Shown: positions 1-53,427 of the stretch, one piece after another | Layout: each line of letters opens with the position of its first letter | Position numbering within the stretch: position 1 is the stretch's first letter | Source of the DNA: Desulfovibrio sp. | GTDB taxonomy: Bacteria; Desulfobacterota; Desulfovibrionia; Desulfovibrionales; Desulfovibrionaceae | Reading direction: 5' to 3' | NCBI GenBank assembly: GCA_017454325.1 | Contig: JAFTDG010000114.1 | Location: forward strand, 1-53,427 | DNA: 53,427 nucleotides | Program-made: the position numbers and the translations under genes | Notes under the pieces: model-generated | What the model was told of the DNA's origin: nothing | Seen by the model: only the letters and a program-made list of their open reading frames with translations | The model's database searches: none

Positions 1-864
1 ACTGAGCATGGCCACATCAATGGTGGCAAAGCCAGCTGTGCGTGCTGCCGACGCGTGGAATAAAAGCACCCCGGCCAGCTCCCACGGGCTGGACACCTGC
101 TGTGTCATGCTTGGCCGAAAAAACTCCAGGCAAAACATAAGTCCCCAGCCCAAGAGGATAAGCAGAAGGCTCGTCTTGATGACGATACGGCTAAAGCGGC
201 TCAACTGCCGTACAGGAGCTCCCAGCCTGCCACCGCTACATATGCCTAGGAACTCCCGCAGCACACCGAAGCCTATGCCCCCCAGAAATACGCAGACCGC
301 AACAATAACATTGACTGCCACATCGTTACGAAAAGGGGCAAGATTGCTTGAACACAGAGAAAAACCCGCATTACAGAAGGCCGAGACCGCGTGAAAAACG
401 GCACTGAAGGGATAAAAGAATACGGGGTCATAGCACCACAGAGCCAAGGCGGTCACCACTTCAATACCCAAGACCAGTCCCAGCACTTGCTTGAGAAAAG
501 CCGCCAGGCTGAAATCGCCCCACAACAACGCCTGGCTCACGGCCTCCCGGTTGTTGAAAGGCACATGATTGCGCCAGAGCAGGAAGATTAAACTCGTGTA
601 AGTCATCACGCCGAGTCCGCCCGTCTGAAAGAGGCACAGCAGCACAATCTTGCCAAAGGGACTCAGTACGGCGCTGATGTCCACCGGAGTCAGACCGGTG
701 ACACACACTGCCGACGTAGCCAAAAACCAGGCGTCCATCAGGCTGAGACGGACACCCTGGTGGCAACTCGCAGGCAGACTCAATAACAGAGCACCGATAA
801 TGATCACCACAGAAAAGGAAAGTACCGGCCAAGTGTATGGACTCAAAAAACGTTTGCGAGGCAT
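1..864 (-). CDS. TrkH-family potassium uptake membrane protein, C-terminus cut by window edge
   Basis: Membrane subunit of a Trk/Ktr-type K+ uptake system; it forms the ion pore and normally works with a cytoplasmic TrkA/KtrA nucleotide-binding subunit, not seen here. The 288 codons present contain three of the four pore-loop motifs of the family: TSAVCVTGLTPVD, FHAVSAFCNAGFS and FHASAARTAGFATI, each followed by hydrophobic segments such as LLLILLGWGLMF. The gene runs off the left edge, so the last pore loop is missing. I chose the ATG giving MPRKRFLSPYTWP because AAGG lies about 7 nt upstream and this leaves room for the thiC promoter. An in-frame ATG at 945 is the alternative and would overlap that promoter. 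Family is sure; the TrkH versus KtrB distinction is not. Confidence 0.88.
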   Translation of the reverse strand, partial: MPRKRFLSPYTWPVLSFSVVIIIGALLLSLPASCHQGVRLSLMDAWFLATSAVCVTGLTPVDISAVLSPFGKIVLLCLFQTGGLGVMTYTSLIFLLWRNHVPFNNREAVSQALLWGDFSLAAFLKQVLGLVLGIEVVTALALWCYDPVFFYPFSAVFHAVSAFCNAGFSLCSSNLAPFRNDVAVNVIVAVCVFLGGIGFGVLREFLGICSGGRLGAPVRQLSRFSRIVIKTSLLLILLGWGLMFCLEFFRPSMTQQVSSPWELAGVLLFHASAARTAGFATIDVAMLS

Positions 865-928
865 GTCTGCCTTATGCCGGACTCGGCCCATAAAGGCAAG
901 TGGCCGTTGAATGACCCCATCAATACAC

Positions 929-957
929 TTTACAGACTCGGTCATTTCGCATAAGTT
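929..957 (+). promoter_or_regulatory. Candidate sigma70 promoter of thiC
   Basis: TTTACA at 929-934 and TAAGTT at 952-957 with a 17-nt spacer. Transcription would start about 965, just before the first bases of the TPP riboswitch, the expected place. The -10 box is weak. It overlaps the longer of the two possible trkH starts on the other strand. Confidence 0.45.
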
Positions 958-967
958 TATTGCGTGC

Positions 968-1058
968 TGGGGGAGCCGCAGGCACATTCCGTGCGGCTGA
1001 GAGTGGGCACAGCCCAGACCCCATGAACCTGACGCAGTTCGCACTGCCGGAGGGAAGC
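968..1058 (+). promoter_or_regulatory. TPP riboswitch (THI element) upstream of thiC
   Basis: The conserved THI-box landmarks appear in order: GGGGAGCC at the start, GGCTGAGAGTGGG near 1004-1016, GACCCCATGAACCTGA near 1017-1032, and GCCGGAGGGAAG at the end. It lies 70 nt before thiC, whose expression is classically repressed by thiamine pyrophosphate. A terminator hairpin follows at once, so control is most likely by premature transcription termination. Confidence 0.95.
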
Positions 1059-1062
1059 CGCG

Positions 1063-1096
1063 GCCACACTGCCTTCAGGCACATGTGGCTTTTTTT
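1063..1096 (+). terminator. Riboswitch expression-platform terminator
   Basis: GCCACA at 1063-1068 pairs with TGTGGC at 1084-1089, with an inner GCC/GGC stem closing a TTCA loop, and is followed by a run of seven T. It lies between the TPP aptamer and thiC. When TPP is bound this hairpin should form and stop transcription. Confidence 0.85.
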
Positions 1097-1128
1097 GCGC
1101 CCTGCGTCGCAACCTTGCGAGGCACACT

Positions 1129-2409
1129 ATGTCCGCCACACTTCTTTCACAAAACACGGCCCTGCGTAGCCTGACAGATACCCATCTCGCCAGGCTGGCC
1201 GCCCTTGAACAGCTTGACACCACAACCATCACCGCCGCTCTGGAAGCAGGCACCATGGTCTTGCTGGGCAATCCCGCCCACCAGGGCCTTGAACCTCTGC
1301 TTGTGGGTCAGCCGGCACGGGTCAAGGTCAATGCCAACATTGGCACGTCGCCCCTGTGCAACTGCCCTGCCACTGAAGAACGCAAGCTCAAGGCTGCACT
1401 CGACGCCGGTGCCGATACGGTTATGGATCTTTCCATAGCGGGAGATCTGGATGCCATACGCCTTGGCATGCTAGCGCACTGTCCCCGTCCCCTAGGTACG
1501 GTACCCCTATATGCTGTGGGGCAGCACATACTCGACGCCGAGCGCGATATTGCCACTTTGCAACCAGACGAACTCTTCGACGAAATTGCCAAACAGGCTG
1601 TACAGGGAGTGGACTTCATCACTGTTCACTGCGGCCTCTCCAAACGCGGCGCAGAAATGGCCGTCAAAGACAACCGCCACATGGGCATAGTCTCACGCGG
1701 CGGCTCCATGCTTGCACGCTATATGCTTGAAAATAATTGTGAAAACCCTCTTTTGGAAGACTTTGACCGCCTACTCCACATCTGCCGCCCATACAATGTC
1801 ACACTCTCGCTGGGCGACGGTCTGCGCCCGGGTGCCGGGGTGGATGCTGGCGACGCCGCACAATGGGAAGAAGTCATCAATCTCGGCCGTCTAGCCCGCT
1901 ATGCACGCGAACGCGGTGTTCAGTGTATGATTGAGGGGCCTGGCCATGTGCCACTCAACCATGTGCGCACGCAAATCCAGGGCATCAAACGCCTTACTGA
2001 CAATGCCCCCCTCTATGTGCTGGGGCCCTTGTGCTGCGACAGCGCCCCAGGCTATGACCACATTGCCGGTGCCATAGGCGGCGCGCTGGGCGTAGAGGCC
2101 GGCGTTGATTTCCTCTGCTATCTCACCCCGGCCGAACATGTCACTCTGCCCGAAGAAGAGGATGTACGAGCGGGCGTCATGGCCTCACGCGTGGCCGCCC
2201 ATGTGGGTGAGGTTGCCTTGGGCCGTTCCGCCGCTGTGGCACGCGAAGCAGCAATGAATACCGCACGCAGGGCGTTGGACTGGGAAGGCATGGCCAAAGC
2301 AGCCCTTGACCCGACCACGCTTGCGAAACGCCGGGAAGCTCACAAACAGGAAGACGTGTGCGCCATGTGCGGCAAATTCTGCGCGGTCAAGATGCTACAC
2401 GGTCACTAG
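1129..2409 (+). CDS. thiC: Phosphomethylpyrimidine synthase ThiC
   Basis: Radical-SAM enzyme that converts aminoimidazole ribotide to hydroxymethylpyrimidine phosphate, the pyrimidine half of thiamine; cytoplasmic. At 426 residues it is the compact bacterial form. Recognisable blocks are VKVNANIGTSP, ADTVMDLS, DFITVHCG, VSRGGS, SLGDGLRPG, MIEGPGHVPL and LGPLCCDSAPGYDHI. The C-terminal CAMCGKFCAVK motif (CxxCx4C) holds the 4Fe-4S cluster that cleaves SAM. The TPP riboswitch and terminator just upstream control it. No other thiamine gene is adjacent. Its last 23 bases overlap the end of the convergent peptidase gene. Confidence 0.98.
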   Translation: MSATLLSQNTALRSLTDTHLARLAALEQLDTTTITAALEAGTMVLLGNPAHQGLEPLLVGQPARVKVNANIGTSPLCNCPATEERKLKAALDAGADTVMDLSIAGDLDAIRLGMLAHCPRPLGTVPLYAVGQHILDAERDIATLQPDELFDEIAKQAVQGVDFITVHCGLSKRGAEMAVKDNRHMGIVSRGGSMLARYMLENNCENPLLEDFDRLLHICRPYNVTLSLGDGLRPGAGVDAGDAAQWEEVINLGRLARYARERGVQCMIEGPGHVPLNHVRTQIQGIKRLTDNAPLYVLGPLCCDSAPGYDHIAGAIGGALGVEAGVDFLCYLTPAEHVTLPEEEDVRAGVMASRVAAHVGEVALGRSAAVAREAAMNTARRALDWEGMAKAALDPTTLAKRREAHKQEDVCAMCGKFCAVKMLHGH

Positions 2410-3379
2410 ACCAGCAATGCGCAAGAAAGGTGGCGTCGTCCACCTGTGATGTGGTAACCGCCCGGCGGATGGCTTCGGCCATGACCTCTGCGGCCAGTAC
2501 GCCTGCCATACTGCAATCTACTGGTTCTTTGCCGAAAGAAGCCGCGTAGATTGTATCTCCATCGGCCAGCGTGCCCGCCGGGCGTATGCACCGCGCATAG
2601 GCATTGCGCGTCATGCATGCAAGCTTTGTCAGCTGCCCCCTGTCCAGGTCGCCATTGGTGAGCACTGCCCCGATGGTTGTATTAGAGTGCGTAAACAGAT
2701 TTGTCGGCGCACTGATGGCATACCAGGCAGCACGTGAATCGGCAAAGGCATTTCTGTCTTCTGTCAGCAGACCGGCTATCTTTTGTCCGCTGCGTTCGTC
2801 ATAGATATCACCCAGAGCATTAACCGCCACGACAGCCGCCATAATCAAGTTGCCCAATGTCACGGCATACACCCCAAGGCCACCTTTCATGGCACGCCGC
2901 ATGCCGCAGATCTTGCCCACTGTAGCCCCCGCCCCGGCGCCATAAGACCCGCTCACACAGGGTGCCCTGGCCAACGCAGCTTTGCAGGCTGCCATACCCA
3001 TGGCGGCATCGGGCCGGACGTCAGGATCGCCGTAGGCCAAATCATACAGACAGCTCTGTACCACAATGGGCACTGGCGCAATTCCCGTATCAAAGCCCAT
3101 GCCATGCACTTCCAGCCATTCCATCACACCGTCACTGGCGGCCAGTCCATAGGCAGAACCGCCAGAAAGCACAATGGCATTGACTGGCGTAGGCGCAGCC
3201 AGAGGAGAAAGCACTGCGCTTTCACGTGAAGCAGGGCCACCTCCGCTGATATCCACCCCCACACGGGCGCCCTGGGGAAAAACCAGTACTGTAACCCCTG
3301 TGGCCGCGTGGGGATCTTCCACATTTCCCACAAATAGATCGTCCAATGATGTAATATCTATTTCTTTGAGCTGAGGCAT
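2387..3379 (-). CDS. P1 family peptidase (DmpA / ornithine acetyltransferase fold)
   Basis: A 330-residue N-terminal-nucleophile hydrolase of the peptidase S58/P1 family, relatives of the L-aminopeptidase DmpA; these proteins cleave themselves before a Ser or Thr. Family blocks seen: GARVGVDISGGGPASRE near residue 38, VNAIVLSGGSAYGLAASDGVMEWLE near 66-90, GSYGAGAGATVGK near 144-156, and HSNTTIGAVLTN near 231-242, where Thr234 or Thr235 is the likely nucleophile and self-cleavage point. No signal peptide is seen, so it is probably cytoplasmic. Substrate unknown. A possible -10 (TATAAT, 3534-3529 on this strand) lies upstream, next to the inverted repeat at 3543-3562. The 3-prime end overlaps thiC tail to tail. 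Confidence 0.9.
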   Translation of the reverse strand: MPQLKEIDITSLDDLFVGNVEDPHAATGVTVLVFPQGARVGVDISGGGPASRESAVLSPLAAPTPVNAIVLSGGSAYGLAASDGVMEWLEVHGMGFDTGIAPVPIVVQSCLYDLAYGDPDVRPDAAMGMAACKAALARAPCVSGSYGAGAGATVGKICGMRRAMKGGLGVYAVTLGNLIMAAVVAVNALGDIYDERSGQKIAGLLTEDRNAFADSRAAWYAISAPTNLFTHSNTTIGAVLTNGDLDRGQLTKLACMTRNAYARCIRPAGTLADGDTIYAASFGKEPVDCSMAGVLAAEVMAEAIRRAVTTSQVDDATFLAHCWSSDRVAS

Positions 3380-3521
3380 AGGACAGCGTCATCCAATTAG
3401 TTGTGCGGACTAACACACAGCAAGGGTTTTCATTCCGTTACTTAGAGTAAATATTAGCAAAAAATCTATCAAATAACCATAGCATTGTCCTCCTCTCCAT
3501 TTGTGGCAGCATATACCAACA

Positions 3522-3550
3522 TTGTAAAATTATACTTTACTCAGTACTAT
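3522..3550 (+). promoter_or_regulatory. Candidate promoter for a small RNA
   Basis: TTGTAA at 3522-3527 and TACTAT at 3545-3550 with a 17-nt spacer. Predicted transcription start near 3557. On the other strand TATAAT occupies 3534-3529 and could serve the peptidase gene, so this may be a divergent promoter pair. Confidence 0.45.
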
Positions 3551-3562
3551 TAATATAGTACT
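3543..3562. repeat. Perfect inverted repeat, operator-like
   Basis: AGTACTAT, spacer TAAT, ATAGTACT: 8-bp perfect arms. It covers the -10 box and start point of the candidate small-RNA promoter and lies just upstream of the possible peptidase promoter. Position and symmetry suggest a binding site for a dimeric regulator. I do not recognise the motif. Confidence 0.6.
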
Positions 3563-3678
3563 ATTTTCTTCTCTCAGAGCCACTGGGAGACGGATGCCGC
3601 TGCGACATCCGTGGCACACAAGTGCCTATCCTCATGGTACCCCTGCGTAGGTCAGCGCGGGGGTATTTCTTTATTTTC
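3557..3678 (+). ncRNA. Candidate structured small RNA, family unknown
   Basis: A gene-free 480-bp gap holds a promoter, about 120 nt of higher-GC sequence and a strong terminator. Inside, ACGGATG (3589-3595) can pair with CATCCGT (3606-3612), and GCCAC (3579-3583) with GTGGC (3611-3615). The flanks are AT-rich and the body is not. No reading frame with a ribosome site fits. It could instead be the terminated leader of the operon that starts at 3861. It lacks the SRP core GGTCAGG, TPP boxes and cobalamin B12 box, so no known class was matched. Confidence 0.4.
3638..3676 (+). terminator. Rho-independent terminator
   Basis: TACCCCTGCG at 3638-3647 pairs with CGCGGGGGTA at 3656-3665 (10 bp, one G-T pair, 8-nt loop), followed by TTTCTTTATTTT. 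It is the strongest terminator-like structure in the gap between the peptidase and the Hmc-like operon. Confidence 0.75.
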
Positions 3679-3776
3679 CTGATTCTATAACAATTATCCA
3701 CTCAAACCAATTTTTCAATAAATTTTCACAGCAAAATTAAGATTGACATATACGTGTTTATAGTGGAAAAGATTGG

Positions 3777-3782
3777 TATAAT
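3777..3782 (+). promoter_or_regulatory. Candidate -10 box of the Hmc-like operon
   Basis: TATAAT at 3777-3782, 79 bp before the first start codon. At 17 bp upstream only GTGTTT is found, a poor -35, as expected if an activator is needed. A TTGACA at 3743-3748 is too far away to pair with it. Confidence 0.35.
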
Positions 3783-3860
3783 TTATTGTGTCCACGTCTG
3801 TTCAATGTTCCGCGCAGTTATTCTTCAAATTTACATAACAGAGAACTTTTGGAGGGTGTC

Positions 3861-4154
3861 ATGGCCATCGTATGTGAGCGGCAAGATCTTGCGGAGGAAC
3901 TGCTGGATGTCTTTTCCAGCCTGCCTCACGGCCTGAACGATAATGAAATTCGCATCATACGACGACTGGCTGCTGAAGAAAGTTCCGCAGATCACTGGCT
4001 TCAGACGACGGGTCTGGATCAGGAGAGCCGGCTGGGGCTTATAGCTGCCGTGGCCTATGTGCTGCACTGCCTGAAAAATGATCCTCACAAGTGTACCGTC
4101 TTCACACGGTCTGTTGCCGAAGCTCTGCTCAACGAAAAAAACATGGCCGCCTGA
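3861..4154 (+). CDS. Small protein of unknown function, first gene of the Hmc-like operon
   Basis: 97 residues; start set by GGAGG at 3851-3855. I do not recognise the family. The protein looks soluble: no signal peptide and no clear membrane span, only a mildly hydrophobic stretch LGLIAAVAYVLHCL near 58-71. It is probably helical, with charged segments at both ends, and has three scattered cysteines (5, 70, 78) in no metal-binding pattern. It precedes a multiheme cytochrome and hmcE/hmcF in the same direction, so it probably belongs to the same transcript. It is not HmcD, which is a much shorter membrane peptide. An assembly or regulatory role is possible but is only a guess. Confidence 0.6.
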   Translation: MAIVCERQDLAEELLDVFSSLPHGLNDNEIRIIRRLAAEESSADHWLQTTGLDQESRLGLIAAVAYVLHCLKNDPHKCTVFTRSVAEALLNEKNMAA

Positions 4155-4197
4155 GGAACGCTCAAACGCAATCTCGCGCTCTGACTTCTCTTGACAC

Positions 4198-4215
4198 AAC
4201 GGGTGCAAGCCCGTT
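4198..4215 (+). promoter_or_regulatory. Hairpin ahead of the cytochrome ribosome binding site
   Basis: AACGGG at 4198-4203 pairs with CCCGTT at 4210-4215 over a 6-nt loop, directly before GGGGG at 4219-4223 and the ATG at 4230. It could tune translation or be an RNA processing site between the first two genes. Confidence 0.35.
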
Positions 4216-4229
4216 CATGGGGGTAACCA

Positions 4230-4634
4230 ATGCCAGCAGTAACCTTGAGGAGCACATGTGCTTTCCTGTGCTCAAGCCTCGTCTGCATCACCTGTACTGT
4301 CATAAATCCTCACCATGCCTGTGGTGAAGAAGTGCTGACGCTCAAAAATCCCACCATAGCAGTACCGACCATGCCACGGGTACTCTTCAACCACGATAAA
4401 CATATGGCCTATGTTGAACAACATGAGAGTGACTGCTCTCGCTGCCACAGAGTCACCAGTAAAGGACTCTCCATCGCAGTGCTGGATGTGCTTTTACAAA
4501 AAACCGACAGGCAGGTGCCGTACCTGCATGCGGCCTGTACAGAATGCCATACAGCGAGTGGACGAGGGCCATCATTAGCCGAATGCCGTGCATGCCACGC
4601 AGGAAGTAATACGCTTCGGGCAATGCAAAAATAA
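4230..4634 (+). CDS. Small periplasmic three-heme cytochrome c (c7/c3-like)
   Basis: 134 residues with an N-terminal export signal ending near residue 31 and three heme c sites: CSRCH (69-73), CTECH (103-107) and CRACH (119-123). FNHDKHMAYVE before the first site is the usual class III pattern supplying distal histidines (His55, His58); His65 and His100 are further candidates. A standard c3 has four hemes, so this is closer to a triheme c7. It sits 53 bp before hmcE, where the D. vulgaris hmc operon carries the 16-heme HmcA and the HmcB-D genes. It is therefore the likely periplasmic partner of the HmcE/HmcF module. Start chosen from GGGGG 7 nt upstream. Confidence 0.82.
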   Translation: MPAVTLRSTCAFLCSSLVCITCTVINPHHACGEEVLTLKNPTIAVPTMPRVLFNHDKHMAYVEQHESDCSRCHRVTSKGLSIAVLDVLLQKTDRQVPYLHAACTECHTASGRGPSLAECRACHAGSNTLRAMQK

Positions 4635-4687
4635 TCAAGCAAGATATTCCGGCGCATTGTCCTGCGCCGCGTGGAGGAGATGCCCAC

Positions 4688-5368
4688 ATGATGCAAACAC
4701 TCACTGGTCCATGTTTTGTCATTTCCCTAACCGTCTTTGTGGTAGGAATGCTCGTCCGAGCGGTATGGTATGTGCGCGGGCTGGATTGGCGCCTGGAGCG
4801 TGTGGCTTACGCCTACCACAAGGATCGCTCCATTCCGGGTGCCCTTGTTTCCATTGGCAAATGGCTTGTACCGGGGGGAACCCAGGGTTGGCGCACCCAG
4901 CCGGTTGCAGCGATAGCCTTCTTTCTCCTGCATTTTGGTGCGGTACTCATCCCTCTTTTTCTTCTTGGCCATACCGTGCTGCTTGAACACCATCTCGGCA
5001 TTTCACTACCCGCACTGCCGCAAGGTCTGGCAGATCTTCTGTGCATTGCCAGCATCACGGGGCTGATCCTGATTGGTGTGCGCCGCTTCACATCGCCCGT
5101 GCTACAACAGCTCAACACCAGGCAGGACTGGTTTGTGCTGGTACTGACGTTTTTGCCATTTTTCACTGGTTTTATGGCCAGGCTTGATATTGGTGCCTAC
5201 GATACATGGATGCTGCTGCATGTGCTGACAGGCGAGCTCTTTCTCGTACTCGCACCCTTTACAAAGCTCGCACACATTGTGCTCTTCTTCATGTCTCGCG
5301 CACAGTTAGGCATGGATTTCGCCATCAAGCGCGGCGGTGATTCACGAGGCGGGGCATACCCCTGGTAG
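4688..5368 (+). CDS. hmcE: HmcE-like cytochrome b membrane subunit
   Basis: 226 residues, a length that matches HmcE as I recall it. Integral membrane protein of the NarI/DsrM-like cytochrome b type. Five hydrophobic segments are visible, near 8-28, 72-94, 113-130, 143-160 and 172-200. Histidines inside or next to them (FLLHFG, LGHTVL, LLHVLTGE, KLAHIV) could bind heme b. It would link the periplasmic cytochrome to the cytoplasmic iron-sulfur protein HmcF, encoded 43 bp downstream. GGAGGAGA lies just before the start; an ATG one codon later is equally possible. HmcB, HmcC and HmcD are not next to it. Confidence 0.85.
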   Translation: MMQTLTGPCFVISLTVFVVGMLVRAVWYVRGLDWRLERVAYAYHKDRSIPGALVSIGKWLVPGGTQGWRTQPVAAIAFFLLHFGAVLIPLFLLGHTVLLEHHLGISLPALPQGLADLLCIASITGLILIGVRRFTSPVLQQLNTRQDWFVLVLTFLPFFTGFMARLDIGAYDTWMLLHVLTGELFLVLAPFTKLAHIVLFFMSRAQLGMDFAIKRGGDSRGGAYPW

Positions 5369-5411
5369 CGGTTTGAACGATCATTCCTGACGTCTTTGCA
5401 AGGAGTTCAAC

Positions 5412-6800
5412 ATGTCACAGATTTTGTGCTCGCCAACGCCCGTCACCACTCAGGATGGCATCCGTGCCCTTCTGGCTGACAAGGGCGGAGAAGAATATTA
5501 CAAGCAAATGCGCGCACTCCCGGTTGACCAGAACGCGCTGGCCAATGACTTGCAGCAAACCTGTAAATCTCGCACCCGCACCTGGCTTGAGATCTGCGCT
5601 CACTGCGGCATGTGCGCCGACAGTTGTTTTTTTTACAAGGCTAATAACAACGACCCCGCACAGATTCCTTCATACAAGATACAGTCCACCTTGGGCGAAA
5701 TGCTAAAACGCAAGGGCAAGGTTGACACAGCCTTCATGATGCATGCCATGGATGTGGCCTGGGGCCAATGCACCTGTTGCAACCGTTGTGGCCTGTACTG
5801 CCCGCACGGCATTGATACTGGCGTCATGTTCAGCTATCTGCGCGGCATTCTCTTCAAACACGGCTTTGTTCCGTGGGAATTAAAAATTGGTTCCGGTATG
5901 CACCGCGTGTATGGTGCACAGATGGACGTGACCGAAGAAGACTGGGTGGATACCTGCGAATGGATGGTTGACGAGAATTCCGATGAATGGCCAGGCCTGG
6001 AAATTCCTGTGGAAAAAGAAGGGTGCGATGTCATGTACATCTGCAATGCCCGCGAAGTGAAGCACTACCCCGAAGATCTCGCCCGAGCCGCCATTCTCTT
6101 CCACGTGACCGGCACCAGCTGGACCGTCCCCCGTGAAGGATGGGAAACGACCTCACTCACGATGTTTGCCGGTGACTGGGAAGGCTGTTCTCAAAATCTT
6201 GAACGCATTTATGCCGCTGTGGAACGCCTTAAACCCAAGATGGTGGTAGGCACGGAATGCGGGCATGCCCACAGGGCCACTGTGGTGGAAGGCCCTTACT
6301 GGGCCGGACGGGAGAGCGGTGACGCACCGGTGCCTTTTTTGCATTATGTGGAATGGGTGGCCAAGGTACTGCGCGAAGGCAAGTTGAAGCTCAATCCTTC
6401 TAAGAAGATCAAGGTACCCTGTACTCTGCAAGATGCCTGCAACTATGTGCGCAACGATGGTCTGGGTCGGTATACGCGTGAAATCATGAGCTATATCGCC
6501 GAAGACTTTCGTGAAATGAGCCCTCACAATGAACACAATTTCTGCTGTGGGGGTGGCGGCGGTCTCAATGGGATCGGTCTGTACCGCAAGGAACGCAATA
6601 TCGGCCTCAAACACAAACTGGATCAGATACGTGCCACGGGAGCGCAGCTTGTTGTCACGCCCTGCCATAACTGCTGGGACGCCATCCGCGACATGATGGA
6701 GGTATATGAGGAGCATAATATCAAATGGACGTTCCTTAAACCCCTTCTTATTGACATGATGGAGATCCCTCCAAATATTGAGCATGTGTCGCAAGAGTGA
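5412..6800 (+). CDS. hmcF: HmcF-like cytoplasmic iron-sulfur protein with CCG domains
   Basis: 462 residues, close to the HmcF length known to me. Cytoplasmic electron-transfer subunit related to HdrD and DsrK. Two 4Fe-4S motifs lie in the N-terminal third: Cys62/65/68/72 ([11 protein letters not shown]) and Cys120/123/126/130. The C-terminal half has TECGHAH and a full CCG-type set, DACNYV...NFCCGGGGG...TPCHNC, which in heterodisulfide reductase holds a special 4Fe-4S centre reacting with disulfides. The true cytoplasmic acceptor is unknown. It is last in its operon and is followed by a hairpin at 6815-6838. AAGGAG precedes the start. Confidence 0.9.
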
Positions 6801-6814
6801 TGCAGTTGGGACGG

Positions 6815-6838
6815 ACCACGCGGCACAGTCCGCGTGGT
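6815..6838. terminator. Hairpin between hmcF and the convergent rrf2-like gene
   Basis: ACCACGCGG at 6815-6823 pairs perfectly with CCGCGTGGT at 6830-6838 over a 6-nt loop. There is no clear T run on either strand, so it may be a weak bidirectional terminator or an RNA-stabilising end. Confidence 0.5.
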
Positions 6839-6851
6839 TCACTTGCATATG

Positions 6852-7367
6852 TCAGGAAAGAACATGACGGGATGAGCGACGGGACATCTTGCACCTGAGA
6901 CGTGCAAGTGAGGGATGATGCCCTTCAGCAGCATTCTTTAACGGGGATACCGTTTTCTTCAGGTTTTTCGGTATGTTTTTGTGGCGTTCCAATACTGTAG
7001 TCAGATTTATTGTCCCCAGTTCCTCTAAAACACGCTGGCTTGCCAATGACCAAACATTTGAAATCACATCTGTAGAACAGCTTGTGCCCCCTGTCTCTGG
7101 AAGGGATATTCCTCCCTCTACAGCAAGAATGATATCCGCAAGCGAAATAGCGCCCGGAGTTCGGGCAAGCATATGCCCGCCGGCAATCCCCCTGATGCTA
7201 CGCACAATCCCCCTGCTCTGCAAGCAACGCAGTATCTTCTGTATAAAGTGCTCAGAAATGCCACATGATGCGGCAAGTTCCGAGGCAGAAAGAGGTGTAC
7301 CATCTGACTGGCATGCAAGCTGGAGCAGCAAATGGAGTGCATGAAAAGACATGGAAGATATTCGCAT
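6852..7367 (-). CDS. Rrf2-family transcription regulator lacking the cluster cysteines
   Basis: 171-residue winged-helix regulator. The N-terminus MRISSMSFHALHLLLQLA, the recognition helix region SASELAASCGISEHFIQKILRCLQSRGIVRSIRGIAGGH and the following LADIILAVEG are typical Rrf2/IscR/NsrR blocks. Members that bind an Fe-S cluster carry three cysteines after this point; here only one Cys remains there (GGTSCSTD), so cluster sensing looks lost. In D. vulgaris an rrf2 gene follows hmc and represses it. This copy is in the matching place but on the opposite strand, convergent with hmcF. AGGGAAGG precedes the start. A long basic tail follows residue 130. Confidence 0.88.
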   Translation of the reverse strand: MRISSMSFHALHLLLQLACQSDGTPLSASELAASCGISEHFIQKILRCLQSRGIVRSIRGIAGGHMLARTPGAISLADIILAVEGGISLPETGGTSCSTDVISNVWSLASQRVLEELGTINLTTVLERHKNIPKNLKKTVSPLKNAAEGHHPSLARLRCKMSRRSSRHVLS

Positions 7368-7394
7368 TTCCTTCCCTGGTCTTCTTTAAATTGT

Positions 7395-7420
7395 ATTATA
7401 TTAAATAAAACTAGTTAACT
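7395..7420 (-). promoter_or_regulatory. Candidate promoter and operator of the first rrf2-like gene
   Basis: TATAAT on the minus strand (7400-7395), 28 bp before the gene. Overlapping 8-bp palindromes AACTAGTT (7409-7416) and AGTTAACT (7413-7420) sit in the spacer and -35 area, where a bound repressor would block RNA polymerase. Autoregulation is a guess. Confidence 0.35.
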
Positions 7421-7633
7421 CATATTTTTAGCAGAGAGCTTTAAGACAGTCAATAGACAGAATACATATGTGGACAACAGGCTGTTCTCATCTGAGGTAA
7501 TCAAAGATACTGTGCAAGGAAATACTACAAAAAAAGTTTAAAATACGATATGCATAGTTTGTTCTTAAAAAACAAAATAGGTAGCAATTTATATATACAT
7601 ATTTATTATAAATGAAAAAAGAGAGAAGTGGCA
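7421..7633. other. AT-rich divergent intergenic region between two rrf2-like genes
   Basis: No gene seen. The region is very AT-rich towards the right and holds an inverted repeat, TTTGTT (7557-7562) with AACAAA (7570-7575), about 60 bp before the second regulator. Both regulators start outward from here, so their operators are expected inside it. Confidence 0.4.
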
Positions 7634-8056
7634 ATGAAGCTTTCCGCCAAAACAAAATATGCTGCTCGCATTCTGCTTTGTATGGCAAAGCAGGGGAACT
7701 TGGTGCCTGTCTCCTCCAGTTGGCTTTCTGCAAAGACAGAAATAAGCGCCCAATTTATAGAACAAATTCTGCGCCAACTGCGTATCGCGGGCATTACAGA
7801 TAGTGTGCGTGGAGCACGGGGAGGCCACATCCTTGTGCAAAAACCTCAGGATGTGACGTTTGGCACCATCCTGAAGGCCATGGAAGGCGGCATAGAATTA
7901 TCAAACTGTCTTGACTGCCCAGACTCTTGCGACCGCTGTCGCAAGTGCGCCATGCATAATGTGTGGGGGGAATTGCAACAATCGCTCTATAACGCTCTGG
8001 AGGCCATCACCCTTGACGATGTGCTCCGCAAATCATCACCCGATATGAGATGTTAG
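7634..8056 (+). CDS. Rrf2-family regulator with cluster-binding cysteines
   Basis: 140 residues. The winged helix spans about residues 1-70 (MKLSAKTKYAARILLCMAK, QFIEQILRQLRIAGITDSVRGARGGH). Five closely spaced cysteines follow at 92, 95, 99, 102 and 105 (CLDCPDSCDRCRKC), the place where IscR/NsrR/RsrR-type proteins bind an Fe-S cluster. It could sense redox state, iron, NO or oxygen. It diverges from the cysteine-poor paralog and lies 61 bp before the TmcA-like cytochrome on the same strand, so it probably controls that gene, this island, or both. The ATG at 7634 is preferred over a GTG two codons upstream. Confidence 0.88.
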   Translation: MKLSAKTKYAARILLCMAKQGNLVPVSSSWLSAKTEISAQFIEQILRQLRIAGITDSVRGARGGHILVQKPQDVTFGTILKAMEGGIELSNCLDCPDSCDRCRKCAMHNVWGELQQSLYNALEAITLDDVLRKSSPDMRC

Positions 8057-8117
8057 TTCCCCATATCTACAGTTAGTATAGACCTGAGACCAGCCGTTCT
8101 ACCCGCAGGAGAAAACC

Positions 8118-8567
8118 ATGAAATCCATACCTCTATTTTTGGTGCTACTTATAGTCCTCATGGGAAATAACACACTTGCACAGGCCAAAAATTTGGAAGA
8201 GACCATGCAAGCCCTCAGACAGCCTCTGCTGCTTGCAAACGGTACTGCACCGCGCATGCACGTTACCTTTTTACATACCGACCATAAGGGCATTACATGT
8301 ATGCATTGCCACCACAACATGAGTTCTGAGGGACGTTACGTACCATGTACCACCTGCCATTGTACTCCCGGGGTGCGTGAACGAGCTCCTATAAGCATGT
8401 TTATGGCTTTCCACGCCGGAGACAGCGCTCATTCCTGTATTGGCTGCCACAGACAACTTGTTGCAAAGGCCCCCGAAAAATATGCTCTTCCCTTCAGAGG
8501 ATGCCGGCCCTGCCACATGTCACCAGCCTCCCGTAAAGCCCTAAATGTCTCCAGGATAACGGAATAA
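8118..8567 (+). CDS. tmcA: Type II tetraheme cytochrome c3, TmcA-like
   Basis: 149 residues with signal peptide (about 1-23, cut after AQA) and four heme c sites: CMHCH (61-65), CTTCH (77-81), CIGCH (107-111) and CRPCH (129-133). VTFLHTDHKG supplies the distal histidines typical of class III. The stretch ERAPIS...FHAGD..HSCIGCHRQL resembles TmcA, the acidic type II c3 that takes electrons from type I c3 and hands them to the membrane-bound Tmc complex. It is periplasmic. AGGAG lies 9 nt before the ATG. The membrane genes that could receive its electrons begin 510 bp downstream, past a hairpin, rather than being directly joined as in the known tmcABCD operon. Confidence 0.8.
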   Translation: MKSIPLFLVLLIVLMGNNTLAQAKNLEETMQALRQPLLLANGTAPRMHVTFLHTDHKGITCMHCHHNMSSEGRYVPCTTCHCTPGVRERAPISMFMAFHAGDSAHSCIGCHRQLVAKAPEKYALPFRGCRPCHMSPASRKALNVSRITE

Positions 8568-8595
8568 ACAAGATCAATACCATCTCTCTAGACAC

Positions 8596-8630
8596 AAGGC
8601 CCGGCTTATTCTTGCGAATAGCCGGGCCTT
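8596..8630 (+). terminator. Strong hairpin after the TmcA-like gene
   Basis: AAGGCCCGGCT at 8596-8606 pairs with AGCCGGGCCTT at 8620-8630, extended by ATT/AAT inside. The following bases are GCCTCATC, not a T run, so classic termination is uncertain; it may protect the 3-prime end of the cytochrome message. Confidence 0.6.
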
Positions 8631-9076
8631 GCCTCATCAGTACCGCACCAGTTGCGATACCCTGAGGACTCTTCACTACCTTACGTATAAATAATACACG
8701 TTAGGTACACATAAGTAAATACTAAATAGAGTTATTTTAGAGGGCAGATTATATTCTCTTGCCCTATAGTTGCGTCCCAACCCAGTAAGAAGACTGCAGA
8801 GACGACGTTGCAATAAATAAATATTTATCAAAAAATTGTACTGTTTCAAATTATTATATAACAAATAAAATCTATATAATTTTAATTTATTTACTTTGCT
8901 TTTTCAGGAAATTTCAGCTAGGTTGAAAAAAGACCGTGCGTTCAGAAAAAGCAGCCTTTTTCGCCGGTCATTTGGCAAGGATTCAGGACAGTCAGACGCA
9001 TGACGGAGCACTGTGCCGGCCAAAAGGTCGCATTGTATGCCGTGAGCGCCATCTTGACCAACGGGAGTATCGCAGC
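8631..9076. other. Intergenic region with likely promoter of the second cytochrome b operon
   Basis: About 450 bp without a supported gene. 8670-8930 is very AT-rich and contains a TATAAT at 8875-8880 without a good -35. 8931-9076 returns to normal composition and is open in the frame of the next gene, but no ribosome site supports an earlier start. Confidence 0.4.
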
Positions 9077-10015
9077 ATGACCACTTTGTTTTATCTTCTC
9101 GGTTACCTTGCGGTAATCGGCTTCGTGGCCTTGGCCTACATGAAGATCAAATCCTACTACAAAGCCAGCCCTTTGCATGTACGCTGGGAACTGTATCCAG
9201 TTCCCCATGAGGGTGCTAAAGCGCAGTACGGCGGCAGCTTCATGGAAGAAAAAGAATGGTGGACAAAACCCCGCCATATTGAGCACATGGGTGACATCAT
9301 GGGCATCTTCAAAGAGGTGCTCTTCCTGCACGCCACCTTTGAGCACAATCTCAAACTCTGGGTGCGCACCTACCCCTTCCACCTGGGCATGTATCTGCTC
9401 ATGGGGGGTGTGATCATTCTTCTGGGCGGCACTGTGCTTGAAATTTTCGGCCTCTCCCCTGACAGCTGGCTCATGACAGTTATTGGTAATGTGCTCAATG
9501 CCTGTGCCCTGGCTGGCAACTTCTGCATCATTGTGGGCGGCTGTGCACTCATTCAGCGTCGTCTCGCCGATCCTGGCCTGCGCCGCTACAGCACCAAAGA
9601 ACATTATCTGAATCTCGGCTCCTTTGTCGTATTCGGCGTCTTCGGGCTGCTCGCTTGGCTTGCCAACCCCAGCTTCTACAGTCTGGCTCACGATTTTATG
9701 CACAATCTTCTCACCTTCAACTTTGCCTGCCTGAACAGCACTCTTTTCTGTCTGCATCTCCTGGTGGGCTTTTTATTGATGATTCTTATCCCCGTGACCA
9801 ACATGGGACATCTGATCATGAAGTACTGGATGTACCACGACATTCGCTGGGGTGATTCACCCACGGCCCAGGACGAAAAGAATCAGGGCAAGATTCCCGA
9901 CATCCTGCAGTACAAGACCACATGGGCCGCCGCCCATATAGCCGGTGACGGTCAAGCCAAAACCTGGCTTGAAGTGGCCACAACCAATCCCGCAGCCCCC
10001 AAGAAGGAAGACTAG
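9077..10015 (+). CDS. Cytochrome b membrane subunit (DsrM/NarI/TmcC-like)
   Basis: 312 residues. A hydrophobic N-terminal helix (about 2-20) is followed by a soluble segment and four further membrane spans, starting with FHLGMYLLMGGVIILLGGTV and ending with FCLHLLVGFLLMILIP. This is the layout of b-type quinol-oxidising subunits such as DsrM and NarI. Conserved-looking histidines (FHLG, LHLLVG, NMGHLI) may bind heme. The CCG iron-sulfur protein starts 10 bp downstream, so the two surely form a unit. Likely role: electron exchange between menaquinol or a periplasmic cytochrome and the cytoplasmic partner. With the TmcA-like gene upstream, TmcC is a good guess, but gene order differs from tmcABCD and no TmcD is seen. 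GGGAG precedes the start. Confidence 0.82.
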   Translation: MTTLFYLLGYLAVIGFVALAYMKIKSYYKASPLHVRWELYPVPHEGAKAQYGGSFMEEKEWWTKPRHIEHMGDIMGIFKEVLFLHATFEHNLKLWVRTYPFHLGMYLLMGGVIILLGGTVLEIFGLSPDSWLMTVIGNVLNACALAGNFCIIVGGCALIQRRLADPGLRRYSTKEHYLNLGSFVVFGVFGLLAWLANPSFYSLAHDFMHNLLTFNFACLNSTLFCLHLLVGFLLMILIPVTNMGHLIMKYWMYHDIRWGDSPTAQDEKNQGKIPDILQYKTTWAAAHIAGDGQAKTWLEVATTNPAAPKKED

Positions 10016-10025
10016 GGAGTCGACC

Positions 10026-11630
10026 ATGAAAAAAGATACCTTGCAGATAACCGATGTGTCCAATGTCGAAGGGCAGATGGTCAGCATCGACATCAACGAC
10101 CTGCCCAAACTGCCCATTGATGTGGCCCCCATGCCCTGGAAGCCTTTCACCGAAGAACAAAAAGCCAATACCGCATGTATTCTTGATGACGTGTGTGTGC
10201 TGAACATACCCAAGCCCAAAAACAAGGCTGAAGAAGAAGACCTGGTCAACAAGTTCATCAACGGCATGCGCAAGCTCTTCACCAAGGAAAACAACTGGAC
10301 CTGTCTTCCCATGCTGGAAACCAGTATGGATAACTGTGTACAGTGCAACTCCTGTTCCGAGGCCTGCCATCTGTACGAAATGTCCGGCTGCAATGAGATG
10401 TACCGCCCCAACTACCGTTCGGAAATCTTCCGCCGCATCTACAAGCAATATGTAAAAAAGGAACCCTTTGCCAAATGGCGCTATGGCGACATGAATCTCA
10501 ACTGGAAGACAGTTGTGCGCCTGGGCGAGCTGGCCTACCGTTGTAATTTGTGTCGACGTTGCGCCCAGACCTGTCCTATTGGCGTTGATAACGGTCTCAT
10601 TGCTCGCGAAATCCGCAAAATCTTCAGCCAGGAAATGGGCTTCTACCCGCCGGAACTGCATCAGAAGGGCACGGTCAACCAGATGAAGTGCGGTTCCTCC
10701 ACAGGCATGACTCCCGAGGTCGTCAAGGAAAACGTGGAGTTCATAGACGAAGATTATACAGAAATCACCGGCGTGGGCATTACCACTCCCTTTGACGTGA
10801 AGGGCGCGGATATCATGCTTCTGCACAATGCCGGTGAAATCATGGCCTGGCCTGAAAACGTGGCCGCATTTTCCCTGATTTTCCAGGAAGCCGGTCTCTC
10901 CTGGACACTTTCCAGCAAAGCCGTAGGCTATGATGGTGTAAACTACGGCGTGTTCTATGATGACGCACAGCTGGCCCGCATTGCCCTTGCCCACATGCAG
11001 GCCGCCAAGGAACTGGGCGTAAAAAAAATCGTCATCGGTGAATGCGGGCACGCTCACAAAGCCCTCACTGTTGTAGCTGACCGCGTTATTCCCTATGAGT
11101 ACCAGGTACCACGCGAGGGTTGCTATGTGACCCTGCGCGATATTATTATGTCTGGCCGACTGAAGCTCGATCCTGCGCGCAACGACTTTCCTGTGACGCT
11201 GCACGATCCCTGCAACATTGTGCGTCTCATGGGCATTGTGGAACCACAGCGCGAGATTCTGCGCAAAATTGCGCCCAAGTTCCGTGAAATGCCCTGTCAT
11301 GGGGTGGATAACTACTGCTGCGGCGGCGGTTCCGGCTTTGCCATCATGACACGTAACAATATTGAGCAGTGGCGCGGCAACATCTCCGGCCGCAAAAAGA
11401 TGTGGCAGATTTCAGAAGCCTTCAAGGAATGTCTGGGCCCTGAGACCCGCAAGTACATTTGTGCCCCATGTTCCAACTGCAAGGGACAGATCCGTGAGCT
11501 TCTCGAGGGGAACGATCTCTACACCAAGAACAATTTTGCCTATGGTGGCTTGGTGGAACTTATCGTCAACTGTATGGTCAACGTGAACCCTGGCTTCATC
11601 AAGTTTGAAGGCGAGGGCGAGGAAGAATAA
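10026..11630 (+). CDS. CCG-domain iron-sulfur protein (DsrK/TmcB/HmcF-like)
   Basis: 534 residues; start set by AGGGAG after the stop of the preceding gene. Cytoplasmic electron-transfer protein. Two 4Fe-4S motifs: Cys104/107/110/114 (CVQCNSCSEAC) and Cys173/176/179/183 (CNLCRRCAQTCP). The C-terminal half has GECGHAHK and the CCG set HDPCNIV...NYCCGGGSG...CAPCSNC, the HdrD-type catalytic-cluster signature. It is a longer paralog of the HmcF-like protein 3 kb upstream, with an extra N-terminal segment of about 90 residues. With the cytochrome b before it, it forms a DsrMK-like module that could reduce a cytoplasmic disulfide such as DsrC. It is followed by a clear terminator. Confidence 0.85.
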   Translation: MKKDTLQITDVSNVEGQMVSIDINDLPKLPIDVAPMPWKPFTEEQKANTACILDDVCVLNIPKPKNKAEEEDLVNKFINGMRKLFTKENNWTCLPMLETSMDNCVQCNSCSEACHLYEMSGCNEMYRPNYRSEIFRRIYKQYVKKEPFAKWRYGDMNLNWKTVVRLGELAYRCNLCRRCAQTCPIGVDNGLIAREIRKIFSQEMGFYPPELHQKGTVNQMKCGSSTGMTPEVVKENVEFIDEDYTEITGVGITTPFDVKGADIMLLHNAGEIMAWPENVAAFSLIFQEAGLSWTLSSKAVGYDGVNYGVFYDDAQLARIALAHMQAAKELGVKKIVIGECGHAHKALTVVADRVIPYEYQVPREGCYVTLRDIIMSGRLKLDPARNDFPVTLHDPCNIVRLMGIVEPQREILRKIAPKFREMPCHGVDNYCCGGGSGFAIMTRNNIEQWRGNISGRKKMWQISEAFKECLGPETRKYICAPCSNCKGQIRELLEGNDLYTKNNFAYGGLVELIVNCMVNVNPGFIKFEGEGEEE

Positions 11631-11656
11631 GGCTCACTGACGGACACGATTAGCAC

Positions 11657-11684
11657 AAGGGGAGGTCTCGGCCTCCCCTTTTTG
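11657..11684 (+). terminator. Rho-independent terminator of the cytochrome b / Fe-S operon
   Basis: AAGGGGAGG at 11657-11665 pairs with CCTCCCCTT at 11672-11680 over a 6-nt loop, followed by TTT. It separates the operon from the convergent gmhA. Confidence 0.9.
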
Positions 11685-11725
11685 CTTGCTAGAAACTGGG
11701 ATATGCCAAAAAGGTGTTGTTACAA

Positions 11726-12367
11726 CTACTGCTGGGTTTGTCCGCTGAAAAGAATATGTTCCACATCTGCGCACAACGCATGATAGATGGGTAAGTGTAA
11801 TTCTTGCACGAGAGCTGTTTCCGTTTCAGGTGCAGCAATACATATATCGGCAAGATCCGCCAGTGCACACGGACTTCTGCCTGTAAGACCAATAGTGCCG
11901 ACCCCAGTGGCCCGCGCTACACGTAGGGCGGCCAACACATTTGCTGAATTACCCGAGGTGCTCAAAGCCAACAGCACATCTCCTTCACGCCCCAGGGCAT
12001 AAACCTGCTGTGCAAAAACGTATTCAGGATTCACGTCGTTGGCAAAGGCTGTAGGCAAGGCTACGCCACCCACCAAAGAAATAGCCGGTATGCCTTGTTG
12101 TAATGCTGCCACAATCGCTTCAGGACAGCCGTTATCGCGCATACCCCGAACCTTCTCTGGCGGGAGCGGTCGCGGCAGGAGGAATGCCTTCATCAGCTCA
12201 CCCACAATATGCTCTGCATCTGCTGCACTGCCACCATTGCCGCAGGTCATTACCTTATTGCCTTTACGCACTGCCATCACAATCATATCCACCGCAGCTT
12301 CTATGGCGTCCATCTGCGGTGCAAGCTGTGGCAGACGCGCAATGCACCTGTCTACATACATACCCAT
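11726..12367 (-). CDS. gmhA: Phosphoheptose (sedoheptulose 7-phosphate) isomerase
   Basis: 213 residues of the SIS-domain family. It converts sedoheptulose 7-phosphate to D-glycero-D-manno-heptose 7-phosphate, the first step towards the heptose of the LPS inner core; cytoplasmic tetramer. Motifs: KVMTCGNGGSAADAEHIVGEL (phosphate binding), ALSTSGNSANVLAAL, GLTGRSPCALADLADICI and QELHLPIYHALCADVEH, which carries Glu and His residues used for metal binding and catalysis in GmhA. The segment VRGMRDNGCPEAIVAALQQG is slightly longer than in E. coli. Start chosen after AGGGGGTGG; an ATG six codons upstream is possible. It has its own promoter at 12403-12430. Confidence 0.95.
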   Translation of the reverse strand: MGMYVDRCIARLPQLAPQMDAIEAAVDMIVMAVRKGNKVMTCGNGGSAADAEHIVGELMKAFLLPRPLPPEKVRGMRDNGCPEAIVAALQQGIPAISLVGGVALPTAFANDVNPEYVFAQQVYALGREGDVLLALSTSGNSANVLAALRVARATGVGTIGLTGRSPCALADLADICIAAPETETALVQELHLPIYHALCADVEHILFSGQTQQ

Positions 12368-12402
12368 GGTCCACCCCCTAAACACCTATTCTGTTTCTAA
12401 AA

Positions 12403-12430
12403 ACTATAGCCCCCTGTATGCCTCAGTCAA
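12403..12430 (-). promoter_or_regulatory. Candidate sigma70 promoter of gmhA
   Basis: On the minus strand TTGACT (12430-12425), a 16-nt spacer and TATAGT (12408-12403). It lies about 36 bp before the gmhA start and fits both consensus boxes well. Confidence 0.65.
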
Positions 12431-12481
12431 GGCAGGGTTTCTCTGGTCAGACCACATATGACGACAGCAGTAAGACAAGGC

Positions 12482-12510
12482 TTGTCAGCAAGAGGTGTAA
12501 CGCGTAATAT
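12482..12510 (+). promoter_or_regulatory. Candidate sigma70 promoter of the alpha-2-macroglobulin gene
   Basis: TTGTCA at 12482-12487 and TAATAT at 12505-12510 with a 17-nt spacer. Predicted start near 12517, giving a leader of about 60 nt. Confidence 0.6.
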
Positions 12511-12576
12511 ATTATTTATTTTGTGTTTTATGCTCCTGTGGTAGATCACCAACGCAGCATTTTTGCGGAGGTCAAC

Positions 12577-15500
12577 ATGTCCATTTCTGGCAAACGATTG
12601 TTCCTTATAGTCCTTTCACTCCTCTCACTTTCCCTGTACGCTGCTGCACAGGCCAATGCAGACCCCGCTTATCGAATACCTATCACAAGCAATCCGCAAA
12701 TCGATCCCTGGCAACGCCACGATGGGCTGACCCTCACTCTTAGGCTTGACGAAGCCCGCTGCAAAAAGGACTACGGCAAAGACTGGTTTCGCCGTTGTGC
12801 TGCAGCACCCGCCGGTGAGGCAGGGAGTCTCGTTACTGGCGTGCGTATGACGCCGCATATCAACGGCACCTGGCGATGGATTGATGATGCTACAATGGAA
12901 TTTACCCCGACAAAAGGCACACTTGCCCCTGCCACACGCTATACCATTGATCTGACGAATGTTGCATTACCCGACCGTTTCTTCCTCAACCGCAAGGTAA
13001 GCTATACCACACTGCCCCAGGCTGTGCATGTGGGTAAGGAAACATTCTGGATAGACCCCTCCTCCAAGGGAGCACATGCCCTTTCCGTACCCCTGCGTTT
13101 TCTCTGGCCCGTCACCTCACGTAATATGGATACCCGCATCAATATAGCGCCCAGCGATACCAAGAGCGGCCTTTCCTTTGGTCCTACTCGTCTTGTCTGG
13201 AACGAACGGCGAGATGAAGTCGTTGTTACGGCACCCATCACCTCCCTGCCGGAGAACAATGCCGCCGCCAGAATCACGATTTCCGGCCTTCCGGCATTTT
13301 CCGTGGATGATGGCAAGTGTGTTGTGGCAAACCAGGGCAAGAACATGCCCAAGGACGTAACTTCGTCCTTCAGTGTTACCGGCAGTTCACGCATTATGGA
13401 TGTAAAGGACATCGTCATTCATCCCGCTTATGACGATAGTCTTAACAAAACCTATGAACTTGAAATAACCACCACATTACGCGTTCTGCCCAGCGAGCTG
13501 CTGCAAAGACTCACTCTCATTGAGCTGCCCCTCAAACTTTCTGACAGCGCGGGCAAGCCAGCAGACTGGACAAAAGTGCCTGCCATCAGCGCAGAGGACA
13601 TTCAAAAAGGAGCAAAACTCAAGGCTGAACTGCTACAGCCGGCAAACGAGCCCACGGACCGGTTGCACCTGCGTCTTTCTGCGGAAGCCGGGCGCGGTCT
13701 GCTTACCGCCGTGGACGAAGGGCTTCCCTCCATTGCCGGCCCGCGCACGGCCAAGGTGCGTCGATTCATCCTCAATGTACCTTCCCTCGGCAGAGAAGTG
13801 GGCTTCCTGCAGCCCGGCAATGTCCTAGCTTTGAGCGGCCAGCAAAAACTCGACATCTACGCCACGGGAGTCACTGAGATTCGCTGGCGTGCCGAGCGGG
13901 TACGCGATCCCTTCCTGGCACTGGCAGCAAAGGATTCCTCCTTTGAAGAACAGACTCTCGGCATGGATGTGATGGCCGAGGCTCTGGAAGGGCAGCTTAC
14001 TGTCCCCCCAAAGGCTCAGGGGGCAGCGTCTTTTCCTGTGCTGGATCTGGCCCCCCTGCTGCACAGCGACAAGGAACCCGTGCATGGCCTCATGCGCATG
14101 ACCCTTACTGGTTATGACGGCAAGAAAGAAATATGCCAGGATTCACGCTTACTGCTCATTACAGATCTTGGTCTTATCGTCAAGCAGACGGGTGACGGCG
14201 GCCGCACAGTATTTGTCCAGCATCTGGCCAAAGGCACGCCTGTGGGCGGTGCGGAAGTACGACTACTCGCGGTCAACGGCACAACCATCCAAAGCGCAGT
14301 GACCGACAGTCAGGGCCGTGCAGATCTCCCCCCAGCCGATTTCACGCGTGAAAAACGCCCAGTGGCCGTAGTGGCTCTGGGAAAGGCGAACAAAGGTCAG
14401 GATCTAGCCTGGATTTCACTGGATGACAGTCAGCGTCTTGTGGATTACAGCAATTTTGCTATTTCAGGACGTCATACGGCCAAGGACGGTCTCAGTGCCT
14501 CGGTATTCAGCCAGAGAGGACTCTACCTGCCTGGTGAAACCTTGCACTTTGGCTGTATTGTACGCCGCCATGACTGGAAAGCCCTACCCCCAGACCTGCC
14601 GCTGGAAGCGGTGCTCATCAACCCCACTGGTAAGGAAGTGCTACGTCAAGGTTTCACCGTAGGAAAGGACGGCTTGAACACCTTTGACTGGAAGAGCAGT
14701 GAAGATTCCCCTGTAGGTGCCTACCAGTTGGACATCCGTCTTGCAGGCGTCAAAAACACAAAATCCGAATCCGATGAGGTTGAGTCAAATGCTGCCGTGC
14801 TGGGCAGCACGCGTGTACGTGTGGAGGAATTTCAACCCGATACCTTGGCCCTGACCGCCGGTATTGGCCCGCAGCTACCCAAGGGCTGGATCCACACTGG
14901 CGTCAACGCTTCTGAAGTATGGGCGCAGGCCAAACTCGACAACCTCTACGGCGAGCCTGCAGCCAACCACCGCGTAAAGGCCGTGCTGCAGATACAGAAG
15001 GGACGTCTTACGTTCCCCGGTTTTGAAGACTACACCTTTTATGAGGCGCCCGGTTTTGAAGGCGAAGATCTTACTCTTGACCTGCCAGACGGCTATACAG
15101 ACCAGAAGGGGACAGTGCGCTTTGCTCTGCCCTTGGGACGTCTGCAAACGGGCACTCTGCGTGGCGCGGTACTGCTGGAGGGTTTTGAGCCTGCAGGCGG
15201 CCGGGCGGTAACCCGCCGCATTGAGACCTTGTTTTCTCCAATGGAAGTAGCTCTTGGCTATAAACCCGAGAACGGTGCCAACAATCTGGACTACATTCCT
15301 CAAAATGCCAGTGCTGCCCTGCGTCTTCTGGCCCTCAACAACGATCTTGCCCCCATGAATCTTCCCAAGATGGAAGCCGTTTTTTCAGCCCGACGCTATG
15401 TGAACAGCCTTGTAACAGACTCGCGGGGTGCCTATCGTTACGAAGCCACGCCCGTGGATACTGAACTCTCACGTACCACGGTAGAACTCAGTGCGCAGGG

Positions 15501-18279
15501 ACTCTCTCTGCCTCTGTACACCAAGGAAGCGGGGGACTTCCTGCTAACGCTGCGCCGTGAAGGTGGCACCATACTCGCCATGATTCCTTACACCGTAGCC
15601 GGCACAAAGCTGGCCCAGCCTGACGAACTTAACACGGGTTCTCTTGCTAAGGGCGACCTGCGTCTCAAGCTTGACAAACAAAGTTACGCCCCCGGTGATA
15701 CCATCAATTTACGTCTTTCTACCCCCTTTGCAGGCACAGGTCTGATAACCGTAGAACGCGAAACTGTGGTGGCACACTCCTGGTTTACAGCAAAGCCAGG
15801 CGAGAGTGTTCAACAGATTCGTTTACCCGCTGACTTTCATGGCAAGGGATATGTAAACGTCTCCTATGCTCGCGCCCTGGATTCAGATGAAATATACATG
15901 GCCCCACACGTCAATGCGGTGGCCTCCTTTACCACGGGCATGGACCAGCGCGACATGCAACTTGCTCTGGATGCGCCTGACAAGGTGTTGCCCGGCAGCG
16001 TTCTTACAGCCCGCATAACTTCGACGACGCCCGGCAGAGCCTTGGTCTTCGCTGTTGACGAAGGTGTCTTGCAGCTGACCAACTTTGTCACCCCCGATCC
16101 TTTACGCGACCTGCTGGGCGACCGTGCGTTGGATGTAACAACCCTTACAGCCTTTGACCTGCTTATGCCCGACCATGCCCGCTTACAGGGTCGCATCCCA
16201 GGTTTTGGCGGTGGCATGGCCGGACCTGGGGGACGTTTTCTCAATCCCTTTAAACGCCGCGGTGAGCCACCCTTTGCCTTCTGGCAGGACATTGTACCCG
16301 TGGACAAAAACGGCACTGAAATACGCCTGAACATACCGGAATATGTGAGCGGGAAAATACGCCTCATGGCGGTAGCCTCAGCAGCACCGCAGGATGCACC
16401 TGCCCGTGCAGGCAGAGCCGAAGCATATACCGCAGTCCGTGGCACACTCCTTCTCAAGCCGCTCTTACCCCTCGCTGCAGCGCCTGGCGACTCCTTTGAC
16501 GGCGCTGTGGTGGTGGCCAACACGGTGGAAGGCAGTGGCAAGGGGGCACGCGTACGTTTGAGCATGGAGAGCTCAGGCGGTGGTCTGGCCTTTGACCCAC
16601 AGTCCGCTCCCAAAATACTCACGGTGGACGAGAATGGCGAAACAACTCTGCGCTTCCGCATGAAAGCTCAAGACACCCTGGGAGAAGCCAGTGTGCGCTT
16701 TACCGCTTTGCTGGAGGGTTCACCTGAAAAGCCTGTGGTACGCACACAGACGGTATCTGTACGACCACCAGTGCCACGTTTACGCACGGAACATATCAGT
16801 TCCCTGCACGGCCCCACCGTAGTTGACGTGCCGCGCGACATCTATCCCTTTGAAGCAAAAGGGCAGGCCACCGTAGCCGCAATGCCCGTACTGGCGCTGC
16901 GCGATCTGCTGGCCAAGCTGGATAGCTATCCCTATGGCTGCACGGAACAACTCGTGAGCCGTGCCTTGCCCTATGCGGCGCTGCTGGGTATGCCCGACAC
17001 ACAACGAGAGCTGCTGCGCAGCCCCAACGTCGACCCTGAAACTCTGCGCAAGCGTGGTGACACCACTATCAATGCGGCACTGGCTGCCATTGGAAATACT
17101 ATCGACTATGACGGTGTGAGCCTGTGGCCCGGCGAAAAAGCCAACGACTTTGTGACAGCCTATGCGGCAGACCTGCTCATGACACTACAGGAAAGCAAGG
17201 TTACAACTCCCGGGGCTCTAGCGAAACGAGTGCTGGATAGGTTAGAGCGTATTGTTGGTCGCCAACCCGCGAACATTAACGATGCCCGCATCAAGCTATA
17301 CGGGGCCTGGGTACTCCAGCGCGACGGACGCATCATGACACAGGAATTGGAACGCCTTGAACAATGGTTTAAAAACAATACCCGTGGATGGGAGACGGAT
17401 GTAGCCGCTGCCTTCTTGGCAGACAGCCGCCTCATGCTTCGTCTGCGTCGGCAGGCAAATCGTACAATGCCGGCCAGCGTCAACACCAATGACGATCCCT
17501 TCCTCTCCACAGGCGCGGCAAGGGCCCTCTATGCTCTCATGGTGCTCAAGCACTTTCCTGACAAAATGCAGAACATCCCTCTGCAGCCATTGCTAGACAG
17601 CGCTTTTACCACCACGGCTACAACCGTAGACATGGCATTAACTGCCCGCACCCTGATTGTATGGAACAAAGAGGCCGCCAGCAGCCTGAACAATATTGAC
17701 CTCACCTGCTCGCGTTACGGCCAGGGCTTTTCACCTGCCAGTGGTCAAGCTGACATACTGGGCTCCATTCTTGTGCTCGACGCCCCAGGCTGCCAGCAAT
17801 ACCACGCAGATCTGCCTGCTGCACAAGACCTGCATATGCTTGTCACAACCGAGGGCTTCGACCGCACACCTCCAGCCGCTGACGGCGGCAATAATCTAGA
17901 GTTGCATCGTCGCTACTGCAATGCCAGAGGAGAAACTGTAACCACTGCCAAGTTGGGCGATGTACTCACTGTTGAACTAACCGTACAGCCTGTAAAAAAT
18001 GTGAAGAACGTAGTGCTGGTAGATCTTACGCCTGGTGGCTTTGAACCAGTCCTGGAAAAAGACGGAGAGCGAGAGACGCAGGAAGGCCTTGTACGCTTCG
18101 AACGCCGTGAAGATCGTGCCATTTTCTTCACTAATTTGAGTGGAGAACGGCAGATCTTTACTTACAAGGTACGTGCCACCACAAGAGGCCACTTTGTGTT
18201 GCCAACGGCAACGGGTGAAGCCATGTACGACCCGGCGACCAATGCCCATACGGGCGGTGGATATATTACCGTCGAATAG
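12577..18279 (+). CDS. Bacterial alpha-2-macroglobulin family protein (YfhM-like), thioester type
   Basis: 1900 residues. Large periplasmic protein thought to trap foreign proteases by a reactive thioester. Start set by GGAGG before MSISGKRLFL; a signal peptide follows, ending near AQANA. It lacks a lipobox Cys, so unlike E. coli YfhM it may be soluble rather than lipid-anchored. The macroglobulin beta domains fill the first two thirds, with MG-type sequences such as SQRGLYLPGETLHFG near residue 645. YGCTEQLVSRALP places the thioester Cys at about 1455 (CTEQ), followed by the alpha-helical TED and the receptor-binding-like C-terminal domain. The penicillin-binding protein 1C gene follows 85 bp later. 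This pairing is common in Gram-negative bacteria and suggests joint defence and repair of the cell wall. Confidence 0.93.
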   Translation: MSISGKRLFLIVLSLLSLSLYAAAQANADPAYRIPITSNPQIDPWQRHDGLTLTLRLDEARCKKDYGKDWFRRCAAAPAGEAGSLVTGVRMTPHINGTWRWIDDATMEFTPTKGTLAPATRYTIDLTNVALPDRFFLNRKVSYTTLPQAVHVGKETFWIDPSSKGAHALSVPLRFLWPVTSRNMDTRINIAPSDTKSGLSFGPTRLVWNERRDEVVVTAPITSLPENNAAARITISGLPAFSVDDGKCVVANQGKNMPKDVTSSFSVTGSSRIMDVKDIVIHPAYDDSLNKTYELEITTTLRVLPSELLQRLTLIELPLKLSDSAGKPADWTKVPAISAEDIQKGAKLKAELLQPANEPTDRLHLRLSAEAGRGLLTAVDEGLPSIAGPRTAKVRRFILNVPSLGREVGFLQPGNVLALSGQQKLDIYATGVTEIRWRAERVRDPFLALAAKDSSFEEQTLGMDVMAEALEGQLTVPPKAQGAASFPVLDLAPLLHSDKEPVHGLMRMTLTGYDGKKEICQDSRLLLITDLGLIVKQTGDGGRTVFVQHLAKGTPVGGAEVRLLAVNGTTIQSAVTDSQGRADLPPADFTREKRPVAVVALGKANKGQDLAWISLDDSQRLVDYSNFAISGRHTAKDGLSASVFSQRGLYLPGETLHFGCIVRRHDWKALPPDLPLEAVLINPTGKEVLRQGFTVGKDGLNTFDWKSSEDSPVGAYQLDIRLAGVKNTKSESDEVESNAAVLGSTRVRVEEFQPDTLALTAGIGPQLPKGWIHTGVNASEVWAQAKLDNLYGEPAANHRVKAVLQIQKGRLTFPGFEDYTFYEAPGFEGEDLTLDLPDGYTDQKGTVRFALPLGRLQTGTLRGAVLLEGFEPAGGRAVTRRIETLFSPMEVALGYKPENGANNLDYIPQNASAALRLLALNNDLAPMNLPKMEAVFSARRYVNSLVTDSRGAYRYEATPVDTELSRTTVELSAQGLSLPLYTKEAGDFLLTLRREGGTILAMIPYTVAGTKLAQPDELNTGSLAKGDLRLKLDKQSYAPGDTINLRLSTPFAGTGLITVERETVVAHSWFTAKPGESVQQIRLPADFHGKGYVNVSYARALDSDEIYMAPHVNAVASFTTGMDQRDMQLALDAPDKVLPGSVLTARITSTTPGRALVFAVDEGVLQLTNFVTPDPLRDLLGDRALDVTTLTAFDLLMPDHARLQGRIPGFGGGMAGPGGRFLNPFKRRGEPPFAFWQDIVPVDKNGTEIRLNIPEYVSGKIRLMAVASAAPQDAPARAGRAEAYTAVRGTLLLKPLLPLAAAPGDSFDGAVVVANTVEGSGKGARVRLSMESSGGGLAFDPQSAPKILTVDENGETTLRFRMKAQDTLGEASVRFTALLEGSPEKPVVRTQTVSVRPPVPRLRTEHISSLHGPTVVDVPRDIYPFEAKGQATVAAMPVLALRDLLAKLDSYPYGCTEQLVSRALPYAALLGMPDTQRELLRSPNVDPETLRKRGDTTINAALAAIGNTIDYDGVSLWPGEKANDFVTAYAADLLMTLQESKVTTPGALAKRVLDRLERIVGRQPANINDARIKLYGAWVLQRDGRIMTQELERLEQWFKNNTRGWETDVAAAFLADSRLMLRLRRQANRTMPASVNTNDDPFLSTGAARALYALMVLKHFPDKMQNIPLQPLLDSAFTTTATTVDMALTARTLIVWNKEAASSLNNIDLTCSRYGQGFSPASGQADILGSILVLDAPGCQQYHADLPAAQDLHMLVTTEGFDRTPPAADGGNNLELHRRYCNARGETVTTAKLGDVLTVELTVQPVKNVKNVVLVDLTPGGFEPVLEKDGERETQEGLVRFERREDRAIFFTNLSGERQIFTYKVRATTRGHFVLPTATGEAMYDPATNAHTGGGYITVE

Positions 18280-18297
18280 AGTCCTTATCTCTCGAAA

Positions 18298-18334
18298 GGG
18301 CGGTTCCTGTATACAGATGCTACGGGAACCGCCC
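18298..18334. repeat. Inverted repeat between the macroglobulin and pbpC genes
   Basis: GGGCGGTTCC at 18298-18307 and GGAACCGCCC at 18325-18334: 10-bp perfect arms, 17-nt loop. There is no T run after it. It may lower or separate expression of the two genes, or be a processing site. Confidence 0.6.
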
Positions 18335-18364
18335 CTGGAGTCAACGTGCCACACACGTACCACA

Positions 18365-20737
18365 ATGGAAAAGAAGGACATAACACAGCAGATCCCCTCG
18401 CGGAGATGGTGGAATTTCCTGAGATTATTGATCTGTCTCTTCTGTGTGCCCTCGTGCATCTTGCTAGCATGGCTCATATTTGTCCCCTGCCCCCATCCCC
18501 TGGACGGACGCGATTTTTCACGCATAGTTCAGGACAGACGTGGCAGTCTGCTCAGAGTCAGCCTTTCCTCTGATCAGAAATATCGCATCCGTACGCGATT
18601 GACAGACATCCCCCCTGAGGCTGTAGACGCTATACTGCGCTATGAAGACAGGTTCTTCTGGTACCATCCCGGCGTGAACCTCTTTGCCCTAGCACGTTCA
18701 GCATGCTGCATCCTTACTGGAGGACGACGCATGGGAGGCTCCACCATCACCATGCAGGTAGTTCGTCTGATACACGGACTTGAGACGGGCAGTATACAGG
18801 CCAAGATTGTGCAACTGTTGCTGGCACTACAGCTGGAATGGCACTACAGCAAAGAAGATATTCTGGAGGCGTACTTCAATCTGGCCCCCTATGGCGGCAA
18901 TGTGGAAGGACTGGGGGCAGCTGCCCTGTGCTACTTCCACAAAAGCCCGTCACAGCTTACCAAAACGGAAAGCGCGGCCCTCATGCTTGTACCGCAAAAC
19001 CCCGTGCGCCGCAGACCCTCTATATACAATCCGGCCTTTCACGATGCTTTACGCCGTCTCAATGCCACTTGGTTAGGTCAGGAGGAAGACGCACCGCTCC
19101 GCGTGTATGACTTACACGACATGCCCTTTGGGGCACCTCACCTATGTGCTGAACTGCTGAAACAACCTGGGAATGACATAGTCCGTACTACCCTCGACCC
19201 TACTGCACAGGAACGTCTAACCCGCCACCTGGCACGTTTTGCCGCCCGTCACAGTGCCTACGGACTGAATAACTGTGCCGCCCTCTTGCTGCACTGGCCC
19301 AGCATGGAAGTCCGGGCGCTGGTAGGTTCAGCCGATTTTTACAATACTGCCATTGAAGGTCAGGTGGACGGAACGCGAGCACGGCGTTCACCAGGGTCCA
19401 CCCTTAAGCCCATGATTTATGCACTGGCACTGGCACAGGGACTCATCCATCCCCAAACCTTACTGGCCGACACCCCGCGTACCTTCGCTGACTACGAGCC
19501 AGAAAATTTTGACGGGGCATTTCGCGGGCCTGTAGCAGCCGCCGAAGCATTGCGGGCTAGCCGCAATGTTCCCGCCATCGCGCTGGCCGCACGCCTGAAA
19601 AATCCCAATCTTTATGCTTTCCTGCGCCATGCTGGTGTGCACTTTGCTGCATCTGAAGAACATTATGGACTGGCCCTGGTTCTGGGCGGTGCCGAGGTCA
19701 GCATGCGCGAACTGGCAGGTCTCTATGCTATGCTTGCTAATAAAGGAGTATGGCGACCCCTACGCTACACTCTGAATGGTACTGATGTACCAGATATGAC
19801 GAATACAACGGACACGACAAATACCCATCCTACTACCCCCTTGCCCCTGCTCTCGCCCGAAGCGGCCTTTGTGACACTTACCATGCTGGAATCACCAGAT
19901 CCGGATCGTCGTATACGCTCCCAAAACGGCGTTATCCTTCCCGTACGCCTCAAAACGGGGACATCTAATGGTTTTCGCGATGCCTGGGCTCTAGCCCAAT
20001 TTGGGCCATATATTTTGGCTGTGTGGGTTGGAAATTTCAATAATAGCGCTAATCCGCTCCTGGTGGGCGGACTTACGGCAGCCCCCCTCCTGTTGGAAAT
20101 AGCACGCGCCCAAGCTGCCAACGAGCCCATGACCGACCCCTTTGCCACGCCCGCCCCCGACCTCAATGTGGAGCGCGTAACCGTGTGTACGGCCACAGGC
20201 GACCTTGATACTTCCCTTTGCCCAGAAACCACGGAGACCTGGTTCATCCCCGGAGTTTCGCCCCTGATCCCTTCAAATATTTTTCGTCCCATTCTGGTGG
20301 ACAAGATCACCGGCCTGCGTGCCTGTGCCCCTGAAGAAGGTCGCACCGAAACACGCGTGTGGGAATTCTGGCCTAGTGACTTGGCCACTATGTTTGCCCG
20401 CGCAGGACGCCCCAAGCCAGCACCACCACCCTATATGCCACAGTGTCTGCGCCAGTTGCAGGCTTCCGGAAGGGCTCCTGATATCGTACAGCCACGTGAA
20501 GGACTTACCTACCGCAGGGCAGCATCAGGCAGCAAGGGACAAGAAATAGTTCTTCTGGCACATGCCGAGGCAGACGTACGTAACCTGCACTGGTTTATCA
20601 ACGGGAGTTATATAGGCAGCAGTCTCCCAGGAGAGCCTCTGCTCTGGCAGGCCAAGGTGGGCGATATGATGGTTCGTGTGGTGGATGATGCCGGACGGGC
20701 CAGCCTGCGTACGTTACGCGTTCGTCCAGCACCATAA
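18365..20737 (+). CDS. pbpC: Penicillin-binding protein 1C, bifunctional peptidoglycan synthase
   Basis: 790 residues. Inner-membrane protein with a single span near 18-40. Glycosyltransferase (GT51) domain: the catalytic Glu is expected at 94 in RYEDRFFWYHPG, and RRMGGSTITMQ follows at 121-131. Transpeptidase domain: STLK (Ser345, Lys348), SRN at 399-401 and KTGTS at 530-534, all intact. A short Thr/Asn-rich insert (near 479-491) precedes the last part. The C-terminal 90 residues match the BiPBP_C domain typical of PBP1C. It follows the macroglobulin gene, as in E. coli yfhM-pbpC. The ribosome site is weak; an ATG 16 codons upstream is an alternative start. Confidence 0.94.
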   Translation: MEKKDITQQIPSRRWWNFLRLLICLFCVPSCILLAWLIFVPCPHPLDGRDFSRIVQDRRGSLLRVSLSSDQKYRIRTRLTDIPPEAVDAILRYEDRFFWYHPGVNLFALARSACCILTGGRRMGGSTITMQVVRLIHGLETGSIQAKIVQLLLALQLEWHYSKEDILEAYFNLAPYGGNVEGLGAAALCYFHKSPSQLTKTESAALMLVPQNPVRRRPSIYNPAFHDALRRLNATWLGQEEDAPLRVYDLHDMPFGAPHLCAELLKQPGNDIVRTTLDPTAQERLTRHLARFAARHSAYGLNNCAALLLHWPSMEVRALVGSADFYNTAIEGQVDGTRARRSPGSTLKPMIYALALAQGLIHPQTLLADTPRTFADYEPENFDGAFRGPVAAAEALRASRNVPAIALAARLKNPNLYAFLRHAGVHFAASEEHYGLALVLGGAEVSMRELAGLYAMLANKGVWRPLRYTLNGTDVPDMTNTTDTTNTHPTTPLPLLSPEAAFVTLTMLESPDPDRRIRSQNGVILPVRLKTGTSNGFRDAWALAQFGPYILAVWVGNFNNSANPLLVGGLTAAPLLLEIARAQAANEPMTDPFATPAPDLNVERVTVCTATGDLDTSLCPETTETWFIPGVSPLIPSNIFRPILVDKITGLRACAPEEGRTETRVWEFWPSDLATMFARAGRPKPAPPPYMPQCLRQLQASGRAPDIVQPREGLTYRRAASGSKGQEIVLLAHAEADVRNLHWFINGSYIGSSLPGEPLLWQAKVGDMMVRVVDDAGRASLRTLRVRPAP

Positions 20738-20903
20738 TACAGGCCTTGCTTTCTTCACAAACTTGTATCTTGATTTGGTTGATACATTATTAGCCAACTA
20801 TTAGACGTATCTCCTCAAAAACGTTTGTTCATAAAAAACGCATTACTAAAATTCATACTGATATTATCCTAAGATACGTTTTAAACTGCCACTTTTACGC
20901 ATT

Positions 20904-22043
20904 TCAGATGCGCTGCCCTAGGGCCACCAGTGCTGCGGCATTGCGAGCGGCCATACGCAGGTTGTCATAGCCTTCATGCAATGCCTCTGCCACGGTACAC
21001 GGACGGTATACGGCATCTGTCACAGCATCAATGCCATTGGCAAACACCGAGGTAAAATCGCGTGTAAGGCAGCCGCCAATAGCCATAACGGGTATGCCTC
21101 TGCGTTTTGCCACACGAGCTACGCCAATAGGGGTTTTGCCATGGGCGGTCTGCCCGTCAATGCGCCCCTCGCCGGTTACTACAAGATCGGCATTATGTAA
21201 GAGCCCGTCTAAGCCCACGGCTTCGGTGACAATATCTACGCCATGCCGCAACCTGCCGTGTAAAAAGGCATAGATAGCCCCACCCATGCCTCCTGCGGCG
21301 CCCGCGCCGGATATAGTCATCATGTCTACTCCCAATGTCTGCTGCGTAATGACCGCAAAATGACGCAGATTGGCATCCAAAAAAACAACCATCTCCGGTG
21401 TGGCTCCCTTTTGGGGACCAAACACGGCTGAGGCCCCTTGGGGGCCGCACAAAGGATTATCTACATCACAGGCCACATCAATAGTTGCTTCGCCCAAACG
21501 TGCATCAAGTTCGGAAAGATCAATGGAGGCAAGGTCTCTCAGGCCTTCCCCGGTTGGGACAATACTCTCCCCCCGCGAGGTGAGCAGGCGTGCCCCAAGC
21601 GACTGCAGCATTCCCGCACCGCCATCATTAGTGGCACTACCACCTATGCCAATAATAAACTTACGCGCACCTGCATCCAGTGCAGAACGAATGAGTTGTC
21701 CTGTGCCCACACTGCTGGTGTGCAAGGGATTACGGTTTGCCGGGGGTACAAGGGCTAGTCCACTGGCGGCAGCCATTTCAAGTATGGCCGTTACACCGTC
21801 ACCACTTAGGCCGTAAAAAGCCTCTACAGGTTCGCCCAACGGGCCTTGAACCTGAACTGGAACCCGGCGTCCACCCGTTGCAGCGATGACGGCCTCCACC
21901 GTGCCCTCTCCGCCATCTGCCATAGGCACAAGAACATAGTCCGCCTGAGGGAATATTTCTCGAAAGCCGGCTGCTATGGCACTCGCAGCCTCTTGCGCAC
22001 TGAGAGATTCCTTGTAGGAATCCGGAGCAATGACAATCTTCAT
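20904..22043 (-). CDS. Glycerate 2-kinase (GarK/GlxK family)
   Basis: 379 residues. Phosphorylates D-glycerate, in this family usually to 2-phosphoglycerate, feeding glycolysis; cytoplasmic. Signature blocks: MKIVIAPDSYKESLSA at the start, VPMADGGEGTVEAV, GIGGSATNDGGAGMLQSLGA, DVDNPLCGPQGAS, ISGAGAAGGMGGA, and LVVTGEGRIDGQTAHGKTP near the end. AGGAG lies 8 nt before the chosen start; the frame opens 15 codons earlier without support. It stands alone, divergent from the Tim44-domain gene and convergent with pbpC, with about 165 bp of AT-rich sequence at its 3-prime end and no clear terminator. Confidence 0.95.
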   Translation of the reverse strand: MKIVIAPDSYKESLSAQEAASAIAAGFREIFPQADYVLVPMADGGEGTVEAVIAATGGRRVPVQVQGPLGEPVEAFYGLSGDGVTAILEMAAASGLALVPPANRNPLHTSSVGTGQLIRSALDAGARKFIIGIGGSATNDGGAGMLQSLGARLLTSRGESIVPTGEGLRDLASIDLSELDARLGEATIDVACDVDNPLCGPQGASAVFGPQKGATPEMVVFLDANLRHFAVITQQTLGVDMMTISGAGAAGGMGGAIYAFLHGRLRHGVDIVTEAVGLDGLLHNADLVVTGEGRIDGQTAHGKTPIGVARVAKRRGIPVMAIGGCLTRDFTSVFANGIDAVTDAVYRPCTVAEALHEGYDNLRMAARNAAALVALGQRI

Positions 22044-22130
22044 ACAAACTCCTACAAACTGAGGGAACTCAAGGCATACACACGGCATAGGGTTGCGCCC
22101 GGAAAAAAACGCATGCCGGAGGGTGGCATC

Positions 22131-22158
22131 TTGCCATTCCCTAGAGAATGGCTATAGT
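22131..22158 (+). promoter_or_regulatory. Candidate promoter of the Tim44-domain gene with embedded inverted repeat
   Basis: TTGCCA at 22131-22136, a 16-nt spacer and TATAGT at 22153-22158. Between and over the boxes is a perfect repeat: GCCATTC (22133-22139) and GAATGGC (22146-22152). Its position in the spacer is what one expects of a repressor or MerR-type activator site. Confidence 0.55.
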
Positions 22159-22186
22159 ACATGCAGAAAAGCAGAAAAGCTATATT

Positions 22187-22225
22187 CGGCCGCCGGTGTT
22201 TCCCGTGCGGCTGGCAACCCCCACT
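22187..22225 (+). promoter_or_regulatory. Structured leader hairpin before the Tim44-domain gene
   Basis: GCCGCCGG at 22189-22196 can pair with CCG-T-GCGGC at 22203-22211 (one bulge). Just after it, CCC of the CCCCCACT stretch can pair with the GGG of the ribosome binding site (GGGAG), so the leader could hide the site. No known riboswitch class was matched. Confidence 0.35.
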
Positions 22226-22236
22226 GGGAGCTGTAC

Positions 22237-23154
22237 ATGAGCATCAAAACTGTTCTAGCCTTTTTTATTATTGTATGTTGTTCCTTTGCACTTGCCTTAC
22301 CAGACATGGCTGATGCCGCCCGCATGGGAGGCGGTCGCTCTTTCGGCAGTAAACCCTTTATGAACGCTCCAGCTCAGGCACCCAGGCCATCGACGGCACC
22401 AACGCAGGGCATGTCCCGGCAGCAGACTCAGCAGCCTGGTGCCGCAGCTACAGCCAGGCCAGGCATGTTTGGTGGCATGGGCGGCATCTTCGGCGGTCTT
22501 CTGGCCGGTACACTACTCGGTTCACTACTCGGCGGACATGGCTTTGCAGGCGGAGGGCTGCTGGATATTCTCTTCTTAGGCCTGGTTATTTACCTTGGAT
22601 TAAAACTCTTTACATCCTTCCGCAATAACAGGCGAACCCAACCCGCAACAGTTGGCGCAGACGACGGGATAACGAACAAATACCACACGACAGGCCCCAT
22701 GCAGCGTACAGACAACGCAGGATGGGATGTGCTGCGTACCCCAGGGCAGGGGGGCATAAATGCCTCTGAACCACAGATTTCTGTTCCTGACGGTTTTGAT
22801 GTAGAAGAATTTTTGCGTGGAGCTAAAATGGCCTATACACGCCTGCAAAGCTCATGGGACAAACGTGATCTTACCGACATCGCCCAGTTTTCCACACCGA
22901 CGGTGCAAAGGATTGTACGTGAGCAAATGGCAGCCGACCCCAACCCTGGCAGAACAGAACTGTTGCTGGTTAATGCGCAGCTGTTAGGAGTAACCAATGA
23001 AGAGCGCGAGCAGTATGCTCAGGTATTCTTTGATGTACTGCTGCGTGAAACGCCAAACCAGCAGACCCCCACATCTGCCAGGGAAATTTGGCATTTTGTT
23101 CGTCCTGTGACGGGGGGCAACTGGAAGCTAGACGGAATACAGCAAGTAGAATAA
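22237..23154 (+). CDS. Tim44-like domain membrane protein
   Basis: 305 residues; start set by GGGAG. An N-terminal signal or membrane helix (1-27, ending ADA) is followed by a low-complexity Pro/Gln/Ala stretch and a glycine-rich segment with FGGMGGIFGGLLAGTLLGSLLGG. Next comes a hydrophobic span (LLDILFLGLVIYLGLKLFTSF, about 108-128). The C-terminal 120 residues, from DGFDVEEFLRGAKMAYTRLQSSWDKRDL to the end, are a Tim44/MRPL45-type domain, an NTF2-like fold, ending in EIWHFVRPVTGGNWKLDGIQQVE. Bacterial members are membrane-attached and of unknown function. The gene is alone, with its own promoter, leader hairpin and terminator. Confidence 0.85.
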   Translation: MSIKTVLAFFIIVCCSFALALPDMADAARMGGGRSFGSKPFMNAPAQAPRPSTAPTQGMSRQQTQQPGAAATARPGMFGGMGGIFGGLLAGTLLGSLLGGHGFAGGGLLDILFLGLVIYLGLKLFTSFRNNRRTQPATVGADDGITNKYHTTGPMQRTDNAGWDVLRTPGQGGINASEPQISVPDGFDVEEFLRGAKMAYTRLQSSWDKRDLTDIAQFSTPTVQRIVREQMAADPNPGRTELLLVNAQLLGVTNEEREQYAQVFFDVLLRETPNQQTPTSAREIWHFVRPVTGGNWKLDGIQQVE

Positions 23155-23184
23155 CTGCACATATCTGTTGTATTATAATATTGT

Positions 23185-23217
23185 ACGGGCTGGACATCAT
23201 GGTTTCAGCCCGTTTTA
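23185..23217 (+). terminator. Rho-independent terminator of the Tim44-domain gene
   Basis: ACGGGCTG at 23185-23192 pairs with CAGCCCGT at 23206-23213, then TTTT. It closes the transcript before the thioesterase gene. Confidence 0.85.
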
Positions 23218-23245
23218 ATTACTGTATCAAAATCGGGAGACGGGA

Positions 23246-23641
23246 ATGACCAACTATGTTGCAAAGCATGACAAACTCATGCGCTACCTTGAAATGACCA
23301 TCGAAACCGCCACCCCGGAATATTCCAAGGTAACCATGCCCATCACCGAGAATCACAAAAATGGTATGGGCGTAGCGCATGGGGGTGCTATTTTTGCCCT
23401 AGTGGATGTAGCCTTTGGCTCCGCAGCCAATGCCGCAAAAACGAGTGGCGTTGTCAGCCTGCACAGTTCTATTGAATTCCTGCGACCGGGTACGGTATCA
23501 CCTCTTACAGCCGAGGCATTTGTGGTCCGTGACGGAAAGCATATTCTCAATTACGATGTCAAAGTACATGACGGATCAGGCGTTCTGGTGGCCCGCAGCA
23601 TGTGCGCTGGCTTTCAGACAGACATCCCTCTGCCAGACTAA
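23246..23641 (+). CDS. PaaI-type hotdog-fold thioesterase
   Basis: 131 residues. Small hotdog-fold acyl-CoA thioesterase of the PaaI/YdiI type; cytoplasmic. The segment ENHKNGMGVAHGGAIFALVDVAFGSAAN carries the HGG turn and the acidic residue (Asp of LVDVA) used in catalysis. LHSSIEFLRPG and LNYDVKVHDGSGVLVARSMCAGF complete the fold. It has a good ribosome site (GGGAGACGGGA). Substrate is unknown; the neighbours (Tim44 protein upstream, BON lipoprotein convergent 8 bp downstream) give no pathway. Confidence 0.88.
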   Translation: MTNYVAKHDKLMRYLEMTIETATPEYSKVTMPITENHKNGMGVAHGGAIFALVDVAFGSAANAAKTSGVVSLHSSIEFLRPGTVSPLTAEAFVVRDGKHILNYDVKVHDGSGVLVARSMCAGFQTDIPLPD

Positions 23642-23649
23642 ACCTACCA

Positions 23650-24306
23650 TCACGGAAGGTCATGGCTTTCCACAATGCCTGCCTCGTCTGCCATCGTAGA
23701 TTCACTTACGGTCGACGCTGAACCACCTGGTGCCACACCCGACACTTGTTCCTGTCGGAAATCGTCAATATGACCAGCTCGTTGCGGTAGCATGAGATAG
23801 CTCGTCACAGATATAATACCTTGCACTTTGCGCGCTGCCTCAATGGCCAGATCTTTTTCCTGCACATCTTGCACTACTCCCAGCAGCACTGCACGCCCTG
23901 CATTCACTTCCGTATCTATACGGGTTGAAGAAAGCCCTGGTGTGCCAATAAGGGCCGTCCGCAGTTTGGTTGCAAGTACAAAGTTACTGGTACCACTCGT
24001 TACCTTTGTAAACCAGTGCGGCGTGATAGATCGCGGCGAGTAGCGTCGTGCAATGGCAAGTGCCTTTTCCTGCATATTGCTAGGAACTTCACCTACAAGG
24101 AATACATGCCCGTAGAAACTATATACCGCGATCTCCAAACCGCCGGTGAAACTCTCGTTGAGCAGGGCTGTTTTGATTTTTGCAGAAAGTTTTTTATCAG
24201 TGGTCATGGTGCCCATGAGCCGCTGATCATCATATACGGAATAGGCACAACCATTGAGAATTGCCACCATAAACAGCAGTAAAAGAGTACCTACTTTTTT
24301 TTGCAT
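23650..24306 (-). CDS. BON-domain lipoprotein
   Basis: 218 residues. Signal peptide with lipobox LNGC (Cys20), so a lipid-anchored envelope protein. Two BON domains follow: about 38-105 (LSAKIKTALLNESFTGGLEIAVYSFYGHVFLVGEV) and about 112-180 (TKLRTALIGTPGLSSTRIDTEVNAGRAVLLGVV). BON proteins such as OsmY and DolP bind membranes and support envelope stability. The last 40 residues are polar and look unstructured. It starts 15 bp after the murA stop and is probably co-transcribed with it. GGGAGA precedes the start. Confidence 0.87.
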   Translation of the reverse strand: MQKKVGTLLLLFMVAILNGCAYSVYDDQRLMGTMTTDKKLSAKIKTALLNESFTGGLEIAVYSFYGHVFLVGEVPSNMQEKALAIARRYSPRSITPHWFTKVTSGTSNFVLATKLRTALIGTPGLSSTRIDTEVNAGRAVLLGVVQDVQEKDLAIEAARKVQGIISVTSYLMLPQRAGHIDDFRQEQVSGVAPGGSASTVSESTMADEAGIVESHDLP

Positions 24307-24321
24307 GAGATCTCCCTTCGG

Positions 24322-25572
24322 CTATTCCTGCACACGCTGAATGCGCGCCCCCACAGCCGTCAGCTTATGTTCAATGTGCTCATAGCCGCGATCCAGATGA
24401 TAAATGCGGCGCACCTCTGTAACGCCCTGTGCAGCCAGACCGGCCAGCACCAGCGATGCGCTGGCACGCAGGTCAGACGCCATAACAGGTGCCCCCGTGA
24501 GCTTTTGTACGCCGCGCACCATGGCTGTGTGCCCGGAAACCTTAATTTGTGCTCCCATGCGCATTAGCTCAAGCACATGCATAAACCGGTTCTCAAAGAT
24601 ACTTTCTTCTACAACGCTGGCACCGTCTGCAAGACACATGAGCGCCATAATCTGGGCCTGCATATCTGTAGGAAAACCGGGGTAAGGTTGCGTTTTCACA
24701 TCTGTACCACGCAAGGGGACAGCGCACCGGGCAAGAACCCCTTCAGGCGTTTCGTTTATTTCCATACCCATGCTATTCAGCTTGCGCACAACGGATTCCA
24801 ACTCCTGAAACGGACAATTGTGCAGCAAAAGTTCACCGCCGGTAATGCCTGCGGCTACCATAAAGGTTCCCGCCTCAATGCGGTCGGGCATGACCGCATA
24901 CTGGCCGTCACTTAAAGAGGTGACCCCCTGAATATGAATTACTGATGTGCCGTGCCCCTCAATCTTAGCACCGCATGTACGTAAAAAATTTGCCAGATCA
25001 ACGATTTCAGGTTCTCGTGCGGCATTTTTAAGCACGGTTTCCCCTTCCGCAAGAGAGGCAGCCATTAAAAGATTTTCTGTGCCGCCCACAGTGGGCATAT
25101 CAAAGGTGATGTGTGTTCCCTTGAGACGACGACAGCGACCAATAATGTACCCTTCTTCCAACTGGAAGCTCGCTCCCATCAGCTCTAGCCCCTTGAGGTG
25201 CTGGTCCACAGGACGAGCACCAATGGCACAGCCTCCAGGCAGAGCTACGCGTGCTCTGCCAATGCGTGCGAGCAGTGGACCGAGACAAAGAACAGAGGCC
25301 CGCATGGTGCGCACCAGATCATAAGGAGCTTCCGGCAACAGATCGCCGGGTTCTACCTGCACGCAATGCTCGCTGTATGTGCAGGTGCAGCCCAGCATGT
25401 TGAGGAGCTTGATGGTTGTGTGGATATCGCGCAGGTTGGGGACGTTAGTTACTGTGAAAGGCTTTGACAGCAGAATACAGGCAAACAAAATAGGCAGTGC
25501 CGCATTTTTAGAGCCACTGATGTCTATGCCTCCGGTCAACGGAACGCCACCTTCAATCACCAGCTTATCCAT
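24322..25572 (-). CDS. murA: UDP-N-acetylglucosamine 1-carboxyvinyltransferase
   Basis: 416 residues. First committed step of peptidoglycan synthesis: transfers enolpyruvate from PEP to UDP-GlcNAc in the cytoplasm. The N-terminus [24 protein letters not shown] holds the Lys and Asn of the substrate site. Catalytic Cys115 in [13 protein letters not shown] is present, so the enzyme should be fosfomycin-sensitive. [11 protein letters not shown] and [17 protein letters not shown] are further family blocks. GGGGAAG precedes the start; the reading frame extends 24 codons upstream without a ribosome site. It lies upstream of the BON lipoprotein gene. Confidence 0.97.
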
Positions 25573-25710
25573 GTCTTCCCCCGAACAACTGATTATTGTC
25601 TGACCGCTACTGCGTTGCTCTTTATCAAATGTTCCCTGCAGCATTACAACAGTAAAAAATGTGTAGGCTGTTTTCTAAAGAAAATCCAGACATCCTAACT
25701 GAAAAAAAAC

Positions 25711-25739
25711 TTGCCAAGAAACGTATGTTTGCATATTAT
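25711..25739 (+). promoter_or_regulatory. Promoter of the tRNA-His / tRNA-Pro unit
   Basis: TTGCCA at 25711-25716 and TATTAT at 25734-25739 with a 17-nt spacer: one mismatch in each box. Transcription would start about 4-5 bases before the first tRNA. Confidence 0.75.
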
Positions 25740-25749
25740 TTTTTTCTAC

Positions 25750-25826
25750 GGCGGAAGTAGCTCAGTTGGCAGAGCACCTGGTTGTGGCCCAGGTGGCCGT
25801 GGGTTCAAGTCCCACCTTTCGCCCCA
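25750..25826 (+). tRNA. tRNA-His (anticodon GTG)
   Basis: Cloverleaf by eye: acceptor GCGGAAG with CTTTCGC, anticodon loop TTGTGGC giving GTG, T loop GGTTCAAGTCC, and CCA encoded in the DNA. The extra G at 25750 opposite C73 is the histidine identity element G-1. Confidence 0.96.
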
Positions 25827-25862
25827 TCAGCTTTACTCCACGCTGCATGGCGCGTTTTTTTT

Positions 25863-25939
25863 CGGAGCGTGGCGCAGCTTGGTAGCGCATTTGCTTTGGG
25901 AGCAAAGGGTCGCTGGTTCAAATCCAGTCGCTCCGACCA
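25863..25939 (+). tRNA. tRNA-Pro (anticodon TGG)
   Basis: Cloverleaf by eye: acceptor CGGAGCG with CGCTCCG, anticodon loop TTTGGGA giving TGG, T loop GGTTCAAATCC, discriminator A and an encoded CCA. It lies 36 bp after tRNA-His in the same unit. Confidence 0.96.
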
Positions 25940-25948
25940 AGAAAATAA

Positions 25949-25984
25949 AGGGCTTACGGTAACAATCACCGTAAGTCCTTTTTG
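25949..25984 (+). terminator. Terminator of the tRNA unit
   Basis: AAGGGCTTACGGT at 25949-25961 pairs with ACCGTAAGTCCTT at 25969-25981 (one G-T pair), followed by TTT. Confidence 0.9.
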
Positions 25985-26145
25985 TCTGAATCCACATTCA
26001 TTAATCATATAAGTGTTTCCTGCATTTTCTTTGAAAAAATTATTCTCGTCTACTTGTGTCACTAGATACGACCACAGTTATCAATACCTTCTTAAATCCT
26101 ACTCTGGAAAAGTAAAAACGGTCTTACCTTCCACAAGGAATTAAA

Positions 26146-27774
26146 ATGAGTATTTCAAGGCTCACCAAGACAAATCTTATCATTGTATGCATCCTGTGTA
26201 TCGGATTCAGCACAATCTCAGCATTGTATCTTCATGAATTTTATAAGGATGCCAAACTACATATGCACCATGAAGCCGAACTGGAGATGTCGGATATCTA
26301 TACACGGCTGACCTCTCTTTTTATCCGACAGCTTACAGTCTCAACTTCCATGGCCAATGACGGTTTCCTCATTTCCTTTCTCAGCAATGAAGAATCCTAT
26401 AAAGACAAGGATTTTGAACAACTGATCAAAAACTACCTGAACGGTTTTATCAACATATATGGATTTGATGCGACGTTTTTGTCCATAACCAAAAACAGGA
26501 CACTGTATTCCAACAGGGGATTTGACCGTATCCTTACCAACGACGATGCCAGTGCATGGTATAATGCTGCTCTGTCCCACGACAGACCTTATGATCTCAA
26601 TATCGATACGGACAAATTCGCCAATAATGAACAATCCTTATTCGTCAATTACAAGGTCTGGAGTCACCAAGACAAGCTCCTCGGAATAATCGGCGCATGC
26701 ATTCATATGGATAAAATACTTGCTTCCATCAGAGACTTTGAGCGTTCTTCCGGTGTCCGGGTCAAACTCATTGACACTGATGGAAACATCAAAATTTGCA
26801 CGACAGAAATTGAACAGCAAAAAAACTGGTTCTCCCTACCGGGTAATGAATATTTCAGGGAACAATTACGCTGGTCAGTGCTGAAGACTTCTGATGTCGC
26901 TGACAGCAATCCGGAAACAATGACATATGTCTACGCCAAGTATCTTCCTGATTTGTCATGGTTTATCATTGTAGAACATCCCACAGACATATTTTTTAAA
27001 AACATGCACCACAATGTCTTCAAGACTGTTCTTATTCTTGGGACAGTGCTTTTAATAACCATGCTCGTCATTGGCAATGTCATCCACAAATTTGAACATG
27101 AAATTACAGAGCTCGCAGAGCGGCAGAAAGAAAAACTTAATACCATGCGCGACGCCATGATGATGACACTTGCCGACCTTGTGGAAAATAGGGATCAGAA
27201 TACAGGAGAACATATCCAGAAAACAGCAGCCTATGTAAAAATCATCATGGAAGAACTACAACGGGAAGGAGCGTATAACGGGAGGATTACTAATGACTAT
27301 ATCCACGCAGTAGTGCGCTCTGCACCACTGCACGACATTGGCAAAATCAATGTTCCAGATGCCATTTTGAATAAACCTGGAAAACTTACGGACGAGGAAT
27401 TTGCCATCATGAAAACACATGCGGCAGTGGGGGGCAATGTCATCGGACATATCCACGACCTTATTCCGAATTCTTCGTTTCTGGGCGAAGCGAAGAATAT
27501 AGCCACATACCATCACGAAAAATGGGACGGCAAAGGCTATCCGGGAGGTCTTTCTGGTGAAAACATTCCGCTTTCCGCACGGGTCATGGCTGTAGCCGAT
27601 GTGTTTGATGCCCTCGTCTCAGAACGCCCTTATAAAAAGGGATTTCCCATTGAAAAAGCTTTTTCCATAATCCAGGAAGAACGGGGTACACACTTTGATC
27701 CACAGATTGTAGACGCCTTTTTTGCGGTCAAGGATAAAATCATTGAAGTGGAACGCAAATTCAGGGAAAAATAA
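26146..27774 (+). CDS. Membrane sensor with Cache domain and HD-GYP phosphodiesterase
   Basis: 542 residues. Inner-membrane receptor: TM1 near 10-30, a large periplasmic Cache-type sensor domain (about 31-290), TM2 near 292-312, then a cytoplasmic linker rich in Glu and Lys (ELAERQKEKLNTMRDAMM) in place of a clear HAMP domain. The HD-GYP domain has all signature residues: HD at 396-397 (LHDIGK), THAAVGG near 424-430, and HHEKWDGKGYP at 456-466. These enzymes degrade cyclic di-GMP, linking an outside signal to motility or biofilm. The ligand cannot be told from sequence. It stands alone between the tRNA terminator and convergent rimO. AAGGA precedes the start. Confidence 0.93.
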   Translation: MSISRLTKTNLIIVCILCIGFSTISALYLHEFYKDAKLHMHHEAELEMSDIYTRLTSLFIRQLTVSTSMANDGFLISFLSNEESYKDKDFEQLIKNYLNGFINIYGFDATFLSITKNRTLYSNRGFDRILTNDDASAWYNAALSHDRPYDLNIDTDKFANNEQSLFVNYKVWSHQDKLLGIIGACIHMDKILASIRDFERSSGVRVKLIDTDGNIKICTTEIEQQKNWFSLPGNEYFREQLRWSVLKTSDVADSNPETMTYVYAKYLPDLSWFIIVEHPTDIFFKNMHHNVFKTVLILGTVLLITMLVIGNVIHKFEHEITELAERQKEKLNTMRDAMMMTLADLVENRDQNTGEHIQKTAAYVKIIMEELQREGAYNGRITNDYIHAVVRSAPLHDIGKINVPDAILNKPGKLTDEEFAIMKTHAAVGGNVIGHIHDLIPNSSFLGEAKNIATYHHEKWDGKGYPGGLSGENIPLSARVMAVADVFDALVSERPYKKGFPIEKAFSIIQEERGTHFDPQIVDAFFAVKDKIIEVERKFREK

Positions 27775-27848
27775 TTGGTTACACCTTGAAAATCCAACGA
27801 ATTCGTCACGCCTTGGAGCAGGACGATGACAACAATGGTGGCCAACGG

Positions 27849-29150
27849 TTACGCAAGGGCCGTCAGATCGTAGGAGGTATTTTCCACGATGTCACAGGTA
27901 ACGAGGGCTCCGGGCGTGACTCCAGGGCCACTCACATAGGTGATGCCGTCCACCTCAGGGGCCTGCAGCCATACACGACCGCTGTGCAGCCCCGGCCAGT
28001 CAGGGTGCGGTGCATCTACCAGCACCTCCATGCGGCTGCCCACATGCTTCGCCAGTAGCTGTTCACTGATATCGGACTGAATTTCCATCAGGGTATTACG
28101 CCGTTCATTTTTGACGTCCTCTGGCACCTGATTGGGCAACGTGGCTGCTACAGTGCCATCTTCCGCCTGATAGGTGAAGACGCCCACATGCTGGAAGCGA
28201 TTTTCCTCCACAAACCGACACAAATACTCGAAGTGCTCCTGGGTTTCGCCGGGATAGCCTACAATGAAGGTTGTTCGCAGTACAGCTTGTGGCAGGGCTG
28301 TGCGAACTCGATCCAACACACATCTGGGGTCTCCCCTAAAGGGGCGTCCCATGCATTTGAGCATTTTCGGGTGGGCATGCTGCAGAGGGATGTCCAGATA
28401 GGGAAGAAGAGGCGGCCCCAGAAAGGCCAGACAACGCAAAAGTTCTGTCGTGACACCTGTGGGGTAGAGGTAGAGCAGGCGCAGCCAAGCTAGGCCATCT
28501 AGATTGGCCAGGCGTTCCAGCAGTCTAGGCAGAGCATGCTTCTGGCCAAGGTCTGTCCCCCATGAAGTCAGATCCTGTGCAACCAGAATGAGTTCCCGTA
28601 CGTTCTGACGTAGCAAACAGTTGGCTTCGGCCACAATGGCGTCTGCCGAGAGCGACCTAAGCCTGCCCCTGATGGAAGGGATGGTGCAGAAGGCACAGTG
28701 ATGCTCACATCCCTCTCCAATTTTGAGCCAGGCATAAGATGGGCCGGTGGAGAGCAGTCGCCCTTTGCCTGGCTGGCAGGGGGGAGGTTCAGGCAGGCCC
28801 AGTGCACTGGCCAGCATGGCGGGCCAGTGCGGCAGGACAGCGGTTGGCAGCCAGAGGTCCACTTCTGGCAGTTCACGTGCCAGTTCTTTCTGACCATAGC
28901 GGCCTACCATGCATCCGCCTACAGCCAGGAAGGGTTTGCGTTTACAATGGCTAAGGCGGTGCACGGCGTCTACAACGGCATGCACTGACTCTTGTACGGC
29001 TGGAGCAATAAATCCGCAGGTATTGATAAATACCATCTGGGCGCGGCCCATGTGTTGCACATGCTGTACAGGAACACCCAATGAACCAAGCAGGCGTTCA
29101 GTATCTACCCGGTTCTTGGGGCAGCCAAGACTGAGGGACCAGATTTTCAA
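27849..29150 (-). CDS. rimO: Ribosomal protein S12 methylthiotransferase RimO
   Basis: 433 residues. Radical-SAM enzyme adding a methylthio group to an aspartate of ribosomal protein S12. The N-terminal UPF0004 domain has cysteines 10, 45 and 80 for the auxiliary cluster ([23 protein letters not shown]). The radical-SAM motif CEHHCAFC follows with Cys148/152/155, and a C-terminal TRAM domain ends the protein. RimO rather than MiaB is suggested by [11 protein letters not shown] and the short length. The start codon is TTG and overlaps the ilvD stop in TTGA, with AAGGAAG upstream, so translation is probably coupled to ilvD. Confidence 0.95.
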
Positions 29151-30835
29151 AATGCTTCCTTATATCTTCCACCGGTTGCTGCAGAACTGACCATGTGGGC
29201 ATAACGTCGCAGCACAGCATAGGGGCACTCTTTTGTGGGTGGGACAAACGCTGCCCGACGAGCCTCTAGTTCCTTGGCATCCACTATGAGGTTCAGCGTA
29301 CGCCTCGGTATATCTATGTGGATTATATCTCCTTCTTGTACAAGGGCTATAACTCCACCATCCGCAGCTTCAGGTGAAATATGACCGATAGCTGCACCAT
29401 TGGTACCACCAGAGAAGCGGCCATCGGTAAGAAGAGCCACATCCTTGCCCAGTCCCATGCCCGTGATAGCAGCTGTGGGCGAGAGCATCTCGCGCATGCC
29501 TGGCCCTCCCCGTGGTCCTTCATAGCGTATGACCACGCCATCTCCGGGTTTGATTTTGCCGTCGAGGATAGCGTGCATAGCATCCTCTTCACAGTCAAAA
29601 ACACGGGCTCGCACATCACGGCACATCATTTCCGGTGCTACGGCCGATTGCTTTACCACCGCACCTTCAGGGGCCAGACTGCCGTGTAGAATGGCAATAC
29701 CGCCCTGTGAAGAATACGGATTGTCCACACTGTGGATAACTTCCGGGTCGAGGATACGCGCTTTAAGATCCGTCAGGTTTTCGCCTACAGTTTTGCTCGT
29801 GGCCGTAATACAGCCTTTATGGATAAGGCCGAGTTTGTCGAGTTCGCTCATGACGGCGGGAATGCCTCCGGCATTGTCAAGATCAACCATAAAATGTGAG
29901 CCTGCGGGTGAAAGCTTGCAAAGATTGGGACTCTTACGGCTGACTTCGTCAAAAATCTCAAGCCCGAGTTTAAGGCCAGCCTCACCAGATACGGCGGGCA
30001 AGTGCAATACTGTATTTGTAGAACAGCCCAGGGCCATATCAACGGCCACGGCATTGGCCACGCTATCGGCTGTCACGATGTCAAGCGGACGGATATTTTT
30101 ACGCAAGAGGTCCATAACCTGCATACCCGCTTTTTTGGCTAGGCGTATGCGTGCGCTGCTTGCTGCGGGAATAGTACCGTTGCCCGGCAGGGCCACACCA
30201 ATGGTTTCGGCCAGGCAATTCATGGAATTGGCTGTGAACATGCCGGCACAGGCCCCGCAACCGGGGCAGGCGCGTTCGGTCAGGTGTTCCAGTTCATCCT
30301 CGGTCATAGCACCACTGCGTACCTTGCCCACCGCCTCGAACACCGTTATGAGGTCACCTCGCTGATGCGGGCCAATATCGCCGGGAAGCATAGGTCCGCC
30401 GGAAACAAGCACTGAGGGGATGTTTAAGCGCATCATTGCCATGAGCATGCCCGGTACGCATTTGTCGCAGTTGGGAATAAATACCAATGCGTCAAAAGCA
30501 TGGGCGCGGGCCATGATCTCAATGGAGTCGGCGATAAATTCGCGAGAAGGCAGGGAAAAACGCATTCCCTCGTGGTTCATAGCGATGCCGTCACACACGG
30601 CGATGGCCGGAAATTGCAAGGGAGTACCGCCGGCTATGCGTACGCCTGCTTTGACAGCCTCTGCCAGACTGTTCAGATGCATGTGACCAGGTACAACCTC
30701 GCTTGCAGCATTGACCACGCCTACCAAGGGACGATCCATTTCCTCTCTGGTAAGGCACAGGGCATAAAGCAGGGAACGGTGAGGGGCTTTTTCCAGCCCG
30801 CATTTCATTTTTTTGCTGCGTTCTTCGGCATCCAT
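29147..30835 (-). CDS. ilvD: Dihydroxy-acid dehydratase
   Basis: 562 residues. Dehydrates 2,3-dihydroxy-isovalerate and its methylvalerate homologue, the third common step of valine and isoleucine synthesis; an Fe-S enzyme of the cytoplasm. Cluster and active-site motifs: [10 protein letters not shown] (Cys123) and [19 protein letters not shown] (Cys190 to Cys196). The block SDGRFSGG reads [21 protein letters not shown] near the C-terminus, carrying the catalytic serine region. No other branched-chain gene is adjacent; the only operon partner is rimO, whose start overlaps the stop here. Confidence 0.97.
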
Positions 30836-30962
30836 GGAATTATCCTCGTGCTAAAAATATTATGAACAGGCATAGTATAAAACCCTGCATCCTGTACTGG
30901 CGAGCAGTAATACGTACATATACCTGCCCTTGCCGAGCTATTTTTCACTATTATCCATAAAA
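30836..30962. other. Intergenic region between ilvD and the ribosomal cluster terminator
   Basis: 127 bp, no gene seen. It must contain the ilvD promoter reading left. No clear promoter or leader-peptide attenuator was recognised. Confidence 0.3.
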
Positions 30963-31001
30963 CAAGGGCAGGCCAGCTTTTCAAATACTGGCTTGCCCTT
31001 G
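30963..31001 (-). terminator. Terminator of the alpha-operon end (after rplQ)
   Basis: CAAGGGCA and GCCAG at 30963-30976 pair with CTGGC and TGCCCTTG at 30988-31001 (about 14 bp, one G-T). On the minus strand it is followed by TTTTAT. It lies 130 bp after the rplQ stop. Confidence 0.85.
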
Positions 31002-31134
31002 ATATTATCAACCTACGGCTTTTTCAATAAGTCGCAGTTGTTCGTACACATAGGCATAAATACCACTTCACGCCTGTTTGTGGCGTTCAGAGTGTGTTCA
31101 CTTTATGCACAAAACTGCAGGTATATCTCGAACC

Positions 31135-31599
31135 CTATTCAGCATTGCTCTCGTTTTGTCTTGAAGCGGCTTCTGATGAGTTCGAAGATGCCTCTGTCGT
31201 ATTATTGGGTTGTTGCTCTTTTGAAGCACTTTTTTCCGTAACATCTTTAGTTAACTCAATAATGGCCATCGGAGCATTATCACCCTTACGGGGTACTGCC
31301 AATTTGAGTATGCGTGTATACCCACCGGGCACGCCGGCATACTCAGGACCGATCGTATCAAAGAGCTGTTTTACAAGAGCATGGTCATTAAGCAACCGAT
31401 ATGCCTGCCGACGCGCATGAAGATCGTTACGCTTGGCAAGGGTAACGAGGGGTTCCACTACACGACGCAGCTCTTTAGCCTTGATTTCTGTAGTACGGAT
31501 CTTACCATGTATAAGCAAAGCCTTGGCAAGATTTTGCAACAGGGCTTTACGATGCGCAGGCGTACGCGATAGTTTCCTGCCGGAATTTTTATGCCTCAT
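31135..31599 (-). CDS. rplQ: Ribosomal protein L17
   Basis: 154 residues; last gene of the alpha operon. The 50S protein body [25 protein letters not shown]...[17 protein letters not shown] is standard. From about residue 120 it carries an extra polar tail rich in Ser, Asn, Glu and Gln, making it longer than the usual 120-130 residues. Start set by GGAAG; it overlaps the rpoA stop by 11 bp, so translation is likely coupled. The reading frame opens 16 codons earlier without support. Confidence 0.97.
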
Positions 31600-32632
31600 T
31601 TTGACGCTTCCTCTTCCATTCCTGATATTTCTTATCGAAGGAGTCAACCTTCATACCAAAATCCAACCCCATATCCAGAAGGACTCCCTTGATCTCATCC
31701 AGCGATTTTCGGCCGAAATTTTTCGTTTTAAGCATATCAGATTCGCTGCGTTGCACAAGTTCGCCTACTAAAGATATATTGGCACTACGAAGACAGTTGG
31801 TTGCACGTACAGAAAGTTCAAGATCATCTATACTCTTGAACAAATGTTCGTTAATTTCACCGCTGTCTCCGCCACCAAGTTGGGCATCACCTGAAACTCG
31901 CTCATCGAAATTGATAAAGACAGTGATTTGATCCTTGATGATTTTTGCACTATAGGCAATAGCATCCTCTGGCGTCAGGGAACCATCTGTCCAAACTTCA
32001 AGAATCAGCCGATCATAATTTGTCATTTGGCCTACACGTGCTTGTTCAACAGAATAGGCTACTTTACGGACAGGTGAAAAACTTGAATCAAGTTTTATGA
32101 GACCGATTTCATCGCTCAACCCATCATGCATATCAGCCGGCACATAGCCTTTACCCATGCGAACCTCAAACTCCATTTCCAGCGGAACATCTTCGGTAAG
32201 CGTTGCAATGTGCTGTTCTGGATTCAAGACTTCGACATGCTGATTCGTAACTATCTGTGCTGCACTCACTTGTCCTTTACGATCCACATGCAGGGAAAGA
32301 CGCTGCGGCTCATCGGTGTCCATACGCAAGCGTACCTGCTTAATGTTAAGAATTACATCGGTAATATCTTCAAGAACACCGTGAATTGTAGTGAACTCAT
32401 GCTGTACGCCTGTAATTTTTACAGAAACAAAGGCTGCACCTTGAAGAGAAGACAAAAGCACACGGCGCATGGCATTTCCAATGGTCGTTCCATAGCCTCG
32501 CTCCAATGGTTCACATACGAACTTACCGTGAGTCGCACTCGCTGTCTCTTCATCACGAAGTATTTGATCTGGTTTTACCAGCTCAGACCAATTGCGTGTA
32601 TTTATTAGCCGTTCACCCTGTTTGATAAGCAT
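31589..32632 (-). CDS. rpoA: RNA polymerase alpha subunit
   Basis: 347 residues. Scaffold of core RNA polymerase. The N-terminal domain (about 1-235) with [27 protein letters not shown] drives dimer assembly. The C-terminal domain (about 265-335, [24 protein letters not shown]...[13 protein letters not shown]) contacts UP elements and activators. A polar acidic linker with [12 protein letters not shown] joins them. Position between rpsD and rplQ is the classical alpha-operon order. Confidence 0.98.
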
Positions 32633-32644
32633 GCGTATCCCCGG

Positions 32645-33271
32645 TTATTTCGAGTATAGTTCGACAATCAGTTGCTCATTGACGGGGAACTGGATGTCAT
32701 CTCGCTGTGGCAGAGCTTTCACAGTACCTTTGAAGGCAGCACCATCTGCCTCAAGCCATGCTGGGCATCCACGACGGGCAATAACTTCCTGAGCACCGGC
32801 AAGCACAGGGATCTTACGGTTCTTTTCAGGAACTTCTATGCTGTCACCAACTTTAACCTGAAGAGAAGGAATATTTACCTTGCGCCCGTTAAGGGTAAAA
32901 ACGCCATGACGGACGAGTTGACGCGCCTGATTGCGCGAATTGGCAAACCCGAGGCGATAGACAACATTATCAAGTCGCCTTTCAAGAATAACTAGGAGGT
33001 TTGTGCCTGTAACGCCTTTCTGCATTTCTGCTTTTTCAAAATAGCCATGGAACTGACGTTCCAAGATGCCATAAGCACGACGGGCTTTTTGTTTCTCACG
33101 CAGCTGAACGGCATATTCACTAACTTTTTTACGCGTTCTGCCATGCTGTCCTGGGGCGTAAGGACGACGATCATAAGCACATTTTTCGCTGAAGCAGCGG
33201 TCACCCTTCAAAAAAAGTTTACAGCCTTCACGACGGCACATGCGGCACTTGGCTTCTGTATATTTGGCCAT
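32645..33271 (-). CDS. rpsD: Ribosomal protein S4, zinc-finger type
   Basis: 208 residues. Primary 16S rRNA binder of the 30S subunit and, in many bacteria, repressor of its own alpha operon. Cysteines at 9, 12, 17, 26 and 31 ([23 protein letters not shown]) form the zinc-binding N-terminus of the C+ type. The S4 RNA-binding domain ([32 protein letters not shown]) is complete. It lies between rpsK and rpoA. Confidence 0.98.
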
Positions 33272-33308
33272 TGATTGTTCCTTTTACGTTATGCACACGG
33301 CGCGCAGA

Positions 33309-33698
33309 CTAGACGCGACGCCGTTTTGGAGGCCGGCAACCGTTGTGCGGAATAGGAGTAATATCGCGTATAAAAGCAACCTTGAACCCTATAGCAGAAA
33401 TGGCTCGCATGGCGGCCTCTCGTCCAGAACCAGGGCCCTTCACATAAATACCCACCGTGCGCATACCATTGTCTTGTGCTTTTCTGGCTGCCGTTTCTGC
33501 AGCAACCTGGGCGGCGAATGGGGTAGACTTACGTGATCCTTTGAAACCACTCTGTCCCGAGGATGCCCACGAAACAGCATTTCCGCGCGTATCCGTAAAA
33601 GTTACAATAGTGTTATTGAATGTGGCCAAGATATGGGCAATACCCACGGGCACATTCTTCCTTTCCTTTTTCTTGACCACTTTTTTGGGTCTGGCCAT
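33309..33698 (-). CDS. rpsK: Ribosomal protein S11
   Basis: 129 residues of the 30S platform. Conserved [37 protein letters not shown] and the ending [13 protein letters not shown] are present; NNT followed by the Gly-rich turn is normal. Gene order rpsM-rpsK-rpsD is kept, but 128 bp separate it from rpsM, including a TTCCGCC/GGCGGAA hairpin at 33734-33750 that may be an RNA processing or regulatory element. Confidence 0.98.
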
Positions 33699-33733
33699 AC
33701 ATAAACCTCTGGTTGATGCTTGTCAGATGTATT

Positions 33734-33750
33734 TTCCGCCTTGGGCGGAA
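33734..33750 (-). promoter_or_regulatory. Hairpin in the rpsM-rpsK spacer
   Basis: TTCCGCC (33734-33740) and GGCGGAA (33744-33750), perfect 7-bp arms around a 3-nt loop, about 35 nt before the rpsK start. No T run follows, so it is unlikely to be a terminator; RNA processing or autoregulation is possible. Confidence 0.4.
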
Positions 33751-33826
33751 CATCCGTTCGTCCTCACGGCAGCATTAATATATAAAGCTGCTTACGCTTT
33801 ACAAACTGCGACAAGCGCAGCCTTGC

Positions 33827-34195
33827 CTATTTTTTCTTACCCACAGCACCGCGGCGAGGCCCTTTACGGGTACGTGCGTTTGTGTGGGTACGTTGTCCAC
33901 GTACTGGCAGACCACGACGATGCCGTAATCCTCTGTAGCATCCAATGTCCATCAGACGTTTGATACTACCAGAAATTTCACGTCGAAGATCGCCTTCAAC
34001 CTTGTAATTCTGTTCAAGTTCCTTGCGGATCTCGTTCACTTCATCAGCTGAGAGCTCGTCAATATTCCGTTCCCAGTTAACGCCGGTCGTGTCTAGAATT
34101 TTCAAGGCCGTGGAACGTCCAATGCCATAGATATAGGTGAGCGCAATGTCCACCCTTTTACCACGGGGTAAATCAACACCTGCTATTCTCGCCAC
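33827..34195 (-). CDS. rpsM: Ribosomal protein S13
   Basis: 122 residues of the 30S head, contacting the P-site tRNA and S19. [26 protein letters not shown] at the start and [27 protein letters not shown] at the end are standard. It follows rpmJ by 15 bp in the alpha operon. Confidence 0.98.
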
Positions 34196-34210
34196 AGTCA
34201 GTCTCCTGAG

Positions 34211-34324
34211 CTAGCCCTGGCGCTGTTTATGCCGGGGGTTTTCGCAGATAACTCGAAGCACTCCCTTGCGCCGGATAACCTTGCATTTCGGGCAAATCTT
34301 TTTAACGGAAGGCCGTACTTTCAT
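34211..34324 (-). CDS. rpmJ: Ribosomal protein L36, zinc type
   Basis: 37 residues, [21 protein letters not shown] followed by [16 protein letters not shown]. Cys11, Cys14, Cys27 and His32 are the zinc ligands of the C+ form. First gene of the alpha transcription unit; infA, which often precedes it, is absent. The start codon ATG is at 34324-34322. Confidence 0.97.
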
Positions 34325-34431
34325 AATTAATCTCCACTAATGAAACTTGTAGCTACCGGTATAATATATCCGGCTTGCGGCTTGGCCACAGTATATCCGC
34401 CGCTGCCCCCCAGTGGGGATTGAGAACGAAT

Positions 34432-34460
34432 TATTTAGCCGCGTTCCAGCTATCTGTCAA
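34432..34460 (-). promoter_or_regulatory. Promoter of the alpha operon (rpmJ to rplQ)
   Basis: On the minus strand TTGACA (34460-34455), a 17-nt spacer and TAAATA (34437-34432). The -35 box overlaps the last codons of map. A leader of about 100 nt with a CCCC/GGGG hairpin at 34407-34418 follows and could be the S4 autoregulatory target. Confidence 0.7.
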
Positions 34461-35251
34461 CTATCAATCGTATGTCTATTTAATCCTCTATCCGACACAC
34501 TCAGAATTCGCGGTCCCTGAGGGGTAATGGCTACGCTGTGCTCAAAATGAGCGGCCCATTTTCCATCTCGCGTAACGGCTGTCCATTGGTCGTCGAGTAT
34601 ATCTACCTCATATGTTCCAAGAGTTACCATAGGTTCGATAGCTATGACCATGCCATTTTGAAGAGTTAAACCACGCATACCTGGTTTGAAGTTTGGAACC
34701 TCTGGTTTTTCATGCATTTGGGCACCCACGCCGTGTCCTACAAAACGGCGAACAACATTAAATCCAGCAGATTCCACATAATCCTGCACTGCTGCGCCGA
34801 TTGCATATACGTCATTTCCGCTCATTGCCTGGTTTATGCCAACATACAGGCTTTCTTCAGTCACACGAAGCAGTTTTTGAACATCATCTGCAACTTTTCC
34901 TACAGGATAAGTACGTGCTGCATCGCCAACAAAACCATCGAATTCAACACCCATGTCGACGCTCACGATATCCCCCTCTTCGAGAGAACGCTCAGAGGGG
35001 AATCCATGCACCACTTGTTCATTTACCGAACAACATGAAGCATATGGGTATCCGTAATATCCCAGAAAAGCAGGTTTTACCTTATATGTGGAACACATAT
35101 CACGAGCCAATTCTTCAATACGCATTGTTGAAATACCAGGGGCAACAATATCTCCAACAGCATCAAGAATATTGGCAACCATACGGTTTGCTTCGCGTAA
35201 GCGCGCTATTTCTCTTTCATTTTTTATGTAAGCGCCGTGGTATTTTTTCAT
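34457..35251 (-). CDS. map: Methionine aminopeptidase, type I
   Basis: 264 residues. Removes the N-terminal methionine from new proteins. The five metal ligands are in the expected blocks: Asp in DMGVEFDGFVGDAARTYPVG (two), His in FVGHGVGAQMHEKPEVPNF, Glu in AIEPMVTLG and Glu in AHFEHSVAIT. Start set at MKKYHGAYIK; the frame opens 10 codons earlier. It follows secY by 112 bp; adk, often between them, is absent. Confidence 0.97.
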   Translation of the reverse strand: MKKYHGAYIKNEREIARLREANRMVANILDAVGDIVAPGISTMRIEELARDMCSTYKVKPAFLGYYGYPYASCCSVNEQVVHGFPSERSLEEGDIVSVDMGVEFDGFVGDAARTYPVGKVADDVQKLLRVTEESLYVGINQAMSGNDVYAIGAAVQDYVESAGFNVVRRFVGHGVGAQMHEKPEVPNFKPGMRGLTLQNGMVIAIEPMVTLGTYEVDILDDQWTAVTRDGKWAAHFEHSVAITPQGPRILSVSDRGLNRHTIDS

Positions 35252-35363
35252 GTTTCCGTTGCTCCACAACCTATAACACACTGCTAATCGATATAAATAT
35301 AGAAAACGGGGAGAATTTAGTCATCTTTCGAAGCAGCGTAGTATATTGTCTTATACCACGCGA

Positions 35364-36677
35364 TTACATCCTTCCAGTTTTACGTGCCTTGGCCATCAGC
35401 CCCTGATACTGGCTGGAAATCAAATGAGACTCAACTTGGTTCATAAAGTCCATAGCTACGCCGACCAGGATTAACAGGCTGGTTCCTCCAAAATAAAAGG
35501 GCACATTAAAATTGCTGATAAGCAACATGGGCAGTAAGCAGACTAAAGAGATATAAGTGGCTCCGGACAGTGTCAGCCGAGAAAGTACAGAATCTATATA
35601 TTCCTGTGTTTTTTCTCCGGGGCGGATCCCTGGTATAAATCCACCGTTTTTCTTCAAGTTTTCAGCCATATCTTTGGGATCGAAAATTATGGCAGTATAA
35701 AAATAACAGAAGAAAAACATTAAGGCCACGTAAAGAATATTGTAGGCAACCCCGTGAGGGGAAAAGAACTCAGCAGCCTGCTTTAAATAAATATTTGTAG
35801 AGAATTGGCCGATTGTAGCCGGAAATAACAGTAACGAAGACGCAAAAATAGGTGGAATCACACCGGCTGTGTTCAAACGCAATGGCAGATGTGAATTCTG
35901 CCCGCCATACATTTTGCGTCCTATCTGCCGCTTTGCGTAGCTGATGGGTATGCGACGTTGGGCTCGTTCCACAAATACAATAGCAACAAGCACTGCTGCC
36001 ATGAAGACAACAATGACCACCGCCATAAAAATGCTCATATCACCGGCTTGAATGAGCGCAAGTGATTGAATAATCCCACGTGGGATCCCTACAACAATAC
36101 CACAGAAAATGATTAGCGAGATACCGTTCCCAATACCGCGTTCAGTGATTTGCTCACCAAGCCACATTACAAGAACTGAGCCGGTGGTAAACGTCACCAT
36201 GGTAACAAGACGAAACTGCCAACCGGGAGCAAGCACGACTGGCGAACCACCTGGGCTTGTCATGTTTTCAAGACCAATTGCAATACCAAGCCCCTGCACC
36301 AATGTGATACCCACGGTAAGATACCGGGTATACTGTGTGATTTTTCTACGACCTGCCTGCCCTTCTTCTCTCGCCATACGCTTAATATCAGGACTTACTA
36401 CCTGCAACAGCTGCATAATAATGCTGGCAGATATATATGGCATTACGCCAAGCGCAAAGACTGACACATTGGACAGACCGCCACCGGAAAACATATCAAA
36501 AAGGTTAAAAAGCGTGCCTGCCATACTTTCAAAAAAGGAAGCTAATGCAGATGCATCCACGCCTGGAATTGGTACATGTACACCAATGCGGTAGCAGCAT
36601 AAAATCAGGAAGGTCCAAGCAAGTCTTTTACCAAGAGCCGTTTGTCCTGACATGGTGTTTGCCGATCCTACTGCCAT
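35364..36677 (-). CDS. secY: Protein translocase subunit SecY
   Basis: 437 residues, ten membrane spans, the central channel of SecYEG. Characteristic segments: YRIGVHVPIPGVD near the plug region, LGVMPYISASIIMQLL, GQAGRRKITQYTRYLT, GEQITERGIGNGISLIIF, and the cytoplasmic loop with GGQNSHLPLRLNTAGVIPPIFASS. Start chosen at MAVGSANTM after AGAGAG; 16 further codons lie upstream in frame. It has its own promoter (36754-36782) after a terminator, so it can be made independently of the upstream ribosomal genes. Confidence 0.97.
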   Translation of the reverse strand: MAVGSANTMSGQTALGKRLAWTFLILCCYRIGVHVPIPGVDASALASFFESMAGTLFNLFDMFSGGGLSNVSVFALGVMPYISASIIMQLLQVVSPDIKRMAREEGQAGRRKITQYTRYLTVGITLVQGLGIAIGLENMTSPGGSPVVLAPGWQFRLVTMVTFTTGSVLVMWLGEQITERGIGNGISLIIFCGIVVGIPRGIIQSLALIQAGDMSIFMAVVIVVFMAAVLVAIVFVERAQRRIPISYAKRQIGRKMYGGQNSHLPLRLNTAGVIPPIFASSLLLFPATIGQFSTNIYLKQAAEFFSPHGVAYNILYVALMFFFCYFYTAIIFDPKDMAENLKKNGGFIPGIRPGEKTQEYIDSVLSRLTLSGATYISLVCLLPMLLISNFNVPFYFGGTSLLILVGVAMDFMNQVESHLISSQYQGLMAKARKTGRM

Positions 36678-36753
36678 GAGACACTCTCTACGTTTACGCT
36701 TTTGGGGCAGTTCCTTATAGTTCATTGTTTTGAACTATGTGAATCCCATTACG

Positions 36754-36782
36754 AATATACACAACGCCATTGCCCGTCGCAA
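36754..36782 (-). promoter_or_regulatory. Promoter of secY-map
   Basis: On the minus strand TTGCGA (36782-36777), a 17-nt spacer and TATATT (36759-36754). It lies just after the terminator that follows rplO, giving a leader of about 70 nt to the secY start. Confidence 0.75.
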
Positions 36783-36803
36783 AAACGTGACAATGACGTC
36801 GTT

Positions 36804-36839
36804 GAAAAGGTGAAACCGCAGTTGCCTGCGGCTTCACCT
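36804..36839 (-). terminator. Terminator or attenuator after rplO
   Basis: On the minus strand AGGTGAAGCCGCAG pairs with CTGCGGTTTCACCT around GCAA (36839-36808, about 14 bp with one G-T), then TTT. It begins 1 nt after the rplO stop and ends the S10-spc transcript, fully or in part. Confidence 0.85.
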
Positions 36840-36840
36840 G

Positions 36841-37305
36841 CTACTCAGCCGTTGACGCGGCTTCCAGCTCATTGATAGAACCGCCAGCCTGACGGATCTT
36901 CTCTGCTGCAGCCTGACTGAACTTATGCGCTTCAACTTTTAATGCTGTTTTCACTTCTCCGCGTGAAAGCACTTTAACAGCTGCTCCCATACGAGCAAGG
37001 CCCCGTGCATAGATATCTTCCAGCGTAATATCTGATTTTCCTTCAAATGCAGCCTGCAGTGCATCCAAATTAATGACATCATAGGTCACTTTGAAGGGAT
37101 AGTTTTTAAAGCCATGTTTAGGAAGTCGGCGTTGAAGGGGCATCTGACCACCTTCAAAACCTGGACGTACGCCTCCACCGGCTCGAGCGTTTTGCCCTTT
37201 ATGCCCTTTGCCAGCCGTGCAGCCCAAACCTGAACCTGCTCCACGCCCAACACGACGACGGGTTTTACGCTCCTCTGGAAAAGGAAATAGATTATGCAGT
37301 TGCAT
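36841..37305 (-). CDS. rplO: Ribosomal protein L15
   Basis: 154 residues of the 50S subunit. The basic glycine-rich N-terminus KTRRRVGRGAGSGLGCTAGKGHKGQ and the GGVRPGFEGGQMPLQRRLPKHGF block are standard. AGAGGGA precedes the start. Last gene of the S10-spc run before the terminator. Confidence 0.97.
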   Translation of the reverse strand: MQLHNLFPFPEERKTRRRVGRGAGSGLGCTAGKGHKGQNARAGGGVRPGFEGGQMPLQRRLPKHGFKNYPFKVTYDVINLDALQAAFEGKSDITLEDIYARGLARMGAAVKVLSRGEVKTALKVEAHKFSQAAAEKIRQAGGSINELEAASTAE

Positions 37306-37325
37306 AGTATACAATCCCTCTGTCA

Positions 37326-37502
37326 CTATTCTATAATAGCGACCATATGCGGAACTTTGGCAATTATCCCCCGAATTGACGGGGTATCCTTGAACATTTT
37401 AACCATCTCACGACGTCTGAGGCCAAGAGAATCCAGTAACTTGCGTTGTGCCGGCGTGGTGCCGATTCGCGAACGCACGAGTTTGACCTTGATTTCAGCC
37501 AT
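37326..37502 (-). CDS. rpmD: Ribosomal protein L30
   Basis: 58 residues, beginning MAEIKVKLVRSRIGTTPAQR and ending IIAKVPHMVAIIE. The LVRS, GTTPAQRKLLDSLGLRR and DTPSIRGII blocks identify it. It lies between rpsE (2 bp upstream) and rplO (20 bp downstream), the usual place. Confidence 0.96.
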   Translation of the reverse strand: MAEIKVKLVRSRIGTTPAQRKLLDSLGLRRREMVKMFKDTPSIRGIIAKVPHMVAIIE

Positions 37503-37504
37503 AA

Positions 37505-38017
37505 TTATTTCCTCGGAGCTTCCAGCTTCTTGCCTCGCAAGCTCGACACATCATCGGCACTTCGCAGGGAAACAAGGCCCTGCATGGTGGCACGAAGCAC
37601 ATTATGCGGATTATTGGTTCCTATGGCCTTAGCCAATACATCACGAACGCCTACAGCTTCCATCACGGCACGAACGGCACCACCGGCAATAATCCCTGTT
37701 CCTTCTGAAGCAGGTTTAAGCATAACCCGGCCAGCACCAAAACGGCCAAGCACTTCATAGGGGAGCGTACCCTCTACCAAGGGGATGCGAACCCTGTTTT
37801 TGCGTGCACGTTCGGTAGCCTTACGCAAGGCTTCAGGAACTTCCTGGGCCTTACCTAAACCGTAGCCAACGCCACCCTTGCCATCCCCAACAACAACAAG
37901 AGCACTAAAGCTGAAACGACGTCCACCTTTAACAACTTTCGCTACACGATTGAGAGAAACAATCTTTTCGATTTCACCCAGCTCGTTTTGTGGCGTTTCC
38001 GTATTTTCCTGACGCAT
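37505..38017 (-). CDS. rpsE: Ribosomal protein S5
   Basis: 170 residues of the 30S subunit, at the mRNA entry site and important for accuracy. [37 protein letters not shown] contains the double-stranded RNA-binding fold, followed by [32 protein letters not shown] precedes the chosen start, which follows rplR by 1 bp. Confidence 0.97.
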
Positions 38018-38018
38018 A

Positions 38019-38378
38019 TTAGAACTCCAGGCCGCCTTCGCGGGCGCCATCAGCTACGGCCTTGACACGACCGTGATAAAGATACCCGTTACGATCAAAC
38101 ACCACTCTTGTGATGTTCTTATCCTTGGCCATACGGGCAATTTCTTTGCCCACGAGTTCGGCGCCGCTTTTATTGCAATGCAGGCCGGGTTGTGTTTTAG
38201 CGAGGGAGAGGGTCGATGTTGCCGCTAGGGTTATTCCGTCCATGTCGTCGATAACCTGCGCATAAATGTGCATATTTGAACGATATACCACAAGACGTGG
38301 ACGTTCTGACGAGCCATTGACCTTTTTACGAATGCGAACTTTGCGGCGTTGCCGGGATTCATTTTTGCTATATTTCAT
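38019..38378 (-). CDS. rplR: Ribosomal protein L18
   Basis: 119 residues; binds 5S rRNA in the central protuberance. [34 protein letters not shown]-like sequence (here LAATSTLSL) and [28 protein letters not shown] are standard. Between rplF and rpsE. Confidence 0.97.
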
Positions 38379-38389
38379 ATCATTTTCCC

Positions 38390-38929
38390 CTACTTCTTGC
38401 CGCCAGACTTACCAACCTTGCGGCGGATCGTCTCGTTCACATATTTAATCCCTTTACCCTTGTAGGGTTCGGGCATGCGGATACGACGTATCCTGGCAGC
38501 CATCTCACCCACAAGTTCCTTATCAATCCCAGAAAGGGTAAGTACCTGACCGTCGACTGCTGCTTTAATGCCATCGGGCAGCTCAACAAGCACTGGATGT
38601 GAAAAACCAACATTTAGCTCTATCATATTGCCTTTGACAGCAACACGATAACCGACACCAATGACTTCCAATCCCTTGGAAAACCCTTTGGTAACGCCTT
38701 CTATACAGTTAGCGAGTAACGTACGCCGCAAGCCATGCTGTGAACGGCTTTGACGGGTTTCTTCCAGTCGGGTCAACGTCACATGCCCATCAGTCATTTC
38801 ATATTTTAGCAATGAACAAACAGGGGTGCTCAGCGAGCCCTTTGGACCTTTTACTTCCACTACATCCGTTCCAATCTTTATTTCGACACCATTAGGAACT
38901 GGAATGGGCAGTTTTCCTATTCTCGACAT
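38390..38929 (-). CDS. rplF: Ribosomal protein L6
   Basis: 179 residues of the 50S subunit near the sarcin-ricin loop. [17 protein letters not shown] at the start, [13 protein letters not shown] in the middle and [27 protein letters not shown] at the end. The start is 10 bp after rpsH; a longer frame upstream is unsupported. Confidence 0.97.
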
Positions 38930-38939
38930 GATGCACCGC

Positions 38940-39320
38940 CTACCAAATTTCACACAAGAGTTCACCGCCCACCTTTTTTTCCTGGGCGGTCATGCCGTCC
39001 AGTACACCACTGGACGTAGACAATATACATATTCCAAGACCATTCTGTACACGTGGGATATTGTGTGCTCCTACATATACACGACGTCCAGGTGTACTTA
39101 CTCGCTTCAAGCCAGTGATAACGGGCTTACCATTTTGATACTTGAGGGTTATGGTAATATTTCCGTCAATCACGGCAACATCTTCGACGTAACCTTCCTG
39201 CTTGAGGATGGCTGCTAAAGATTCTTTCATCTTCGAGCGCGGCACATTCACTTCCTTATGCAGGGCCAAATGTGCGTTGCGGATGCGTGTAAGCATATCC
39301 GCAATGGGATCTGTTATCAT
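38940..39320 (-). CDS. rpsH: Ribosomal protein S8
   Basis: 126 residues; central 16S rRNA binder, in E. coli also the repressor of the spc operon. MITDPIADMLTRIRNAHLALH, PGRRVYVG and GLGICILSTSSGVLDGMTAQEKKVGGELLCEIW are the expected blocks. AGGAG precedes the start. A 100-bp spacer without a gene separates it from rpsN. Confidence 0.97.
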   Translation of the reverse strand: MITDPIADMLTRIRNAHLALHKEVNVPRSKMKESLAAILKQEGYVEDVAVIDGNITITLKYQNGKPVITGLKRVSTPGRRVYVGAHNIPRVQNGLGICILSTSSGVLDGMTAQEKKVGGELLCEIW

Positions 39321-39420
39321 CGAATTCTCCTGAAAGTTATTTGCGGCTCGCGCGGTCCAATACCGTCATTTACCGCAGACGTGAAGTGCACGGCAACAGC
39401 AGATCATTGTGATCTGATTG

Positions 39421-39606
39421 TTACCAGCTTGATTTACGAACGCCAGGCAATTCTCCTCGTAGTGCCATATTACGGAAGCATATACGGCATATACCAAACT
39501 GGCGAAGAAATGCTCTTGGCCGGCCGCAGAGAGGACAACGGTTATAAGCCCTTGAGCTGAATTTTGGCTTACGCTTGGCTTTGACTTCCAGTGAAGTACG
39601 GGACAT
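39421..39606 (-). CDS. rpsN: Ribosomal protein S14, zinc type
   Basis: 61 residues, the short form. Cys24, Cys27, Cys40 and Cys43 ([20 protein letters not shown]) bind zinc. Start chosen at [16 protein letters not shown], 10 bp after rplE; the longer upstream frame is inside rplE and unsupported. Confidence 0.96.
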
Positions 39607-39616
39607 GACAATACTC

Positions 39617-40156
39617 CTACTTACGGAATGGCATACCAAGCCGGTCAAGAAGGAATTTACCTTCTTTGTCAGTGGTCGCCGAAGTAACAATGGTGATATT
39701 CATACCCTTTGGATTCTCAACACGATCAATTTCCAATTCTGGAAAAATTGTATGTTCTTTTATTCCAAGGGTAAAATTTCCTCGTCCATCAAAACCACGA
39801 TCTGGAATACCGCGGAAGTCTCGAACGCGAGGCAAGGCAAAATTCATTAGTTTATCAAGAAAATCCCACATACGGTCCTTGCGCAGGGTGACACGGACAC
39901 CTATGGGCATACCTTCACGTACTTTGAACGCAGCAATGGATTTTTTGGCGCGTGTTACTACAGCCTTTTGGCCAGCTATAGCTGTAAGTTCAGCCACAGC
40001 TTCTTCCATCAGTTTATTATTTTGGCTGGCGGCGCCAAGGCCGATGTTCAGAGAGATTTTTTCGATTCCGGGCAGTTGCATGGCTGAGGAGTAATTAAAC
40101 TCCTTTTGCAGTACCGGAACCACCTTCTCTCTATAGATCTTTTCAAGGCGTGTCAT
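39617..40156 (-). CDS. rplE: Ribosomal protein L5
   Basis: 179 residues; binds 5S rRNA and contacts the P-site t[48 protein letters not shown] and [29 protein letters not shown] are standard blocks. Follows rplX by 9 bp. Confidence 0.98.
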
Positions 40157-40165
40157 TGTTTCACC

Positions 40166-40498
40166 TTATTCCATGACTTCATTGCACTTTTTGCAAAAGC
40201 GCACTTTCTTTTCCTTGCCTTCAGACTCAATAGTCTTATACCCAACACGCGTCGCTTTGCCACAGGCTGAGCAAACAACCATAACATTGGATATATGGAT
40301 AGGCATTTCCTTATCAACAATGCCACCCGGCTGCTGTGCATATGGATTAGGCCGTATGTGACGCTTTACCATATTAGCCTTTTCGACAAGGATTCGATCT
40401 TTTTTGCGAAGGATCTTAAGAACCTTGCCAATTTTGCCTGCGTCTTTTCCGGCGATCACCATCACCTTATCGTCCTTACGGATGCGAGTGCTTTTCAT
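40166..40498 (-). CDS. rplX: Ribosomal protein L24
   Basis: 110 residues; early assembly protein of the 50S subunit. The KOW motif [22 protein letters not shown] is at 10-30. A C-terminal Cys set ([11 protein letters not shown] and [10 protein letters not shown]) looks like a zinc ribbon, as in several bacteria. Follows rplN by 9 bp. Confidence 0.97.
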
Positions 40499-40507
40499 GA
40501 CGATCTC

Positions 40508-40876
40508 CTACAGCACTTCAGGCGCCAGTGAAATGATTTTCATAAAATTCTGGGCGCGCAGTTCACGAGCAACGGGACCGAAGATACGTGTACCCACTGG
40601 TTCCCCCTGATTTGAGAGCAGCACTGCGGCGTTACCATCAAATTTTATATAACTGCCGTCTATTCGGCGAACTTCCTTGGCCGTACGCACGATTACGGCC
40701 TTCATTACATCGCCTTTTTTAACCTTACTGTGAGGTATGGCTTCCTTCACTGAAACCATTATGATGTCGCCCACAGAAGCATAGCGGCGATGTGAGCCGC
40801 CAAGCACCTTGATGCAGGCAACTTTTTTTGCGCCGGAATTATCGGCTACCTGCAATGTGGATTCAACCTGTATCAT
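40508..40876 (-). CDS. rplN: Ribosomal protein L14
   Basis: 122 residues; forms an intersubunit bridge and binds the silencing factor Rsf[38 protein letters not shown] and [19 protein letters not shown] are the family ends. First gene of the spc group by classical naming. Confidence 0.98.
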
Positions 40877-40885
40877 GGCACTACC

Positions 40886-41149
40886 CTATACGGCTTTTTC
40901 AATGATCGAGACCAGATGCCAACGCTTGTTACGTGACAACGGCCGGAACTCAACAATTTTTACTTTGTCACCCTTGCCGCATTCATTCATTGGATCATGA
41001 GCCGTGAACTTCTTGCGGCGCCTTATGTACTTTTTAAGCAATGGATGTTTGACCAGTGTCTCGACGCGGACAACAATTGTTTTATCATTCTTGTCGCTTA
41101 CCACGATGCCGGTCAACATTCTGCCCTTGCGATTATCCAGAGCTTGCAT
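40886..41149 (-). CDS. rpsQ: Ribosomal protein S17
   Basis: 87 residues; primary binder of the 16S 5-prime domain. [47 protein letters not shown] is standard. Starts 2 bp after the rpmC stop. Confidence 0.97.
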
Positions 41150-41151
41150 GT

Positions 41152-41382
41152 TCAGGCCCTCTGTTCCTTTTCATTCAGTATGGTCGAAATACGTGCAATC
41201 TGCTTGCGCATTGCTTTCAAATCAGCAGTGTTTTCGAGCTTTGCAGTAGCGTGATTAAAGCGCATCTGCATGATTTGCTCACGATGTTCAGCGAGTGTCT
41301 TCTGCAAATCTTCCACACCCATAGTGCGCAGTTCTTTGGCGTTGGGTCGGGCATTGGTATCTGACGATTTTTTGGCGGCCAT
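41152..41382 (-). CDS. rpmC: Ribosomal protein L29
   Basis: 76 residues; at the peptide exit, where trigger factor and SRP dock. The helical-hairpin core [49 protein letters not shown] is preceded by about 15 extra polar residues. Directly abuts rplP. Confidence 0.96.
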
Positions 41383-41796
41383 CTAATAGCCCTCCCTCAC
41401 GACAATAATGGTCTTCACAGGCAGCTTGTGTGCGGCACGCGTCAGCGCCTCACGGGCAAGATCCAAGCTAACGCCCTTAATTTCATACAAAACGCGACCA
41501 GGCTTAACGGGAGCGCACCAGCCTACTGGGGCACCCTTACCTGAACCTTGTCTTGTCTCAAGGGGCTTTGCAGTGACTGGTCTGTCAGGAAAAACACGAA
41601 TCCAGACCTTACCACCTCTTTTGATATGGCGCATCATGGCAATACGAGCTGCTTCAATCTGCTGACTTGACAGCTGACCATGTTGCACTGCCTTTAACCC
41701 TATGTCACCGAACGCTATAGTAGAACCGCGGGTTGCCATGCCGCGTAAACGACCCTTCTGCCATTTGCGGAATTTAACTTTTTTGGGCGCGAGCAT
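41383..41796 (-). CDS. rplP: Ribosomal protein L16
   Basis: 137 residues; near the A site of the 50S subunit. [36 protein letters not shown] at the start and [39 protein letters not shown] at the end. Its start overlaps the rpsC stop by one base. Confidence 0.98.
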
Positions 41797-42437
41797 TATT
41801 GTTCAACCTCTTTATCAAGGATTTCACCCTTGTATATCCACACTTTAACCCCAATGATACCATAGGTGGTGCGGGCTTCGGCGAAACCGTAGTCAATGTC
41901 AGCGCGAAGGGTCTGTAAAGGCACGCGACCATCACGATACCATTCTGTACGTGCTATTTCTGCGCCTGCCAAACGACCAGCACATGTTACCTTTATGCCT
42001 TCGCCTCCGAATTTACGGGCCATGGAAACTGTGCGTTTCATGGCTCGCCTGAAGGCAACACGACGTTCCAACTGTTGTGCGATATTCTCCGCAACAAGCT
42101 GTGCATCGACTTCTGGACGTCTAATTTCATTCACTTCGAGTGAGAATTCTCGTCCAAACTTCTTGCGTAAATCATTGCGCAACTTTTCAATTTCCACACC
42201 CTTACGACCAATGACAATACCGGGTCGAGCTGTGGAAATGATAAGACGTACTTTACCGCCGGCACGTTCTATTTCAAGCCTTGAAACACCGGCCTGATAC
42301 AAAAGTTTTTTTACGAACGTACGAATGTTGCTGTCTTCGTAGACAAAGGCAGGGTATTCCTTCTTACTGAACCAGCGGGACTGCCAATTTTTATTGTACC
42401 CAAGCCGGAGCCCGAACGGATGTACTTTTTGACCCAT
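41796..42437 (-). CDS. rpsC: Ribosomal protein S3
   Basis: 213 residues; mRNA entry, helicase activity with S4 and S5. [23 protein letters not shown] and the KH domain block [21 protein letters not shown] are clear, as is [52 protein letters not shown]. Starts 3 bp after rplV. Confidence 0.98.
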
Positions 42438-42440
42438 AGT

Positions 42441-42779
42441 CTATTCCTGCCCTTCTGCGAGTATGACGGTAATGTGACTCGTGCGTTTGTGAATTTTTGT
42501 TGCCCGCCCCTGGGCACGTGGCATAAAACGCTTCCACATGGGTCCTTCATTGACAACTATTTCTTTTACCACCATAGCATCAACGTTTACGCCCCCCAGC
42601 TGTGAGGCGTTTGCCAACGCACTTTTTACTGTATTAAGCAGCACACCGGCGGGTTTGTTTGGAGTGAAGCGGAGGATGTTCATGGCTGCCTCCACTTCCA
42701 GCCCCACCACGTTCCTGGCCACAAGACGCGTCTTGCGGGGAGAAACACGCTGGAATTTTGCAATAGCTTTTGATTCCAT
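42441..42779 (-). CDS. rplV: Ribosomal protein L22
   Basis: 112 residues; lines the peptide exit tunnel, and its hairpin is a macrolide-resistance hot spot. RVSPRKTRLVARNVVGLEVEAAMNIL and the tip region GPMWKRFMPRAQGRATKIHKRTSHITVIL are standard. Confidence 0.98.
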   Translation of the reverse strand: MESKAIAKFQRVSPRKTRLVARNVVGLEVEAAMNILRFTPNKPAGVLLNTVKSALANASQLGGVNVDAMVVKEIVVNEGPMWKRFMPRAQGRATKIHKRTSHITVILAEGQE

Positions 42780-42788
42780 AGTCCTACC

Positions 42789-43076
42789 CTACTTCTTGGC
42801 GGTGGCTTTGGCCTTCTTGTCGGCAGCATGCCCATGGAAGGTACGGGTGGGTGAAAATTCGCCCAGTTTGTGACCCACCATATTTTCGGTGACAAACACC
42901 GGAACAAACTTCTTGCCATTATGCACCGCGAAGGTCAGTCCCACCATCTCAGGCAGGATGGTCGAGCGGCGCGACCAGGTCTTGAGCACGCGGCGATCAT
43001 TACTGGCCACAGCTGCATCGACCTTCTTCATTAAGTGACCGTCAACAAACGGCCCTTTTTTCAGCGATCTTGGCAT
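42789..43076 (-). CDS. rpsS: Ribosomal protein S19
   Basis: 95 residues; 30S head, partner of S13. [20 protein letters not shown] and [49 protein letters not shown]-type blocks are all present. Between rplB and rplV. Confidence 0.98.
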
Positions 43077-43085
43077 GAGCTACTC

Positions 43086-43934
43086 CTACTTCTGGCCGCG
43101 GCGTTTAATAATGAGACGTGAAGATGGTTTTTTCTTATCACGTGTTTTGTAACCCTTGGCAGGCATACCCCAGGGTGAAACGGGGTGACGACCACCCGAA
43201 CTTCTGCCTTCACCGCCACCAAGGGGGTGGTCAATGGGATTCATGGCCACGCCACGTACCTGTGGACGACGCCCGAGCCAGCGATTACGACCGGCTTTCC
43301 CCAATGAAATTGTTTCATGCTGCACATTGCCAACCTGACCAACTGTTGCCATGCATGAGGCCAGGACCTTGCGAACTTCACCTGAGGGCAGCCGCAACAG
43401 CGCATATTTGCCCTCCTTGGCCACTAGTTGCGCATAAGCACCTGCAGCACGGCACATCTGGCCCCCCTTACCGGGATATATTTCCACGTTATGTACGTTT
43501 GTCCCAACAGGGATACGTGCCATATTAAGTGCATTACCAGGTTTAATATCTGCAACTATGCCGTTTCGCGTATTGACACCCGACATAACCTTGTCGCCCC
43601 GCTTCAGACCGACAGGTGCAAGTATATATCTCTTATCACCATCGGCATAATGCAGAAGCGCTATACGCGCTGTACGGTTGGGGTCATATTCAATGTGCGC
43701 AACCGTTGCTTCAACACCTGTCTTATCGCGCTTGAAATCAATAAGACGGTAAAGGCGTTTAACGCCACCACCACGGCGACGGCTCGTAACACGGCCAAGA
43801 TTATTGCGACCGGCCTTCTTGGTAAGACCTTCTGTGAGCGACTTCTCTGGACGCGTCCGAGTGATTTCCTCAAAGTCGGAAACCGTCTGGAAACGACGTC
43901 CTGCGGAGGTCGGTTTCAGCTTACGGACAGCCAT
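43086..43934 (-). CDS. rplB: Ribosomal protein L2
   Basis: 282 residues, slightly longer than the common 274-277. Core protein near the peptidyl-transferase centre. Standard blocks include [39 protein letters not shown], and [29 protein letters not shown] with the conserved histidine (HP) near the active site. Follows rplW by 2 bp. Confidence 0.98.
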
Positions 43935-43936
43935 GA

Positions 43937-44227
43937 TTACACTCCTTCGAAGAACTCTATTGTATCACCCTGGCTCAGCGTAATATACGCTTTTTTCCAA
44001 CCAGGTTTGCGACCAATTACACGGCCCTGACGCTTTCTGTTACGTGGTGAACGCCGCACAATATTTACTGCTGCAACAGTAACATCAAAAGCTTCTTCCA
44101 CAGCTTGTTTAATTTCCATCTTATTCGCCATGGGATGAACCTTAAAGGCAACCTGTTCGTGATTTTCTTTAATATATGTCACCTTTTCGGTCATCAGGGG
44201 CTTAATCAGCACTGAAGTGATTTCCAT
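43937..44227 (-). CDS. rplW: Ribosomal protein L23
   Basis: 96 residues; main docking site for trigger factor and SRP at the tunnel exit. [43 protein letters not shown] and RPGWKKA-type end (here [11 protein letters not shown]) identify it. Start chosen at MEITSV after AGGGGG; the longer frame upstream lies inside rplD. Confidence 0.97.
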
Positions 44228-44228
44228 C

Positions 44229-44861
44229 TTACGCCCCCTTCTTTGCAAAACGTGCCTGTACTGGAGCAATAGCATCTTCCAGTAGGACAAGCTGCTTGTG
44301 TTTAAGAACTTCCAGAACACTTAATCGCTCTGGCGTAATAACTGTAAGGCCAGGGATATTGCGCGACGAGCGCATAAGTGTAACATCTTCAGCAGCTATA
44401 ATCACGAGTGCCTTGGAAAGGCCCAGTGCATTTGCAACGTTAGCAAAATACTTTGTTTTTGCTTCTGGCAGTGTGATGCTCTTTACTACTAATAAGCTCT
44501 CATTTGCCAGATGGCTTGAAAGGGCCATTTTCATGGCCAAGGCACGCACCTTACTGTTCACTTTGAAGGAATAATCGCGAGGACTTGGTCCAAAAAGTAT
44601 TGCACCACCGCGCCACACTGGCGAACGGTTGGAGCCAGCACGGGCACGCCCTGTACCCTTTTGCTTCCAAGGTTTGACCCCCCCCCCTGAAACAAGGCCT
44701 CGAGTCTTGGTCATATGCGTTCCGGCGCGCTTTGCAGCCATCTGTGAACGCACAACAAGGTTGAGGATTTCAGGCCTCACCTCTACTTCGAACACGTCGG
44801 AAGCCAGCGCAATTTCACCGCATTCCTGCTTGTTCTGGTCGTATACTTTCACGGTAGCCAT
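44229..44861 (-). CDS. rplD: Ribosomal protein L4
   Basis: 210 residues; lines the exit tunnel and in E. coli represses the S10 operon by binding its leader. The tunnel loop GGGVKPWKQKGTGRARAGSNRSPVWRGGAILFGPSPRDYSFKVN is intact. The long rpsJ leader (45833 onward) would be the place to look for a comparable target. Confidence 0.98.
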   Translation of the reverse strand: MATVKVYDQNKQECGEIALASDVFEVEVRPEILNLVVRSQMAAKRAGTHMTKTRGLVSGGGVKPWKQKGTGRARAGSNRSPVWRGGAILFGPSPRDYSFKVNSKVRALAMKMALSSHLANESLLVVKSITLPEAKTKYFANVANALGLSKALVIIAAEDVTLMRSSRNIPGLTVITPERLSVLEVLKHKQLVLLEDAIAPVQARFAKKGA

Positions 44862-44872
44862 TGCTGCTTCCC

Positions 44873-45502
44873 CTACTGCTTGCGTATCAACACGAGACCA
44901 TTCTTGGGGCCGGGTACGGAACCCCTGATCAAAATAACATTGTCTTCCAGCCGCACATCGACAACGGTCAATCCCAGCTCCGTGACGGTTTCATTGCCCC
45001 AGTGGCCAGCCATTTTACGACCTTTGAAAACATGCCCCGGGAAGGTATTGTTACCTACAGAACCGTTGTTTCTATGCACCTTTTCGCAGCCGTGCGAATC
45101 TTTAGAACCTGCAAAATTCCAGCGGCGCATCCTTCCCTGGTAGCCCTTACCTACACTCGTGCCAGTTACTTTTACAATGTCACCGGCACTAAACATTTCT
45201 ACCGTCAGCTCTTGGCCTAACTGCTGCTCAGGCGCACCCGCAAGGCGGATTTCGCGTACATGCCGATAGAGACCGGTGCCAGCCTTGGCAAAATGACCGC
45301 GCATCGCCTTAGAAGTATGTTTTTCCTTGGCAGGAGTTATTGCAATCTGTATGGCGTTGTAGCCATCCTTTTCCACGGTTTTCACTTGCGTGACGGGGCA
45401 GGGCCCGGCTTCGATCACTGTGACGGGCACAGCGGCACCAGTGCCGTCAAATATGCGCGTCATACCGAGTTTGCGACCCAAAATTCCCATTTTCTCAGCC
45501 AT
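44873..45502 (-). CDS. rplC: Ribosomal protein L3
   Basis: 209 residues; assembly initiator of the 50S subunit. [42 protein letters not shown] and [35 protein letters not shown] are standard; the latter holds the glutamine-equivalent site (here His-Trp, GHWG) modified by PrmB in some bacteria. Confidence 0.98.
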
Positions 45503-45514
45503 GACTGCCTCTCG

Positions 45515-45832
45515 CTAGAGCTTAATTTCCACGTCCACACCGGCGGGCAAGGAAAGCTTGCCCAGCGCATCGACGGTCTGCTGCGTGGGTTCGAGAATAT
45601 CCATAAGACGCTTGTGGATACGCATTTCGAACTGCTCACGTGACTTTTTGTTTACATGCACGGAACGCTGAATAGTATACTTATGGATACTCGTGGGCAG
45701 GGGAATGGGCCCGGCCACTCCAGCACCTGTGTTGCGCGCCGTATCCACGATTTCCGCAACAGCTTTATCTAGTATGCGGTAATCATAGGCTTTAAGCTTG
45801 ATTCGAATGCGATCGCTGCTAACTGTCGTCAT
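45515..45832 (-). CDS. rpsJ: Ribosomal protein S10
   Basis: 105 residues; 30S head protein that also acts with NusB in antitermination. [40 protein letters not shown] and [23 protein letters not shown] are standard. First gene of the cluster. Genes usually found upstream (fusA, tuf) are replaced by a 788-bp control region and divergent secA. The frame opens 27 codons earlier without a ribosome site. Confidence 0.98.
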
Positions 45833-46353
45833 TGTGCCTACTCCGTTTAGAAACATCCCGCTCGTCTGGAGCCATTGAAGGCTCCTTCGTAGCGTACTTG
45901 AGCCATAAATCAACCCTATGGCTAGTTCCCCTTATTCCAAGGGAAATACGGAGCAACTTTTGGGGCTGCGCTAACGCGCGCATCATGCCTGATATCAGGA
46001 AATTCGGAAGATTTGACGCCCGAACGCGCCTTTGCATCCGCATGATGCTCCCCGGCGTCGCCCAGGCCTAGCCACTAAGATAAAGTGGCAAGGTGGTCCC
46101 GCAGGGTCACCAAATGGGGAATATTTCCCCAACCTTACAGCCCCGGTTCACACGCCGCCTCCGGGGCTGCGGTGGGTTCCGTTAGTGGGCTGGAACGGCT
46201 CGACATTGTTCGGCATTCGGTAACGCCTGCACATGTCAACGCCCTCGACAGATGTAACAATCCTCTGTCTTGGGCACATCAGGACAGGCTCAACCTGTCC
46301 TTCCCTGCCGTCCAGGGAATTTGCAAGGGTTCAATTTTCCCTTGACCGCAACT
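45833..46353 (-). promoter_or_regulatory. Long structured leader of the S10 operon
   Basis: No convincing gene. If transcription starts at the candidate promoter near 46354-46382, the rpsJ leader is about 515 nt. Inverted repeats: GGAGCC/GGCTCC (45868-45885), AGCCCCGG/CCGGGGCT (46139-46168), TGGGGAA/TTCCCCA (46115-46131) and three hairpins at 46281-46344. In E. coli a shorter leader lets L4 control this operon; the same may hold here. RNase P RNA, tmRNA and SRP RNA signatures were looked for and not found. Confidence 0.4.
46281..46344. repeat. Three consecutive hairpins
   Basis: AGGACAGG/CCTGTCCT (46281-46301), TTCCCTG/CAGGGAA (46301-46319) and CAAGGG/CCCTTG (46324-46344), all perfect, packed into 64 nt. 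They would be at the very start of the rpsJ leader if the minus-strand promoter next to them is right. Confidence 0.6.
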
Positions 46354-46382
46354 TCCTTACACGCAATGTATAAACTCGTCAA
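46354..46382 (-). promoter_or_regulatory. Candidate promoter of the S10 operon
   Basis: On the minus strand TTGACG (46382-46377), a 17-nt spacer and TAAGGA (46359-46354). The -35 is good and the -10 weak. It stands back to back with the secA promoter. Confidence 0.4.
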
Positions 46383-46387
46383 GATTT

Positions 46388-46416
46388 TTTACACATATTT
46401 CCCTTCACCCTATATG
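46388..46416 (+). promoter_or_regulatory. Candidate promoter of secA
   Basis: TTTACA at 46388-46393 and TATATG at 46411-46416 with a 17-nt spacer. It leaves an AT-rich leader of about 200 nt before secA. Its -35 box is 5 bp from the -35 box of the divergent S10 promoter candidate. Confidence 0.55.
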
Positions 46417-46620
46417 CTTTTCCTGATCGCAGAAATTTTGTGAAATCTTCTTTTTTATAGCATAGAGTACGTCTTAAACTCCGCATTGCTAATTATATGA
46501 AAGAGGCGTATTATATAAGGCTACAGTTCATTATCTATTATACTTGAAGTTTCTATATTGCTCTTTCTGAAAGAGCTTCCATGCCGGTTTTGCAACATAT
46601 GAATACCGCAGGGAGTATAT

Positions 46621-49206
46621 ATGTTTGGCTTTCTTTTTAAGAAAATATTTGGCAGCAAGAACGAGCGTTATCTACGTCGTCTACGCTCGCAGATAAATTG
46701 TATCAATGCACTTGAAGCGGATTTGCGAGAACTAGACGACGCAGCATTTCCTTCACGTATTGCACAGTACAAGCAACAAGTCCAAGAGGGCGGACGTGCC
46801 CTTGATGATATTCTGCCAGAGGTTTTCGCACTGGTTCGAGAAGGAGCTCGTCGTGTACTGGGTATGCGTCACTATGATGTGCAGCTTATTGGTGGCATCG
46901 TACTGCACAAAGGACGTATAGCCGAAATGAAAACGGGTGAAGGCAAAACTGTTGTTGCCACTTTGCCGGTGGTTCTCAATGCACTCTCGGGCAAAGGGGT
47001 GCATGTCGTGACCGTCAACGATTACTTGGCCAAACGTGACGCAGCCTGGATGGGTAAACTTTACACTTTTCTTGGCTTGTCTACGGGTGTCATTGTTCAC
47101 GGCCTGGACGATACAGAAAGACAGAACGCCTACAACGCTGACATCACGTATGGCACCAATAATGAGTTTGGTTTTGACTACTTACGTGACAATATGAAAT
47201 TTTATGCGCAGCAGCTTGTGCAGCGTGGTCATAATTATGCCATCGTAGACGAGGTGGACTCAATATTGATTGATGAGGCCCGCACGCCTTTGATTATTTC
47301 TGGAGCATCAGATGAATCCGTAGGCTTATACCGGGCAGTGGATGAAATCGTTCGTAAGCTTACCCCTGAACACTACACTATTGACGAAAAAGCACGTACT
47401 GCCATGCTTACCGATGAAGGTGTGGCCCGTTGTGAAGAACTCCTTCATCTGGACAATCTTTTTGACCCTGCTAACATCACAGCCCAACACCATGTGATGC
47501 AATCGCTCAAGGCTCATCTGGTGTTCAAGCGCGACGTGGACTATATCGTGCAAAATGATCAGGTAGTCATTGTGGATGAGTTCACAGGACGCATTATGGA
47601 AGGACGGCGTTATTCTGATGGCCTGCATCAAGCGCTGGAAGCCAAGGAGCATGTTACAATTGCAGCCGAGAACCAAACCCTCGCTGCCATCACCTTCCAA
47701 AACTATTTTCGACTCTATGACAAACTGGCCGGCATGACTGGCACTGCCGACACTGAAGCCGTTGAATTTCATCAAATTTATAATTTGGACGTTATTACTA
47801 TCCCGCCAAACAAGCCCATGATCCGCAAGGATTACCCTGATCTCATTTATCGCAGTAAACAAGAAAAATTTGATGCCATTGTTGCCGCTATCGCCGAACT
47901 CTACAAGAAGCAACAGCCCGTGCTTGTGGGAACCATAGCCATCGAAACATCAGAAATGCTTTCGCACCGTTTGACAAAGCTTGGCATTCCGCACAGCGTG
48001 CTTAATGCTAAGCAACATGAAAAAGAGGCTGAAATAGTGGCCCAGGCCGGTCAGAAAGGCCATGTAACCATTGCCACCAATATGGCCGGTCGTGGCACGG
48101 ACATTGTGCTGGGTGAAGGCGTTGTCGATTTAGGCGGCTTGCATATTCTGGGTACTGAGCGCCATGAAAGTCGTCGTATTGACAATCAGCTGCGTGGTCG
48201 TTCTGGTCGTCAGGGGGATCCTGGGTCTTCCCGTTTTTATTTATCACTTGAGGATGACCTTATGCGGCTTTTTGGTTCTGACCGTATTAAGGGCCTTATG
48301 GAAAAGCTTGGCCTGCGAGATGGCGAAGCTATTGAAAACGCCATGGTAACCCGTGCGGTGGAAGGTGCACAAAAGCGTGTGGAGGCCCACCACTTTGAAA
48401 TACGCAAAACCCTTCTGGATTACGACAATGTCATGAACCAGCAACGCGAGGTCATTTATACCTTGCGTCGCGAGCTTATGATTGAGGAGGATGTAACGCC
48501 TGTAATTAAGGAATTTGAAAGCGATGTGCTTGATGACGTATACGGCCTATTGGATACCGCACGGCCTGAAGATCTTGCCGAGGCCCAAGCCTCGGCCATG
48601 GCACGCCTGCGCGATGTGTTCAATATAGATCGTGCCCTACCGGAAAAGGCCCCTTTCCCCTCGCGTGAAGAAACTGAACACCTTGTGCAAGGGATGCTAG
48701 ATGAGCTCAAGGATCAGGCCGGACCTTCCTACCGTGATATTGTGCGCTATTTCTTGCTGGAAGAGCTGGATCGCTGCTGGAAGGAACATTTGCGCAACAT
48801 GGATGCCCTGCGCGACGGCATCGGCTTGCGTGGCTATGGACAGCGAGATCCAAAGCTGGAATACAAGCGCGAAGGTTTTGAAATGTTTCAGGCATTGCTG
48901 TTCCAAATTCGCGAAAGCGCTTTTCGCGTATTGACTCGCGTGCGTGTGCAGTTAGATGAACTGCAGGATACACAGCAGCTTGACAATGAAAATGATAGTG
49001 CCACGCCCGTAGAAACACAGGCGCAGCCTTTGTCACGAGAATTCCGCCATAAGGAGCAGGGTGGTCAACTTTCCTATTCCGGCGGTAGCAATACTGTGGA
49101 TGCAACTCCTAAACCGGTAAAAGCTGCTCCCCGTATAGGACGTAATGACCCCTGCCCCTGCGGTAGCGGCAAGAAATACAAAAAATGCTGTGGCCGTGAT
49201 GCATAA
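46621..49206 (+). CDS. secA: Protein translocase ATPase SecA
   Basis: 861 residues. Motor that pushes preproteins through Sec[11 protein letters not shown] (about 102-109) is Walker [21 protein letters not shown] carries Walker B, and [13 protein letters not shown] and [30 protein letters not shown] are motifs of the second nucleotide-binding fold. The zinc-binding SEC-C tail [13 protein letters not shown] (used for SecB and ribosome contact) is present at the very end. GGGAG precedes the start. It is divergent from the ribosomal cluster that contains secY. Confidence 0.98.
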
Positions 49207-49443
49207 GCGGTGTCGACAGCTTCACCTCTTAATTTCGTCTAGCGCTGTTTAACAAACGGGGCCACCTCTCCCATCTGCCGACAAAATGCAGCCTTGGTTT
49301 AACCGCGTTCTTCTCATAACTGGATATACTGAAGCTGCGCGTCGCGTTCTATGGTCATTGGAACCTCAGATACAATGATCAGAGGTCACTTTACCACTGA
49401 AAGCGCCTACGGCAAGATGGGGTTCTTAGGACGGTTACATAGC
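49207..49443. other. Intergenic region after secA
   Basis: 237 bp with no convincing gene. A 30-codon frame (49286-49378, starting MQPWFNRVLLITGY) has no ribosome site; it could be a chance frame or a gene remnant. No clear secA terminator was seen. Confidence 0.35.
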
Positions 49444-49479
49444 AAATATCCCCGGAGGGGAAACCCTCCAGGGATATTT
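49444..49479 (-). terminator. Terminator of the last flagellin gene
   Basis: AAATATCCC and GGAGGG (49444-49459) pair with CCCTCC and GGGATATTT (49464-49479) around GAAA, with one mismatch. On the minus strand TTTGCTATG follows. It lies 35 bp after the flagellin stop and may also end secA transcription. Confidence 0.75.
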
Positions 49480-49514
49480 GGGGAAACGTGCAGAAGCACT
49501 ATCCTCAACCAGTG

Positions 49515-50420
49515 CTAGCCAATGAGCTGCATAGCCATTTGCGGCATGCTGTTGGCCTGCGACAGCATGGCTACAGCAGACTGGGTGAGAATCTGGTTGC
49601 GGACAAACTTCGTCATTTCCGTGGCCACGTCCACATCGGAAATACGGGATTCCGCAGCCTGCAGGTTTTCAGTCTGCGTTGTCAGGTTGGAGATGGTATT
49701 CTCCAGCCGGTTCTGCAACGCACCCAGATGTGCACGAATCTTATCCTTGGAGACAACGGCATTGTTCAGACCCACCAGGGCGCTCTGCGCGGCCTGCTGC
49801 GTGGAGACCGTGTAGGCAAGCGACGTGGTCGCCGCCTGGTTACCCACACCCAGGGCCGACGCGGTGCTGGTGCCAATCTGAATGTAGTAGTAGTCTTCAG
49901 CAGAGTCATTCATATTGCCGAAGTGGACCTTCAGCTTGCCGCTGGAATCAAGCCCTCCTTCAGTACGGCCTGTGCCACTGCCGTCGTGCGTATCGCTGGA
50001 CAGGTTGCCGTTGAGCAGGTGGATGCCGTTGAAATCCGTAGCATTGGCAATTCGGGTGATTTCCGACGCCATGGCCTGGTATTCGGACTCGATCATCAGA
50101 CGCTGGGTAGAATCATAGGTACCTGTGGCCGCCTGTTCAGCCAGTTCCTTCATGCGGATCAGCTTTTCATCAATGATGCCCAGGGCACCGTCGGCAGTCT
50201 GGATGAGGGAAATAGCGTCGTTGGCATTGCGCACGCCCTGTTGCAGTGCAGCTATATCTGTACGCATCAATTCGCGGATGGCCAAGCCGGCCGCGTCGTC
50301 AGCAGCGCTGTTAACGCGCAAACCTGTGGACAGGCGCTGGGTTGATGTTTGCAGATTGCCGTAATGGTTGGTCAGGGTGTTGGCAACGTTGGTGGCCATT
50401 GAATTGTGATTAATATACAT
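49515..50420 (-). CDS. Flagellin, copy 1 (distal)
   Basis: 301 residues; filament subunit exported through the flagellar type III system. The conserved N-terminal D0/D1 helices (MYINHNSMATNVANTLTNHYGNLQTSTQRLSTGLRVNSAADDAAGLAIRELM region) and C-terminal helices (TENLQAAESRISDVDVATEMTKFVRNQIL) are complete. The middle domain is very short, with a variable Gly/Ser/Thr turn DTHDGSGTGRTEGGLDSS near 150. SNLTTQTENLQAAESRI is shared with its neighbours. It is the third of three tandem copies in transcription order. Its ribosome site lies in a hairpin loop (50422-50439). Confidence 0.96.
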   Translation of the reverse strand: MYINHNSMATNVANTLTNHYGNLQTSTQRLSTGLRVNSAADDAAGLAIRELMRTDIAALQQGVRNANDAISLIQTADGALGIIDEKLIRMKELAEQAATGTYDSTQRLMIESEYQAMASEITRIANATDFNGIHLLNGNLSSDTHDGSGTGRTEGGLDSSGKLKVHFGNMNDSAEDYYYIQIGTSTASALGVGNQAATTSLAYTVSTQQAAQSALVGLNNAVVSKDKIRAHLGALQNRLENTISNLTTQTENLQAAESRISDVDVATEMTKFVRNQILTQSAVAMLSQANSMPQMAMQLIG

Positions 50421-50421
50421 G

Positions 50422-50439
50422 ACATTCCTCCATGAATGT
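50422..50439 (-). promoter_or_regulatory. Hairpin presenting the ribosome site of flagellin copy 1
   Basis: On the minus strand ACATTC pairs with GAATGT (6 perfect bp) around the hexaloop ATGGAG, 1 nt before the ATG. GGA in a hexaloop over the ribosome site is the classic CsrA-binding form. Confidence 0.65.
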
Positions 50440-50734
50440 TCTGTCAGCCCGGCGGCGCACTGTGCGCGCCCGCTTCCCTGCGGACTTCCGCCGTTTGACC
50501 CGCAATGCGGGCCTGTGGTGTTTCAAACACACCCCTGCGTTACATAACAGGGGAAACCTTAGCCTCTGGCAAGTACCTCTTTGCATCGTGGTTTCAAGAG
50601 GCACTTTTTGCCTGAAAACCTGCACTCAAGTAGAAGCAGGAATCGTGCCAGAAGCAATGATAAAATACGTCATCTTTATGGCAGCCCGCGTGCAGCAAAG
50701 AGATATGGCAACTTTTCTATATCACAACAACCAG
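50440..50734. other. Flagellin copy 2-copy 1 spacer
   Basis: About 300 bp without a gene. It holds a short GGCA/TGCC hairpin with a 5-nt loop at 50610-50622 and no clear sigma28 or sigma54 promoter for copy 1, so that copy may be reached by read-through. Confidence 0.3.
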
Positions 50735-50778
50735 ATGGCACGAGCCCAAACAAGAAGGGGTCGGCAGGCTCGTGCCAT
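50735..50778 (-). terminator. Hairpin after flagellin copy 2
   Basis: ATGGCACGAGCC (50735-50746) pairs perfectly with GGCTCGTGCCAT (50767-50778) over a 20-nt loop. The following minus-strand bases CTGGTTGTTGTG are only partly T-rich, so termination may be partial. Confidence 0.65.
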
Positions 50779-50820
50779 ATTTCTGTCATAAAGATACTAT
50801 TGCAAGTAGGCAATCTCTGC

Positions 50821-51723
50821 CTAGCCGATGAGCTGCATGGCCAGCTGCGGCATGCTGTTAGCCTGTGAGAGCATGGCTACGGCAGACTGGGTAAGAATCT
50901 GGTTGCGCACAAACTGAGTCATTTCCCTAGCAACATCCACGTCAGAAATACGGGATTCTGCCGTCTGCAGGCTCTCTGTCTGTGTTGTCAGGTTGGAAAT
51001 GGTATTCTCCAGCCGGTTCTGCAACGCACCCAGATGTGCACGAATCTTATCCTTGGAGATGACGGCATTGTTCAGACCAACCAGGGCGCTCTGTGCAGCC
51101 TGCTGCGTGGAGACCGTGTAGGCCAGAGATGTACTGGCCGCCTGGTTGCCTACACCCAGGGCAGAGGCGGTGCTGGTGCCAATCTGAATGTAGTAGTAGT
51201 CTTCAGCAGAGTCATTCATATTGCCGAAGTGGACCTTCAGCTTGCCGCTGGAATCAAGCCCAGTCGTATGGCCTGAGCCATCACCAGTATGCGTATCACT
51301 GGACAGATTGCCGTTGAGCAGGTGTATCCCGTTGAAATCCGTGGCATTGGCGATTCGGGTTATTTCCGAAGCCATGGCCTGATATTCAGACTCGATCATC
51401 AGACGCTGGGTGGAATCATAGGTACCTGTGGCCGCCTGTTCCGCCAGCTCCTTCATGCGGATCAGCTTTTCGTCGATAATGCCCAGAGCACCGTCGGCAG
51501 TCTGGATAAGTGAAATGGCGTCGTTGGCATTACGCACACCCTGTTGCAGTGCAGCTATATCCGTACGCATTAGGGCGGCAATAGCGGAACCGGAAGCATC
51601 GTCAGCGGCGCTGTTGATACGCAGTCCCGTGGAGAGACGCTGGGTGGACGTCTGTAAATTGCTATAGTGTGATATCAGATTGTTGGCCACATTGGCGGCC
51701 ATGGCATTATGATTAATGTACAT
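50821..51723 (-). CDS. Flagellin, copy 2 (middle)
   Basis: 300 residues. Same layout as copy 1 and nearly identical to it in the central half (HFGNMNDSAEDYYYIQIG and the flanks). It differs in the N-terminal helix, where copies 1 and 3 read DDAAGLAIRELMRTD and this one reads DDASGSAIAALMRTD, losing the conserved LAIRE block. The variable turn is DTHTGDGSGHTTGLDSS. C-terminal REMTQFVRNQIL is normal. Start ATG immediately follows the hairpin 51724-51743. Export and assembly signals look intact, but the N-terminal change could affect filament packing. Confidence 0.95.
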   Translation of the reverse strand: MYINHNAMAANVANNLISHYSNLQTSTQRLSTGLRINSAADDASGSAIAALMRTDIAALQQGVRNANDAISLIQTADGALGIIDEKLIRMKELAEQAATGTYDSTQRLMIESEYQAMASEITRIANATDFNGIHLLNGNLSSDTHTGDGSGHTTGLDSSGKLKVHFGNMNDSAEDYYYIQIGTSTASALGVGNQAASTSLAYTVSTQQAAQSALVGLNNAVISKDKIRAHLGALQNRLENTISNLTTQTESLQTAESRISDVDVAREMTQFVRNQILTQSAVAMLSQANSMPQLAMQLIG

Positions 51724-51743
51724 GGCGTTCCTCCGCAAACGCC
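51724..51743 (-). promoter_or_regulatory. Hairpin presenting the ribosome site of flagellin copy 2
   Basis: On the minus strand GGCGTTT pairs with GAACGCC (6 Watson-Crick plus one T-G pair) around the hexaloop GCGGAG, directly before the ATG. Stem sequence is unlike copies 1 and 3, yet pairing and loop size are kept. Confidence 0.7.
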
Positions 51744-51797
51744 AAATCCTGTCGGCCGGCATGCAAAGCGCAACCCGACAAGAGGACGTGGTCTGGC

Positions 51798-51840
51798 TAT
51801 GCGCAGAAGCAGAACTTACTCTGTTCTGCTTCTGCGCATA
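51798..51840 (-). terminator. Perfect 18-bp hairpin after flagellin copy 3
   Basis: Arms 51798-51815 and 51823-51840 are perfectly complementary (start TATGCGCAGAAG, 7-nt loop). It lies 70 bp after the stop of copy 3. There is no T run on the minus strand, so it may protect or process the message rather than end it. Confidence 0.65.
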
Positions 51841-51909
51841 ATTGCGACCCTGAAGTTCTCCCCTGCTTCAGGGCCAGATCGGGCCAGAAGCCCTCCCCGC
51901 AATGATTGC

Positions 51910-52812
51910 CTAGCCGATGAGCTGCATGGCAAGTTGCGACATGCTGTTTGCCTGTGACAGCATAGCTACGGCAGACTGCGTGAGGATCTGGTTACGGACG
52001 AACTGTGTCATTTCCGTAGCCACGTCCACATCAGAAATGCGCGATTCAGCTGCCTGCAGGTTCTCCGCCTGCGTGGTCAGATTGGAAATGGTGTTCTCCA
52101 GCCTGTTCTGCATGGCACCCAAGTGCGCACGGATCTTGTCCTTGGAGACAATGGCATGGTTCAGCCCCACAAGAGCACTCTGTGCTGCCTGCTGCGTGGA
52201 AACCGTATAGGCCAAGGACGTGCTGGCTGCCTGATTGCCCACACCCAAAGAAGACGCAGTACTATTGCCAATCTGGATGTAGTAGTAATCTTCCGCAGAA
52301 TCGTTGGCCGTGCCGAAATGTATCTTCAACTTGCCTGTGGAATCAATTCCAGACGTATTGCCATTGCCACTGCCGTTGTGCGTATCGCTGGACAGGTTGC
52401 CGTTGAGCAGGTGGATGCCGTTGAAATCCGTGGCATTGGCAATTCGGGTGATTTCCGACGCCATGGCCTGGTATTCGGACTCGATCATCAGACGCTGGGT
52501 GGAATCATAGGTACCTGTGGCCGCCTGTTCCGCCAGCTCCTTCATGCGGATCAGCTTTTCATCGATGATGCCTAAAGCGCCATCGGCTGTCTGGATGAGG
52601 GAAATGGCGTCATTGGCATTGCGCACACCCTGGTTCAATGCGGCAATGTCCGTACGCATCAGTTCGCGAATGGCCAGACCGGCTGCATCGTCAGCGGAAG
52701 AATTGACGCGCAGACCTGTGGACAGTCGCTGCGTGGATGTCTGCAGATTGCTGTAGTGCGCTGCCAGGTTATTGCTGACATTGGCAGCCATGGTATTGTG
52801 ATTGAGATACAT
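51910..52812 (-). CDS. Flagellin, copy 3 (promoter-proximal)
   Basis: 300 residues. First of the three copies to be transcribed. N-terminal MYLNHNTMAANVSNNLAAHYSNLQTS region and DDAAGLAIRELMRTDIAAL are standard, as is the C-terminus. The central part differs most from the other two: LKIHFGTANDSAEDYYYIQIGNSTASSLG and variable turn DTHNGSGNGNTSGIDST. A sigma28-like promoter lies about 80 bp upstream, and the ribosome site is in a hairpin loop. Start chosen as the ATG after the hairpin; an ATG 4 codons earlier lies within the hairpin. Confidence 0.95.
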   Translation of the reverse strand: MYLNHNTMAANVSNNLAAHYSNLQTSTQRLSTGLRVNSSADDAAGLAIRELMRTDIAALNQGVRNANDAISLIQTADGALGIIDEKLIRMKELAEQAATGTYDSTQRLMIESEYQAMASEITRIANATDFNGIHLLNGNLSSDTHNGSGNGNTSGIDSTGKLKIHFGTANDSAEDYYYIQIGNSTASSLGVGNQAASTSLAYTVSTQQAAQSALVGLNHAIVSKDKIRAHLGAMQNRLENTISNLTTQAENLQAAESRISDVDVATEMTQFVRNQILTQSAVAMLSQANSMSQLAMQLIG

Positions 52813-52830
52813 ACATTCCTCCATGAATGC
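52813..52830 (-). promoter_or_regulatory. Hairpin presenting the ribosome site of flagellin copy 3
   Basis: On the minus strand GCATTC pairs with GAATGT (5 Watson-Crick plus one G-T) around the hexaloop ATGGAG, directly before the ATG. Confidence 0.65.
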
Positions 52831-52892
52831 TGTATGTCACAGGCGGCGCGAAATGCCGACGCTTCCATGCGTGCTACCGCCTCTTGCCCGTC

Positions 52893-52920
52893 CTATCGGT
52901 TGTCTGAATGGAAAGCATTA
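52893..52920 (-). promoter_or_regulatory. Sigma28 (FliA)-like flagellin promoter
   Basis: On the minus strand TAAT (52920-52917), 16 nt, then ACCGATAG (52900-52893). Consensus is TAAA, 15 nt, GCCGATAA, so two mismatches in the -10 and one extra spacer base. Position about 80 bp before flagellin copy 3 fits. Confidence 0.5.
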
Positions 52921-52930
52921 GGGGAAAACG

Positions 52931-52974
52931 GGAAAAATTTTCCTACTTTTCCCTCAAAAAAGGAAAATTTTTCC
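52931..52974. repeat. Pair of A/T-core palindromes
   Basis: GGAAAAATTTTCC (52931-52943) and its exact reverse complement GGAAAATTTTTCC (52962-52974), 18 bp apart. They can form one 13-bp stem or two separate near-palindromes just upstream of the flagellin promoter. Confidence 0.6.
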
Positions 52975-53036
52975 GGGGTACCTGCGCAATAGCATAAATG
53001 GCAAGGTTAGAAAAAAACGAAATAATAGAGATGGAA

Positions 53037-53070
53037 ATGCCGCAATGACATTCTACGGACACTGCGGCAT
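53037..53070 (-). terminator. Terminator after the GAPDH gene
   Basis: ATGCCGCA (53037-53044) pairs with TGCGGCAT (53063-53070) over an 18-nt loop. On the minus strand TTTCC follows. It lies 80 bp after the GAPDH stop. Confidence 0.5.
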
Positions 53071-53150
53071 CAATGATACGAACAGAAAGACACCATTGCG
53101 CCGGTCTCCTTTTCGCACTAAAGCAACCGGCACATGGCATCTACTATATA

Positions 53151-53427
53151 TCAGCAATCCTTACCGACCATTTTAATCACTCTGTACAACTGGTTAGTAA
53201 AACCGGCTTCGTTATCATACCAAAGCAAGAGCTTGACCATGGTCTTATCCATGACCTGTGTGGAAAGAGCGTCTACCACGCCGCCGTAGGTACTTCCCCT
53301 GTAGTCAATGGAAACCAACGGTTCGTCAGAATAGCCCATATTTTCCTTGAGCGGGCCTTCGCTGGCCGCCTTGAGTGCCGCATTGACTTCTTCTGCGGTG
53401 CAGGGCTTCTCCACTTCACAGGTCAGA
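53151..53427 (-). CDS. Glyceraldehyde-3-phosphate dehydrogenase, C-terminal part
   Basis: The last 91 residues of a type I GAPDH; the gene continues past the right edge, so the NAD domain and catalytic Cys are not visible. TCEVEKPCTAEEVNAALK, GPLKENMGYSDEPLVSIDYRGSTYGGVVDALST and VKLLLWYDNEAGFTNQLYRVIKMV match the catalytic domain end, with the WYDNE block that helps bind NAD. Glycolytic or gluconeogenic enzyme of the cytoplasm. The ending DNEAGFTNQLYRV differs from the usual DNEWGYSNRV form, so this may be a GAPDH subtype; gapA versus another gap gene cannot be decided. Confidence 0.9.
   Translation of the reverse strand, partial: LTCEVEKPCTAEEVNAALKAASEGPLKENMGYSDEPLVSIDYRGSTYGGVVDALSTQVMDKTMVKLLLWYDNEAGFTNQLYRVIKMVGKDC

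Follow-up and report, generated by a model that had tools for sequence, protein, structure and literature searches.

In several bacteria, flagellin synthesis is controlled at the leader of the flagellin mRNA by the RNA-binding protein CsrA. The two-hairpin CsrA arrangement of the C. jejuni flaA leader has been shown experimentally, and the report on it describes two stem-loops with ANGGA hexaloops, of which the second covers the ribosome site, in a sigma28 gene for which relatives carry compensatory changes and FliW is present; the ANGGA hexaloop is given there as the reported form of CsrA/RsmE targets (PMC4894983). The B. subtilis hag leader (BS1/BS2, in the CsrA-FliW-Hag system) likewise has two CsrA sites, one of them over the ribosome site, and csrA and fliW are neighbours. 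In C. difficile, the fliC 5' UTR (CBS1/CBS2) has two predicted hairpins, the second of which lies over the ribosome site and is needed for CsrA control (PMC11898703). CsrA of E. coli bridges two sites that are 10-63 nt apart (PMC7652899). We describe an arrangement similar to these three in the flagellin leaders of a Desulfovibrio species.

The minus strand of the 53-kb window (the whole stretch of DNA that was analysed, contig C62) carries three tandem flagellin genes, C, B and A, with ATGs at 52812, 51723 and 50420, that are 90-92% identical to one another (Table 1). Hairpins that an earlier note had reported at all three starts are present letter for letter, with the GGAGG of each gene divided between loop and stem. 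The placement directly before the start codon described in that note holds for B and C, but in A one C separates the hairpin from the ATG. On both strands of the window, we counted hairpins that have a six-base loop with GGA as its third to fifth bases, a stem of 6 bp or more and no more than one G-U pair. Five were found, and the three with a GGAGG and a nearby ATG are exactly the three flagellin starts, where 0.05 would be expected under a first-order Markov null; a chance origin of the start-site hairpins is thereby ruled out. One further hairpin of the five is the gene A upstream hairpin considered below. The minimum free energies of 61-64-nt windows at the hairpins are ordinary (z-scores of -0.3 to -0.4).

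The start-site hairpin, here called P4, differs between A and C by a single change: the outermost pair is A-U in A and G-U in C. Between A and B there are two compensated pairs (A-U to G-C in both), one change from C-G to U-G and one extra G-C pair; outside this genome, the compensated pairs are seen only in its closest relative (L037). Pairing is thus kept among the three stems, as had been claimed, but the covariation is modest and, for P4 alone, weaker evidence than the earlier note took it to be. Between flagellins C and B, a perfect long hairpin (ATGCGCAGAAGCAGAAC ... GTTCTGCTTCTGCGCAT) without a T-run occupies positions 51799-51839; it may serve in transcript processing or stability and not in termination.

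Table 1. Positions of the flagellin genes, leader elements and second candidate target. Positions are those of the window unless a locus is named; loops are in brackets.
Feature	Position	Strand	Description
Flagellin gene A	49515..50420	-	301-aa ORF; matches full-length flagellins of relatives
Gene A P4	50422..50439	-	ACATTC[ATGGAG]GAATGT, then C-ATG; GGAGG 6 nt before ATG; -4.2 kcal/mol
Gene A upstream element	50450..50493	-	P1 CGGCGG/CCGCCG around hairpins P2 and P3
Gene A P2, CsrA-type hairpin	50468..50485	-	GTCCGC[AGGGAA]GCGGGC
Flagellin gene B	50821..51723	-	ATG 51723 taken as start in preference to that of the longer ORF (51762); 92% identical to A
Gene B start-site hairpin	51724..51743	-	GGCGTTT[GCGGAG]GAACGCC, abuts ATG; -9.2 kcal/mol; loop non-canonical
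Gene B possible upstream hairpin	51741..51756	-	GCCGA[CAGGAT]TTGGC; weak, overlaps start-site stem
Flagellin gene C	51910..52812	-	First in tandem
Gene C P4	52813..52830	-	GCATTC[ATGGAG]GAATGT, abuts ATG; -4.5 kcal/mol
Gene C upstream element	52841..52882	-	P1 AGGCGG/CCGCCT around P2 and P3 region
Gene C P2, CsrA-type hairpin	52859..52872	-	ACGC[ATGGAA]GCGT
Gene C sigma28-like promoter	52893..52920	-	TAAT-N16-ACCGATAG; just upstream of P1
Unannotated ~94-aa gene	L128:1578-1862 (G000:C148)	+	Sigma28-like promoter, two-hexaloop leader

In the leaders of A and C, the start-site hairpin is part of an approximately 85-nt element of four helices: an outer helix P1, the upstream loop P2, the small P3 and the start-site P4. 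The earlier note covered half of this element and mentions neither the second hairpin nor the outer helix around it. P2 is a second hexaloop hairpin of the form ANGGAN and lies 46 nt (A) and 44 nt (C) upstream of the start-site hairpin. For the leader of A (86 nt), the predicted fold is the P1-P4 scheme, with a z-score of -3.27 relative to shuffles; the fold of the gene C leader is less distinctive (z = -1.35). Relatives have sigma28-like promoters with the canonical N15 spacer, at the same distance as in gene C, in most first-gene leaders, and the genome encodes a FliA-type sigma factor. From the position of the sigma28-like promoter close before P1, transcription is predicted to start within a few nucleotides of this helix, and the leader in this genome extends over about 75 nt from the predicted start.

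A comparison of the leaders of about 90 flagellins, from this genome and 60 related genomes, revealed that nearly all leaders of the flagellin class starting MYINHN or similar keep P1, P2 and P4. A covariance model (R1) built from 36 leaders and run on 198 related genomes has matches in 66 of them, from 12 genera. In the genome studied here, R1 scores strongly only at A (50418-50506, 93.6 bits) and C (52810-52896, 84.2 bits); two weak matches (L126 and L127), neither of which ends at an ATG, were set aside. A motif search of the same genome that allowed up to two mismatches gave exact matches only at gene A, gene C and the unannotated gene of about 94 codons listed in Table 1. Rfam (release 15) gave no relevant match in 49400-53427 even at E values up to 10, which excludes a known Rfam element; the leader is in no curated Rfam family.

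The structure is supported by base-pair changes among relatives. In 85 realigned leaders, 98.1% of cells are paired, compared with 28-55% in slid controls. Double changes occur in 12 of 17 pairs (mean of 4.7 in shuffles, 2-5 in slid controls), and doubly changed cells number 84 against 14.9 in shuffles, counts that are not probabilities, given that the sequences are related and that the structure guided the fitting of this alignment (A2). In a structure-free MAFFT alignment, double changes are seen in 6 pairs, and 13 sequences have them at the outermost pair of P1. Aligning the leaders of relatives, which the earlier note had proposed as a check, brought out strong covariation in the enclosing helix across a family of bacteria. 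P4 itself is conserved more than it covaries: in the 85 leaders its four inner pairs are essentially unchanged, and double changes are confined to the two outer pairs.

Leaders outside this pattern were also seen. Flagellins of other families of the order (L097-L123) have simpler pairs of GGA hairpins, such as GGAATGGC[AAGGAC]GCCGTTTC in L101, which suggests that the switch is older than the scaffold. In L052 (from G032, a genome that is 86% complete), P4 is kept and the upstream GGA loop is lost; csrA was found in this genome and fliW was not. A hairpin ACATTC[AGGGAG]GAATGT precedes the ATG of a frame starting MQKTSCAA in L175, L180 and L182. A fourth flagellin of the genome (L033, G000:C123) is of the LV type. 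Its promoter is sigma54-like (TGGCAC...CTGC), and the hairpin over its ribosome site, ACACCAGGAGGTGT, is short, with only 4 bp. L033 and the other flagellins of the LV type that have sigma54-like promoters did not show the two-hairpin leader; some have a 4-bp stem under a CAGGAG hexaloop, and most have no stem of at least 4 bp.

The two loops of the element differ in what they say about CsrA. The P4 loops of the 85 leaders fit ANGGAN (85/85), but a P4 loop must hold the ribosome site, and the GGAG in it is little guide to CsrA. The P2 loops are free of that constraint, yet they retain GGA in 84/84 cases and A at position 1 in 83/84, with positions 2 and 6 free; this A-N-GGA-N pattern is the CsrA signature. 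The distance from GGA to GGA is 44-46 nt in 72 of the 85 leaders, which is inside the bridging range of E. coli CsrA cited above.

Both proteins of the switch are encoded in the genome. A single csrA and a single fliW are adjacent on contig C54, with the start of fliW inside the end of csrA; in systems of this kind, fliW is usually found near csrA. The csrA product has 80 aa and matches Pfam (78 bits) and an NCBIfam equivalog above its cut-off, and the fliW product matches the NCBIfam FliW equivalog above cut-off. Both proteins match chains of a solved CsrA-FliW complex (5dmb). In known systems, FliW binds CsrA at a C-terminal extension that follows a core of about 60 residues; the CsrA encoded here aligns with the CsrA of that complex to residue 67 and has Asn at position 55. 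The 37 genomes of the genus include eight that have no strong flagellin match (G003, G006, G008, G009, G015, G029, G030 and G035), and in all eight both csrA and fliW are missing. Departures are found in incomplete genomes: G011 and G012 have flagellin with no csrA or fliW match, G022 has no csrA and G032 no fliW. Since csrA and fliW are missing together from flagellin-less genomes, CsrA in this genus appears to be tied to the flagellum. One relative has a second csrA-fliW pair (58210-58832) between two tandem flagellin genes (G026:C46:56471-59859).

A second candidate target is the gene of about 94 codons. Its leader contains two hexaloop hairpins, TTGC[AAGGAA]GCAG and CCATTC[ACGGAG]GAATGG, 20 nt apart. 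In the 61 genomes searched, the gene is restricted to the genus and, there, to genomes that have flagellin matches. In 19 of 19 named relatives it is preceded by the start-site hairpin and, farther upstream, by a hairpin-like GGGA/AGGA site, and the leader is more conserved than the protein, which falls to 34-40% identity in relatives. The protein has no family match in Pfam or NCBIfam, and its predicted structure is a low-confidence three-helix model (mean pLDDT 62.4, pTM 0.29). FlgM, which is encoded at a different place, is a separate protein. We regard this gene as the most useful lead from the finding.

Taken together, the adjacent csrA and fliW, the second ANGGAN hairpin at a near-fixed distance and the covariation of the enclosing helix support the earlier reading of the leader as a functional RNA that answers to CsrA and FliW. 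The leaders of A and C, and that of B in a divergent form, are very probably CsrA-binding translational control elements of CsrA-FliW flagellin homeostasis. Given a CsrA-shaped loop over the ribosome site and a second CsrA-type loop in the same conserved RNA, flagellin synthesis is probably stopped by a CsrA-FliW switch. By analogy with B. subtilis, C. jejuni and C. difficile, a CsrA dimer would bind the P2 hexaloop with one face and the P4 loop over the ribosome site with the other, and initiation would be blocked. FliW, encoded beside csrA, would take CsrA off the leader during flagellin export; unexported flagellin would then accumulate and sequester FliW, leaving CsrA to switch translation off once more. 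P1 and P3 would serve as the scaffold that sets the distance between the loops at about 44-46 nt.

Gene B may stand apart from this scheme. Its leader has no P1-P3, and its loop, GCGGAG, is off the ANGGAN consensus in that it lacks the A at position 1. The upstream GGA is paired away in the minimum free energy fold, from which the possible upstream hairpin is missing, and it is doubtful whether this leader offers two GGA sites. Gene B may depend less on CsrA or be more weakly regulated, and its translation is perhaps limited by its own hairpin.

Could the hairpin act without a protein, hiding part of the ribosome site so as to tune or temperature-gate flagellin translation? The partition of GGAGG between loop and stem in all three genes fits this idea, as does gene B, in which a strong stem carries a loop that is not CsrA-like. 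The stems of A and C are weak, however, and a protein-free hairpin leaves unexplained the upstream ANGGAN hairpin, the signature of the P2 loop, the fixed spacing and the fact that species without flagellins lack csrA and fliW alike; we consider it improbable. Mere paralogy, in which the hairpin is a functionless feature common to recent duplicates, would agree with the high identity of the three genes and with a P4 that is nearly invariant in the genus. Yet the upstream and linker sequences have diverged while the 5' arm of P4 has been kept: CATTC is invariant in 36/36 sequences as the linker varies. Since this arm has no part in coding or in the ribosome site, such constancy argues for function. 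Moreover, P1 covaries, ACATTC/GAATGT is replaced by AATATTC/GAATATT in other genera, and a non-flagellin gene has CCATTC/GAATGG. Plain duplication was rejected on the covariation and on the forms in other, distant genera, and a functionless hairpin is hardly credible.

The leaders might instead act mainly as CsrA sponges or mRNA-stability elements, with abundant flagellin mRNA titrating CsrA from other flagellar genes and translation control being secondary. The C. jejuni flaA leader also titrates CsrA (PMC4894983), and another gene with a sigma28-like promoter here has CsrA-type hairpins and could be a titrated target. Against a primarily titrating role, nearly all leaders have one of their two sites precisely at the ribosome site, the position that direct control of translation would call for. 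Both roles could coexist, and we judge it quite unlikely that titration or stability is the principal one.

These leaders are assigned to a kind of system that is already known. What is new to the literature searched is the scaffold, together with the spacing, the taxon and the second target; we found no paper there that joins CsrA, FliW and Desulfovibrio. The C. jejuni flaA 5' UTR, from a phylum unrelated to that of this genome, is 45 nt long with a GGA spacing of 21 nt, compared with about 75 nt and 44-46 nt here, and the accessible part of its report describes no enclosing helix, in contrast to P1 and P3 here (PMC4894983). B. subtilis has a single flagellin gene and the gene order fliW-csrA rather than csrA-fliW (PMC6529632), and a scaffold like P1/P3 is not reported for hag in the literature searched. 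The C. difficile fliC leader is unlike those described here in sequence and spacing, and its first site is dispensable in a reporter (PMC11898703). We tentatively propose, while leaning slightly towards doubt, that the helix-enclosed scaffold, which holds two CsrA hexaloops about 45 nt apart on flagellin mRNAs from Desulfovibrio and related genera, and the compact version with 20-nt spacing on the ~94-aa gene form a new structured class of CsrA-target RNA, through which one CsrA-FliW switch would serve several flagellins and an unknown flagellar protein, with CsrA dedicated to the flagellum in the genus and absent from flagellin-less species.

These observations thus extend the predicted reach of the CsrA-FliW flagellin switch, with evidence at the level of base pairs, to sulfate-reducing gut bacteria. 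With two spacings and three paralogous leaders, one of which has a non-canonical loop, the system would provide a natural series for CsrA two-site bridging, and it highlights a candidate for an unknown flagellar gene that was pointed out by its leader rather than by its protein sequence.
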